This document shows, in pieces, positions 1 to 43,123 of a DNA stretch of 43,123 nucleotides; the stretch's first letter is position 1; every line of letters starts with the position of its first letter. The translations under genes and the position numbers were made by a program. The DNA is from Egibacter sp. (GTDB taxonomy: Bacteria > Actinomycetota > Nitriliruptoria > Euzebyales > Egibacteraceae): the NCBI GenBank assembly GCA_003553795.1, contig PWFH01000184.1, positions 1 to 43,123 on the forward strand. The letters are read 5' to 3'. A model generated the notes under the pieces. The model saw only the letters and a list, made by a program, of their open reading frames with translations. It did not search any database and was not told the DNA's origin.

Positions 1-168
1 CGCCGGGCCTTCGAGCCGCTCTTCACGACCAAGCCCGACCGCGGCGGCGTCGGCCTCGGCCTCGTCAGCGTCGACAGCGCCGTGCGCGCCGCCGGCGGCC
101 GCGTCGAGCTCACCTCGGCCCCCGGGGAGGGCACGCGGGTGCGCCTGCTCCTGCCCGTCGCCGGCTGA
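1..168 (+). CDS. Sensor histidine kinase, C-terminal fragment
   Basis: Only the last 55 residues are inside the window; the gene enters from the left edge already in frame and stops with TGA. The fragment carries the end of a GHKL ATPase domain: FEPLFTTK (F box), GGVGLGL (G2 box, with Val where GTGLGL is usual) and the closing strand GTRVRLLLP. In this family the domain binds ATP and phosphorylates a conserved His for transfer to a response regulator. The sensor part and any partner regulator are outside the window, so the signal is unknown. It is followed by a 115-base gap and then prcB. No dop or pup gene lies in the visible part upstream of prcB. Confidence 0.85.
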   Translation, partial: RRAFEPLFTTKPDRGGVGLGLVSVDSAVRAAGGRVELTSAPGEGTRVRLLLPVAG

Positions 169-211
169 GCGGGCGCGTCGTCGTCCTCGTGCAGGGCAGG
201 GGGAGTGCGCC

Positions 212-217
212 TACGAT
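212..217 (+). promoter_or_regulatory. Putative -10 element for prcB
   Basis: TACGAT fits the actinobacterial -10 pattern TANNNT and lies in the gap between the kinase gene and prcB, 66 bases before the chosen GTG. No convincing -35 hexamer is seen. Confidence 0.4.
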
Positions 218-283
218 CAGGCGCGGACCGTGCCCGCGGCCCCTGCCGGAGGGGCTGGGGCCCTGCCGACGTGGAGGCGCGAC

Positions 284-1069
284 GTGACCCAGGCTGCCGG
301 CCCCGACCCCTTCGACGCCACCGGCGCGAGCTTCAGCGCGACACTGCGCGCGACCGCGCCGGAGGCCCTCGAGGGCCGCTTCCAGGGCCCGGTGCCCGAC
401 CACGTCGACGGCACGACGGTGCTCGCGGTGACCTACGACGGCGGCGTCGTCATGGCCGGCGACCGGCGCGCGACCGCAGGCAACGTCATCTCCAAGCGTG
501 ACATGCGCAAGGTCTTCCCCGCCGACGCCTGGTCGGCGGTGGCCGTCAGCGGCGCGGCCGGCCCGTCGATGGAGCTCGCGAAGGTCTTCGCCACCGAGCT
601 CGAGCACTACGAGAAGGTCGAGGGCTCGCCGCTGTCGCTCGAGGGCAAGGCGAACAAGCTCGCGCAGATGGTCCGGGCGAACCTGCCGATGGCGATGCAG
701 GGCCTCGTCGTCGTGCCCCTCTTCGCCGGCTACGACCTGCGCGAGCACGCGAGCCGCATCTACGAGTACGACGGCGTCGGCGGGCGCTACGAGGAGCGCC
801 GCTTCGCCACGACCGGCTCGGGTGGCCGCGACGCACGGGGCAGCCTCAAGGCCCGCTACGTCGACGGCCTCGAGGCCGACGAGGCCATCGACGTGGCCAT
901 CCACGCCCTGTGGGACGCCGCCGACGAGGACGCCGCCACCGGCGGGCCCGACGTCGTGCGCGGCATCTTCCCGCTCGTGGCGGTCATCGACCGCGACGGC
1001 TACCGCGAGCTCGACGGGGAGCTCGTCGCCGACCGTGTCGACGCGGTCGTCTCGAGTCGGCGCCTGTGA
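284..1069 (+). CDS. prcB: 20S proteasome beta subunit PrcB
   Basis: Catalytic beta subunit of the bacterial 20S proteasome, which degrades pupylated proteins in the cytoplasm. An N-terminal propeptide of about 43 residues ends in Gly before Thr44-Thr45. Thr44 would be the active-site Thr1 released by autocleavage. Counted from it, Asp17 and Lys33 of the catalytic site are in place, inside VVMAGDRRAT and SKRDMRKVF. The GSG and ATGGPD segments near the C-terminus also match the family. I chose the GTG at 284 because GGAGG lies six bases upstream. An in-frame GTG at 230 would add 18 residues but has no ribosome binding site. The protein is 261 aa, close to other actinobacterial PrcB precursors. 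prcA follows after 52 bases. Confidence 0.95.
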   Translation: MTQAAGPDPFDATGASFSATLRATAPEALEGRFQGPVPDHVDGTTVLAVTYDGGVVMAGDRRATAGNVISKRDMRKVFPADAWSAVAVSGAAGPSMELAKVFATELEHYEKVEGSPLSLEGKANKLAQMVRANLPMAMQGLVVVPLFAGYDLREHASRIYEYDGVGGRYEERRFATTGSGGRDARGSLKARYVDGLEADEAIDVAIHALWDAADEDAATGGPDVVRGIFPLVAVIDRDGYRELDGELVADRVDAVVSSRRL

Positions 1070-1121
1070 CGAGACCGAGCCCACCCCGACGACCCCGTCG
1101 GACCGACGAGGAGCGCCCGCC

Positions 1122-1808
1122 GTGTCGATGATGCCCTACGTCAGCCCCGAGCAGCTCATGAAGGACCGGGCGGACTACGCCCGCAAGGGCATCAGCCGGG
1201 GCAAGTCGGTCGCTGCGGTCCGCTACCGCGAGGGGTTGCTCTTCGTCGCCGAGAACCCCTCGGCGACCCTGCACAAGGTCTCGGAGATCTACGACCGGAT
1301 CGCCTTCGCCGCGGTCGGCAAGTACAACGAGTTCGAGCTCCTGCGCCGGCAGGGCATCCGCCTCGCCGACGTCACCGGCTACCAGTACGCCCGTGAGGAC
1401 GTCACCGGCCGGTCGCTCGCCAACGCCTACGCCACCGCGCTCGGCTCGGCGTTCACCGAGTCGCAGAAGCCCTTCGAGGTCGAGCTCCTCGTCGCCGAGG
1501 TCACCGACGACGACGTCGAGGTCTACCACATCCTCTACGACGGCTCGATCGCCGACGAGGAGGGCTACGTCGCGATCGGCGGCTCCGCCGAGGCGGTGCA
1601 GTCCGAGCTCGCTGAGCGCTACGACGACGACCTCGACCGGGACGGCGCGCTCGGCGTCGCCCATGCCGCGCTCTCCGACGGCGACGGGCGCAGCCTCGAG
1701 GCAGCCAACCTCGAGGTCGCCGGGCTCGACCGCACGCGCGGCCGCCGCAAGTTCTTCCGCATGGCCACCGACGAGGTCGCCGCCGCGCTCGAGCCGCTCA
1801 CCCCCTAG
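1122..1808 (+). CDS. prcA: 20S proteasome alpha subunit PrcA
   Basis: Alpha subunit forming the outer rings and gate of the 20S core, 228 aa. It shows the family start YVSPEQLMKDRADYARKGI, followed by LLFVAENPS, YDRIAFAAVGKYNEFE, DVTGRSLANAYA and YDGSIADEEGYV. No catalytic Thr is expected or seen. The GTG at 1122 follows GAGGAG by eight bases; two ATGs at 1128 and 1131 are alternatives. The protein ends soon after the last helix and lacks the polar tail that M. tuberculosis PrcA carries, so it is about 20 residues shorter. It is probably cotranscribed with prcB. The next gene is convergent, 33 bases away. Confidence 0.95.
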   Translation: MSMMPYVSPEQLMKDRADYARKGISRGKSVAAVRYREGLLFVAENPSATLHKVSEIYDRIAFAAVGKYNEFELLRRQGIRLADVTGYQYAREDVTGRSLANAYATALGSAFTESQKPFEVELLVAEVTDDDVEVYHILYDGSIADEEGYVAIGGSAEAVQSELAERYDDDLDRDGALGVAHAALSDGDGRSLEAANLEVAGLDRTRGRRKFFRMATDEVAAALEPLTP

Positions 1809-1841
1809 CCGCTCACCGCCTCGCCGCCGACGCCGGCGCGC

Positions 1842-4040
1842 TCACCCGCCGGTGCCCGACTCCGCGCCGAGCGCGGCGCGCGGGACGAAGCGCACGACCG
1901 CGCCGTCGTCGCTCCAGCCGACCGCGGCGTCGCCGGCGACGAGCCAGCGCTGCGGGGCGAGCCATCCCGGCGGGTCGGGGGTCGTTCGCCAGACGCTCTC
2001 GCCGGTGTCGAGCACCGCCGCGCCGGTGCGCCCGCCGAGCGCGTCGCCGACCTGCGCGCCGCCCCAGACGAGCACCTGCCCGCTCTCGCCCATCGGGGTG
2101 ATCGCCCCGCCGGCGACGGTGCTCCAGCCCGGCCGGGTCGGGCGCCAGCGGTCGCGCTCGTCGAGCACGACCGCGGCCTCGCCGTCCCAGACCACCACCG
2201 AGCCGGGCAGCACCGCGGCGCTGAGCGGCGGGGCGAGCCCGGGGTCGGCGAGCACCGTCCAGGCCTCGCCGTCGAGGCGGGCGACCTCGCCGCCGGCGCC
2301 GAGCAGCACGAGCGCGCCGTCGGGGCCGGTCGCGAGCCCGTCGGGCAGCAGGCCCTCCGGCGGGTCGGGCAGCGCCTGCCAGCGGCCGGTGGCGGTGTCG
2401 AGGCGCGCCACGGCCTGCGGGCTCGCGGCGACGGCGTCGGCGCCCGCGCCGCGGCCGAGCACGACCTCCCCGGCATCCGCGCCCGGGGGCGGCTCGACGG
2501 TCTCCCAGGCGCCCGTGTCGAGGTCGTAGCGGGCCGTCGCGCCGCGCTCGCCGAGGACGAGCACCCCGTCACCGGCGGTGGTCGCCGCGGGCGAGGGCCC
2601 GGCGGGCACGGGCGCGGTCGGCAGCGGCGCCACCGTGCCCTCGCCGAGGTCGATGACGAGGCCGTCGTCGCGCTGCTGCGCGCCGACGCGCCCGCCCCAG
2701 GCCACGACCCGCTCGCCGGCGGCCGCGAGCGCGGGGGCGAGCCGGGTCTCGCCGACCTCGAGGCGCTCCCACCGGCCGTCGGCCTGCGGCGCCCCGGCCG
2801 GCGGCAGCGCGACGCCGCCGTGGCCCTGGGGCGACCACGTCGCCAGGCTGAGCGCCTCACCTCCGGCGTCGCCGACGACGGCGAGGGCCTGCCCGGTCCA
2901 CACCGCCCCGGCGTCACCGCCGAGGTCGGGTGCGGCCGCGAGCGGACGCCAGGGGTCGTCGTCGGCGGGCAGCAGCGCTGCGGCATCGGGCGCGCCTGAG
3001 GCCCAGGCGACGAGCCCGGCGGGGGTGGGCTCGAGCCGGGGCTCGGCGCGGGCCAGGGCCGCCGGCGCGCTCGTGAGCCGCTCCCAGCCGCGCCGGGGCG
3101 ACCATGCGGCCGCGAGGTGGCTGCGCCCCCGGTCGTGGGTCGCGCCGACGGCCACGACCCGGCCCGAGGCCGGGTCGGTGGCGGCACGGGGGGTCCAGTT
3201 GCCGCGTCCGGGCAGCGGGTCGGGCTCGCTCCACGAGCCCCCGGCGTAGCGCGTCGCGGCGAGCTCACGCCCGTCCTCGCTCGTCGCCCCGATCGCCACG
3301 AGGTCGTCGTCGAGCGCGGCGAGGGTGCGCACGTCGACGAGGGGCACCCCGGCGAGACGGGTCCACGAGCCGGCGGCGAGGTCGTGGGCGGCGACCGCGG
3401 CGGCGCCGTCGACGTCGCCGGCCACGGCCACGCCCTCCGACGTCGCGGCGCTGGCCTGCCAGCGCCACCGTCCCGAGGGCGGCGCGGGCAGCCTCTGCCA
3501 GGCCTGCCCGTCGTAGCGCGCGTGGGCGGTGCCGCCGTCCCCGTCGAGGCCGCCGAGCACGAGGACCTCGCCGTCGCGGGCGTGCAGCGCCGCAGCCGCG
3601 TCGTCGCGCAGGGGGGCGGCGGGCAGTGCCTCGGCGCCCGCGCCCGGGTCCTCGGCGTCGAGCAGCGCCCCGTCGTCGCGCCAGCCCTCGTCGTCGCGCC
3701 CGCCCCAGACGAGCAGCCGGTCGTCGAGGCGCGCGACGCGGGGCGCGTCGCGCGCGGCGAGGTCGTCGAGCGTGACGGGCTCGCTCCACGAGCCGGCCGG
3801 GCGCACCGCCACGGTGCGCGCCTGCGGCTGCTCGGGGTCGGCGGTCGGCGGGGGAGCGGGGGTGGGTTCGCCGTCGGGCTCGATGACGAGCTCGGGGGGC
3901 GCGTCGGGCTCCTCCTCGGAGCCCCCGTCACCGGTGGTCAGCACCAGCCCAGCGACGACGGCGAGCGCCAACGCGGCCACGGCGAGGCCGCGGGCGCCCC
4001 TCGGCCCCGCCGTGCGTGCCCGCTCCCAGTCCTCGCTCAC
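1842..4040 (-). CDS. Membrane-anchored kelch-like beta-propeller protein
   Basis: A 732-aa protein with a short basic N-terminus, one hydrophobic segment at about residues 20-40 ([15 protein letters not shown]) and a Pro/Glu/Asp-rich linker. The rest is repeats of about 45-60 residues with LVWGG, VLVLGG, VVAWGG or VLVWGG strands followed by Asp-rich turns and a Trp (GSW, QAW, RGW), as in kelch/galactose-oxidase propellers. No catalytic residues are recognised. The topology suggests a signal anchor with the propeller outside the membrane. The GTG at 4040 is chosen because it begins the membrane-anchor frame and lies seven bases after a -10-like CAGACT; longer frames would run into the pafA promoter. 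It is convergent with prcA and divergent from pafA. Its function, and any link with the proteasome, is unknown. Confidence 0.75.
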
Positions 4041-4047
4041 CGGCGCG

Positions 4048-4053
4048 AGTCTG
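4048..4053 (-). promoter_or_regulatory. Putative -10 element for a leaderless propeller mRNA
   Basis: On the minus strand CAGACT ends seven bases before the GTG of the propeller gene, and no Shine-Dalgarno sequence lies between. Transcription starting at the usual distance would begin at the start codon itself. Confidence 0.45.
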
Positions 4054-4150
4054 CCCCACTGCCCGCCTCGGCGAACGCCGCGCCGCGGCCCGGGCCGCAC
4101 GCCGCGCCGCGCGGGGGGTCGACGCCGCCCTCGCAGGACGGGGCAGGCCG

Positions 4151-4156
4151 TAGACT
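4151..4156 (+). promoter_or_regulatory. Putative -10 element for pafA
   Basis: TAGACT lies 29 bases before the pafA ATG, in the 145-base divergent gap. Transcription would start near 4163, leaving a short leader that contains the GGAGG at 4172. The -35 region is weak. Confidence 0.5.
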
Positions 4157-4185
4157 GGGGGACCGCCGAGCGGAGGACGCCACGC

Positions 4186-5541
4186 ATGCACCGCCGCATC
4201 TTCGGCCTCGAGGTCGAGTACGGCGTGACCTGCACGTTCCGGGGGCAGCGCCGGCTCTCCCCCGACGAGGTCGCGCGCTACCTCTTCCGTCGCGTCGTGT
4301 CCTGGGGACGCTCCTCGAACGTCTTCCTCGAGAACGGCGCGCGACTCTACCTCGACGTCGGCAGCCACCCCGAGTACGCCACGCCCGAGTGCGACGACGT
4401 GCGCGCGGTCGTCGCGCACGACAAGGCGGGGGAGCGCATCCTCGAGTCGCTCACCGAGCAGGCCGAGCAGCGCCTCCACGAGGAGGGCATCGCCGGCGAC
4501 ATCCACCTCTTCAAGAACAACACCGACTCGGCGGGCAACTCCTACGGCAGCCACGAGAACTACCTCGTCGCGCGCTTCGGCGAGTTCGGCAAGCTCGCCG
4601 AGACGCTCATCCCCTTCCTCGTGACCCGGCAGGTCTTCTCCGGCGCCGGCAAGGTCCTGCACACCCCGCGCGGGCCGATCTACGCGCTGTCCCAGCGCGC
4701 CGAGCACATCTGGGAGGGGCTGTCCTCGGCGACGACGCGCAGCCGGCCGATCATCAACAGCCGCGACGAGCCGCACGCCGACGCCGAGCGCTACCGGCGG
4801 CTGCACGTCATCGTCGGCGACTCGAACATGAGCGAGTACGCGACGTGGCTGAAGATGGCCACCGCCGACCTCGTCCTGCGGATGGTCGAGTCCGGCACGG
4901 TCATGCGCGACTTCACCCTCGACAACCCCATCCGCGCGATCCGCGAGATCAGCCACGACATGTCCTGCCAGCGCCGGGTGCGCCTCGCCGGCGGCCGGGA
5001 GATGAGCGCGCTCGAGATCCAGCGGGCCTACTACGAGCGCGTCGCCGCCTTCGTCGAGCACGGCGAGCACGACGCCGAGACCGACCTCGTGCTCTCGGAG
5101 TGGGGGCGGGTGCTCGACACCCTCGAGGACGACCCGCTCAAGCTCTCCCGCGAGTGCGACTGGGTGGCGAAGTACCACCTCGTCGAGGACTTCCGGCGCC
5201 GCCACGACCTGCCGCTGTCGAGCCCGCGGGTGAGCATGGTCGACCTGCAGTACCACGACGTCAACCGCGCCCGGGGGCTGCAGCACCTCCTCGAGCGGCG
5301 CGGGAAGATGGACCGCGTCGTCGACGACCACACCATCGACGTCGCGCAGTCGACGCCGCCGCAGACCACGCGCGCGAAGCTCCGGGGGGAGTTCATCCGC
5401 GAGGCCAAGCGTCGCCGGCGCGACTTCACCGTCGACTGGGTCCACCTCAAGCTCAACGACCAGGCGCAGCGCACCGTGCTCTGCAAGGACCCGTTCCGCG
5501 CGAGCGACGAGCGCGTCGACAAGCTCATCGCGACGATGTAG
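4186..5541 (+). CDS. pafA: Pup--protein ligase PafA
   Basis: Attaches the C-terminal Glu of Pup to substrate lysines with ATP, marking proteins for the proteasome. The 451-aa length equals the family norm. The glutamine-synthetase-like N-terminus is present: [10 protein letters not shown] with Glu9 and Glu11 as nucleotide/Mg ligands, and [15 protein letters not shown] with Asp57 at the catalytic-base position. [20 protein letters not shown] and the C-terminal [20 protein letters not shown] also match PafA. It lacks the longer Dop-type loop after the N-terminal motif, so ligase is favoured over deamidase. The ATG at 4186 follows GGAGG by nine bases. A convergent PBP gene separates it from pafB-pafC. 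Neither dop nor pup is in the window. Confidence 0.95.
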
Positions 5542-5548
5542 CGCTGCG

Positions 5549-5568
5549 GGCGGGGCGTCGGCCCCGCC
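5549..5568. terminator. Hairpin between convergent pafA and PBP genes
   Basis: An 8-bp perfect GC stem (GGCGGGGC/GCCCCGCC) with a GTCG loop lies between the two convergent stop codons. There is no T run, so this is at most a bidirectional hairpin-type terminator. Confidence 0.5.
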
Positions 5569-5571
5569 GGC

Positions 5572-7992
5572 TCAGCCGTCCTGGCCCTCGGCCGCCGCAC
5601 CCTCCGCGGAGGACCCGTCGCCGCCGTCAGCGTCGCCACCGCCGTTGCCGTCGCCGTTGCCGCCGTTGCCGCTGGAGCCGCCGCCGTCGCCGCCGCCGTC
5701 CTCGCCCCCGCCGCCGTCGTCGGGCTCGGGCTCGGGTTCGGGCTCGGGTTCGGGCTCCGGTGCGGGCTCGGGCTCGGGTTCGGGCTCGGGCGCGGGTGGC
5801 TGACCGGTCGAGACACCGAGGCGCACCGGCGTGCCGATCGGGTGGTCGCTGCCGCCGCCGGGCTGCTGCCAGGCCACGACCCCGGCGGGGGCGAACGAGG
5901 CGACGTTGACGACCTCGACGCCGAGGCGGGCCTCGGCGAGGGTGAGGGTGGCCTCGGCCTCGGTGAGCCCGACGACCTCGGGGACCTCGACCTCCTCGCC
6001 GGCGTAGAGGCTCTCGAGGTCGGCGTCGTCGGCCTCGGGGAAGTCGCTCGGCTCGAACTCCGCGAGGGCCTGGCGCATGAACGCCGACCACACCGGCGCG
6101 GCGGTCCCTCCGCCGGTCGCGCCGGGCATGCTCACCTGGCGCTCGGGGTGGCCCACCCACACCGCGGTCGACAGCACGGGACTCACACCGACGAACCAGG
6201 CGTCGGTGTTGTCGTTCGTCGTGCCGGTCTTGCCGGCGATGTGCCAGCCGTCGACGCTGGCCGACGTTCCGGTGCCGCTCGACACCACGTCGGTGAGCAG
6301 GTCGATCGAGGCGCTGGCCACCGCCGGTGACAGCGCCTCGCGCTCGTCGGGATCGGCCTCGTAGATCGCCTCGTCGTCCTCGATGACGCGGTCGATGAAG
6401 TGCGCGTCGATGTGCGTGCCGAGGTTGGCGATCGCCCCGTAGGCGCTCGCCATCTCAAGCGGGGAGACCCCGCCTTCGAGGCCGCCGAGGACGATCGAGG
6501 GGAACTCCTCGCCGCGGTAGGCCGCCTGCCGGTCGATGCCGAGCAGCTCGGTGCGCTCGACGACCTCCTCGACGCCGACGAGGGTCATGAGCTGGGCGTA
6601 GTAGGTGTTGACGCTGCGGGTCGTCGCCTCGCCGAGGTCGATCGTGCCGTACGACGCTCCGCCGTAGTTCGTCGGCTCCCACGTCTGGTCGCCACCGTCG
6701 TAGACGATCTCGACCGGGCTCGAGCCGTCGAGCGAGAGGCTCGGGGGGTAGCCCTGCTCGAGCGCCTCGATCATCGCGAAGGTCTTGAAGGCGCTGCCGG
6801 GCGAGCGCCGACCCTGCCGGGCGAGGTCGAACTGCTCGGCCTCGAAGTCGGCACCGGAGTAGATCGCCCGCACCGCGCCGGTCGTGTGGTCGACCGAGGC
6901 GATGCCCGCGGTCGGGCCGTCGCCGCCGAAGCGCTCGGCGACGACGTCACGGGCCATCTCCTGCAGCGCCGGGTCGATCGTCGTGTGGATCTCGAGGCCC
7001 CCGCCGAAGAGCCGCTCGCGGCGCTCCTCGAAGGTCGCCCCGAAGGTGGGGTCGGCGAGGAACTGCTGCTTGGCCGCCTCCACGACGTAGGGCTCCTTGA
7101 CCTCCTGGTCGCCCTCCTCGACGACCTCGACCTCGGTGGCCTGGAGGTCGCTGGCCTCCTGGGCGGTGAGGTAGCCCTCGTCGGCCATGCCGGCGAGGAC
7201 CAGGTCGCGGCGCCGCTCGGCGATCTCGGCGTCGCGGCGGGGGTTCGTCGACGACGGAGCGCGGATGACGCCGGCGAGCAGCGCGGACTCCTGCGGGCTC
7301 AGCTCGGCGGCGCCGACGCCGAAGTACTCCTCGGCGGCGGCCTGCACGCCGTAGGCGCCGGACCCGAAGTAGACCTGGTTGAGGTAGCGCTCGAGCAGCT
7401 CGTCCTTGTCGTGCTCCTTCTCGAGGGCCATCGCGTAGAGCAGCTCGGTGAACTTGCGGTCGAGGGTCTGCGCGGCGTCGAGGAAGTTCATCTTCGCGAG
7501 CTGCTGGGTCAGCGTCGACCCGCCCTGGGTGATGTCGCGGGCGCGGAGGTTCGCCAGGGCCGCGCGGCCCAGGCCCTCGACGTCGTAGCCCTCGTGCTCG
7601 AAGAAGCGCCGGTCCTCGGCGGTGAGCACGGCCTGCCAGACGTGGTCGGGCAGGGCGTCGAGGGGGACGACGCGGCGGTCCTCCTCGTCGTGGAGGATCG
7701 ACAGGAGCGTGCCGTCGGCAGCGTAGACGACGGAGCGCTCGCGCAGGTCGGGCATCTCGGTGTCGTCGGGCAGCACGACCGAGGCCTCCACGGAGCCGCC
7801 GACCTCGGCGGCGACCCGTGGCAGGATCGCGCCGACGGCGAGCAGCGCGGCGAAGCTGCCGGCCACCGCGACGACGAGCAGCGTCACCGCGCGCACGATC
7901 CATGGGCCCTCGCGGGGCCCCTCCTCCGGGATCGGCTCACCAACCGGCTCGGCCTCGTCCCCCGGCCACGCCTCGTCGCGCCTGTCGCGCAT
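5572..7992 (-). CDS. Class A penicillin-binding protein (transglycosylase/transpeptidase)
   Basis: Bifunctional peptidoglycan synthase of 806 aa. A cytoplasmic acidic tail precedes one membrane segment at about residues 32-57. The GT51 domain (about 95-270) has TAEDRRFF with Glu126 as catalytic base, GGSTLTQQLAK, and RKFTELLYA followed by LLERYLNQVYFG. The transpeptidase domain has the SxxK motif at Ser400-Lys403 (RSPGSAFKTF), SVN at 460-462 and KTGTT from Lys588. One PASTA domain follows at about 669-730 (VPEVVGLTEAEA). The last 74 residues are a Glu-Pro repeat and a Gly/Asp-rich tail. The ATG at 7992 follows GAGAGGTG. It is an ordinary PonA-type enzyme apart from the tail, and it lies between pafA and pafB on the opposite strand. 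Confidence 0.93.
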   Translation of the reverse strand: MRDRRDEAWPGDEAEPVGEPIPEEGPREGPWIVRAVTLLVVAVAGSFAALLAVGAILPRVAAEVGGSVEASVVLPDDTEMPDLRERSVVYAADGTLLSILHDEEDRRVVPLDALPDHVWQAVLTAEDRRFFEHEGYDVEGLGRAALANLRARDITQGGSTLTQQLAKMNFLDAAQTLDRKFTELLYAMALEKEHDKDELLERYLNQVYFGSGAYGVQAAAEEYFGVGAAELSPQESALLAGVIRAPSSTNPRRDAEIAERRRDLVLAGMADEGYLTAQEASDLQATEVEVVEEGDQEVKEPYVVEAAKQQFLADPTFGATFEERRERLFGGGLEIHTTIDPALQEMARDVVAERFGGDGPTAGIASVDHTTGAVRAIYSGADFEAEQFDLARQGRRSPGSAFKTFAMIEALEQGYPPSLSLDGSSPVEIVYDGGDQTWEPTNYGGASYGTIDLGEATTRSVNTYYAQLMTLVGVEEVVERTELLGIDRQAAYRGEEFPSIVLGGLEGGVSPLEMASAYGAIANLGTHIDAHFIDRVIEDDEAIYEADPDEREALSPAVASASIDLLTDVVSSGTGTSASVDGWHIAGKTGTTNDNTDAWFVGVSPVLSTAVWVGHPERQVSMPGATGGGTAAPVWSAFMRQALAEFEPSDFPEADDADLESLYAGEEVEVPEVVGLTEAEATLTLAEARLGVEVVNVASFAPAGVVAWQQPGGGSDHPIGTPVRLGVSTGQPPAPEPEPEPEPAPEPEPEPEPEPEPDDGGGGEDGGGDGGGSSGNGGNGDGNGGGDADGGDGSSAEGAAAEGQDG
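5721..5796 (-). repeat. Short repeats encoding the Glu-Pro tail of the PBP
   Basis: The 6-base unit GGGCTC/GGGTTC is repeated about a dozen times in direct orientation (plus-strand view), interrupted once near 5758-5763. It encodes alternating Pro-Glu in the C-terminal tail. Such a tract could change length by slippage without shifting frame. Confidence 0.7.
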
Positions 7993-8051
7993 CGTCGCAG
8001 CACCTCTCGGCTCGCTCCGCGGCGCGCGGTCACGCGACCGCGCGCCCCTCC

Positions 8052-8057
8052 ACAGTA
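8052..8057 (-). promoter_or_regulatory. Putative -10 element for the PBP gene
   Basis: The minus-strand hexamer TACTGT lies 59 bases upstream of the PBP ATG, in the 203-base gap shared with divergent pafB. It is one of the few AT-containing stretches in the gap; no good -35 is visible. Confidence 0.35.
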
Positions 8058-8096
8058 TGCGCGCTGCGCCTGCGCGAGATGCGCCCTCTTGGCCGA

Positions 8097-8102
8097 TAGC
8101 CT
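8097..8102 (+). promoter_or_regulatory. Putative -10 element for pafB-pafC
   Basis: TAGCCT lies about 93 bases before the pafB ATG. I saw no RecA-NDp-type motif (TTGTCRGTG at fixed distance) that PafBC itself would activate. Confidence 0.35.
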
Positions 8103-8195
8103 GCGCAGTCGGAGGGCCGGGCGGCGCACGGCGCAGAGCCTGGCCGCCCTCACTGGGAGACGACGTCGCGGAGCCGAGCCGACGCGGAGGTGGTG

Positions 8196-9131
8196 ATGGT
8201 CGACCGGCTCGAGCGGCTGCTCAACCTCATCATCGCGCTGCGCGCCAGCCCCCGACCGATGAGCGCCGAGGCCATCCGCTCCCGCGTCGCCGGCTACGGC
8301 GACCGGCCCGACGAGGCCTTCCGCCGCATGCTCGAGCGCGACAAGGCCGACCTGCGCGCCCTCGGGGTGCCCATCGAGACCGTGCCGGTCGACCGCTGGC
8401 GCGACCGCCACGGCTACCGCATCGACCCGGCGCGCTACGACCTGCCCCCACTCGACCTCGACGCCGACGAGCTCGCCGCGCTCGCCCTCGCCGCGCAGGC
8501 CGCCGGGCTCGGCGACGACGCCCGGCGCGGGCTCCGCAAGCTCACCGTCGACGCCGGGCCGTCCGCAACGCGCCCCGCGGACCCCCCGGTGCGGGTGCCG
8601 CTGTCCGAGCCGCGGCTCCTCGCGCTGGAGGCCGCCCGCGCCCGTCGCGAGCCCGTCGCCTTCGCCTACCGGCCTCCGGGTCGCGGCGCGAGCGTGCGCA
8701 CCGTCGACCCGTGGGGTCTCGTGCACCGCTCCGGCCGCTGGTACCTCGTCGGCCGCGACCACGACCGGGCCGAGCGCCGCGCCTTCCGCCTCGACCGCGT
8801 CGAGGGGGAGGTCGACGTCGTCGGGGCGCCGGGCTCCTTCACGCCGGCCGAGGTCGCCATCGACGACGTCGTGCCCGACGGCGGTGGGGTCACCGCCGAG
8901 GTCGCCGCCGAGGCCGAGCTCGCCTGGCGCGTCGCCCGCCGCGCCGAGGCTGCGGGCGTGCCGGGCAGCGCCGGGCGCACGCTCTTCCGGGTGCGCTCGC
9001 GCTCGGCCGAGGAGCTCGTCGGCTGGGTCGTCGGGCTCGGCCCCGGCGTCGAGCTGCTCGGACCTCCCGCGCTGCGCGCCGCGGTCGTCGACGCCCTCGA
9101 GCGCCTCGCGGGGCAGGGGAGGGGCCGGTGA
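8196..9131 (+). CDS. pafB: WYL-domain transcriptional regulator PafB
   Basis: In actinobacteria PafB and PafC form a heterodimeric activator of the LexA/RecA-independent DNA-damage response. They sit beside pafA but are not part of the ligase reaction. This 311-aa protein has an N-terminal winged helix-turn-helix (RLERLLNLIIALRASPRPMS, then FRRMLERDKADLRALGVPIE). A WYL domain follows from about residue 145, with VDPWGLVHRSGRWYLVGRD and RAFRLDRV, and then a C-terminal WCX-like region. The ATG at 8196 follows GCGGAGG by five bases; two GTGs just upstream are too close to that site. Its stop overlaps the start of pafC by four bases, so the two are translationally coupled. Confidence 0.92.
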   Translation: MVDRLERLLNLIIALRASPRPMSAEAIRSRVAGYGDRPDEAFRRMLERDKADLRALGVPIETVPVDRWRDRHGYRIDPARYDLPPLDLDADELAALALAAQAAGLGDDARRGLRKLTVDAGPSATRPADPPVRVPLSEPRLLALEAARARREPVAFAYRPPGRGASVRTVDPWGLVHRSGRWYLVGRDHDRAERRAFRLDRVEGEVDVVGAPGSFTPAEVAIDDVVPDGGGVTAEVAAEAELAWRVARRAEAAGVPGSAGRTLFRVRSRSAEELVGWVVGLGPGVELLGPPALRAAVVDALERLAGQGRGR

Positions 9132-10111
9132 GCGCGACGACGCTCGGGCGCCTCGAGCGCCTCCTCGCGATGGTCCCGTGGCTGCTCGCCAACCCCGGCG
9201 CGAGCCTGGCCGACCTCGCCGAGCGCTTCGACGCCGGCGTCGACGAGATCGCCGCCGACCTCGACACGCTCGGCTTCTGCGGGGTCCCCGGCTACGGCGG
9301 CGGCGATCTCATCGAGGTCGCGCTGTCGGGCGGGCGCGTCACCGTGCGCATGGCCGAGTACTTCCGCCGACCGCTGCGGCTGTCCCGTGAGGAGGCCCTG
9401 CCGCTGCTCGTCGCCGCCCGTGCGCTCGCCGACGTCGTCGACCCGTCGCAGGGGCGGGCGCTGCGCTCGGCGGCCGCGACCCTGGCCTCGGCGCTCGGCC
9501 TCACCGACGAGGGCCTGACCGTCGACCTCGACGCGCCCGGTCAGCCCTGGCTGGGCACCCTCGCCGAGGCGGTGACCGCCCGCCGTGTCCTCACCCTGCG
9601 CTACCGCGCCGCCGACGCCGCCGAGGAGCGCGAGCGCGACGTCGAGCCGTGGGCGCTGCTGGCCGCCGACGGGCACTGGTACCTCCGCGCGCACTGCCGC
9701 CTCGCCGGCGACCGCCGGGACTTCCGCGTCGACCGCATCCGCGAGGCCACCCTCACCGCCGAGCCCTCCGCCGGCCCGCCCCCTGGCGCCGATGCCGATC
9801 CGGTGCGCTACACGCCGAGCGCCGCCGATCCCCGCATCACCCTCGACCTCGATCCCGAGGCGTGGTGGCTCCTCGACGCCGTGCCCATCGACGAGGCGAG
9901 CGCCGTCGCGGATGGACGGCAGCGGCGGGTCACGCTGCCCGCACGGTCGGAGGCGTGGGCGGCCGGCCTCGTCGCGAGCCTCGCCGGAGCGGCCACCGTC
10001 GTCGCGCCGGCCTCCCTCGCGCGCCGTGTCGCCGCCGCCGCCGAGGAGGCGCTGACGGCGTACCGCCCCGCGCCGCCGAGGGGCAGGATCGGGACTAAAG
10101 GTGGTGGCTGA
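9128..10111 (+). CDS. pafC: WYL-domain transcriptional regulator PafC
   Basis: Partner of PafB, 327 aa. The N-terminal helix-turn-helix (GRLERLLAMVPWLLANPGAS, then DLAERFDAGVDEIAADLDTL) resembles that of PafB. The WYL domain at about 155-230 has DVEPWALLAADGHWYLRAHC and DFRVDRI. Its GTG start lies within the last codons of pafB (GTGA overlap). The C-terminal region after residue 230 is WCX-like, the part proposed to bind a ligand. The pair is expected to act together on DNA-damage promoters; no target site is evident in this window. A small zinc-ribbon gene follows after 54 bases. Confidence 0.92.
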   Translation: MSATTLGRLERLLAMVPWLLANPGASLADLAERFDAGVDEIAADLDTLGFCGVPGYGGGDLIEVALSGGRVTVRMAEYFRRPLRLSREEALPLLVAARALADVVDPSQGRALRSAAATLASALGLTDEGLTVDLDAPGQPWLGTLAEAVTARRVLTLRYRAADAAEERERDVEPWALLAADGHWYLRAHCRLAGDRRDFRVDRIREATLTAEPSAGPPPGADADPVRYTPSAADPRITLDLDPEAWWLLDAVPIDEASAVADGRQRRVTLPARSEAWAAGLVASLAGAATVVAPASLARRVAAAAEEALTAYRPAPPRGRIGTKGGG

Positions 10112-10165
10112 GGCGTCGATGCATGCAGTGAGACGAGCGCGGAGCCCAGCGCACGGAGGCGCGAC

Positions 10166-10498
10166 ATGACGACGATCAAGGCGACCTGCCCCCACTGCGG
10201 GGAGATCACCCTCACCCCGCCCGACATCGACCTCCGCGTGGACGCGAGCGGTGAGCAGGGCTCCTCGTACGCCTTCGCCTGCCCCTCCTGCGAGGGCTAC
10301 GTGCGCAAGCCCGCCGACGAGCGCATCGTGCGCCTGCTCATCTCCGGCGGCGTCGAGGTCCTCGAGCCCGAGCCCGAGCCCGAGACCCGCTTCGAGGGCC
10401 CCGCGCTGACCTACGACGACCTCCTCGACTTCCACACGATGCTCGCCGACGACGCGTGGCTCGACGCCCTGCTGAGCGAGAGCCGCGACGGCCAGTAG
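10166..10498 (+). CDS. Small zinc-ribbon protein of unknown function
   Basis: A 110-aa protein. Two CxxC knuckles at residues 8-11 (CPHC) and about 38-41 (CPSC) should bind one zinc ion. An acidic Glu-Pro stretch (EPEPEPETR) and a helical acidic C-terminus (DDLLDFHTMLADDAWLDALL) follow. The ATG at 10166 is preceded by GGAGG at a good distance. I do not recognise a named family with confidence; small zinc ribbons next to pafC occur in actinobacteria, but their role is not known to me. DNA, RNA or protein binding are all possible. Confidence 0.75.
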   Translation: MTTIKATCPHCGEITLTPPDIDLRVDASGEQGSSYAFACPSCEGYVRKPADERIVRLLISGGVEVLEPEPEPETRFEGPALTYDDLLDFHTMLADDAWLDALLSESRDGQ

Positions 10499-10611
10499 GT
10501 CCGCGACGGCCGGGCGCAGGCCGCCGAGGCGGGTGGACCCCGACCCCATGGCCGGCGCCGGCCCGGCGTGAACGCCCCGCCGCGGCGGTGGTCGCATGGC
10601 CCGTGCGCGGC

Positions 10612-10617
10612 GACACT
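10612..10617 (+). promoter_or_regulatory. Putative -10 element for a leaderless nfeD mRNA
   Basis: GACACT ends six bases before the nfeD ATG at 10624, where no Shine-Dalgarno sequence is present. The spacing fits transcription starting at the A of the ATG. Confidence 0.5.
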
Positions 10618-10623
10618 GGGGTC

Positions 10624-11985
10624 ATGGCCGAGCCACGTCACCTGCATCCCGGTGCCCCCCGGAGCCGCCGCGGCGCGCGCACGGCCGTCGCCCTGCTCGC
10701 GCTGCTCGCCGCCGTCACCCTCGTCGGGCCCGCCGCCGCGGAGGAGCCCCCTCCCGAGGGGGCGGTGCTGCGCGTCGCGATCGACGGCCCGCTCACCGCG
10801 ATGCACGCCGAGATCGTCGAGGAGGCCCTCGCCCGCGCAGAGGCCCACGACGCCGCGGCAGCCCTCGTCGACCTCGACACGCCCGGAGGGCGCGTCGACC
10901 TCACCCGCGAGATCGTCCAGGCGATGCTCACCGCCGAGGTCCCCGTCCTCGTCCACGTCACGCCCTCGGGTGCGCAGGCCGGCTCGGCGGGCACGTTCAT
11001 CACCTACGCCGCGCACGTCGCGGCGATGAGCTCGGGCACCACGATCGGGGCGGCCACGCCGGTCGACATCGAGGGCGGTGAGGTCAGCGACAAGATCCTC
11101 GAGGACAGCGTGAGCTACGCCGAGGCGCTCGCCGAGGAGCGCGACCGCGACCTCGAGTTCATCGTCGACGCCGTCCGTGAGGGCCGGGCGGAGCGCGCGA
11201 GCGTCGCGCTCGAGCTCGGCGCCGTCGACCTCCTCGCCGGCGACACCGACGAGCTGCTCGCCGAGGTCGACGGGCGCGAGGTCACCCTCGACTCGGGTCG
11301 CACGGTGACGCTGGCCACCGCCGAGGCGCCCGTCGTCGACGTCGAGGCCAGCGCCGTGCAGCGTGCGCTCTCGGCGATCGCCACCCCCGACATCGCCTTC
11401 CTGCTCATCACCGTCGGCACGCTCGGGGTCATCTACGAGCTCGCCAACCCCGGGCTCGGCATCGGCGGGGTCCTCGGGGCGATCATGCTCATCCTCGCCT
11501 TCGCCTCGCTCGCGGTGCTGCCGACGAGCGCGGCCGGCCTCGCGCTGCTCGTCCTCGCGATCGGCCTGCTCGTCGGTGAGCTCTTCGTGCCCGGGGTCGG
11601 GGTGCTCGCCGCCGGGGGCGCGGTGTCGCTGCTGTTCGCCGGGCTCCTGCTCTTCGACGGGGCGACGGGGCTCGGCGTGAGTTGGACGGTGCTCTTCCCG
11701 ACGGTGGTGATCGCCGGCCTCGGCGCGCTCGGCATCGGCGTGCTCGCCGCGCGCCAGCGCAACCGGCCCGCGACCTCCGGCGCCGAGGCGCTCATCGGCG
11801 CGCGCGGGGAGGTCCGCCGCGTCGACGGTCGGCGCTTGCAGGTGTGGGTCGACGGCAGCCTGTGGGATGCTGGCACCCAGAGCGGCGCAACGCTCGCGCC
11901 CGGCGACGAGGTCACCGTCGTCGACCGCGACGGCCTGCGCCTCACCGTGGAGCCGGAGGAGCAGACGTGGACCTCGACACCCTGA
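10624..11985 (+). CDS. NfeD-family membrane serine protease (stomatin operon partner)
   Basis: A 453-aa NfeD1b-type protein. The N-terminal signal sequence has a hydrophobic core [20 protein letters not shown] ClpP/SppA-class protease domain follows, with the nucleophile Ser in [13 protein letters not shown] and a candidate general-base Lys in SDKILED. Several membrane segments come next (about residues 255-385), then a C-terminal OB-fold NfeD domain starting at [11 protein letters not shown]. In archaeal homologues the protease cleaves the C-terminus of its stomatin partner, and here the stomatin gene overlaps the 3' end by 19 bases. The ATG at 10624 has no ribosome binding site but fits a leaderless mRNA. 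Together they probably form a membrane quality-control unit. Confidence 0.88.
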
Positions 11986-12749
11986 TCGGCATCGCCCTCG
12001 CCGTCGCCGTCGTGGCAGTCCTGCTGTCGCAATCGGTGCAGATCGTCAAGGAGTACGAGCGGGGGGTCATCTTCCGCCTTGGCCGGTCGCGCGGCGCGAA
12101 GGGCCCGGGACTCTTCTTCATCATCCCCGTCATCGACAAGATGGTGAAGGTCAGCCTGCAGACGGTGACGATGGACATCCCTCCGCAGGACATCATCACG
12201 AAGGACAACGTCACCGTGCGGGTCAACGCCGTGACGTACTTCCGCGTGATCGATCCCACCGACGCGGTCATCGAGGTCGAGAACTACGCCTTCGCGACCT
12301 CGCAGATCTCCCAGACGACGCTGCGCAGCATCATCGGCCAGGCCGACCTCGACGACCTGCTGACCAAGCGCGACAACATCAACGCCGAGCTGCAGACCAT
12401 CATCGACAGCCACACCGACCCGTGGGGCGTGAAGGTGTCCGTCGTCGAGGTCAAGGACGTGGAGCTGCCCGACTCGATGCGCCGCGCGATGGCGCGCCAG
12501 GCCGAGGCCGAGCGCGACCGCCGCGCGAAGGTCATCCACGCCAAGGGCGAGCAGGAGGCCGCCGAGACGCTCTCGCGCGCCGCCGCGGAGCTCGAGGAGC
12601 ACCCCGCGGCGCTGCAGCTGCGGCTGCTGTCGACGATGACCGAGGTCGCCGCGGAGAAGAACTCGACGCTCATCTTCCCGCTGCCCGTCGAGATGCTGCG
12701 CTTCTTCGAGAACATCACCCCGCCGCAGATCCCGCGCAGCCAGGGCTGA
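11967..12749 (+). CDS. Stomatin/prohibitin-family (SPFH) membrane protein
   Basis: A 260-aa p-stomatin. An N-terminal hydrophobic hairpin ([18 protein letters not shown]) anchors it, followed by the SPFH/Band 7 domain: [56 protein letters not shown] and a long Ala/Glu/Arg coiled coil ending in [14 protein letters not shown]. Family members assemble into large membrane rings. The C-terminal hydrophobic part is where NfeD protease cleaves archaeal homologues. The GTG at 11967 follows GGAGG by seven bases and lies inside the end of nfeD, so the two are coupled. After its stop come a promoter and two strong hairpins. Confidence 0.92.
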
Positions 12750-12757
12750 GCGACCGC

Positions 12758-12763
12758 TAGGCT
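12758..12763 (+). promoter_or_regulatory. Putative -10 element before a double-hairpin leader
   Basis: TAGGCT lies nine bases after the stomatin stop codon. Transcription would start near 12770, exactly at the first of two hairpins ahead of the small membrane-protein gene. Confidence 0.45.
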
Positions 12764-12770
12764 GCCGGGC

Positions 12771-12838
12771 GGGTCGGCCCCGGCGAGGGCCGGCCCACGG
12801 CCCGCGCCCGCGGCGCCCTGCCCCCGGTGGGCAGGGCG
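12771..12838 (+). other. Two adjacent strong hairpins before a small membrane-protein gene
   Basis: Stem 1 pairs 12771-12780 with 12787-12796 (10 bp, one G-U, 6-base loop). Stem 2 pairs 12814-12823 with 12829-12838 (10 bp perfect, loop CCGGT), and the ribosome binding site of the next gene follows directly. They may terminate the nfeD-stomatin transcript, or form a structured leader that controls ribosome access. There is no T run after either stem. Confidence 0.5.
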
Positions 12839-12852
12839 GGAGGAGGATGGAG

Positions 12853-13104
12853 ATGTCGGCGATCGTCGTGCTCTCGGTCGCGCTCGCCGTGGCGATCGTC
12901 GCGGTGACCGGGGTCCTCATCGCCCATCTCGCCAGGGAGACACGGCGGGCGGCCGAGGACATCGGCCGCAGCGTCGAGCGGCTCAAGCCCCTCGCCGACG
13001 AGCTCGCGGCCGAGCTCGCCGTCACCGAGACCGAGCTCGCCGCGCTGCGGGAGCGCAACGCCGCGGCCGAGGGCGAGCCCGGCGGGGAGCGCGACGAGGC
13101 GTGA
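12853..13104 (+). CDS. Small membrane protein with a coiled-coil tail
   Basis: An 83-aa protein. One N-terminal membrane helix (residues 2-25, AIVVLSVALAVAIVAVTGVL) is followed by a charged helix rich in Arg and Glu (LARETRRAAEDIGRSVERLK, then ELAVTETELAALRERN), which suggests a short coiled coil facing the cytoplasm. The ATG at 12853 is six bases after GGAGG; an ATG at 12847 directly abuts that site and is less likely. No family is recognised. It lies between the stomatin gene and tatA with its own putative promoter and hairpin leader. Confidence 0.7.
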   Translation: MSAIVVLSVALAVAIVAVTGVLIAHLARETRRAAEDIGRSVERLKPLADELAAELAVTETELAALRERNAAAEGEPGGERDEA

Positions 13105-13132
13105 GCGCTTCCCCCCGCGGCCCGCGCGCCCC

Positions 13133-13138
13133 TACACT
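13133..13138 (+). promoter_or_regulatory. Putative -10 element for tatA-tatC-helY
   Basis: TACACT lies 27 bases before the tatA ATG. Start sites near 13145 would give a short leader carrying the GGGAGG of tatA. Confidence 0.5.
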
Positions 13139-13165
13139 GGAGACACGCTGACCAGGGAGGCATCC

Positions 13166-13426
13166 ATGCCCGCGACCCTCGGGTTCACCATCCCCCAAGG
13201 CCCCGAGCTCATCATCATCCTCGGGATCGTCGTGCTGCTGTTCGGGGCGAAGAAGCTCCCTGAGCTCGGCAGCTCGATCGGCAGGACGATCACGAACTTC
13301 AAGAAGGGCGTCAACGAGGGCCAGGAGGAGGCCGCCGCCGAGTCCGACGACGACGCCGGCCCGAGCGGCGAGGTCACCTCCGAGAGCCCCCAGACGGAGT
13401 CCGACGCCCGCGACGGCTCCTCCTAG
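13166..13426 (+). CDS. tatA: Sec-independent protein translocase subunit TatA
   Basis: An 86-aa pore-forming subunit of the twin-arginine translocase, which exports folded proteins. It has the usual short N-terminus, a membrane helix (ELIIILGIVVLLFGAKKLPE), the FGAKKLPELG hinge and an amphipathic helix (SIGRTITNFKKGVNE), then an acidic Ser/Asp tail. The ATG at 13166 has a GGGAGG site upstream. It is followed by tatC after 21 bases. No tatB-like gene is seen, which fits systems where TatA does both jobs, although a distant tatB cannot be excluded. Confidence 0.93.
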   Translation: MPATLGFTIPQGPELIIILGIVVLLFGAKKLPELGSSIGRTITNFKKGVNEGQEEAAAESDDDAGPSGEVTSESPQTESDARDGSS

Positions 13427-13447
13427 CCTGCGGATGAGGCGGGGTCG

Positions 13448-14275
13448 ATGACGGCGACCGCGTCGCCGGACACCGGCGCGGGAGGCGACGACCAGACTCG
13501 TCGCACCGGCGAGATGACGCTCGTCGAGCATCTCGTCGAGTTGCGCACGCGGATCTTCCGCAGCCTGCTCGCCCTCGCCATCGGCTTCGGCGTCGGCTTC
13601 GTCCTGCGCGAGTACGTCCTCGACGTCATCCGCGAGCCGTACTGTCGGCTGCCCGAGGAGGTCCGCGCCGGCCCCGCGGCGATCTCCGGCGGCGACGAGT
13701 GCGCGCTCATCGTCCTGCAGGTGCTCGACGGGCTCGTCATCTCGATCAAGCTCGCGGCGATCGTCGCGGTCATCGTCGCCGCGCCCGTCGTCTTCTACCA
13801 GATCCTGCGCTTCATCATGCCGGGGCTGCGACCGGTCGAGAAGCGCTACGCGATCCCGTTCCTCCTCGCCGGCTGGGTGCTCTTCATCGGCGGCGCGGCC
13901 TTCGCCTACTTCGTCATCCCCCGCGGGCTCGCGCTCCTGCTCTCGCTGGCCGGCGAGGGCATCACCCCGGTGCTCTCGGCCCGGGAGTACGTCGACTTCA
14001 TGCTCTTCACCGTCGTGGCCTTCGGGCTGTCCTTCGAGTTCCCGCTCGTGCTCACCGTCCTCGTGCTCACCGACGTCGTCACCGCCGAGGGCCTGCGCAA
14101 GTACCGGCGCCACGCGATCTTCCTCGTGTTCCTCGCCGCGGCGATCATCACCCCGACCGGCGACCCCTTCACGATGTCGGCGATGGCGGTGCCGCTGCTG
14201 ATCTTCTACGAGGGCTGCATCCTGCTCGCGCGCTGGCGCGCCCGTCGTCAGCGCCTCGCGGAGGCGGCGGCCTAG
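13448..14275 (+). CDS. tatC: Sec-independent protein translocase subunit TatC
   Basis: A 275-aa polytopic membrane protein and signal-peptide receptor of the Tat system. After a polar N-terminus of about 24 residues comes the family signature LVEHLVELRTRIFRSLLALA. Six membrane segments follow, with FIMPGLRPVEKRYA between segments 2 and 3 and AIITPTGDPFTMSAMAVPL between 5 and 6. The ATG at 13448 has a weak purine-rich site upstream (GATGAGGCGGGG). helY starts one base after the stop codon, so tatA, tatC and helY form one operon. Confidence 0.93.
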   Translation: MTATASPDTGAGGDDQTRRTGEMTLVEHLVELRTRIFRSLLALAIGFGVGFVLREYVLDVIREPYCRLPEEVRAGPAAISGGDECALIVLQVLDGLVISIKLAAIVAVIVAAPVVFYQILRFIMPGLRPVEKRYAIPFLLAGWVLFIGGAAFAYFVIPRGLALLLSLAGEGITPVLSAREYVDFMLFTVVAFGLSFEFPLVLTVLVLTDVVTAEGLRKYRRHAIFLVFLAAAIITPTGDPFTMSAMAVPLLIFYEGCILLARWRARRQRLAEAAA

Positions 14276-14276
14276 C

Positions 14277-17042
14277 GTGACCGCCGACCCCGGGGGCGCG
14301 GGCCCCGAGCAGTTCGCCGCGCGGTTGCCCTTCCCCCTCGACGACTTCCAGCACGAGGGGATGCACGCCCTCGCGCGTGGGCGCAGTGTCCTCGTCGCCG
14401 CCCCCACCGGCGCGGGCAAGACCGTCGTCGGGGAGTACGCGGTGTGGCGCGCGCTCGAGCGGGGCGCGAAGTGCTTCTACACGACGCCGATCAAGGCGCT
14501 GTCGAACCAGAAGCACGCCGACCTCTGCGCGGTCTACGGCGAGCACCGCGTCGGGCTGCTCACCGGCGACCGCTCGGTGCGCGGCGAGGCCCCGATCGTC
14601 GTGATGACGACCGAGGTGCTGCGCAACATGCTCTACGAGGCCTCGCCGACCCTCGACGGCCTCGAGGCGGTCGTCCTCGACGAGGTCCACTACCTCGCCG
14701 ACCGCGCGCGCGGCGCGGTGTGGGAGGAGGTCATCGTCCAGCTCGCGCCCGAGGTGCAGCTGGCGTGCCTCTCGGCCACGGTCTCCAACGCCGAGGAGTT
14801 CGGCGCCTGGCTCGACTGGGTGCGCGGGGCCGCGCTCGCCGACGACGAGGGGTGGGGCGCGCAGCCCCGCGGCTGCGAGGTCGTGATCTCCGAGCACCGG
14901 CCGGTGCCGCTCGACCACCACTACGCCTTCAACGACCGCATCGAGCCGGTCTTCAAGGCGGGGGGCAAGCGCACCGGCCACCAGCCCGACGCCGCGCGCA
15001 AGGCCGCCGCGAGCCAGGCGCGCGCGGGGGTGCCCAACCCCGAGATCGTCATGGCCGAGCGCCGCGCGCAGCCCGGCGGGCGCCGCTCAGGGCGGGGTCG
15101 TCCCGTGCCCTCGGGCAGCCGCATGCGCCCGCCGCGGCGCACCGAGCTCGCCTTCATGCTCGCCGAGCGGCAGTGGCTGCCGGCGATCGTCTTCGTCTTC
15201 AGCCGCCAGGGCTGCGAGGACGCCGTCGGCCACCTCGTGCGCGGCGGCGTGTCCCTCGCCACCGCCGCCGAGGCCGAGGAGATCACCGCCCTGGCCACCG
15301 AGCACGTCGCGAGCCTCGGCCCGACCGACCTCGCCGTCCTCGGCTTCGACCGCTGGCTCGCGGCGCTGCGCCGCGGCGTCGCCGCCCACCACGCCGGGAT
15401 GGTCCCCGCCTTCAAGGAGGTCGTCGAGCGGCTCTTCGTCCGCGGCCTGCTCAAGGTCTGCTTCGCCACCGAGACCCTCGCGCTCGGCATCAACATGCCG
15501 GCGCGCACCGTCGTCATCGAGCGGCTCGAGAAGTGGGACGGCCAGCAGCACGCGCTGCTCCCCCCCGGCCAGCTCACCCAGCTCACCGGCCGCGCGGGGC
15601 GCCGCGGCCTCGACGACCGCGGCCGCGCGGTCATCCTCCACCAGCGCGACGTCGACTTCTCGACCGTCGCCTCGCTCGTCGGTCGACGCGTCGAGCCGCT
15701 GCGCTCACGCTTCGCGCCGTCGTACAACATGGCCGTCAACCTCCTGCGCCGTCACGACCGCCCCACCGCGGAGTCGCTGCTCGCGCGCTCCTTCGCCCAG
15801 TGGCAGGCCGACGCGAGCGTCGCCGAGGACAGCGAGCGCATCGCCCGCAACCGCCGGGCGCTCGAGGGCTACGCCGAGAACCTCACCTCCTCCCACGGCG
15901 ACTTCGGCGAGTACTGGTCGCTGCGTCGGGCGCTGACCCGCGTCGAGCGCGAGGGCGAGCGCACCCGGCGCGGCGGCGGCGACGAGGCCATCCGCGCGCG
16001 CCTCGCCGAGGCCCGACCCGGCGACGTCCTCGCCGTCGACGACGACCTCGTCGCCGTCGTCGGCGGTCGGCGCACGAAGTCGGGCGTGCCGCTCGCCGAG
16101 GTCGTCACGAGCCGGCGCGACCTCACCCGCCTCGGCCCCCGCGAGCTCTCACGGCCCCCGCGCAAGGTCGGCGCGATCGACCTGCCGGCCTCCGGCGGGC
16201 CGCGCCAGGCCGCCTACCGTCGCGCGGTCGCGCGCGCCCTCGACGAGGTCGAGCCGCGCCGCGCCGCGCCCGAGCCCGAGGAGGTCGGCGCCGAGGAGGG
16301 CCAGCGGCTCGCCGGCGAGGCCGCGCGGCTGCGCGAGGAGGTCCGCGGCCACCCCGTCCACCACGACCCGGCCCTGCCCGAGATCGAGCCGTGGGCGCAC
16401 CGTCACGACGCGCTCGCGGCCGAGACCGAGGCGCTCGAGACGCGCGTCGCCCGGCGCACCGGCTCGCTCGTGACCCAGTTCGCCCGCATCCTCGGCGTCC
16501 TGCGCGACCTCGGCTACCTCGATGGCGCCGACCCGCACCCGCGGCCGACTGCCGACGGGCTCGCGCTCGCGGGGCTCTACGCCGAGACCGACCTGCTGCT
16601 CGCCGAGTGCCTGCGCGGCGGCGAGCTCGACGGTCTCGACGTCGCCGAGCTCTGCGCGGTCGCGAGCGCCTTCACCTACGAGACCCGCCAGAAGGACCCG
16701 CCCGAGCCGACGGCGCCGACCGCCCGCGTCGCCGAGCGCCTCGACGCGGTGTGGGCGCGCTGGCGCCGGCTCGCGACCGCCGAGGACGCCGCGGGGCTGC
16801 CCGCGACCCGCGCGCCCGACGCGGGCTTTGCCGAGGCCGTCTGGCGCTGGGCGGGCGGCGCCGGACTCGACGAGGCCCTCGAGGCCTACCCCAGCCCGGC
16901 GGGCGACTTCGTGCGGGCGGTCAAGCAGGTCGCCGACCTCCTGCGCCAGCTGCGCGACGTCGCCGAGGACCCCCACCTCGTCGGGGCCTGCCAGCGCGCC
17001 CAGCGACAGCTGCTCCGCGGGGTCGTCGCCGCCGCCGCGTGA
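14277..17042 (+). CDS. helY: Ski2-like DEAD/DEAH-box RNA helicase HelY
   Basis: A 921-aa superfamily 2 helicase of the Ski2/Mtr4 type. Motif I is APTGAGKT (residues 42-49). Motif Ia region is TTPIKALSNQK, motif II is DEVH (135-138) and motif III is LSATVSN. The second RecA domain has FVFSRQGCEDAV, AAHHAGMVPAFKEVVE, CFATETLALGINMPARTVV and the arginine-finger motif LTGRAGRRGLD. The C-terminal third fits a DSHCT-type helical domain (TYETRQKDPPEPT). It probably unwinds structured RNA. The GTG at 14277 lies one base past the tatC stop. In Mycobacterium helY also follows tatA-tatC. Confidence 0.93.
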   Translation: MTADPGGAGPEQFAARLPFPLDDFQHEGMHALARGRSVLVAAPTGAGKTVVGEYAVWRALERGAKCFYTTPIKALSNQKHADLCAVYGEHRVGLLTGDRSVRGEAPIVVMTTEVLRNMLYEASPTLDGLEAVVLDEVHYLADRARGAVWEEVIVQLAPEVQLACLSATVSNAEEFGAWLDWVRGAALADDEGWGAQPRGCEVVISEHRPVPLDHHYAFNDRIEPVFKAGGKRTGHQPDAARKAAASQARAGVPNPEIVMAERRAQPGGRRSGRGRPVPSGSRMRPPRRTELAFMLAERQWLPAIVFVFSRQGCEDAVGHLVRGGVSLATAAEAEEITALATEHVASLGPTDLAVLGFDRWLAALRRGVAAHHAGMVPAFKEVVERLFVRGLLKVCFATETLALGINMPARTVVIERLEKWDGQQHALLPPGQLTQLTGRAGRRGLDDRGRAVILHQRDVDFSTVASLVGRRVEPLRSRFAPSYNMAVNLLRRHDRPTAESLLARSFAQWQADASVAEDSERIARNRRALEGYAENLTSSHGDFGEYWSLRRALTRVEREGERTRRGGGDEAIRARLAEARPGDVLAVDDDLVAVVGGRRTKSGVPLAEVVTSRRDLTRLGPRELSRPPRKVGAIDLPASGGPRQAAYRRAVARALDEVEPRRAAPEPEEVGAEEGQRLAGEAARLREEVRGHPVHHDPALPEIEPWAHRHDALAAETEALETRVARRTGSLVTQFARILGVLRDLGYLDGADPHPRPTADGLALAGLYAETDLLLAECLRGGELDGLDVAELCAVASAFTYETRQKDPPEPTAPTARVAERLDAVWARWRRLATAEDAAGLPATRAPDAGFAEAVWRWAGGAGLDEALEAYPSPAGDFVRAVKQVADLLRQLRDVAEDPHLVGACQRAQRQLLRGVVAAAA

Positions 17043-17055
17043 GCCCGCCGCGCGG

Positions 17056-17078
17056 TAGCGTGCCCTCCCGGCGGGAGG
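17056..17078 (+). promoter_or_regulatory. Putative -10 element and hairpin before the lipid kinase gene
   Basis: TAGCGT at 17056-17061 is followed by a 6-bp stem CCTCCC/GGGAGG (17064-17078, loop GGC) in the 109-base gap between helY and the kinase. The stem could end helY transcription or sit in the kinase leader. Confidence 0.35.
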
Positions 17079-17151
17079 CTGCGGCGCGGGTGCCGGCGCC
17101 CGACGCCACGCCCGAGAGCCGAGAGCCCGAACCCAGAGGAGGGGGCAGCGC

Positions 17152-18075
17152 ATGGCGAGCCCACTGGGGCCGTTGCGCCTCATCGTCAACCCGCGTGCCG
17201 GTGGCCGGACGCGCAAGCACGTCGTGCCGACCCTCCGCACCGGGCTCGAGGAGCGTGGCGTCGAGCACGACGTCGTCGAGACCGCCGGTCCCGCCGACGC
17301 CGAGGCCCTCGCCCGCTCCGCGGTCGAGGAAGGCGTGCGCTACCTCGTCGCCGTCGGCGGCGACGGCACGCTCCACGGCCTCGTCAACGGGGTCTTCGAC
17401 GGTGAGGCCCCCCGTGCCGAGGGGATCGTCGTCGGCGTCGTGCCCACCGGCAGCGGCTCGGACTTCGCCCGCACCGTCGGGCTGCACATGCGCCCCGAGC
17501 TCGCCGTCGGCCACCTCGCCAGCGAGGCGACGATGCCCGTCGACGTCGGCGTCGCCTCCTTCACCGGCGCCGATGGCCAGCCGGCGACCCGGCTCTTCCT
17601 CAACCTCGCCGAGGTCGGCTACGGCGCCGAGGTCGTGCGGCTCGCCCAGCGCCTGCCCCGCGCCCTCGGGCGCTTCCGCTACCTGCTCGCCGCCTGGGGC
17701 GGGATCCGGGCGGTGCGCCGCCAGCCCGCCCGCGTCGAGCTCGCCCACGCCGGCTCCGACCTCGAGCTCGTCGAGCTCGTCGTCGCCAACGGGCAGTTCT
17801 TCGGCGGCGGCATGCGCGTGGCGCCGCGCGCCCTGCCCGACGACGGTCGCTTCAACGTCCTGGCCTTCACCGGCGACCGGGGCCAGGTCTTCCGTCTCAC
17901 CACGCAGATGTTCCAGGGACGCCACCTGCCCGACCCCCACATCCGCGAGTGGCAGTCCCCGCACGTGACGATCACGACCGAGCACGGCCTGCGCGTCGAG
18001 GCCGACGGCGAGTCGCTGGGCACGACTCCCGCGTCGTTCCGGCTCCTGCCCCGCGCCCTCGCGGTGAAGATCTGA
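17152..18075 (+). CDS. Diacylglycerol/lipid kinase (DagK/YegS family)
   Basis: A 307-aa ATP-dependent lipid kinase. The N-terminal nucleotide-binding domain has LIVNPRAGGRTRKHV, the signature VAVGGDGTLHGLVNG and VPTGSGSDFARTVG. The C-terminal beta-sandwich has LFLNLAEVGYGAEVV, VVANGQFFGGGMRVAP, DDGRFNVLAF and EADGESLGTTPASF. The family phosphorylates diacylglycerol or related lipids, returning them to phosphatidate for membrane lipid synthesis; the exact lipid cannot be told from sequence. The ATG at 17152 has a strong AGAGGAGGGGG site upstream. M24 peptidase follows after 58 bases. Confidence 0.9.
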   Translation: MASPLGPLRLIVNPRAGGRTRKHVVPTLRTGLEERGVEHDVVETAGPADAEALARSAVEEGVRYLVAVGGDGTLHGLVNGVFDGEAPRAEGIVVGVVPTGSGSDFARTVGLHMRPELAVGHLASEATMPVDVGVASFTGADGQPATRLFLNLAEVGYGAEVVRLAQRLPRALGRFRYLLAAWGGIRAVRRQPARVELAHAGSDLELVELVVANGQFFGGGMRVAPRALPDDGRFNVLAFTGDRGQVFRLTTQMFQGRHLPDPHIREWQSPHVTITTEHGLRVEADGESLGTTPASFRLLPRALAVKI

Positions 18076-18091
18076 GCGCCGCGGCACTCGA

Positions 18092-18097
18092 TAGCAT
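18092..18097 (+). promoter_or_regulatory. Putative -10 element for the M24 peptidase operon
   Basis: TAGCAT lies 36 bases before the ATG of the M24 peptidase, the first gene of a four-gene overlapping chain. Confidence 0.45.
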
Positions 18098-18133
18098 CGG
18101 GCGGGCCAGCCGACCCCGGGAGGGTGCCCGACG

Positions 18134-19258
18134 ATGACCCCTGCGAGCCCAGACCGCCTCGACCGCGCCGCGGCGACGATGGGCGCCGACGGCGTCGACG
18201 CCCTGCTCGTGGGCCCCGGTGCGAACCTGCGCTACCTCATCGGCTACGACGCGCCCCTCCTCGAGCGGCTCACGCTCCTGCTCGCGCGCGCCGACGGCGA
18301 CCACGCCCTCGTCGTGCCCCGCCTCGAGGCACCCCGCGCCCGCGACGCCGGCCTCGACGAGCACGTCGACCTCGTCGTCGTCGATGAGACCGACGACCCC
18401 TTCGCCCTCGTCGCCGACCGCCTCGCCGCGCTCGGGCGCCGACCCTGCCTCGCGCTCGGCGACCGGCTCTGGGCGACGTTCGTCCTCGGGCTGCAGGAGG
18501 CCCTCCCCGGCGCCTCCTGGGTGCGTGCCTCGACGGTGACCGCACCGCTGCGCATGCGCAAGGACGCCGCGGAGGTCGACGCGCTGCGCAGGGCGGGGCG
18601 GGCCATCGACCGCGTGCACGCCAGCGTCGGCGACCTCCTGCGCCCGGGGCGCACCGAGGCCGAGGTCGCCGCCGACATCGGCGAGCGCATCCTCGCCGAG
18701 GGCCACGAGGCGGTGAGCTTCATCGTCGTGGCCTCCGGGCCCAACGGCGCCTCGCCGCACCACGAGCCGGGGCAGCGTCGCCTCGCCGTCGGCGACCCCG
18801 TCGTCGTCGACATCGGCGGCACCGTCGACGGCTACGGCTCGGACTGCACCCGCGACTACGTCGTCGGCGGCCCCGACGCCGCACCGGAGGGCTACCTCGC
18901 CGCGCACCGCGTCCTCGAGGAGGCCCAGGACGCCGCGTGCCGGGCGGTGCGCCCCGGCGTGCCCGCCGAGGAGATCGACGCGGTGGCGCGGGCCCACCTC
19001 GCCGCCGCCGGCTACGGCGAGGCGTTCGTGCACCGCACCGGCCACGGCATCGGCCTCGAGGAGCACGAGGAGCCCTACCTCGTCGAGGGCAACCGCACCC
19101 CGCTCGCCGAGGGCATGGCCTTCTCCGTCGAGCCGGGCATCTACCTCGAGGGCCGCTTCGGCCAGCGCATCGAGGACATCCTCGTCGTCACCGCCGACGG
19201 CGCCGAGCGCCTCAACCGTCGCGACCGTGCCCCGGCCCCGGCGGGGGTCGCGCGGTGA
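18134..19258 (+). CDS. M24 family Xaa-Pro peptidase
   Basis: A 374-aa cytoplasmic metallopeptidase that removes residues next to proline. The N-terminal creatinase-like domain (residues 1-135) has GVDALLVGPGANLRYLIGYD. The pita-bread catalytic domain carries the five metal ligands: Asp in VVVDIGGTVDGYG, Asp in SDCTRDY, His in RTGHGIGLEEHEEPY, Glu in FSVEPGIYLEG and Glu in GQRIEDIL. The ATG at 18134 follows GGGAGGG. In M. tuberculosis a homologue (PepE) lies close to helY as well, so this is shared gene order. Its stop overlaps the next start by four bases. Confidence 0.92.
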   Translation: MTPASPDRLDRAAATMGADGVDALLVGPGANLRYLIGYDAPLLERLTLLLARADGDHALVVPRLEAPRARDAGLDEHVDLVVVDETDDPFALVADRLAALGRRPCLALGDRLWATFVLGLQEALPGASWVRASTVTAPLRMRKDAAEVDALRRAGRAIDRVHASVGDLLRPGRTEAEVAADIGERILAEGHEAVSFIVVASGPNGASPHHEPGQRRLAVGDPVVVDIGGTVDGYGSDCTRDYVVGGPDAAPEGYLAAHRVLEEAQDAACRAVRPGVPAEEIDAVARAHLAAAGYGEAFVHRTGHGIGLEEHEEPYLVEGNRTPLAEGMAFSVEPGIYLEGRFGQRIEDILVVTADGAERLNRRDRAPAPAGVAR

Positions 19259-19650
19259 GCGCCGAGCGGCTCGACGGGGCGGGCGCCGGTGGCGCCCCGG
19301 CGCCGCGCGGGCCGGCCGCTCCCGCCGGGGCGCAGCGGCGACGCGACGCGAGCGTCGTGCGCCGCGGGCTCGCCGCTGGCGGGCTCGTGTGGCTGCTCGG
19401 CGCGGCGACGCTCGTCGGCGTCGCGCTGCGCGCCGGCGGCGGGGGCCGAGCGGTGCTGCTCGGCGCCACCCTCGCCGGTGCGCTCGCCGTCGTCGTCACC
19501 GCCGCGTGGCTGCTCGTCGCCGGGCTGCTCGACGCGCTCGCCGACCGCCTGCCCGGACGCCGTCGGCTGCTGTGGACCGCCGGGGCGACGCTGCTGGCCT
19601 TCCTCACGCCGATGCTCGTCCTCGGCGCCGCGGGGGTGAGCCCCGCGTGA
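19255..19650 (+). CDS. Small multi-pass membrane protein of unknown function
   Basis: A 131-aa protein starting at a GTG inside the end of the M24 peptidase gene (GTGA overlap). A Gly/Ala/Pro/Arg-rich N-terminus of about 40 residues leads to three hydrophobic segments (GLVWLLGAATLVGVALRAG, AVLLGATLAGALAVVVTAAW and LWTAGATLLAFLTPMLVLG). No catalytic motif and no recognised family. Its stop overlaps the RNase HI start, so it is translated as part of the same chain. Confidence 0.7.
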   Translation: MSAERLDGAGAGGAPAPRGPAAPAGAQRRRDASVVRRGLAAGGLVWLLGAATLVGVALRAGGGGRAVLLGATLAGALAVVVTAAWLLVAGLLDALADRLPGRRRLLWTAGATLLAFLTPMLVLGAAGVSPA

Positions 19651-20339
19651 GCGGCGAGCATGTCTGCGAGGCCTGCGGGGCGCGCTTCTCGCTGCCGCCG
19701 TCGGTCGCCGAGCGCTACCCCGGGTGGGTGCCGTCGCGCTGCCGCGACTGCCACCAACGGGCCGGCGCCGGCGGTCGCGCCAAGGGCGGCGGCGCCGGCG
19801 GTCGCGCCAAGGGCGGCGGCGCCAAGCGGGGCGGGGGACGCCGCGGCGGGCCGCGCGAGGAGAACCTCACCGTCGCCGAGGTGCTCGAGCGCTACGAGGG
19901 CGGCCCCACCGACGGCGTCTTCACCGACGGCAGCGCCCACCCCAACCCCGGGCCGGGTGGCTGGGGGGCGGTCTACGTCGTCGACGACGCCGTCGTCGAC
20001 GAGGCCTGGGGGCAGGAGCCCCAGACGACGAACAACCGCATGGAGCTCACCGCGCTCATCGCCGGCTTCGACCTCGTGCCCGAGGGCACCCCCGCGACGG
20101 TCTACACCGACAGCCGCCTCGCGGTCGACACGATCACGAAGTGGGCGCCGTCCTGGCAGCGCCGCGGCTGGCGGCGCAAGACCGGGCCGGTGGAGAACGT
20201 CGACCTCGTCCGCGCCCTCTTCGAGCGCGCGCAGGCGCGACCCGAGCTGCGCCTCGAGTGGATCGCCGCCCACGCCGGCGCGCGCTGGAACGAGTACGCC
20301 GACGCGCTGTCGACGGCCTACCGCCGCGAGACCCGGTGA
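19647..20339 (+). CDS. Ribonuclease HI with an N-terminal zinc ribbon
   Basis: A 230-aa protein in two parts. Residues 7-35 form a zinc ribbon with two CxxC pairs (CEAC, CRDC). A basic linker of Gly, Arg, Lys and Ala (residues about 38-70) includes an exact nine-residue duplication. The RNase H fold then carries the acidic catalytic set: Asp in FTDGSAHPNPGPGGWG, Glu in NNRMELTALI, Asp in YTDSRLAVD and Asp in NEYADALS. It removes RNA from RNA-DNA hybrids at replication and repair. The zinc ribbon and basic linker may help nucleic-acid binding, much as the N-terminal hybrid-binding domain does in eukaryotic RNase H1, but the fold is different. GTG start with a 4-base overlap to the gene before. 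Confidence 0.92.
   Translation: MSGEHVCEACGARFSLPPSVAERYPGWVPSRCRDCHQRAGAGGRAKGGGAGGRAKGGGAKRGGGRRGGPREENLTVAEVLERYEGGPTDGVFTDGSAHPNPGPGGWGAVYVVDDAVVDEAWGQEPQTTNNRMELTALIAGFDLVPEGTPATVYTDSRLAVDTITKWAPSWQRRGWRRKTGPVENVDLVRALFERAQARPELRLEWIAAHAGARWNEYADALSTAYRRETR
19767..19820 (+). repeat. Perfect 27-bp tandem duplication in the RNase HI linker
   Basis: Two identical 27-base copies (19767-19793 and 19794-19820) encode Ala-Gly-Gly-Arg-Ala-Lys-Gly-Gly-Gly twice. The identity at all third positions points to a recent duplication that keeps frame. Confidence 0.85.
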
Positions 20340-21901
20340 GCGCCGCGGCGACCGGCCGTGGGCGACGCCGGCGGCGTCGCCTGCTCGTCGCCGCCGGCAC
20401 GGTGCTCGCCGAGCCGGTCGCCGCCCGCGCGGTGCTCATCGACGGTGCGGAGATCGCGTGGGTCGGCGCCGATCCCGCCGAGGCGCCGCCCTCTGACGAG
20501 GTCGTCGACCTCGGAGGCGCCTGGCTCGCGCCGGCCTTCTGCGACGCCCACGTCCACGCCACCGCCGCCGGGCTCGCCCTCGACGGCCTCGACCTCGCCG
20601 ACGCCGAGGGCGCCGCCGACCTCCTCGCACGCGTGCGCGCCGCCGCGCCCGACGCCGACCCCGTGCTCGGGGGCGGCTGGGACGAGACGACCTGGCGCGA
20701 CCCGAGCCTGCCCGACGCCGACGACCTCTCGCGCGCTGCGGGCGGGCGCCGGGTGCGCCTCGCGCGCGTCGACGGTCACAGCTGCCTCGCCGACCGTCGC
20801 ACGACCGACGAGGTCGCCGCCGACGTCGCCGAGGGCGTCGCGCGCGACGCGTCGGGCCGGCCCACCGGGCGGCTCACCGAGGAGGCCAGCGAGGCCGCCT
20901 GGGCGCGCCTGCGCGCAGGCCTCGCGCCGTCGCGGCTGACCCGCGCCCGCGCGGCCTTCGTCGCCGACGCCGTGGCCAAGGGCGTCGGGGCGATCCACGA
21001 GATGGGCCATCCGGCGCTGTCCTCCCTCGAGGACGCCCGCGCGTGGGCCGCCGACGGCGGCGGCCTCGACGTCACGGTGTGGTGGGCCGACGCCGACCCG
21101 TCGGTGGCGCTGGCCGCCGGGCTGCGCCCCGGCGGCGACCTCTTCGTCGACGGCTCGATCGGCAGCCGGACCGCGGCGACGAGCGCGCCCTACGACGACG
21201 GGGGCCACGGCCGCCTCCTGCTCGACGAGGAGGCGGTGACCGCCCTGCTCGTCGGGGCGACCCGCGCGGGGACCAGCGCCGGGGTGCACGCGATCGGCGA
21301 CCGCGCCGTCGGCGTCGTCGTGGCGGGCCTCGAGCGCGCCGCCGCCGAGGTCGGCGAGCCCGCGCTGCGGGCCTGCCGTCACCGCGTCGAGCACCTCGAG
21401 ATCGTCACCCAGCCCCAGATCGCCGCGCTCGCACGCCACGGGGTCACCGCGAGCGTGCAGCCGGCCTTCGACGCGCGCTGGGGCGGACCCGACGGCCTCT
21501 ACGCCGAGCGCTTCGGCGTCGCGCGCGCCCTCGCGAGCAACCCCCTCGACGACCTCGACGCCGCCGGGCTCGCGCTGGCCTTCGGCAGCGACGCGCCGGT
21601 CACCCCCGTCGACCCCCTCGGCGGCATCCTCGCGGCGACCGCGCACCGCGGCGGGCACGGGCTGCCGGCCGAGCGCGCGTTGGCCGCGCAGACCCTCGGC
21701 GGGCGCCGCGCGGCCGGCCAGGAGCGCGCGGGGCTGCTGCGCGCCGGCTGGCGAGCTGACCTCGCCGTCCTCGACGGGCCACCGATCCCGCTGCTGGAAG
21801 GCCAACGGCCGGTGTGCTTCGCGACGATTGTCGCTGGGCGTGATCTCACCGGCGGGCTCGACCAGGACGGTGGGTCACCGGTGGATCCCATCGGGTCATG
21901 A
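20336..21901 (+). CDS. Amidohydrolase family 3 (YtcJ-like) metal-dependent hydrolase
   Basis: A 521-aa enzyme of the amidohydrolase superfamily. Features in order: an Arg-rich start, a small beta domain ending in LGGAWLAPAFCDAHVHA (the HxH metal site), GAIHEMGHP, FVDGSIGSRTAATS, GVHAIGDRAVGVV, RHRVEHLEIVTQ with a metal His, and LAFGSDAPVTPVDP with the catalytic Asp. Members hydrolyse exocyclic amide or ester bonds outside the cell or in the cytosol; no signal peptide is obvious here and the substrate is unknown. The GTG at 20336 overlaps the RNase HI stop. It is the last gene of the four-gene chain; 498 bases without a gene follow. Confidence 0.88.
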   Translation: MSAAATGRGRRRRRRLLVAAGTVLAEPVAARAVLIDGAEIAWVGADPAEAPPSDEVVDLGGAWLAPAFCDAHVHATAAGLALDGLDLADAEGAADLLARVRAAAPDADPVLGGGWDETTWRDPSLPDADDLSRAAGGRRVRLARVDGHSCLADRRTTDEVAADVAEGVARDASGRPTGRLTEEASEAAWARLRAGLAPSRLTRARAAFVADAVAKGVGAIHEMGHPALSSLEDARAWAADGGGLDVTVWWADADPSVALAAGLRPGGDLFVDGSIGSRTAATSAPYDDGGHGRLLLDEEAVTALLVGATRAGTSAGVHAIGDRAVGVVVAGLERAAAEVGEPALRACRHRVEHLEIVTQPQIAALARHGVTASVQPAFDARWGGPDGLYAERFGVARALASNPLDDLDAAGLALAFGSDAPVTPVDPLGGILAATAHRGGHGLPAERALAAQTLGGRRAAGQERAGLLRAGWRADLAVLDGPPIPLLEGQRPVCFATIVAGRDLTGGLDQDGGSPVDPIGS

Positions 21902-21958
21902 CCTGCGGGTTCACCGCATCACCCCAGGTCAGCGCCCTGTCGCGGACAGTTGGACGGG

Positions 21959-21988
21959 TTGACGATGGCGCGAGGGCGACTCTACAGT
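21959..21988 (+). promoter_or_regulatory. Strong promoter with an inverted repeat over its -10
   Basis: TTGACG (21959-21964), an 18-base spacer, then TACAGT (21983-21988). A 7-bp inverted repeat GGCGACT/AGTCGCC (21975-21981 and 21986-21992) brackets the start of the -10, which would place a bound repressor on the melting region. Confidence 0.6.
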
Positions 21989-22219
21989 CGCCGCCGTGGC
22001 ACCGGCGAGCAGCCAGCCACACCCAGCACGACGGGCCCCGACGATGGGGAGTCGGTGCCGACGCGCTCGGCATCGTTGAGCCGTCCGTGGCATCGCGGCA
22101 AGGGGAGGGTCGGCTGAGGAGGCCGGCCGGCTCGGTCCGCGCGCTCAGTAGATAACGGTCACCGCGACCCGTCGCGCGGGGCCGGAGCCAACGGCGCGCG
22201 GGGCGGGCGGCGACCCGGT

Positions 22220-22246
22220 GGCCAAGCCATCAGGTCCTCCTTTGGC
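22220..22246 (+). other. Hairpin exposing an anti-Shine-Dalgarno motif
   Basis: GGCCAA at 22220-22225 can pair with TTGGCC at 22241-22246. The loop side holds CCTCCTTT, identical to the 3' end of 16S rRNA. As RNA it could pair with ribosome binding sites. This may be chance. Confidence 0.25.
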
Positions 22247-22319
22247 CGCGATGCCGCGGGGGCGCAGGGTCAACGCGGGTCGCGGTCGACGAGCGGGAAC
22301 ACCAGGCTGGCCGCACGCG

Positions 22320-22348
22320 TTGCGAGCCGTCGACGCAACCCCTATAAC
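22320..22348 (+). promoter_or_regulatory. Promoter of the DUF4193 gene
   Basis: TTGCGA (22320-22325), 17-base spacer, TATAAC (22343-22348). This is the closest match to a consensus housekeeping promoter in the window; the ATG lies 51 bases further on. Confidence 0.65.
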
Positions 22349-22399
22349 GCCGCAGGACGCACGCGGCAGAGCGCTGCGCCTGGGCGAGGACTGGGAGCC

Positions 22400-22816
22400 A
22401 TGCCGACACCTGACGACCTCGGCGACGAGGAGTACGACGACCTCGGCGAGATCGACGAGCTAGACGAGCTCGACGGCTCGGTGACCACCGTGGGCGACGA
22501 CCCCGACGACGCCAGTGACGACGACGCCGACGACGACGACGCCGACGAGGAGGCGCCGGGGGAGACCGACGAGGGCGACGTCGACGACCTCGACGACGAC
22601 GCCGCCGACGAGGAGGAGGAGAGCCTCGACGTCATCCTCGCCCGCGAGCAGGACCTCGAGGAGGAGTTCGCCGGCGTCGGCTCGACCGAGCGCCGGGCCT
22701 CGCCGACGAGCACCCCGGCGGGGGAGGACGAGTTCACCTGCCGCTCCTGCTTCCTCGTCAAGCGCACCGCGCAGCTCGCCGACGCCGACGAGATGATCTG
22801 TCTCGACTGCGTCTGA
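22400..22816 (+). CDS. DUF4193 family acidic zinc-binding protein
   Basis: A 138-aa protein. The first 75 residues are mostly Asp and Glu and probably disordered. The C-terminus has the family core EFTCRSCFLVKRTAQLAD followed by ICLDCV, giving two CxxC pairs for one zinc. DUF4193 is found across actinobacteria and its function is not known to me. The ATG at 22400 follows a GGGAG site and sits behind a near-consensus promoter, which suggests steady, strong expression. An Lnt-like gene begins 16 bases after its stop. Confidence 0.88.
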   Translation: MPTPDDLGDEEYDDLGEIDELDELDGSVTTVGDDPDDASDDDADDDDADEEAPGETDEGDVDDLDDDAADEEEESLDVILAREQDLEEEFAGVGSTERRASPTSTPAGEDEFTCRSCFLVKRTAQLADADEMICLDCV

Positions 22817-22832
22817 GGGCGGGAGCGCCGCG

Positions 22833-24353
22833 GTGAGCCCCCCGGTGCCACCTCGCCTGTGGGCGCGGGTCCTCGTCGCTGCCGTCGGCGGGGGGATCAC
22901 GACCCTCGCGTTCCCGCCGGCCGCGCTCGCCGCCGCGGCCGTCATCGGCCCTGCGCTCGGGCTCTGGGCGGCGGGCGTCGCCGTGCGGCCGCGCGAGGGC
23001 GCGCTCACCGGGTTCGCGTGGGGGCTCGCGTTCGGCTTCGGGCTCTTCACATGGGCCCTCGAGCTCCACGTCGCCGCCTACCTCGCGCTCCCGCCGGTGC
23101 AGGCGGTCTTCTTCGCCGCCATCGGCGCCGGCGTCGCGTGGCTCGCCCCGCTCGGCCCGGGCTGGTGGCTGCTCGGCACCGCGGGGCTGTGGACCGTCGT
23201 CGAGGCGCTGCGCGGGCGCGTGCCACTCGGCGGCTTCGAGTGGGGCCAGCTCGGCCTCGCCCTCGCCGACGTGCCGGTGCGCCACGCCGCCGCGGTCCTC
23301 GGCGCCCTCGGCGCGACCGGGCTCGTCGCCGGCGTCGCCGCCGGCCTCGCCGGGCTCGCGCGCACCCCGCGGGCCTGGCGGGCGCCCGCCCCGCTGCGGG
23401 CCCTCGCCGCGGCCGTGGCCGTCCTCGTCGCCGTCGCCGTCGTCGGGGCGCTGCCCTGGACGAGCCCCAGCGGGCAGCTCGACGTCGCGGTCGTGCAGAC
23501 CGACGACCCCTGCCCCGACGCCTTCTCGGTGGACTGCCCCAACGTGCGCGAGCGCACCCAGGACGGGCTGCTCGAGGAGGGCGAGGCCCTCTCTGAGGCG
23601 CCGGAGCTCCTGCTGTGGGGGGAGGGCACGCTGCGCGGCGAGGACCCCGACGACGCCGGCCGCCGCCTGCTCGAGCGCACCGGGGCGCAGCTGCCCGCGC
23701 CGCTGCTCGCGGGGATCACGAGTCCGGTGCCCCCCGACCGCTTCGACAACCGCAACGTGCTCTACACCCCCGAGGGCGAGGCGCTCGCCTGGTACGCCAA
23801 GCGTCAGCCCGTGCCCTTCGGCGAGTACGTGCCGTTCCGCGACCAGCTCGGCTGGATCGGCGAGGTCGGCCGGCTCGTCCCGCGCGACATGGTCCGCGGC
23901 GAGGCGCCCGAGCCGCTCGCCGTGCCCGACACCGACGCCGAGCTCGGCAGCGTCGTCTCGTGGGAGGTGACCTTCGCGCGGCTCGTGCGCGACGCCGCCC
24001 TCGTCGGCGACGCCGTCGCCACGCTCACCACCCAGGCGAGCTACGGCACCGCGCCGGTCTCCGACCAGCTCCTCGGGGCCACCCAGCTGCGCGCCGTGGA
24101 GACCGGGCGCGCCCAGATCGTCGCGGCGACGACCGGGCGCTCATCGCTCATCCAGCCCGACGGCCGCCAGGAGGGCGTCACGGCGCTGTTCGCCGCCGAC
24201 CACCTCGAGGGCACCGTCGAGCTGCGCGAGGGCCGGACGCCCTACCTGTGGTGGGGCGACCTCGCGGCGATCCTCCTCGGCGCGGGGGCCTTCGGCGCGG
24301 CGGCCCTCGCCCGGCGGCGCCTGAGCGCCGCCACGCCCGGCGCCGAGGCCTGA
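22833..24353 (+). CDS. Apolipoprotein N-acyltransferase-like protein, catalytic Cys replaced
   Basis: A 506-aa protein with the Lnt layout: N-terminal membrane helices (to about residue 210), a nitrilase-fold domain, and a last membrane helix at about 474-492. VVEALRG and YAKRQPVPFGEYVPF match the family. Of the Glu-Lys-Cys triad, Glu264 (LLLWGEGTL) and Lys323 are present, but Ser376 stands where Cys is expected (SVVSWEVTF, usually CYE or CWE). The later RAVETGR and TGRSSLIQPDGR motifs are intact. Lnt adds the third acyl chain to lipoproteins through a Cys thioester; with Ser this step may be altered or lost. The GTG at 22833 has a GGGCGGGAG site upstream. It is cotranscribed with the DUF4193 gene. 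Confidence 0.8.
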   Translation: MSPPVPPRLWARVLVAAVGGGITTLAFPPAALAAAAVIGPALGLWAAGVAVRPREGALTGFAWGLAFGFGLFTWALELHVAAYLALPPVQAVFFAAIGAGVAWLAPLGPGWWLLGTAGLWTVVEALRGRVPLGGFEWGQLGLALADVPVRHAAAVLGALGATGLVAGVAAGLAGLARTPRAWRAPAPLRALAAAVAVLVAVAVVGALPWTSPSGQLDVAVVQTDDPCPDAFSVDCPNVRERTQDGLLEEGEALSEAPELLLWGEGTLRGEDPDDAGRRLLERTGAQLPAPLLAGITSPVPPDRFDNRNVLYTPEGEALAWYAKRQPVPFGEYVPFRDQLGWIGEVGRLVPRDMVRGEAPEPLAVPDTDAELGSVVSWEVTFARLVRDAALVGDAVATLTTQASYGTAPVSDQLLGATQLRAVETGRAQIVAATTGRSSLIQPDGRQEGVTALFAADHLEGTVELREGRTPYLWWGDLAAILLGAGAFGAAALARRRLSAATPGAEA

Positions 24354-24381
24354 GCGCGTGGCGTCACGGTGGGAGGGCGGC

Positions 24382-24387
24382 TACGCT
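24382..24387 (+). promoter_or_regulatory. Putative -10 element for tRNA-Glu
   Basis: TACGCT lies 13 bases before the first base of the tRNA, so transcription would start just ahead of the mature 5' end. Confidence 0.45.
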
Positions 24388-24400
24388 GCGCCCCGCCGGC

Positions 24401-24476
24401 GCTCCCGTCATCCAGCGGCCCAGGATACCGGCCTTTCAAGCCGGCAACGCGGGTTCGAATCCCGTCGGGAGCACCA
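24401..24476 (+). tRNA. tRNA-Glu (anticodon TTC)
   Basis: A full cloverleaf can be drawn. The 7-bp acceptor stem GCTCCCG/CGGGAGC is perfect. The anticodon arm CCGGC-CTTTCAA-GCCGG places TTC in the loop, and the T arm is GCGGG-TTCGAAT-CCCGT. Discriminator A is at 24473 and CCA is encoded at 24474-24476. It reads GAA and, by wobble, GAG. No other tRNA is beside it. Confidence 0.97.
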
Positions 24477-24522
24477 CCCGCCGCGGCCGATCCCGCCCCC
24501 GCCGCCGCCCCGGAGCGCGCGT

Positions 24523-24556
24523 CGCCGGGGGTCCCCGGCGGAGGCCCCGAGGGGCC
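24523..24556 (+). terminator. Tandem hairpins after tRNA-Glu
   Basis: Stem CGCCGGGG/CCCCGGCG at 24523-24540 is followed by GGCCCC/GGGGCC at 24543-24556. Both are GC-only with tiny loops and no T run. They likely end the tRNA transcript, just before the TACACT -10 of the next gene. Confidence 0.45.
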
Positions 24557-24561
24557 GGGGC

Positions 24562-24567
24562 TACACT
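24562..24567 (+). promoter_or_regulatory. Putative -10 element for the unknown gene at 24602
   Basis: TACACT lies 34 bases before the GTG start and directly after the tandem hairpins that follow tRNA-Glu. Confidence 0.4.
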
Positions 24568-24601
24568 CGCCGGCGCAGCCGGGGTCGTCATCGGAGGGCA
24601 T

Positions 24602-25075
24602 GTGGCCACGAAGAACCCGCAGACCTACCACGTCGAGGTCGACCGGCAGAAGGCCGCCCAGGCCGCCGGCACCTACGAGCTCGCCGACCTGCCCGGCGAC
24701 CTCGCCTCGCCGGTGGCCGCCGCGCGGGTCGGCAAGTCCGCCAAGCAGGACAAGGTCCTCGCCGGCGGTCGGGCGCTGTCGTCGGTGACGAAGCTCAGCC
24801 CGGGTGCCGCGCTCGCGATCTACGGCCGACCGGAGTCGCGCTGGGCCAACGCCTACTGGCGGCGCACCGGCGGCACCGCGACGATGACCGAGCTGCTGTC
24901 CTACGCCCGCCAGCTCATCGGCATGACCCCCTCGGGTGACCTCGTCGTCTGCCTCTGCGGCCACGCCGGGCAGGGGCCCTGCATCCCCCTCTGGGCGCCG
25001 CGCGACAGCGTGAGCCTCACCGTGCAGCCCAACGACCTCGTCCTGCGCTTCGACGACGTCGTCGAGGACCCGTGA
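24602..25075 (+). CDS. Hypothetical protein coupled to a HisN-like phosphatase
   Basis: A 157-aa cytoplasmic-looking protein with no family I recognise. The N-terminus is polar with many Lys and Ala (KNPQTYHVEVDRQKAAQ). The middle has SSVTKLSPGAALAIYGRPES, and the C-terminal third has a Cys cluster (VVCLCGHAGQGPC) followed by a beta-rich end. The Cys cluster could bind metal, but three Cys and one His within 12 residues is not a standard ribbon. GTG start at 24602 with GGAGGG four bases before; ATG at 24600 is in another frame. Its stop overlaps the phosphatase start by four bases. Confidence 0.6.
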   Translation: MATKNPQTYHVEVDRQKAAQAAGTYELADLPGDLASPVAAARVGKSAKQDKVLAGGRALSSVTKLSPGAALAIYGRPESRWANAYWRRTGGTATMTELLSYARQLIGMTPSGDLVVCLCGHAGQGPCIPLWAPRDSVSLTVQPNDLVLRFDDVVEDP

Positions 25076-25848
25076 GCGGCGACCCCGCGGCGCTGCGCGA
25101 GACCGCCGTCGCGCTCGCCGAGGTCGCCGACGGCCTCGCGATGGCCCGCTTCGGCGGGCCGGTGCCCGCGACGACGAAGCCCGACGGCTCGCCGGTGACC
25201 GCCGCGGACCGTGAGATCGAGGCCGCGCTGCGCGCCGAGCTCGCGCGCGCCCACCCCGACCACGCCGTGCTCGGCGAGGAGCAGGGCGGCGCGCTCGACC
25301 CCGACGTGCCGACGTGGGTCATCGACCCGATCGACGCGACGAAGAACTACCTGCGCGGCGTGCCGGTCTTCGCGACCCTCATCGCCGTCGTCGTCGACGG
25401 CCGGGCGGTCGTCGGCGTCGCGAGCGCCCCGGCGCTCGGGGAGCGCTGGGACGCCGCTGAGGGCCTCGGCGCCCGCCGCAACGGCGCGACGGTCGGGGTG
25501 AGCGCGATCGCCGAGCTCGCCGAGGCGCACCTCTGCCACGGCGGGCTCACGTGGTTCCGCGACGCGCCGGGAGCCTGGGAGCGCCTCGGCGGCCTCGTCG
25601 ACGCCGCCTGGCGCACCCGCGGCTTCGGCGACTTCTGGATGCACCTGCTCGTCGCCGGGGGGATGGCCGAGGCCGCCTTCGAGCGCGACCTCTCGGTCTG
25701 GGACCTCGCGGCGCTCCTGCCGATCGTCACCGAGGCCGGCGGGACCGTCTCGACCTTCGACGGCGGCGACCCGCTGGCCGGCGACGGCAGCCTCCTGTCG
25801 TCGAACGGCACGCTGCACGAGACCGTGCGGCGCGCGCTCGTCGGCTGA
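25072..25848 (+). CDS. Inositol-monophosphatase-family histidinol phosphatase (HisN-like)
   Basis: A 258-aa Mg-dependent phosphatase. It shows TKPDGSPVTAADREIEAALR, the metal Glu in LGEEQGG, the signature WVIDPIDATKNYLRGVPVFA with two Asp ligands, and the C-terminal metal Asp in ERDLSVWDLAAL. The Lys-Asn-Tyr after DPID and the Arg-Gly-Val-Pro segment are closest to actinobacterial HisN, which removes phosphate from histidinol phosphate in histidine synthesis. Inositol or other sugar phosphates remain possible because no other his gene is nearby. GTG start inside the end of the preceding gene. Confidence 0.8.
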   Translation: MSGDPAALRETAVALAEVADGLAMARFGGPVPATTKPDGSPVTAADREIEAALRAELARAHPDHAVLGEEQGGALDPDVPTWVIDPIDATKNYLRGVPVFATLIAVVVDGRAVVGVASAPALGERWDAAEGLGARRNGATVGVSAIAELAEAHLCHGGLTWFRDAPGAWERLGGLVDAAWRTRGFGDFWMHLLVAGGMAEAAFERDLSVWDLAALLPIVTEAGGTVSTFDGGDPLAGDGSLLSSNGTLHETVRRALVG

Positions 25849-25871
25849 GCGTCGCCGGGGACGGAGGCCGG

Positions 25872-26699
25872 GTGCACGCGGCGCTGAGGGCCTGGACCGA
25901 GCTCGCCGACGGCGTCTACGCGCGGCCCCACACCGCCCAGCGCCTCAACGTCGGGCTCGTCGTCGGCGCCGAGCGCTGCGCGGTCATCGACACCCGCTCG
26001 AGCCACGGCCAGGGCCGCGACCTCGCGCGCGCGGTGCGTGCGATCACGCCGAAGCCATGGGTGCTCGTCAACACCCACGCCCACTGGGACCACTGCTTCG
26101 GCAACGCCGTCTTCACCGGCGCGCCGATCTGGGGCCATCCCGCCTGCGCCCGGAGGCTCGCCGTCGACGGTGAGGCCGAGCGTCGGGCCGCCCGGGCCGA
26201 CGCCCTCGCCGAGGGTGACGCGCGCCTCGCCGAGGAGGTCGCCGACGTCGTCATCACCCCGCCGGGCCGTCTCGTCGCCGGCGAGGCCGCGATCGACCTC
26301 GGTGGTCGGCGCCTGTGGCTGGCCCACCTCGGGCGCGGGCACACCGACGGCGACGTCGTCGCCGAGGTCGAGGGCGTCGTCTTCGCCGGCGACCTCCTCG
26401 AGGAGGGGGCGCCGCCGGACTTCGGCGACGCCTTCCCGCTCGACTGGCCGGCGACCCTCGAGGCGCTCCTGCCACACCTCGGCGCGGTCGTCGTGCCCGG
26501 CCACGGCGGGCTGCTGCGCCGCGCCGACGCCGAGGAGCAGGCGGCGTTGCACGCCGAGGTCGCGCGCGCGGCGCGCGAGGCCCACGCCGCCGCGCTGCCC
26601 GTCGACCGCGCGGCCGGTGCGCTGCCGTTGCCGCCGGAGGCCGCCGAGGTCGCCCTGCGGCGCGCCTGGCGTCAGCTCGACGCCGAGGGCCGCGCCTAG
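25872..26699 (+). CDS. Metallo-beta-lactamase-fold hydrolase
   Basis: A 275-aa protein with the dinuclear zinc motifs of the family: THAHWDH, GHTDGD, FAGDLL and VPGHGG, in order. It opens with LADGVYARPHTAQRLNVGLVVG, typical of MBL hydrolases with broad or unknown substrates. The GTG at 25872 has GGAGG four bases before it. The C-terminal 60 residues are a helical Ala-rich extension. The gene follows the HisN-like gene after 23 bases and probably shares its transcript. Its TAG stop overlaps the stop of the convergent oxidoreductase. Confidence 0.87.
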   Translation: MHAALRAWTELADGVYARPHTAQRLNVGLVVGAERCAVIDTRSSHGQGRDLARAVRAITPKPWVLVNTHAHWDHCFGNAVFTGAPIWGHPACARRLAVDGEAERRAARADALAEGDARLAEEVADVVITPPGRLVAGEAAIDLGGRRLWLAHLGRGHTDGDVVAEVEGVVFAGDLLEEGAPPDFGDAFPLDWPATLEALLPHLGAVVVPGHGGLLRRADAEEQAALHAEVARAAREAHAAALPVDRAAGALPLPPEAAEVALRRAWRQLDAEGRA

Positions 26700-27667
26700 G
26701 GGACGAGGACGAGCTTGCCGACGGCCTCGCCGTCGAGGAGGTCGCGGTAGGCCCGCAACCCCTCGGCCAGCGGGTGGGTCGCGGCGACGCGCGGACGCGT
26801 GCCGGTCGCCTCGAGCAGGCGCAGCAGCCCGGCGAGCTCGCCGCGGGTGCCCATCGAGGAGCCGAGGATCCGCAGCTGCTTGGCGAAGACCCGGCGCAGC
26901 TCGACCGGGGGGTGGGGCCCGGTCGTCGCCCCCGCGACGACGAGGGCGCCGCCGGGGGCGAGGGCGCGCAGCGAATGGCCGAACGTCGCCTCGCCGACGG
27001 TGTCGATCGCGGCGTCGACCGGCTCGTGCAGGCGATCGCCGGGCGGCAGGGCCACCGCCGCGCCGAGCTCGAGCGCGGCGGCGCGCTTGTGCTCGTGGCG
27101 GCTCGTGGCGGTGACGACGCAGCCGGCCGCCGCGGCCAGGGCGATCGCCGCGGTGGCCACGCCCCCGCCGGCGCCCTGGACGAGCACGCGGTCGCCGGCG
27201 CGCACGCCCGCCTGCGTGAAGAGCATCCGGTAGGCGGTCAGCCAGGCCGTCGGCAGGCACGCCGCCTCGATGAAGGACAGCGAGGCGGGCTTGTCGAGGA
27301 GGTTCGCGCTCGGCACCGCGACCCGCTCGGCGTGCGTGCCGTCGTAGACCTCCGAGAGGATCGACAGGCGGCCGAAGACCTCGGTCTCGTCGGCGACGGT
27401 GACCCCCGGGTTCGGCACGACGGCGTGGCAGAGCACCTCCCGGCCGTCGGCGGTGACCCCCGCGGCGTCGGAGCCGAGGGTCACCGGCAGGCGCTCGGGC
27501 GGCACGGCGACGCCGCGCAGGGTGAAGAGGTCGTGGTGGTTGACCGCCGCGGCGCGGACCTCGACGACCTCCCAGCCGTCGGGCACGGTCGGCTCGTCGA
27601 CCTCCTCGAGGGCGAGGCCGGACAGCGGGTCGGTGGGGTCGGCGGCGACGGCGCGCAGGGTGAGCAT
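26696..27667 (-). CDS. Zinc-free MDR-family quinone oxidoreductase/dehydrogenase
   Basis: A 323-aa medium-chain dehydrogenase/reductase. The GroES-like N-terminal half has EVRAAAVNHHDLFTLRG and LGSDAAGVT. The Rossmann half has the NAD(P)-binding loop VLVQGAGGGVATAAIALA. The catalytic-zinc Cys and the four structural Cys of alcohol dehydrogenases are missing, so quinone oxidoreductase-like reduction with NADPH is more likely than alcohol oxidation. The ATG at 27667 has no Shine-Dalgarno site but lies seven bases after the minus-strand -10 hexamer TAGCGT, so the mRNA is probably leaderless. Confidence 0.85.
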   Translation of the reverse strand: MLTLRAVAADPTDPLSGLALEEVDEPTVPDGWEVVEVRAAAVNHHDLFTLRGVAVPPERLPVTLGSDAAGVTADGREVLCHAVVPNPGVTVADETEVFGRLSILSEVYDGTHAERVAVPSANLLDKPASLSFIEAACLPTAWLTAYRMLFTQAGVRAGDRVLVQGAGGGVATAAIALAAAAGCVVTATSRHEHKRAAALELGAAVALPPGDRLHEPVDAAIDTVGEATFGHSLRALAPGGALVVAGATTGPHPPVELRRVFAKQLRILGSSMGTRGELAGLLRLLEATGTRPRVAATHPLAEGLRAYRDLLDGEAVGKLVLVP

Positions 27668-27674
27668 GGCCGGC

Positions 27675-27680
27675 ACGCTA
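27675..27680 (-). promoter_or_regulatory. Putative -10 element for a leaderless oxidoreductase mRNA
   Basis: Minus-strand TAGCGT ends seven bases before the ATG at 27667, with no ribosome binding site between them. Confidence 0.55.
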
Positions 27681-27691
27681 GCAACGGGCGC

Positions 27692-27725
27692 TACCCTGCG
27701 CGCAGGCCGGCACCCTGCCGGTGCC
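27692..27725 (+). promoter_or_regulatory. Putative -10 element and leader hairpin for the gene at 27749
   Basis: TACCCT at 27692-27697 is followed by a hairpin (CCGGCA/TGCCGG, 27707-27721, or the alternative GGCACC/GGTGCC to 27725) and the GAGGAGG of the next gene. Confidence 0.4.
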
Positions 27726-27748
27726 CACCCTGCGAGGAGGCCGTCGCG

Positions 27749-28150
27749 ATGAGCGGGACACGAGGCGCGCCGTCGCGCTCGCGCGCGCTGCCGCCGGTCC
27801 TCCTCGCGACCGCGCTCGTCGTCGTGCTCCTGCTGCGGGCGCTGGGCGCGGCGCACGGCGCGCTGCTGCTCTACGTGCCCGTCGCGGTGCTCGCCGGCGT
27901 CGTCCTCGCCCTGGCCTCCGGCTCGGCGGCGGTCCCGCGGCGCGCCCCCGGCAAGGCCCTCGCCGCAGGCCTCGCCCTCGCCGTCGTCGGGCTCGGGATG
28001 CTCGGCGCCGAGGCCTCCGGCGGATGGGCCTTTCCGCTGTGGCTCCTGCTCGCCGGAGGCGGCGTCGCGACGATGACGCTCGCCGCGCGCGAGCTGCTCC
28101 GGCCGACCGGGACCACCGGGGCCGACGGGGGCGAGCCACCCCTGGGGTGA
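27749..28150 (+). CDS. Hypothetical four-helix membrane protein
   Basis: A 133-aa protein with a short basic N-terminus and about four hydrophobic segments (PPVLLATALVVVLLLRALG, LLLYVPVAVLAGVVLALAS, ALAAGLALAVVGLGMLG and FPLWLLLAGGGVATMTLAA), ending in a Gly/Pro tail. No motif or family is recognised. The ATG at 27749 follows GAGGAGG by eight bases. It stands alone between a divergent oxidoreductase and a convergent coiled-coil gene. Confidence 0.7.
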   Translation: MSGTRGAPSRSRALPPVLLATALVVVLLLRALGAAHGALLLYVPVAVLAGVVLALASGSAAVPRRAPGKALAAGLALAVVGLGMLGAEASGGWAFPLWLLLAGGGVATMTLAARELLRPTGTTGADGGEPPLG

Positions 28151-28168
28151 GCGCGGCCGGTCGGGGGC

Positions 28169-28498
28169 TCAGCGCCCGCGCGACGCCTCGAGGTCGGCCT
28201 CGCACTCCTCGACGAAGGCCTGCGCCTGCGCGACGCGGTCGTCGATGCGCCGCCGCTCCTCCTCGATGACGCTGCGGCGGCGGCCGAGCGCCTCGACGAG
28301 CGGCTTGACCGTGGCCTGGGTCGGGCGCTGCAGCCGCCGCGGCACGGTCTCGGCCCGCGTGCGGGTCTCGGCGGCGAAGGCCTCGAGGCGGCGGGACTCC
28401 TCGGCGAGGAACTCGCGGTAGGCGAGGAGGTCGGCGTGCTCCTCCCGCGCGCGCAGGAGGGTGTAGTAGAGGGCGTCGCGCTCGCGCTCGGAGGCCAT
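28169..28498 (-). CDS. Hypothetical coiled-coil protein
   Basis: A 109-aa, almost wholly helical and highly charged protein. Arg/Glu-rich heptads (YREFLAEESRRLEAFAAETR and RRRSVIEEERRRIDDRVAQA) flank a Pro-containing break (VPRRLQRPTQATVKPLVEAL). No membrane segment and no Cys. The ATG at 28498 follows a GGTGAGG site that overlaps the stop of the upstream M20 peptidase gene, so the two are probably cotranscribed. Function unknown. Confidence 0.7.
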   Translation of the reverse strand: MASERERDALYYTLLRAREEHADLLAYREFLAEESRRLEAFAAETRTRAETVPRRLQRPTQATVKPLVEALGRRRSVIEEERRRIDDRVAQAQAFVEECEADLEASRGR

Positions 28499-28502
28499 CG
28501 CC

Positions 28503-29927
28503 TCACCCCCGCCCGGCGAGCGCGCCGAGGAGGTAGGCGTGCGCGAGGCACGCGCGGTGCCAGTCGGCGAGCCCGAGCGACTCGTCGATGCCGTGGGCGC
28601 GGGCGTCGGGGTCGGCCACGGCGGTGAGCAGCGCCGGCGCTGGGGCGTCGTCGTCGCCGAGCGCGCGGGTGACCGCGTCGACGAACGGGATGCTGCCGCC
28701 GACCCCGGCGAGCGCGGGGGGCGTGCCGTAGGCGGCCTCGAGGGCCGCCCGCGCCGCGCGCAGGCTCGGGTGGGCGGCGTCGGCGAGGAAGCCGGGGCTG
28801 GCCACCCCCGGGGTGACCTCGACCTCGAGGCCGAACGGCGCGGCGGCCTCGAGATGCCCGCAGAGGCGGTCCAGGGCGCGCTCGGGGTCCTGCCCGGGCG
28901 CGAGGCGCACGCTCACCCGGGCGCTGGCCTCGGGCTGCAGCGTGTTCGACGAGCCAGCCCGTGCCGGCGCGTCGACACCGATGACCGCGAGCGCGGGACG
29001 GTGCCAGAGCTTCTCGAGCAGCGGCCGGGCCGGGTCGCCGGCGAAGGGCACCCCTTCGAGGAGGCCGGCGTCGGCGCGCAGCTGCGTCGGGGCGACGTCG
29101 AGGTCGGCCAGGCGCGCGCGCTCCTCGGCGTCGAGCGCGCGGACGTCGTCGCTGAAGCCGGGGATCGCGACGTCGCCCCGGTCGTCGGTGAGCGAGGCGA
29201 GGAGCTTGGCGAGCCCACCGACGGGGTCGGGCACGATCCCGCCGTACATCCCCGAGTGCAGGGCGTGGGAGGTCGCCCGCACGGTGACGTCGGCGTCGAC
29301 GAGCCCGCGCAGCGAGGTCGTGACCGCCGGTGCGCCCTCGGCGAGGTTGACGGCGTCGCAGAGCACGACGACGTCGGCGGACAGCAGGTCGGCGTGCTCG
29401 GCGAGGAAGGCCCCGAGGTGGGTGCTGCCGATCTCCTCCTCGCCCTCGATGAGGACCCGCACGCCGACCGGGGGGTGGCCCCGGGCGGCGAGCCAGGCGT
29501 CGACGGCGGCGAGCACCGCGAGGATGCCGCCCTTGTCGTCGGCGCTGCCGCGACCGTAGAGCCGGCCGTCGCGCTCGGTGGGGGAGAAGGGCGGGCTCGT
29601 CCACGCCTCGGGGGGTCCCGGCGGCTGGACGTCGTGGTGGGCGTAGAGCAGGACCGTCGGGGCGCCCTCGGGGGCGTCGAGGCGCTCGCCGTAGACCGCG
29701 GGGTGCGCGCCGTCGACCTCGAGCAGGCGCACGCCCTCGAGGCGCCGCGCGCGCATGAGGTCGGCGACGGCCTCGGCGCTGCGTCGCACCTCGGTGGGGT
29801 CGAAGCCGGGGGCGCTCACGCCCGGCACCTCGATGAGGTCCTCGAGGTCGACGCGGTGGGTGCCCATGCGGTTGGTGAGGGCCTCGGCGACGTCGTGCAG
29901 GTCGTCGGCGAGCTCGGCGGGGGTCAT
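28503..29927 (-). CDS. M20 family dipeptidase/deacylase
   Basis: A 474-aa di-zinc peptidase of the M20 (ArgE/DapE/carnosinase-like) family. Metal and catalytic motifs appear in order: LLYAHHDVQPPG with the first His, YGRGSADDKGG with the bridging Asp, EGEEEIGS with the catalytic and metal Glu, VVVLCDAVN, and RAHGIDES with the last His. The dimerisation lid domain lies between about residues 210 and 370 (HALHSGMYGG at its start). It probably hydrolyses dipeptides or N-acyl amino acids; the exact substrate is open. The ATG at 29927 follows GAGGAG. A minus-strand TACGAT at 29972-29977 could be its -10. Confidence 0.9.
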   Translation of the reverse strand: MTPAELADDLHDVAEALTNRMGTHRVDLEDLIEVPGVSAPGFDPTEVRRSAEAVADLMRARRLEGVRLLEVDGAHPAVYGERLDAPEGAPTVLLYAHHDVQPPGPPEAWTSPPFSPTERDGRLYGRGSADDKGGILAVLAAVDAWLAARGHPPVGVRVLIEGEEEIGSTHLGAFLAEHADLLSADVVVLCDAVNLAEGAPAVTTSLRGLVDADVTVRATSHALHSGMYGGIVPDPVGGLAKLLASLTDDRGDVAIPGFSDDVRALDAEERARLADLDVAPTQLRADAGLLEGVPFAGDPARPLLEKLWHRPALAVIGVDAPARAGSSNTLQPEASARVSVRLAPGQDPERALDRLCGHLEAAAPFGLEVEVTPGVASPGFLADAAHPSLRAARAALEAAYGTPPALAGVGGSIPFVDAVTRALGDDDAPAPALLTAVADPDARAHGIDESLGLADWHRACLAHAYLLGALAGRG

Positions 29928-30067
29928 CGGGGCTCCTCGGCTCGGGCCTCGGATCGTGGCCGCGCGCGCCGATCGTAGCGAGCGCGGGTCGGGCCGCGAG
30001 CGCAGCGCGGCCCGGCGGCGCGGGCCATGATCGCCGGCCCGGGCGGTGCCGGTCGGCGAGGTGCGGG

Positions 30068-30095
30068 TTGACATTGACGTCAGCGTCACTACGGT
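30068..30095 (+). promoter_or_regulatory. Promoter of the fab cluster with an operator in its spacer
   Basis: TTGACA (30068-30073), 16-base spacer, TACGGT (30090-30095). The spacer is filled by the inverted repeat TGACG-TCAG-CGTCA (30075-30088). A repressor or MerR/TetR-type regulator bound there would control RNA polymerase directly. Confidence 0.6.
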
Positions 30096-30192
30096 GGCGG
30101 GGCACGACGGTCGACGCCGCCGCTGCCCCTCCCGCGTGGGGACGGCGCGGCGACGTCCGTGTCGCGGTGCTGGCGACCGCCACCGCCGCGCG

Positions 30193-30198
30193 TAGGCT
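30193..30198 (+). promoter_or_regulatory. Second putative -10 element for fabH
   Basis: TAGGCT lies 72 bases before the fabH ATG, downstream of the TTGACA promoter. It could supply a basal transcript. Confidence 0.35.
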
Positions 30199-30270
30199 TG
30201 CGCGACACCGGCCCCCACGCTGCGGCTGGCCGCGCGTGCCCACGACGGGGGCTGAGGAGGACAGGACCTG

Positions 30271-31251
30271 ATGACGAGCGTGCTCAAGGGCCTCGGCGTG
30301 GCCGTGCCCTCCCGGGTGGTCACCAACGACGACCTCGCCGCGACCCTCGACACCTCCGACGAGTGGGTACGCACCCGCACCGGGATCGCCGAGCGGCGCA
30401 TCGCCGAGCCCGGCGTGGCCACCGCCGACCTCGCCGTCGAGGCCGGCGCCGAGGCGCTCAAGCGCGCCGAGGTCGACGTCGGCGCCGTCGTCGTCGCGAC
30501 CTGCACCGCCGACCGCACGATCCCCGGCATCGGCCCCGAGGTCGCCTCGCGGCTCGGGCTCGGCACGATCCCCGCCCTCGACGTCAACGCCGCCTGCGCG
30601 GGCTTCGTCTACGCCCTGTCGGTGGCCTCCGGGCTCATCGCCTCGGGCGTGGCCGACGGCGTGCTCGTCGCCGGCGCGGAGACGATGAGCCGCGTCACCG
30701 ACTTCAGCGACCGCTCGACGGCGGTGCTCTTCGGTGACGGCGCCGGCGCGGTCGTCCTCGCCCGCGGTGAGCCCGGCGAGCCCGGCGAGGTCGGCCCCTA
30801 CGACCTCGGCAGCGACGGCGAGGGCGCCGACCTCCTCGAGGTCCCCGGCGGGGGCTCCCGCCGCCCGCTCGACGCCGCGGCGCTCGCCGAGGGTGCCCAG
30901 TACCTCAAGATGGACGGCCGGGAGGTCTACCGCCAGGCGGTGCGCCGCATGGTCGCCTCCTCCGAGGCCGTGCTCGCCAAGGCCGGGCTGGCCGCCGCCG
31001 ACGTCGACCGCCTCGTCGGCCACCAGGCCAACGCCCGCATCCTCGAGGCCGTCGCCGACCGGCTCGGCATCGGAGAGGAGCGGCGCTTCCTCAACGTCGC
31101 CCGCTACGGCAACACCTCGGCGGCCTCGATCCCCCTCGCCCTGGCCGACGCCGACCTCGTCGCCGGCGAACGGGTCCTGCTCACCGCCTTCGGCGCCGGG
31201 ATGAGCTGGGGCTCGACGCTGCTGCGCTGGCCCGACCTGCCGGTGACGTAG
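30271..31251 (+). CDS. fabH: 3-oxoacyl-ACP synthase III (FabH)
   Basis: A 326-aa initiating condensing enzyme of type II fatty acid synthesis, joining an acyl-CoA primer to malonyl-ACP. The catalytic triad is visible: Cys109 in NAACAGF, His251 in GHQAN and Asn281 in YGNTSAASIPLAL. SDEWVRTRTGI near the N-terminus and FGAGMSWGSTLLRW at the end are family hallmarks. The ATG at 30271 has GGAGG ten bases before it. acpP follows after 69 bases, then fabF and an InhA-like reductase. Primer choice (straight or branched) cannot be told from the sequence. Confidence 0.95.
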   Translation: MTSVLKGLGVAVPSRVVTNDDLAATLDTSDEWVRTRTGIAERRIAEPGVATADLAVEAGAEALKRAEVDVGAVVVATCTADRTIPGIGPEVASRLGLGTIPALDVNAACAGFVYALSVASGLIASGVADGVLVAGAETMSRVTDFSDRSTAVLFGDGAGAVVLARGEPGEPGEVGPYDLGSDGEGADLLEVPGGGSRRPLDAAALAEGAQYLKMDGREVYRQAVRRMVASSEAVLAKAGLAAADVDRLVGHQANARILEAVADRLGIGEERRFLNVARYGNTSAASIPLALADADLVAGERVLLTAFGAGMSWGSTLLRWPDLPVT

Positions 31252-31254
31252 CCT
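31249..31254 (+). promoter_or_regulatory. Putative -10 element for acpP
   Basis: TAGCCT overlaps the fabH stop codon and lies 66 bases before the acpP ATG. It could give ACP the extra transcript it usually needs. Confidence 0.35.
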
Positions 31255-31320
31255 GCCCAGGCCGTCTCCACGATCCCGCCCCACCCAGCACCCACCCACC
31301 CACGAACCATGGAGGACCGC

Positions 31321-31560
31321 ATGAGCGCTGTGTACGAGAAGGTCAAGGGCGTCCTCGTCGACAAGTTCGGCGTCGAGGAGTCGGAGGTCTCGCTCGAGGC
31401 CTCCTTCGACGACCTCGACCTCGACTCGCTCGACCTCGTCGAGTTCGCCCTCGCCGCCGAGGAGGAGCTCGGCGTGCGGATCTCCGATGAGGAGGCCGAG
31501 CAGCTCGAGACCCTCGCCGACACCGTGAAGCTCCTCGAGGAGAAGGGCGCGCAGGCGTGA
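31321..31560 (+). CDS. acpP: Acyl carrier protein
   Basis: A 79-aa acidic carrier protein. The phosphopantetheine attachment site is Ser36 in LDLDSLDLVEF, in the usual place at the start of helix II. The ATG at 31321 is chosen because GGAGG lies five bases before it; an in-frame ATG at 31309 overlaps that site. It carries growing acyl chains between FabH, FabF and the reductases. Its stop overlaps the fabF start (GTGA), so synthesis of the two is coupled. Confidence 0.96.
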   Translation: MSAVYEKVKGVLVDKFGVEESEVSLEASFDDLDLDSLDLVEFALAAEEELGVRISDEEAEQLETLADTVKLLEEKGAQA

Positions 31561-32780
31561 GCCACCCCGAGGTCGCCGTCACCGGCCTCGGCCTGGCCAC
31601 CCCGGCGGGGCTCGGGACCGACGCCTCCTGGCAGGGGGTGCTCGAGGGGGCCTCCGCGGCCTCGACCGACCCGGCGCTGGCCGGCCTCGAGGTCGACATG
31701 TCCTGCCGGATCCCCGGCTTCGACGCGACCGCGCTGCTCGGGCGCAAGGCCGCCCGCCGGCTCGACCGCTTCGTCCAGCTCGCAACGTGGACGGCGCGCG
31801 AGGCCGTCGCCGACGCCGGGCTCGACCCCGAGGCCTGGGACGGCCCGCGCGTCGGGGTCGTCATCGGCTGCGGCATGGGCGGGGCGCACACCTGGGAGGA
31901 GCAGCACCGCCGCATGCTCGAGCACGGGCCCGAGCGCGTGAGCCCGCTGCTCATCCCGATGCTCGTGCCGAACATGGTCGCCGGGCAGATCGCCATCGAC
32001 CTCGGCGCCACCGGGCCGAACCTCGTCACCGCGACCGCGTGCGCCTCCGGCGCCACGGCGATCGGCACCGCGCGCGACCTCCTGCGCTCCGGCGCCTGCG
32101 ACATCGTGCTCGCCGGCGGCACCGAGGCGGGCCTCACGCCCCTGTCGATCACCGGCTTCGCGCAGATGGGCGCGCTGTCGACCCGCACCGACGACCCCGC
32201 GAGGGCCTCCCGGCCCTTCGACGTCGAGCGCGACGGCTTCGTCGCCGCCGAGGCCGCCGGCGTGCTCGTCCTCGAGCGCGACGACGACGCCCGGGCGCGC
32301 GGCGCGCGGCGCCGGGCCCGCCTCGCCGGCTACGGCGCGAGCGCCGACGGCTACCACGTGACCGCGCCCGACCCCGAGGGCGGCGGCGCGGAGCGGGCGA
32401 TGCGCGCCGCCCTCGCCGACGCCGGCCTGGCCCCCGGCGACGTCGACCACGTCAACGCCCACGGCACCTCGACGCCGCTCAACGACGTCTCCGAGGCGCG
32501 CACCCTGCGCCGGGTCTGCGGCGAGGCGATGAGCGTGACCTCGACGAAGGGCGTGACCGGGCACTCCCTCGGCGCCGCCGGCGCGATCGAGGCGGGCTTC
32601 GCCGCCCTCGCCCTCGAGCACGGCGTCGTGCCGCCCACCGCGAACCTCACCGAGCAGGACCCCGAGATCGACGTCGACGTCGTCGCGGGCAGCCCACGCG
32701 AGCAGGCCGTCGAGGTCGCGATGTCGAACTCCTTCGGCTTCGGCGGGCAGAACGCCGTGCTCGTGCTCACCCGGGCGTAG
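31557..32780 (+). CDS. fabF: 3-oxoacyl-ACP synthase II (FabF)
   Basis: A 407-aa elongating condensing enzyme of the thiolase fold. The catalytic residues are Cys162 (TATACASGATA), His302 (VNAHGTSTPLND) and His336 (KGVTGHSLGAAGAIEA), with Lys331 nearby. SFGFGGQNAVLVL is the usual end. It extends acyl-ACP by two carbons with malonyl-ACP. The GTG at 31557 overlaps the acpP stop by four bases. An InhA-like reductase follows after 42 bases. Confidence 0.95.
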   Translation: MSHPEVAVTGLGLATPAGLGTDASWQGVLEGASAASTDPALAGLEVDMSCRIPGFDATALLGRKAARRLDRFVQLATWTAREAVADAGLDPEAWDGPRVGVVIGCGMGGAHTWEEQHRRMLEHGPERVSPLLIPMLVPNMVAGQIAIDLGATGPNLVTATACASGATAIGTARDLLRSGACDIVLAGGTEAGLTPLSITGFAQMGALSTRTDDPARASRPFDVERDGFVAAEAAGVLVLERDDDARARGARRRARLAGYGASADGYHVTAPDPEGGGAERAMRAALADAGLAPGDVDHVNAHGTSTPLNDVSEARTLRRVCGEAMSVTSTKGVTGHSLGAAGAIEAGFAALALEHGVVPPTANLTEQDPEIDVDVVAGSPREQAVEVAMSNSFGFGGQNAVLVLTRA

Positions 32781-32783
32781 GCT
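32778..32783 (+). promoter_or_regulatory. Putative -10 element for the enoyl reductase gene
   Basis: TAGGCT includes the TAG stop codon of fabF and lies 39 bases before the reductase GTG. Confidence 0.35.
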
Positions 32784-32822
32784 GCCGCCCGACCCACGCC
32801 CGCGAGTCTTTGAGGAGGAGCC

Positions 32823-33629
32823 GTGCTGCTCGACGGCAAGCGCTTGCTCATCACCGGCGTGCTCACCGACGCCTCGATCGCCTTCCACGTCGCCCGCCAC
32901 GCCCAGCAGCAGGGCGCCGAGGTCGTGCTCACCGGCTTCGGCCGGGGCCTGCGCATCACCGAGCGCATCGCCGGGAGGCTGCCCGCGCCCGCCGACGTCC
33001 TCGAGCTCGACGTCACCGACGAGGCCCACCACGCCGCGGTCGCCGAGGACCTCGCCGCCCGCTGGGGCGCCCTCGACGGCGTCGTCCACGCGGTCGGCTT
33101 CGCGCCGCCCTCCGCGCTCGGCGGCCGCTTCCTCCAGACGCCGTGGGCCGACGTGGCCACCGCCCTCGAGGTGTCGACGTACTCGCTGGCCGCGCTCGGG
33201 CGCACGACCGCGCCGCTGCTCGCCGAGGCCGGCGGCGGGGCGATCGTCGGGCTCGACTTCGACGCGCAGGTGGCCTGGCCCGCCTACGACTGGATGGGCG
33301 TGGCCAAGGCCGGGCTCGAGTCCGCCGCGCGCTACCTCGCCCGCGACCTCGGCCCGCAGGGCACCCGCGTCAACCTCGTCGCCGCGGGGCCGCTGAAGAC
33401 CACCGCGGCGCGCTCCATCGAGGGCTTCGAGATGTTCGCCGAGTGGCACCGCCGCGCGCCGCTCGGCTGGGACGTCACCGACCCCGAGCCGGTCGGCCGG
33501 GTCGTCTGCGCCCTGCTGTCGGACTGGATGCCGGCGGTCACCGGCGAGATCGTCCACGTCGACGGCGGCACGCACGCGATGGGCGGCGACGTGCGCACCG
33601 AGGACGCGCCCGAGGGCGGCGGGGGGTAG
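32823..33629 (+). CDS. fabI: Enoyl-ACP reductase, InhA type (FabI)
   Basis: A 268-aa NADH-dependent short-chain reductase that completes each fatty-acid elongation round. It resembles mycobacterial InhA closely: GKRLLITGVLTDASIAFHVA, EVVLTGFGRGLRITERIAG, DGVVHAVGFAPPSALGG and NLVAAGPLKTTA. The catalytic pair is Tyr155 and Lys162 (PAYDWMGVAKAGLE). HRRAPLGWDVTDPEPVGR matches the substrate-side region. The C-terminus has a Gly/Glu tail of about 15 residues beyond InhA. The GTG at 32823 follows GAGGAGGAG. Whether it works on short or very long chains is unknown. It ends two bases from the convergent SulP gene. Confidence 0.93.
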   Translation: MLLDGKRLLITGVLTDASIAFHVARHAQQQGAEVVLTGFGRGLRITERIAGRLPAPADVLELDVTDEAHHAAVAEDLAARWGALDGVVHAVGFAPPSALGGRFLQTPWADVATALEVSTYSLAALGRTTAPLLAEAGGGAIVGLDFDAQVAWPAYDWMGVAKAGLESAARYLARDLGPQGTRVNLVAAGPLKTTAARSIEGFEMFAEWHRRAPLGWDVTDPEPVGRVVCALLSDWMPAVTGEIVHVDGGTHAMGGDVRTEDAPEGGGG

Positions 33630-33631
33630 CG

Positions 33632-35314
33632 CTAGGCGTCGGGCCGCTCGCGGGCGAAGGCCTCCACCGCAACGTGGTTCGTGGTGAAGACCCGCGCGCC
33701 GTCGAGCAGGCCGTAGGCCTCGAGGAGGGCCCGCTCGTGCGTGCGGGCGCGGCTGAAGGCCACGACGACGCCGCGCCCCGTGAGGGCGTCGAGGCCCTGC
33801 TCGAGGGCCTCGGCTGCGGTGGGGTCGATGTCGGAGACCGCCTCGAGGTCGATGACGACCCAGCCGACCCTCTCGTCCTCGGCGACCTCGAGGAGCATGT
33901 CGCGGGCGGTCTCGGCGTTGGCGAAGAACAGCGGTCCGTTCGGTCGCAGCACCCGCAGCGCGGGGTCGAGGACGTCGTCGCTGTCGGCGCTGAAGCGCTG
34001 GGAGGAGGAGGCCTCGGGCGGCGCCCCGAGGTCGTCCCAGCCCACCGCGGCGGCTCGACGCACCATGTCGAAGGCCGCCACGAGCGCTGCGAGCACGAGG
34101 GCGGGCAGCGGACCGAGCAGCAGCACGCTCGCGGCGCAGCCCATCGCGATGAGGAAGTCACTGCGGCGCACCCGGGCGAGCCGCCGCAGCGTCGGCACCT
34201 CGATGAGGCGCACCACGGCGTTGGCGATGACGCCGGCCAGCGCAGCGGAGGGGATCGCGGCGATGAGGTCGGTGGCCAGCGCCCCGGCGAGCAGCGCCAT
34301 GCCCGCCGAGACGACCATCGCGAGCTGGCTCGAGGTCGCGGTGCTCCTGAGCGCCGCGGTGCGTGAGGCGCTCGGCCCGATGGGCATCGCGCCGCTGGCC
34401 GAGGCCGCGATGTTCGCGACGCCGAAGGCGAGGATCTCCTGATTGGGCTCGATCCGCTCGCCGTTGCGCTGGGCGGCGTCCTTGGCGATCGCGAGGCCCT
34501 CGGCGACGATGACGACCGAGATCGCCAGGGCGAGCGGTGCGAGGGCGACCCACGCGTCGAGCGGCAGCAGGGGGAACGTCAGCGGCGGCAGGCCGGCGGC
34601 GGCCTCGCCGAGCACCTCGACGCCCTCGGGCTCGAGCCAGGCGACGAGCGCCCCGAAGCCGGCGAGGGCGACGAGCGCGGCGGGCACCTGTGGGGTGAGG
34701 CGTCCGAGCAGGCGCACGGAGAGGATCGTGCCGACGCCGATGGCCACGGAGGCCCACGAGGCCTGCGGCAGGGCCAGGACGAGCTCGACCGCCTCGGCCA
34801 GCCAGCTCTGCCCGTCGATGTCGACGGCGAGGATCGTGTGCACCTGCGAGGTGAGGATCTCGATCGCGAGGCCGGCGATGAAGCCGGTGAGCACCGCCTT
34901 CGAGAGGAAGCGCACGAGGGCGCCGAGCCTCAGCGCCCACGCGACGAGCAGGAACACCCCGGTCAGCAGGGCAACGCCGAGCGCGGCGTCGGCGGGGGTC
35001 ACGCCCGCGCCGACCACCGGGATGAGCCCGGCGGCCAGCAGCGCGACGATCGCGGCGTCGGGGCCGGCGACGAGCCGGCGCGAGCTCGTCAGCAGCGAGA
35101 AGGCCACGAGCGGGACGACACTCACGTAGATGCCGACCTCGGGGGGCAGCCCGACGATCGTGGCGTAGCCGATGTTCATGGGCACGGCGAGCGCGACGAG
35201 GCTCACCCCGGCGAGGGCCTCCCCGGGCCACTGACGCCGGTCGACCCCGCGCAGGCCGTCGCCGAGCCGCGGCAGCGGAGGCAGCCGGCCACCCCTCGAG
35301 CCGCCCGCGCTCAC
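33632..35314 (-). CDS. SulP-family anion transporter with STAS domain
   Basis: A 560-aa membrane protein. The transport domain (about residues 25-400, 10-14 helices) starts with WPGEALAGVSLVALAVPMNI, where the usual PQ of SulP helix 1 is replaced by VPMNI, followed by GYATIVGLPPEVGIYVSVVP. NQEILAFGVANIAASASGAMP and SASRTAALRSTATSSQLA are the conserved helix 8-10 region. The C-terminal STAS domain contains VGWVVIDLEAVSDIDPTAAE. SulP proteins carry sulfate, bicarbonate or other anions; which one is not clear. The GTG at 35314 follows GAGGAGG. It lies 13 bases downstream of the CYTH-CHAD gene and is probably cotranscribed with it. Confidence 0.88.
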   Translation of the reverse strand: MSAGGSRGGRLPPLPRLGDGLRGVDRRQWPGEALAGVSLVALAVPMNIGYATIVGLPPEVGIYVSVVPLVAFSLLTSSRRLVAGPDAAIVALLAAGLIPVVGAGVTPADAALGVALLTGVFLLVAWALRLGALVRFLSKAVLTGFIAGLAIEILTSQVHTILAVDIDGQSWLAEAVELVLALPQASWASVAIGVGTILSVRLLGRLTPQVPAALVALAGFGALVAWLEPEGVEVLGEAAAGLPPLTFPLLPLDAWVALAPLALAISVVIVAEGLAIAKDAAQRNGERIEPNQEILAFGVANIAASASGAMPIGPSASRTAALRSTATSSQLAMVVSAGMALLAGALATDLIAAIPSAALAGVIANAVVRLIEVPTLRRLARVRRSDFLIAMGCAASVLLLGPLPALVLAALVAAFDMVRRAAAVGWDDLGAPPEASSSQRFSADSDDVLDPALRVLRPNGPLFFANAETARDMLLEVAEDERVGWVVIDLEAVSDIDPTAAEALEQGLDALTGRGVVVAFSRARTHERALLEAYGLLDGARVFTTNHVAVEAFARERPDA

Positions 35315-35327
35315 GCCGACGACCTCC

Positions 35328-36788
35328 TCACCGGTGCTCGGCGGCCACCGTCAGGGCGGCGTCGGCCGCGGCGCGACGCAGCTCGGAGAGCGCTCCGGCG
35401 TCGAGGCGCAGCCAGGCGCGGCGCACCCGCCGCAGCGCGGTGCGGGCCCAGCGGTCGGCGCGCAGCGAGCCGGCGCGGGCCGCGAACGCCACCGCGGGGT
35501 CGCCCTCGCCCTCGGCGAGGTCGGCGAGGGTCGCGGCGAGCAGGACCGCACGCCGGGCCTCGTCGAGCGCCGCGCGGGCCTCCCGGGCCTGCTCGCGGCG
35601 GCGCCCGGCGACCTCCCCGTCGCCGTCGAGCCCGGCGAGGAGGTCGACCGCGGCGGCCACCTCGGCGGTGCCCGACGCCCTCGCGGGGTGGGTGACGTCG
35701 AGGCGGGTGAGGCTGCGGCCACGCACACGCAGGGGGCGCAGCAGTGCGGCGGCGTCGACGTCGAGGCGGCGGGGCGCCTCGACGCGGGCGGTCCGCAGCG
35801 CCTCGACGGTCTCGCGGTAGCGGGCGGCATCGAGCCCCGCGCTCGCGCGGGCCGCCGCGCCGGCCTGCCAGGCGGCGAGGGCCTCGTCGACCCGCGGGTG
35901 GGATGGGACGTCGACGCCGGCGAGCCACGCCACGGCGGCCTGGCGGTCGGCGAGCTCGCGCACGTCGGGCTCGAGCGCGGCGAGCGGGATCACGAGCGCC
36001 CGTGTGGCGTCGGCTGCGCCGGCGTCGCCGGCGACGGTGGCGAGGGCGCGCAGGCTCGCGAGCGCCGTGGCGAGCTCGCCGGCCTGCCCGCCGGTGCGGT
36101 AGGCCACGTCGCCGGCGACGAGGTCGGCGTGGGCGTGGCCGAGGGCAGCGGCGAGATCGCCGGCGGCGGGGTCCCTCCTCGGCGCGGCATGCGCCGGCGG
36201 CCGGTGCGCCGGCTCGCCGAGGACGGCGAGCACCTTCGGCCCGGCGGTCGCCGGCTTCGCGCCGGCGACCTCGAGGGCGCTGACGAGCGCGGCGACCTCC
36301 GCGAGCCCGCCCCCGGGTCCCGCCTCGACCTCGAGCTCGCGCCAGCGCACGGGCTCGCCGCCGGCGCCAGCGGCCTCGACGGCGTCGTCGCAGACCTCGG
36401 CGACGATCTGCCCGTCGCGGCGCAGGAGGCTGCGTCGCCTCACGGTGCGCACCGTGGCGACCGGCCGCAGGGCGGCGCGGCCTAGGAGCGCGGCGACGGC
36501 GGCGAGCGCCTCGGCGGGTGGTGCGTCCTCGGCGCCGGGGAAGCGCAGCTCGGCGCGGCGCAGCGTCGAGGCGTCGACGGCCCCGAGTGGGAGCTTGACC
36601 TGCCATTCGCCCTCGCGGTGGCGCAGCGTCGCGCCGGCCCGCGCCAGGCGCAGGTCGTCGCTGTCGAGGTAGCGGGCGAGGAGCGTGCGCTCCTCGGGCC
36701 CGTCGGCGCTGGCCCCGGGCAGGGCGGCGGCGAGATCGGGCACGACGACGTCGGGGCCGGCGACGAGCTTCGCTTCGAGCTCCTCCAT
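35328..36788 (-). CDS. CYTH-CHAD domain protein
   Basis: A 486-aa protein. The CYTH domain at the N-terminus starts with the ExExK signature at residues 3-7 (ELEAKL) and continues with YLDSDDLRLARAGATLRHR and WQVKLPLG. The CHAD domain (about 235-486) is helical and rich in Arg, His and Ala. CYTH enzymes act on inorganic triphosphate, and CHAD helices bind polyphosphate, so a role in phosphate or polyphosphate handling is likely. The ATG at 36788 has no ribosome binding site and lies eight bases after a minus-strand TAGGAT, so the mRNA is probably leaderless. It is divergent from aat with only 34 bases between the start codons. Confidence 0.87.
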   Translation of the reverse strand: MEELEAKLVAGPDVVVPDLAAALPGASADGPEERTLLARYLDSDDLRLARAGATLRHREGEWQVKLPLGAVDASTLRRAELRFPGAEDAPPAEALAAVAALLGRAALRPVATVRTVRRRSLLRRDGQIVAEVCDDAVEAAGAGGEPVRWRELEVEAGPGGGLAEVAALVSALEVAGAKPATAGPKVLAVLGEPAHRPPAHAAPRRDPAAGDLAAALGHAHADLVAGDVAYRTGGQAGELATALASLRALATVAGDAGAADATRALVIPLAALEPDVRELADRQAAVAWLAGVDVPSHPRVDEALAAWQAGAAARASAGLDAARYRETVEALRTARVEAPRRLDVDAAALLRPLRVRGRSLTRLDVTHPARASGTAEVAAAVDLLAGLDGDGEVAGRRREQAREARAALDEARRAVLLAATLADLAEGEGDPAVAFAARAGSLRADRWARTALRRVRRAWLRLDAGALSELRRAAADAALTVAAEHR

Positions 36789-36796
36789 GCCCGCGG

Positions 36797-36802
36797 ATCC
36801 TA
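36797..36802 (-). promoter_or_regulatory. Putative -10 element for a leaderless CYTH-CHAD mRNA
   Basis: Minus-strand TAGGAT ends eight bases before the ATG at 36788. Its -35 region would fall on the start codon of aat. Confidence 0.55.
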
Positions 36803-36809
36803 GCGGCGG

Positions 36810-36815
36810 TACCGT
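36810..36815 (+). promoter_or_regulatory. Putative -10 element for a leaderless aat mRNA
   Basis: TACCGT ends seven bases before the aat GTG at 36823, and its -35 region would fall on the CYTH-CHAD start codon. Confidence 0.55.
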
Positions 36816-36822
36816 CGAGCCC

Positions 36823-37476
36823 GTGGCCAGCCCACCCGCAGCCTTCCCCGACCCGTCCCGGGCGCCCGCCGACGGCCCGCTGGCCCTCGGCGGGGACCTG
36901 TCGGTGGGCACGCTGCTGTCGGCCTACCGCCAGGGGATCTTCCCCTGGCCGCTCGACGAGGACCTGCTGAGCTGGTGGTGCCCCGACCCGCGCGCAGTGC
37001 TACCCCTCGACGGGCTCCACATCTCGCGCAGCCTCGCGCGCACGCTGCGCCGCGGCGCGCTGTCGACGACGGCCGACCGCGACTTCGCCGGGGTGCTCGA
37101 CGGCTGCGCCGACCGCGACGTCACCTGGATCACCCCCTGGCTCGCGCATGCCTACCGCCGGCTGCACGCCGCCGGGCACGCCCACAGCATCGAGGTGCAC
37201 GACGAGGACGGCGCCCTCGTCGGCGGCCTCTACGGGGTCGCCATCGGCGCGGCCTTCAGCGCCGAGTCGATGTTCCACCGCGTCGACGACGCCTCGAAGG
37301 TCGCCCTCGTGGGACTCGTCGAGCGCCTGCGGCGCGGCGGGTTCACCCTCCTCGACGTCCAGCTGCCCACCAGGCACCTCGCGAGCCTCGGCGCCGTGGC
37401 GGTGCCGCGGAGGGCCTTCCTCACCCGCCTCGCCGAGGCCCGCGAGCGCACGGCGACCTGGTCGGGCGCGACGTGA
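36823..37476 (+). CDS. aat: Leucyl/phenylalanyl-tRNA--protein transferase
   Basis: A 217-aa enzyme that adds Leu or Phe from aminoacyl-tRNA to N-terminal Arg or Lys, creating an N-degron. Family motifs: FPDPSRAPADGPLALGGDLS, AYRQGIFPWPLDEDLLSWWC, PDPRAVLPLDGLHISRSLAR, ITPWLAHAYRRLHAAGHAHS, GGLYGVAIGAAFSAESMFHR and LDVQLPTRHLASLGAV. No ribosome binding site precedes the GTG at 36823, which sits seven bases after TACCGT. In bacteria these N-degrons go to ClpS-ClpAP; no clp gene is in the window. A lipoprotein gene overlaps the end by four bases. Confidence 0.94.
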   Translation: MASPPAAFPDPSRAPADGPLALGGDLSVGTLLSAYRQGIFPWPLDEDLLSWWCPDPRAVLPLDGLHISRSLARTLRRGALSTTADRDFAGVLDGCADRDVTWITPWLAHAYRRLHAAGHAHSIEVHDEDGALVGGLYGVAIGAAFSAESMFHRVDDASKVALVGLVERLRRGGFTLLDVQLPTRHLASLGAVAVPRRAFLTRLAEARERTATWSGAT

Positions 37477-38066
37477 GGCCCCCTGCCGTGGGCGCCCCGG
37501 CGGTGCGGCGTGGCCTGCCCGCGCTCGTCCTGCTCGCCGCCCTGCTCGCCGGCTGCGCCCCCGACGACACCGCGATCGACGAGGCCCTCGAGTCCGCCAC
37601 CGGCGAGCAGGCCCCCGGCGGGGGAGCGGACCCGCCCCGCGGCGACTGCGGGCCCGCCGTGGCCGAGACCGTCGACGAGGTCCTCGCCGCCCAGCTCGCG
37701 GCGATCGCCGCGCAGGACTGGGAGGCGGCCTGGGCGCACGCCAGCGACGCCTTCCGCCAGGCCGTCGACGCCGACGGCCTCGAGCGCATCATCGAGGAGG
37801 GCTTCCCCGTCGTGGCCGAAGCCGCCGCGCACGACGTCGAGCGCTGTGAGCAGCGCGGTGACCGCATCACCGCGCTCGTCACCGTCGTCGGTCGCTCCGG
37901 TGAGGAGGCCCTGCTGGCCTACGAGCTCGTGAGCGAGCGCGGGGCCTGGGCGGTCGACGGGGCGGTGACCCTCGAGGGGCGCGGCGAGGGCGACCTCATC
38001 GCCGCGGGAGCGCGCTGGCCGATCGCTGGGGCGTCGGTGGGTCTGCCGGTGCGGTCTGGCGGGTAG
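37473..38066 (+). CDS. Putative lipoprotein, DUF4864-like
   Basis: A 197-aa protein with a lipoprotein signal sequence (ALVLLAALLAGC, Cys at about residue 26). A linker is followed by a folded part with VDEVLAAQLAAIAAQDWEAA, AWAHASDAFRQAV, FPVVAEAA and a beta-rich end. The arrangement recalls DUF4864 domains, but I hold that lightly. It should be exported and anchored to the outer face of the membrane. The GTG at 37473 overlaps the aat stop; a second GTG at 37488 is an alternative start. Function unknown. Confidence 0.7.
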   Translation: MRPPAVGAPAVRRGLPALVLLAALLAGCAPDDTAIDEALESATGEQAPGGGADPPRGDCGPAVAETVDEVLAAQLAAIAAQDWEAAWAHASDAFRQAVDADGLERIIEEGFPVVAEAAAHDVERCEQRGDRITALVTVVGRSGEEALLAYELVSERGAWAVDGAVTLEGRGEGDLIAAGARWPIAGASVGLPVRSGG

Positions 38067-38105
38067 CACTGGGGGCAGCGGAACGCGACCGGCAAGGAGG
38101 GTGCC

Positions 38106-39293
38106 GTGGATCTCACCCCGCTGCTCCAGGACGGCGGCAGGATCGTGCTCGTCGTCGCCGACGGCCTCGGCGGCATGGCCGACGCCACCCATGACACCGA
38201 GCTCGAGGAGGCCGTCACGCCCAACCTCGACGCGCTCGCCGCCGAGGGCGCGACCGGGCTGCTCAACCCCGTGGGTCCCGGCATCACCCCCGGCTCGGGC
38301 CCGGGGCACCTCGCGCTCTTCGGCTACGACCCCGAGACCTACGAGCTCGGCCGGGGCGTGCTCTCGGCCACCGGCGTGGAGTTCGACCTGCGGCCCGGCG
38401 ACGTCGCCGCGCGGGGCAACCTCTGCACCCTCGACGCCGACGGCGTCGTCACCGACCGTCGGGCGGGGCGCATCCCCGACGAGCAGGCAATGCCCCTCGT
38501 CGACCGGCTCAATGCCGAGGTCGACGTCGACGGCGCGGAGGTCTTCTTCCGCCACGAGGCCAGCCACCGGGTGCTCCTCGTCGTGCGCGCCGACGGCCTC
38601 GACGCGCGCGTCTCCGACACCGACCCCGAGGTCGAGGGGCGGCCCATGAAGGCCTGCGAGGCCCTCGACCCGGCTGCGAAGCGCACCGCCGAGCTCATCA
38701 CCGAGGTCGACCGGCAGATCCGCGAGGTCCTCGCCGGGCAGGCCGCCCACGCGCTGCTGCTGCGCGGCTTCGACACCCTGCAGGAGCTGCCGAGCTTCGC
38801 CGAGCGCTACGACCTGCGCGCGGCGACCGTCGCGATCTACCCGATGTACCGCGGGGTCTCCGCGCTCGTCGGCATGGACCTGCTGCCGCGCCCCGGCGAC
38901 CTCGACGAGCAGGTCGCGACGATGGGCGCGCACTGGGACGACTACGACTACCTCTTCCTCCACCACAAGTACACCGACGAGGCCGGCCACGACGGTGACC
39001 GCGCCCGCAAGATCGCCGAGATCGAGCGGCTCGACGCGGCGATGCCCGCGATTCGCGACCTCGGCCCTGACGTCCTCATCGTCACCGGCGACCACGCGAC
39101 CCCGACCCAGCTCTCGGCCCACTCCTGGCACCCGGTGCCGGTGCTCATGTGGGGTCCCCACGTCGGCCGCGACGACGTCGACCGCTTCGGCGAGCGCGCC
39201 TGCGCCGGGGGCATCCTGGGCCAGCGTCCCACCCTCGACCTCATGCCCCTCGCCCTCGCGTCGGCGGGACGGCTGCGCAAGTACGGCGCCTGA
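38106..39293 (+). CDS. apgM: 2,3-bisphosphoglycerate-independent phosphoglycerate mutase, archaeal type
   Basis: A 395-aa enzyme of the alkaline-phosphatase superfamily, interconverting 3- and 2-phosphoglycerate in glycolysis. IVLVVADGLGGMAD carries the first metal Asp, and TPGSGPGHLALFGYDP has the Ser nucleophile and matches ApgM rather than GpmI. Later motifs are RAGRIPDEQAMPLVDRLN, FLHHKYTDEAGHDGD with metal His and Asp, IVTGDHATPTQLSAHS with Asp and His ligands, and HSWHPVPVLMWGP. The GTG at 38106 follows AAGGAGG by five bases. It has no obvious operon partner; a hairpin follows 34 bases after the stop. Confidence 0.92.
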   Translation: MDLTPLLQDGGRIVLVVADGLGGMADATHDTELEEAVTPNLDALAAEGATGLLNPVGPGITPGSGPGHLALFGYDPETYELGRGVLSATGVEFDLRPGDVAARGNLCTLDADGVVTDRRAGRIPDEQAMPLVDRLNAEVDVDGAEVFFRHEASHRVLLVVRADGLDARVSDTDPEVEGRPMKACEALDPAAKRTAELITEVDRQIREVLAGQAAHALLLRGFDTLQELPSFAERYDLRAATVAIYPMYRGVSALVGMDLLPRPGDLDEQVATMGAHWDDYDYLFLHHKYTDEAGHDGDRARKIAEIERLDAAMPAIRDLGPDVLIVTGDHATPTQLSAHSWHPVPVLMWGPHVGRDDVDRFGERACAGGILGQRPTLDLMPLALASAGRLRKYGA

Positions 39294-39327
39294 GCCCTGC
39301 GCGACGGGGACGCCGGCGCGGAGTGAC

Positions 39328-39343
39328 CGGGCCCGGGGGCCCG
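39328..39343 (+). terminator. Hairpin after apgM
   Basis: 7-bp stem CGGGCCC/GGGCCCG with a 2-base centre, between the apgM stop and the -10 of the next gene. No T run. Confidence 0.35.
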
Positions 39344-39346
39344 CCC

Positions 39347-39352
39347 TACAGT
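39347..39352 (+). promoter_or_regulatory. Putative -10 element for the CoA-disulfide reductase gene
   Basis: TACAGT lies 32 bases before the GTG start, just after a hairpin that may end apgM transcription. Confidence 0.45.
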
Positions 39353-39384
39353 GAGGGGCGTCGCCGAACGCTCGGAGGAGCACC

Positions 39385-41136
39385 GTGAAGATCGTCGTCG
39401 TGGGCGGGGTCGCCGCCGGGATGTCCTGCGCCGCGCGCGCCCGCCGCCTCGACGAGCACGCCGAGATCGTCGTGCTCGAGCGCGCCCGCCACGTCTCCTT
39501 CGCCAACTGTGGGCTGCCGTACCACATCGGCGAGGTCATCGAGGAGCGTGACCAGCTGCTCCTGCAGACCCCGGAGAGCCTCCGGGACTCCCTCGACCTC
39601 GACGTGCGGGTGGCGACCGAGGTCACCGCGGTCGACCCTGAGCGCAAGGTCGTCGCCGCCCACGACCTCGATCGCGACGAGACCTACGAGGAGGCCTACG
39701 ACGCCCTCGTGCTGACCCCCGGCGCGAGCCCGATCGTGCCGCCGCTGCCGGGCGTCGACGACCCCCGCATCCACGTCCTGCGGCGGATCCGCGACATGGA
39801 CGGCATCAAGGCCGCCGTCGACGGCGCCGCCGACGATGCCGCGCCGGTGCGCCACGCCGTCGTCATCGGCGCGGGCTACATCGGCCTCGAGGTGGCCGAG
39901 AACCTCCGTCACCGCGACGTCGACGTCACCGTCGTGGAAATGGCCGAGCAGGTCATGCCCCCGCTCGACCGCGAGCTCACGACCCCGCTGGAGGGGCACC
40001 TGCGCGAGCACGGCGTCGAGCTGCGCCTCGGCACCCGCGCGCGGGCGTTCACCGAGGGCGCCGACGGGCGCCTGCGCGTCGAGCTCGCCGACGGCGAGGT
40101 CGTGCCCACCGACCTCGTCATGCTCGCCGCGGGCGTGCGTCCGGCCACCGGGCTCGCCGAGGCCGCCGGCGTCGAGCTCGGCCCGCGCGGCGGCATCAAG
40201 GTCGATGCCCACCTGCGCACGAGCGTGCCCGACGTCTACGCCGCCGGCGACGCCATCGAGGTCGAGCACCTCGTCCTGCCCGACTCCTGGCTCATCCCGC
40301 TGGCCGGGCCGGCCAACCGCCAGGGCCGCGTCGTCGCCGACAACCTCTGCGGGCGCGAAACGACGTTCCCGGCAGTGCAGGGCACCGGCATCGTCAAGGT
40401 CTTCGACATGGTCGCCGGGGGGACCGGTGCCAACGAGCGCCAACTCGCCGCCGCGGGCATCCCCTACGAGCGGGTGCACCTGCACCCCTCCGGGCACGCC
40501 GGCTACTACCCGGGCACCCGCCAGATGCACCTCAAGGTGCTCTTCTCGCCCGACGACGGCCGCCTCCTCGGCGCGGGGGTCATCGGCTTCGACGGCGTCG
40601 ACAAGCGCCTCGACGTCCTCGCGACCGCGTTGCGCGGCGGCATGACCGTCTACGACCTCGAGGAGCTCGAGCTCGGCTACGCCCCACCGTTCGGCTCGGC
40701 CAAGGACCCGGTGAACATGGCCGGCTTCCTCGGCGCCAACCTCCTGCGCGGTGACGTGCGCCTGTGGTATCCGGAGCAGTACCCGACGATCCTCGAGGGC
40801 GCCCGCCTCGTCGACGTGCGCGGCCCTGAGGAGTACGAGGCCTGGCACCTGCCGGGCGCGCAGAACGTGCCGCTGCCGACGCTGCGGGCCGCCCAGGAGT
40901 CCTGGGACCGCGACACCCCGATCCGCCTGTACTGCGCGGTGGGCTTCCGCAGCTACCTCGCCTACCGCGCGCTCGTCGGCCGGGGCTTCACCGACGTGCG
41001 CACGCTCTCAGGCGGGTCGTCGAGCTTCCGCGCCGCACGGGACCTGCCCCGGGAGGCGCGCCTCGACAGCCACGAGCCGCTCGTGAGCTACGCCGAGGAC
41101 CGCACCGGACCGCAGGCCGCCCGCCCCTCGCCATGA
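39385..41136 (+). CDS. CoA-disulfide reductase/NAD(P)H oxidase fused to rhodanese
   Basis: A 583-aa flavoprotein. The FAD domain starts with IVVVGGVAAGMSCAARARR; the redox Cys is Cys42 in SFANCGLPYHIGE. The NAD(P)-binding loop is VVIGAGYIGLEVAENL, and YAAGDAIEVEHLV binds FAD. The dimer domain (about 335-455) has AVQGTGIVKVFDM and GYAPPFGSAKDPVNMAGF. The C-terminal rhodanese domain (about 468-555) has LVDVRGPEEYEAWHLPGAQN and an active-site Cys517 in LYCAVGFRS. Such fusions (CoADR-RHD) reduce CoA disulfides, persulfides or polysulfides, linking thiol balance with sulfane sulfur. GTG start after GGAGGAG. Confidence 0.92.
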   Translation: MKIVVVGGVAAGMSCAARARRLDEHAEIVVLERARHVSFANCGLPYHIGEVIEERDQLLLQTPESLRDSLDLDVRVATEVTAVDPERKVVAAHDLDRDETYEEAYDALVLTPGASPIVPPLPGVDDPRIHVLRRIRDMDGIKAAVDGAADDAAPVRHAVVIGAGYIGLEVAENLRHRDVDVTVVEMAEQVMPPLDRELTTPLEGHLREHGVELRLGTRARAFTEGADGRLRVELADGEVVPTDLVMLAAGVRPATGLAEAAGVELGPRGGIKVDAHLRTSVPDVYAAGDAIEVEHLVLPDSWLIPLAGPANRQGRVVADNLCGRETTFPAVQGTGIVKVFDMVAGGTGANERQLAAAGIPYERVHLHPSGHAGYYPGTRQMHLKVLFSPDDGRLLGAGVIGFDGVDKRLDVLATALRGGMTVYDLEELELGYAPPFGSAKDPVNMAGFLGANLLRGDVRLWYPEQYPTILEGARLVDVRGPEEYEAWHLPGAQNVPLPTLRAAQESWDRDTPIRLYCAVGFRSYLAYRALVGRGFTDVRTLSGGSSSFRAARDLPREARLDSHEPLVSYAEDRTGPQAARPSP

Positions 41137-41165
41137 TCGGCGCCGACCCCCGCGGGCCGCGCGGG

Positions 41166-41178
41166 CCAGGGACCCTGG
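41166..41178 (+). other. Palindrome in the gap after the CoADR-rhodanese gene
   Basis: CCAGGG-A-CCCTGG is a perfect 13-base palindrome 22 bases upstream of the TACGGT -10 candidate (41200-41205). It could be an operator or a short hairpin. Confidence 0.3.
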
Positions 41179-41199
41179 TGCGGCGTCGGGGGCCTGGGT

Positions 41200-41205
41200 T
41201 ACGGT
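41200..41205 (+). promoter_or_regulatory. Putative -10 element for the small membrane gene at 41242
   Basis: TACGGT lies 36 bases before the ATG at 41242, giving room for the GGGGGAGGGG ribosome binding site. Confidence 0.4.
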
Positions 41206-41241
41206 GCGGGGGCCGACGCCGTGCTGGGGGAGGGGACCCCA

Positions 41242-41430
41242 ATGAGCGACGCCCACCTCGTCCTCGTCGTCACCGTGGCGCTCACCGGCCTCGTCGCGCT
41301 CGTCTACTCGCCGCTGGCCGGCTTCCTCATCGTCAACCTCGCGGGGCTGCTCGGTGCCCTGCCGGTCCTGCGCGACGGGCTCTCGGACGCCCAGACGTGG
41401 TGGCGAGGGCGGCAGTCCTCCGCGCCGTAG
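41242..41430 (+). CDS. Small two-helix membrane protein
   Basis: A 62-aa protein with two hydrophobic segments (LVLVVTVALTGLVALVYS and GFLIVNLAGLLGALPVL) and a short polar tail with Trp-Trp-Arg. No known family. The ATG at 41242 follows GGGGGAGGGG. It precedes an MFS transporter by 67 bases and may share its transcript. Reality as a gene is supported by the ribosome binding site, the -10 hexamer and the membrane-protein composition. Confidence 0.6.
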   Translation: MSDAHLVLVVTVALTGLVALVYSPLAGFLIVNLAGLLGALPVLRDGLSDAQTWWRGRQSSAP

Positions 41431-41497
41431 CGCTCACCCCTGCAGGCGGGCCCGGAGTGGACGCGAGTGCGCACCGGTGCCTCGCGGTGGCCCGCGC

Positions 41498-42679
41498 GTG
41501 ACCGGGGCGGGCCCGGTGCGGGGGCGGCGGCTCGCGGCCGCGGCGGTCGGGGCGACCGCGGCCGCGGCGATGCCGCTCTTCCTCCTCGGCGCGCTGGCGG
41601 TGCAGGTGCGCGCCGACCTCGGCTTCTCCGAGGCGGGGCTCGGCGCGGCGATCGCGCTGTTCTTCATCGTCTCGGCGGTCAGCGGGCCGTTCGTGCGCCG
41701 GATCATCGAGCGGCTCGGCTCCTTCCGAGGGGTGCTCGCGACCTGCGTGCTCGCCGCGCTCGCGCTGGCCTCGGTGGCCCTGCTCGTCGACGGCTACGCG
41801 GGGCTGCTCGGGGCGATGGCGCTCGGGGGGGCCGGGCAGGCCTTCGGCCAGCCCTCCGCCAACGGCCTGCTCTCCCGCGGGCTCGCGGGGCGCCGGGAGG
41901 GCACGGCCTTCGGCGTGAAGCAGGCCGCGGTGCCGCTCGCCTCGCTGCTCGCCGGCGCGACGGTGCCCTTGATCGCCCTCACGGTCGGCTGGCGCTGGGC
42001 CTACGGCCTCGTCGCCGTGGTCGTGCTCGCCGTGCCAGCCCTCGTGCCGCGCCACAGCCCCGCCTCCGCGCCCCGGCCGCGCACCGGGGCCGGGCCGGTC
42101 CCCCCGACGATGGCCTGGCTCGCGCTCGCCGGGGTCTTCGCCGCCGCGCCGACGATGGCGCTGGGGTCCTTTCTCGTCGAGGCCGCCGTGGACCGTGGCC
42201 TCGGCGCGTCGACGGCGGGCCTGCTGCTCGTCTACGGCAGCCTCGTGTCGATCGCCGTGCGTCTGGCGATCGGGGTGCGCATCGACGCCCGCCCCTTCCC
42301 GCCGATGCGGGCGATGGCGGGGATGATGGCCGCCGGCAGCCTCGGCTTCGTCCTGCTCGCCCTCGGGCAGGGCGCCGCCGCGCTCGTCGCCGCCACGACG
42401 ATCGCCTTCGGCGTCGGCTGGGCCTGGAACGGCCTCATGGACCTCTCGGTCGTGCGGCTCAACCGCGACCGGCCGGCCGCCGGCACGAGCACGTTCCTCA
42501 GCCTCTTCTTCGTCGGCGCGGCCATCGGCCCGCTCGGCTTCGGCGCGATCGTCGAGGCCGCCGGCTTCGCCGCCGCCTGGCTCGCCGCCGCCGGGCTGCT
42601 GCTCTGCGCCGCCGGCTGCGTCGCGCAGGCGGTGCGACTCGCGCCGAGCCCGCTGGCCACCGCCGCCCGCGGGACCTGA
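41498..42679 (+). CDS. Major facilitator superfamily transporter
   Basis: A 393-aa protein with about twelve hydrophobic segments. After helix 2 comes GPFVRRIIERLGSFRGVL, the loop 2-3 motif of MFS carriers in a variant form. GGAGQAFGQPSANGLLSRGL and GTAFGVKQAAVPLASLLAG mark helices 4-5. The substrate is unknown; a drug or metabolite exporter is possible. The start is uncertain: the GTG at 41498 is used, with an in-frame GTG at 41477 as alternative, and neither has a good ribosome binding site. Spacing to the small membrane gene upstream allows one transcript. Confidence 0.85.
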   Translation: MTGAGPVRGRRLAAAAVGATAAAAMPLFLLGALAVQVRADLGFSEAGLGAAIALFFIVSAVSGPFVRRIIERLGSFRGVLATCVLAALALASVALLVDGYAGLLGAMALGGAGQAFGQPSANGLLSRGLAGRREGTAFGVKQAAVPLASLLAGATVPLIALTVGWRWAYGLVAVVVLAVPALVPRHSPASAPRPRTGAGPVPPTMAWLALAGVFAAAPTMALGSFLVEAAVDRGLGASTAGLLLVYGSLVSIAVRLAIGVRIDARPFPPMRAMAGMMAAGSLGFVLLALGQGAAALVAATTIAFGVGWAWNGLMDLSVVRLNRDRPAAGTSTFLSLFFVGAAIGPLGFGAIVEAAGFAAAWLAAAGLLLCAAGCVAQAVRLAPSPLATAARGT

Positions 42680-42832
42680 CACGGTCGCGCCCGAGGCGTC
42701 TCGCGAGCGCCGCTGAGCGAGTCGCCACGGTGCGTGGCATGCTGTCCGCTTCGGCTTATCCGACATGAACCTGACACCGGGGTCGGGGGACCGCCGCACG
42801 GCCGCCACCGGACACGAGGGGAGAGACCCGTC

Positions 42833-43123
42833 ATGCACCGAAGCCTCCTGGTACCGCTCATGCTCGCCGCTGCGCTCGCCCTCGCCGCCTGCGGCGGGGA
42901 CGACGAGCCGGCCGTCGATGCTGACACGGACGCCGGCGACGGCGACGTCGAGGTCACCGTCGAGGGTGAGGACGGTGAGGACGTCACCGTGCGCGGCGAA
43001 GAGGACGAGGACGGCGGCATGTCCGCAGAGGTCGAGTCCGACGACGGCACCGTCGGACTCGACGCAGGCAACCTGCCGGACGAGTGGCCCGACGAGTGGC
43101 CGGTGCCCGACGAGGTCGAGGTC
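42833..43123 (+). CDS. Putative lipoprotein, N-terminal part (runs off the window)
   Basis: The first 97 codons of a gene that continues past the right edge. A lipoprotein signal peptide (SLLVPLMLAAALALAAC, Cys at residue 20) leads to a strongly acidic Asp/Glu/Gly region, then NLPDEWPDEWPVPDEVEV. The Pro/Trp-rich segment resembles secreted actinobacterial lipoproteins of unknown function. The ATG at 42833 follows GAGGGGAGAG. Without the C-terminus no family can be assigned. The 153-base gap before it has no gene and no clear -10. Confidence 0.75.
   Translation, partial: MHRSLLVPLMLAAALALAACGGDDEPAVDADTDAGDGDVEVTVEGEDGEDVTVRGEEDEDGGMSAEVESDDGTVGLDAGNLPDEWPDEWPVPDEVEV

Follow-up and report, generated by a model that had tools for sequence, protein, structure and literature searches.

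The question raised by this locus is how two genes that diverge from a very short gap are each transcribed, and whether the closeness of their putative promoters ties their expression together. In the window (the whole stretch of DNA that was analyzed, 43,123 nucleotides in length), the gene for a CYTH-domain protein on the minus strand (35328..36788) and aat on the plus strand (36823..37476) are separated by a divergent intergenic gap of 34 bp (36789..36822), with the ATG of the CYTH gene at 36788-36786 on the minus strand and the GTG of aat at 36823-36825 on the plus strand. This gap contains two putative -10 hexamers. TAGGAT, in the context CGCTAGGAT, occupies 36797..36802 on the minus strand (read from 36802 to 36797) and ends 8 nt before the CYTH ATG; TACCGT, in the context CGGTACCGT, occupies 36810..36815 on the plus strand and ends 7 nt before the aat GTG. 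The two boxes do not overlap and have 7 bp between them. These coordinates and spacings, reported in a first-pass annotation of this DNA, proved correct on re-reading of the sequence. Its description of the promoters as face-to-face was mistaken, because transcription would run outward, which makes them back-to-back. We consider it quite probable that the gap harbors two separate -10-only leaderless promoters, each for its own gene, that the two genes are expressed independently at ordinary firing, and that the layout stems from gene-order history. In such a scenario, transcription would start on the start codons themselves, on opposite strands, at predicted positions 36788 (minus) and 36823 (plus) that are 35 bp apart. 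The housekeeping sigma factor would read each TANNNT box, and translation would proceed without a Shine-Dalgarno (SD) site.

What the two genes encode bears on any functional link between them. The identity of aat is firm, since its 217-aa product, a leucyl/phenylalanyl-tRNA-protein transferase, matches Pfam Leu_Phe_trans at 1.6e-64 and scores 184.1 bits against TIGR00667 in NCBIfam, above the cut-off of 143.55. Two observations concern aat elsewhere: the matches in G011 (L014) and G008 (L023) were each reported with one in-frame stop (TAG and TGA, respectively), which could be an alignment edge, and the single genome bin G002 has two aat matches, L016 (C218) and C96:4220-4864, with similarities of 64% and 63%, which would reflect either duplication or contamination. 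The other gene had been annotated as CYTH-CHAD, of which only the first half stands. Its 486-aa product matches the Pfam CYTH domain (PF01928, 5.5e-8) over residues 1-156, a match beginning at residue 1 that backs the start codon, and an ExExK-type motif (ELEAK) can be read from the sequence near the N terminus. Searches of the full-length protein and of residues 180-486 gave no CHAD match at E ≤ 10. L053, a homologue from the related genome G029, carries CYTH together with CHAD, the latter at 5.4e-53, and its HQMRVATRRLR stretch aligns to a part of the window protein that contains no histidine. The C-terminal half of the CYTH protein is thus possibly a degenerate CHAD region, as judged from this alignment. 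The label "polyphosphate-related" is weak because this half is apparently degenerate and CHAD is undetected.

Start-adjacent hexamers of this kind turn out to be common in this genome. We analyzed stretches of it, 420 kb in a first sample and 644 kb after more were added, the larger sample yielding 547 usable genes; genes were called with a simple codon-usage gene finder, and some of the starts will be wrong. In the 644-kb sample, TANNNT is found 6-10 nt before the start codon at 42 of 547 starts, about tenfold more than the 4.25 expected, with counts of 8, 16, 9, 6, and 3 at 6, 7, 8, 9, and 10 nt, respectively, and near zero at 0-5 nt and again beyond 10 nt up to ~25 nt. Both hexamers in the gap, at 7 and 8 nt, fall on this peak, and both carry a CGN prefix, the combination CGNTANNNT being observed 16 times against 2.4 expected. 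SD matches of at least 4 bases accompany only 4 of the 42 hexamer-bearing starts, versus 336 of the 505 other starts. The single-contig genome of another family member, G015, displays a peak at the same distance (17 of 319 starts, 3.0 expected). Leaderless -10-type starts are an ordinary gene class here, accounting for some 7-8% of genes in this rough tally, and hexamer-type starts serve unrelated genes throughout the genome. At least two further close divergent pairs with both hexamers exist in the sample of this genome, on C113 (76 bp) and C155 (79 bp), and in G015 at 69 bp and 122 bp. The tightest pair in the sample, on C190, was considered as a stronger parallel and was not counted; its plus-strand start codon is lost in the sister genome G001. 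On C190, the genes for a MoxR-type ATPase and a TetR-type regulator are 24 bp apart (L058:15521-15544; G000 C190:35521-35544), and the gap between them contains GTACTGTAC, which is unchanged in G001 while the apparent GTG of the regulator has changed, and which is possibly an operator or a shared -10.

A second line of evidence comes from the sister genome. Among the relatives searched, only G001, which belongs to the same genus and matches contig SLNF01000270.1, a Nitriliruptorales MAG, also holds the CYTH-aat pair. Both start codons are kept, and the gap (L039) is again 34 bp long, with five substitutions and none in the 12 hexamer bases. Aligning the gap in relatives had been proposed as a check, and the sole relative with the pair does keep both hexamers. 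The probability that five random changes spare both hexamers is 0.095; fourfold-site divergence in aat between the two genomes is 0.246, compared with 5/34 in the gap, and simple arithmetic gives a chance of ~0.03 that all 12 bases would be spared if they changed at the fourfold-site rate. Because only one relative keeps the pair, this conservation is weak, consistent support rather than proof. When 61 related genomes were searched for the conserved core of the gap, it was present in this genome and G001 alone, with a single further match, carrying three mismatches, in G040. Together, the genome-wide TANNNT statistics and the sister genome lend support to the proposal of the first-pass annotation that the gap contains two leaderless promoters.

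The two sites do not look equally strong. The CYTH site has a leave-one-out score of 11.86, fourth of 27 leaderless-like starts, and its similarity to the genome's own set makes it likely that the CYTH promoter is real as a leaderless promoter. The earlier claim that neither gene has an SD site holds for aat, which has a 3-base match only, and needs amending for the CYTH gene, which has a 4-base match, AGGA. This lies within TAGGAT itself, where it could instead act as a weak SD. The claim that each -35 region falls on the start codon of the other gene is right as geometry: with a 17-bp spacer, the place of a would-be CYTH -35 (CACGGG, 36820..36825, minus strand) covers the aat start codon, and that of a would-be aat -35 (ATGCCC, 36787..36792, plus strand) covers the CYTH start codon. 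It carries no weight for function, since neither hexamer is -35-like and no -35 consensus is present around the 27 leaderless-like starts of the 420-kb sample.

The alternative that survives best, although we think it unlikely, is that only the CYTH promoter is real, TACCGT being a chance match and aat being transcribed, with a leader that lacks an SD, from a start farther upstream within the CYTH gene. The aat site does score in the lower part of the 27 starts (7.14), and TACCGT belongs to a weaker class, TANNGT, which is just 2.5-fold enriched in the 644-kb sample (6 observed, 2.4 expected). However, TANNGT with a CGN prefix, as found at aat (CGNTANNGT), was observed four times against 0.4 expected, TACCGT sits at a spacing of exactly 7 nt on the genome-wide peak, and it is unchanged in the sister genome. 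Furthermore, no sigma-70-like promoter turned up when 36600-37000 was scanned with a strict consensus, and elsewhere in the family aat has a stronger hexamer, TACGCT, 6 nt before the GTG (in G002, G003, and G015). On this sequence evidence, the aat promoter is probably real as a leaderless promoter.

How such a layout might have arisen is suggested by gene order. In 9 of 23 tabulated genomes, aat lies on the same strand as fabI and within ~30 nt of its end, or overlaps it. The fabI gene, which encodes an enoyl-ACP reductase, is directly upstream of aat in many relatives; in the window (fabI at 32823..33629, plus strand), two reversed genes intervene, giving the order fabI (+), SulP (-), CYTH (-), aat (+). 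The SulP-family transporter gene, whose product has a STAS domain, lies downstream of the CYTH gene (33632..35314, minus strand; alternative start at 35206). A start-adjacent -10 (TANNNT) is found at aat in none of the nine genomes in which aat abuts fabI (≤30 nt from its stop), versus 5 of the 14 in which it does not; these genomes are related, and the counts are not independent events. The 14 include the two genomes of the window genus, whose short loci show no fabI and whose intervening genes are known from the separate gene-order comparison. In G001, where SulP does not intervene, the stop codons of the CYTH gene and fabI overlap (TAG/CTA, near L078:134-137), and in G010, which belongs to another genus, a CYTH C terminus is convergent beside fabI, both orders being read at contig ends (the stretches compared were window 32823-36822, L078:1-200, and L055:1-300). 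Gene order points to history as the probable source of the layout: a reversed CYTH gene would have come to lie between fabI and aat, with SulP gained or lost afterwards. With the reversed gene between them, aat is no longer behind fabI and would be transcribed from a leaderless promoter of its own, next to its start, within the short gap.

Does the proximity of the two promoters make them compete? With predicted starts 35 bp apart, it is physically likely that only one polymerase can bind at a time, and RNA polymerase on both promoters at one instant is probably impossible. From this steric argument, the first-pass annotation proposed an exclusive switch tying polyphosphate and N-degron functions, in which polymerase on one promoter shuts the other, so that a cell would express one gene or the other. 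We found no support for it, and a switch of this kind is highly improbable. In Escherichia coli, strong activation of one promoter in an overlapping pair can lead to repression of its partner (PMC12825309). However, in the same study, bidirectional promoters with starts 10-23 bp apart had basal activity too weak to compete, which held for all five promoters tested, and repression of one side was seen only when the other was strongly activated (PMC12825309). Moreover, no -35, structure, operator, regulator site, or regulator gene is evident at the locus; the start type is found at unrelated genes, where similar divergent pairs recur; no functional link between the CYTH gene and aat is apparent; and CHAD is not detectable. 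DNA folding revealed no unusual structure in the gap (z 0.95). A dyad operator made of GGATCC and GGTACC was set aside, these being two unrelated 6-base palindromes that do not form one site. A milder form of coupling, in which steric competition would link aat and CYTH expression negatively when some condition strongly activates one of them, seems to us only marginally less improbable; if true, it would broaden the rules of promoter competition known from E. coli to include leaderless promoters. At the low firing rates that are usual, the CYTH gene and aat would be expressed independently. Finally, that neither hexamer is a promoter, both being accidental matches in a gap that genome compaction has kept short, can be given very little credence: TANNNT is a loose motif and its conservation comes from one sister genome, but both hexamers lie at the peak spacing (shuffling the bases of the gap placed TANNNT 6-10 nt ahead of both starts in 2.5e-5 of trials) atop a tenfold genome-wide enrichment, and there is no convincing SD that would point to leadered transcripts.

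Two independently firing leaderless promoters, the reading that we favor, make this an ordinary arrangement for a compact actinobacterial genome, with the two promoters placed back-to-back, and it reveals no new regulatory device. Its value is that it clearly illustrates, in an actinobacterial order that has been little studied, how leaderless -10-only starts can be packed back-to-back and how a gene can have a promoter of its own next to its start when a reversed gene parts it from its usual neighbor. The closest known parallel is the leaderless genes of Actinobacteria, in which TANNNT precedes the start codon by ~12 bp (PMC3160421), and the promoters of Mycobacterium tuberculosis, which are reported to have a TANNNT -10 box, frequently preceded by CGN, and to lack a -35 motif (PMC3898074). 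The two starts described here have the spacing of TANNNT expected of this class and no independent SD, and they share with it the hexamer, the absence of a -35, the CGN prefix, the general scarcity of SD sites, and a high-GC actinobacterial host. What differs is that two such starts are placed back-to-back within 34 bp, and closely juxtaposed divergent promoters are themselves common in M. tuberculosis (PMC3898074). The other parallel is the bidirectional promoters described by Warman, Grainger, and colleagues (PMC10268837, PMC12825309), which likewise have divergent starts close enough for polymerases to clash. These are defined by divergent starts 7-25 bp apart (PMC10268837) and have shared or overlapping -10 bases, whereas in this gap the predicted starts are 35 bp apart and the -10 boxes are separate, without reciprocal overlap, which places it outside that definition and among closely packed leaderless starts.
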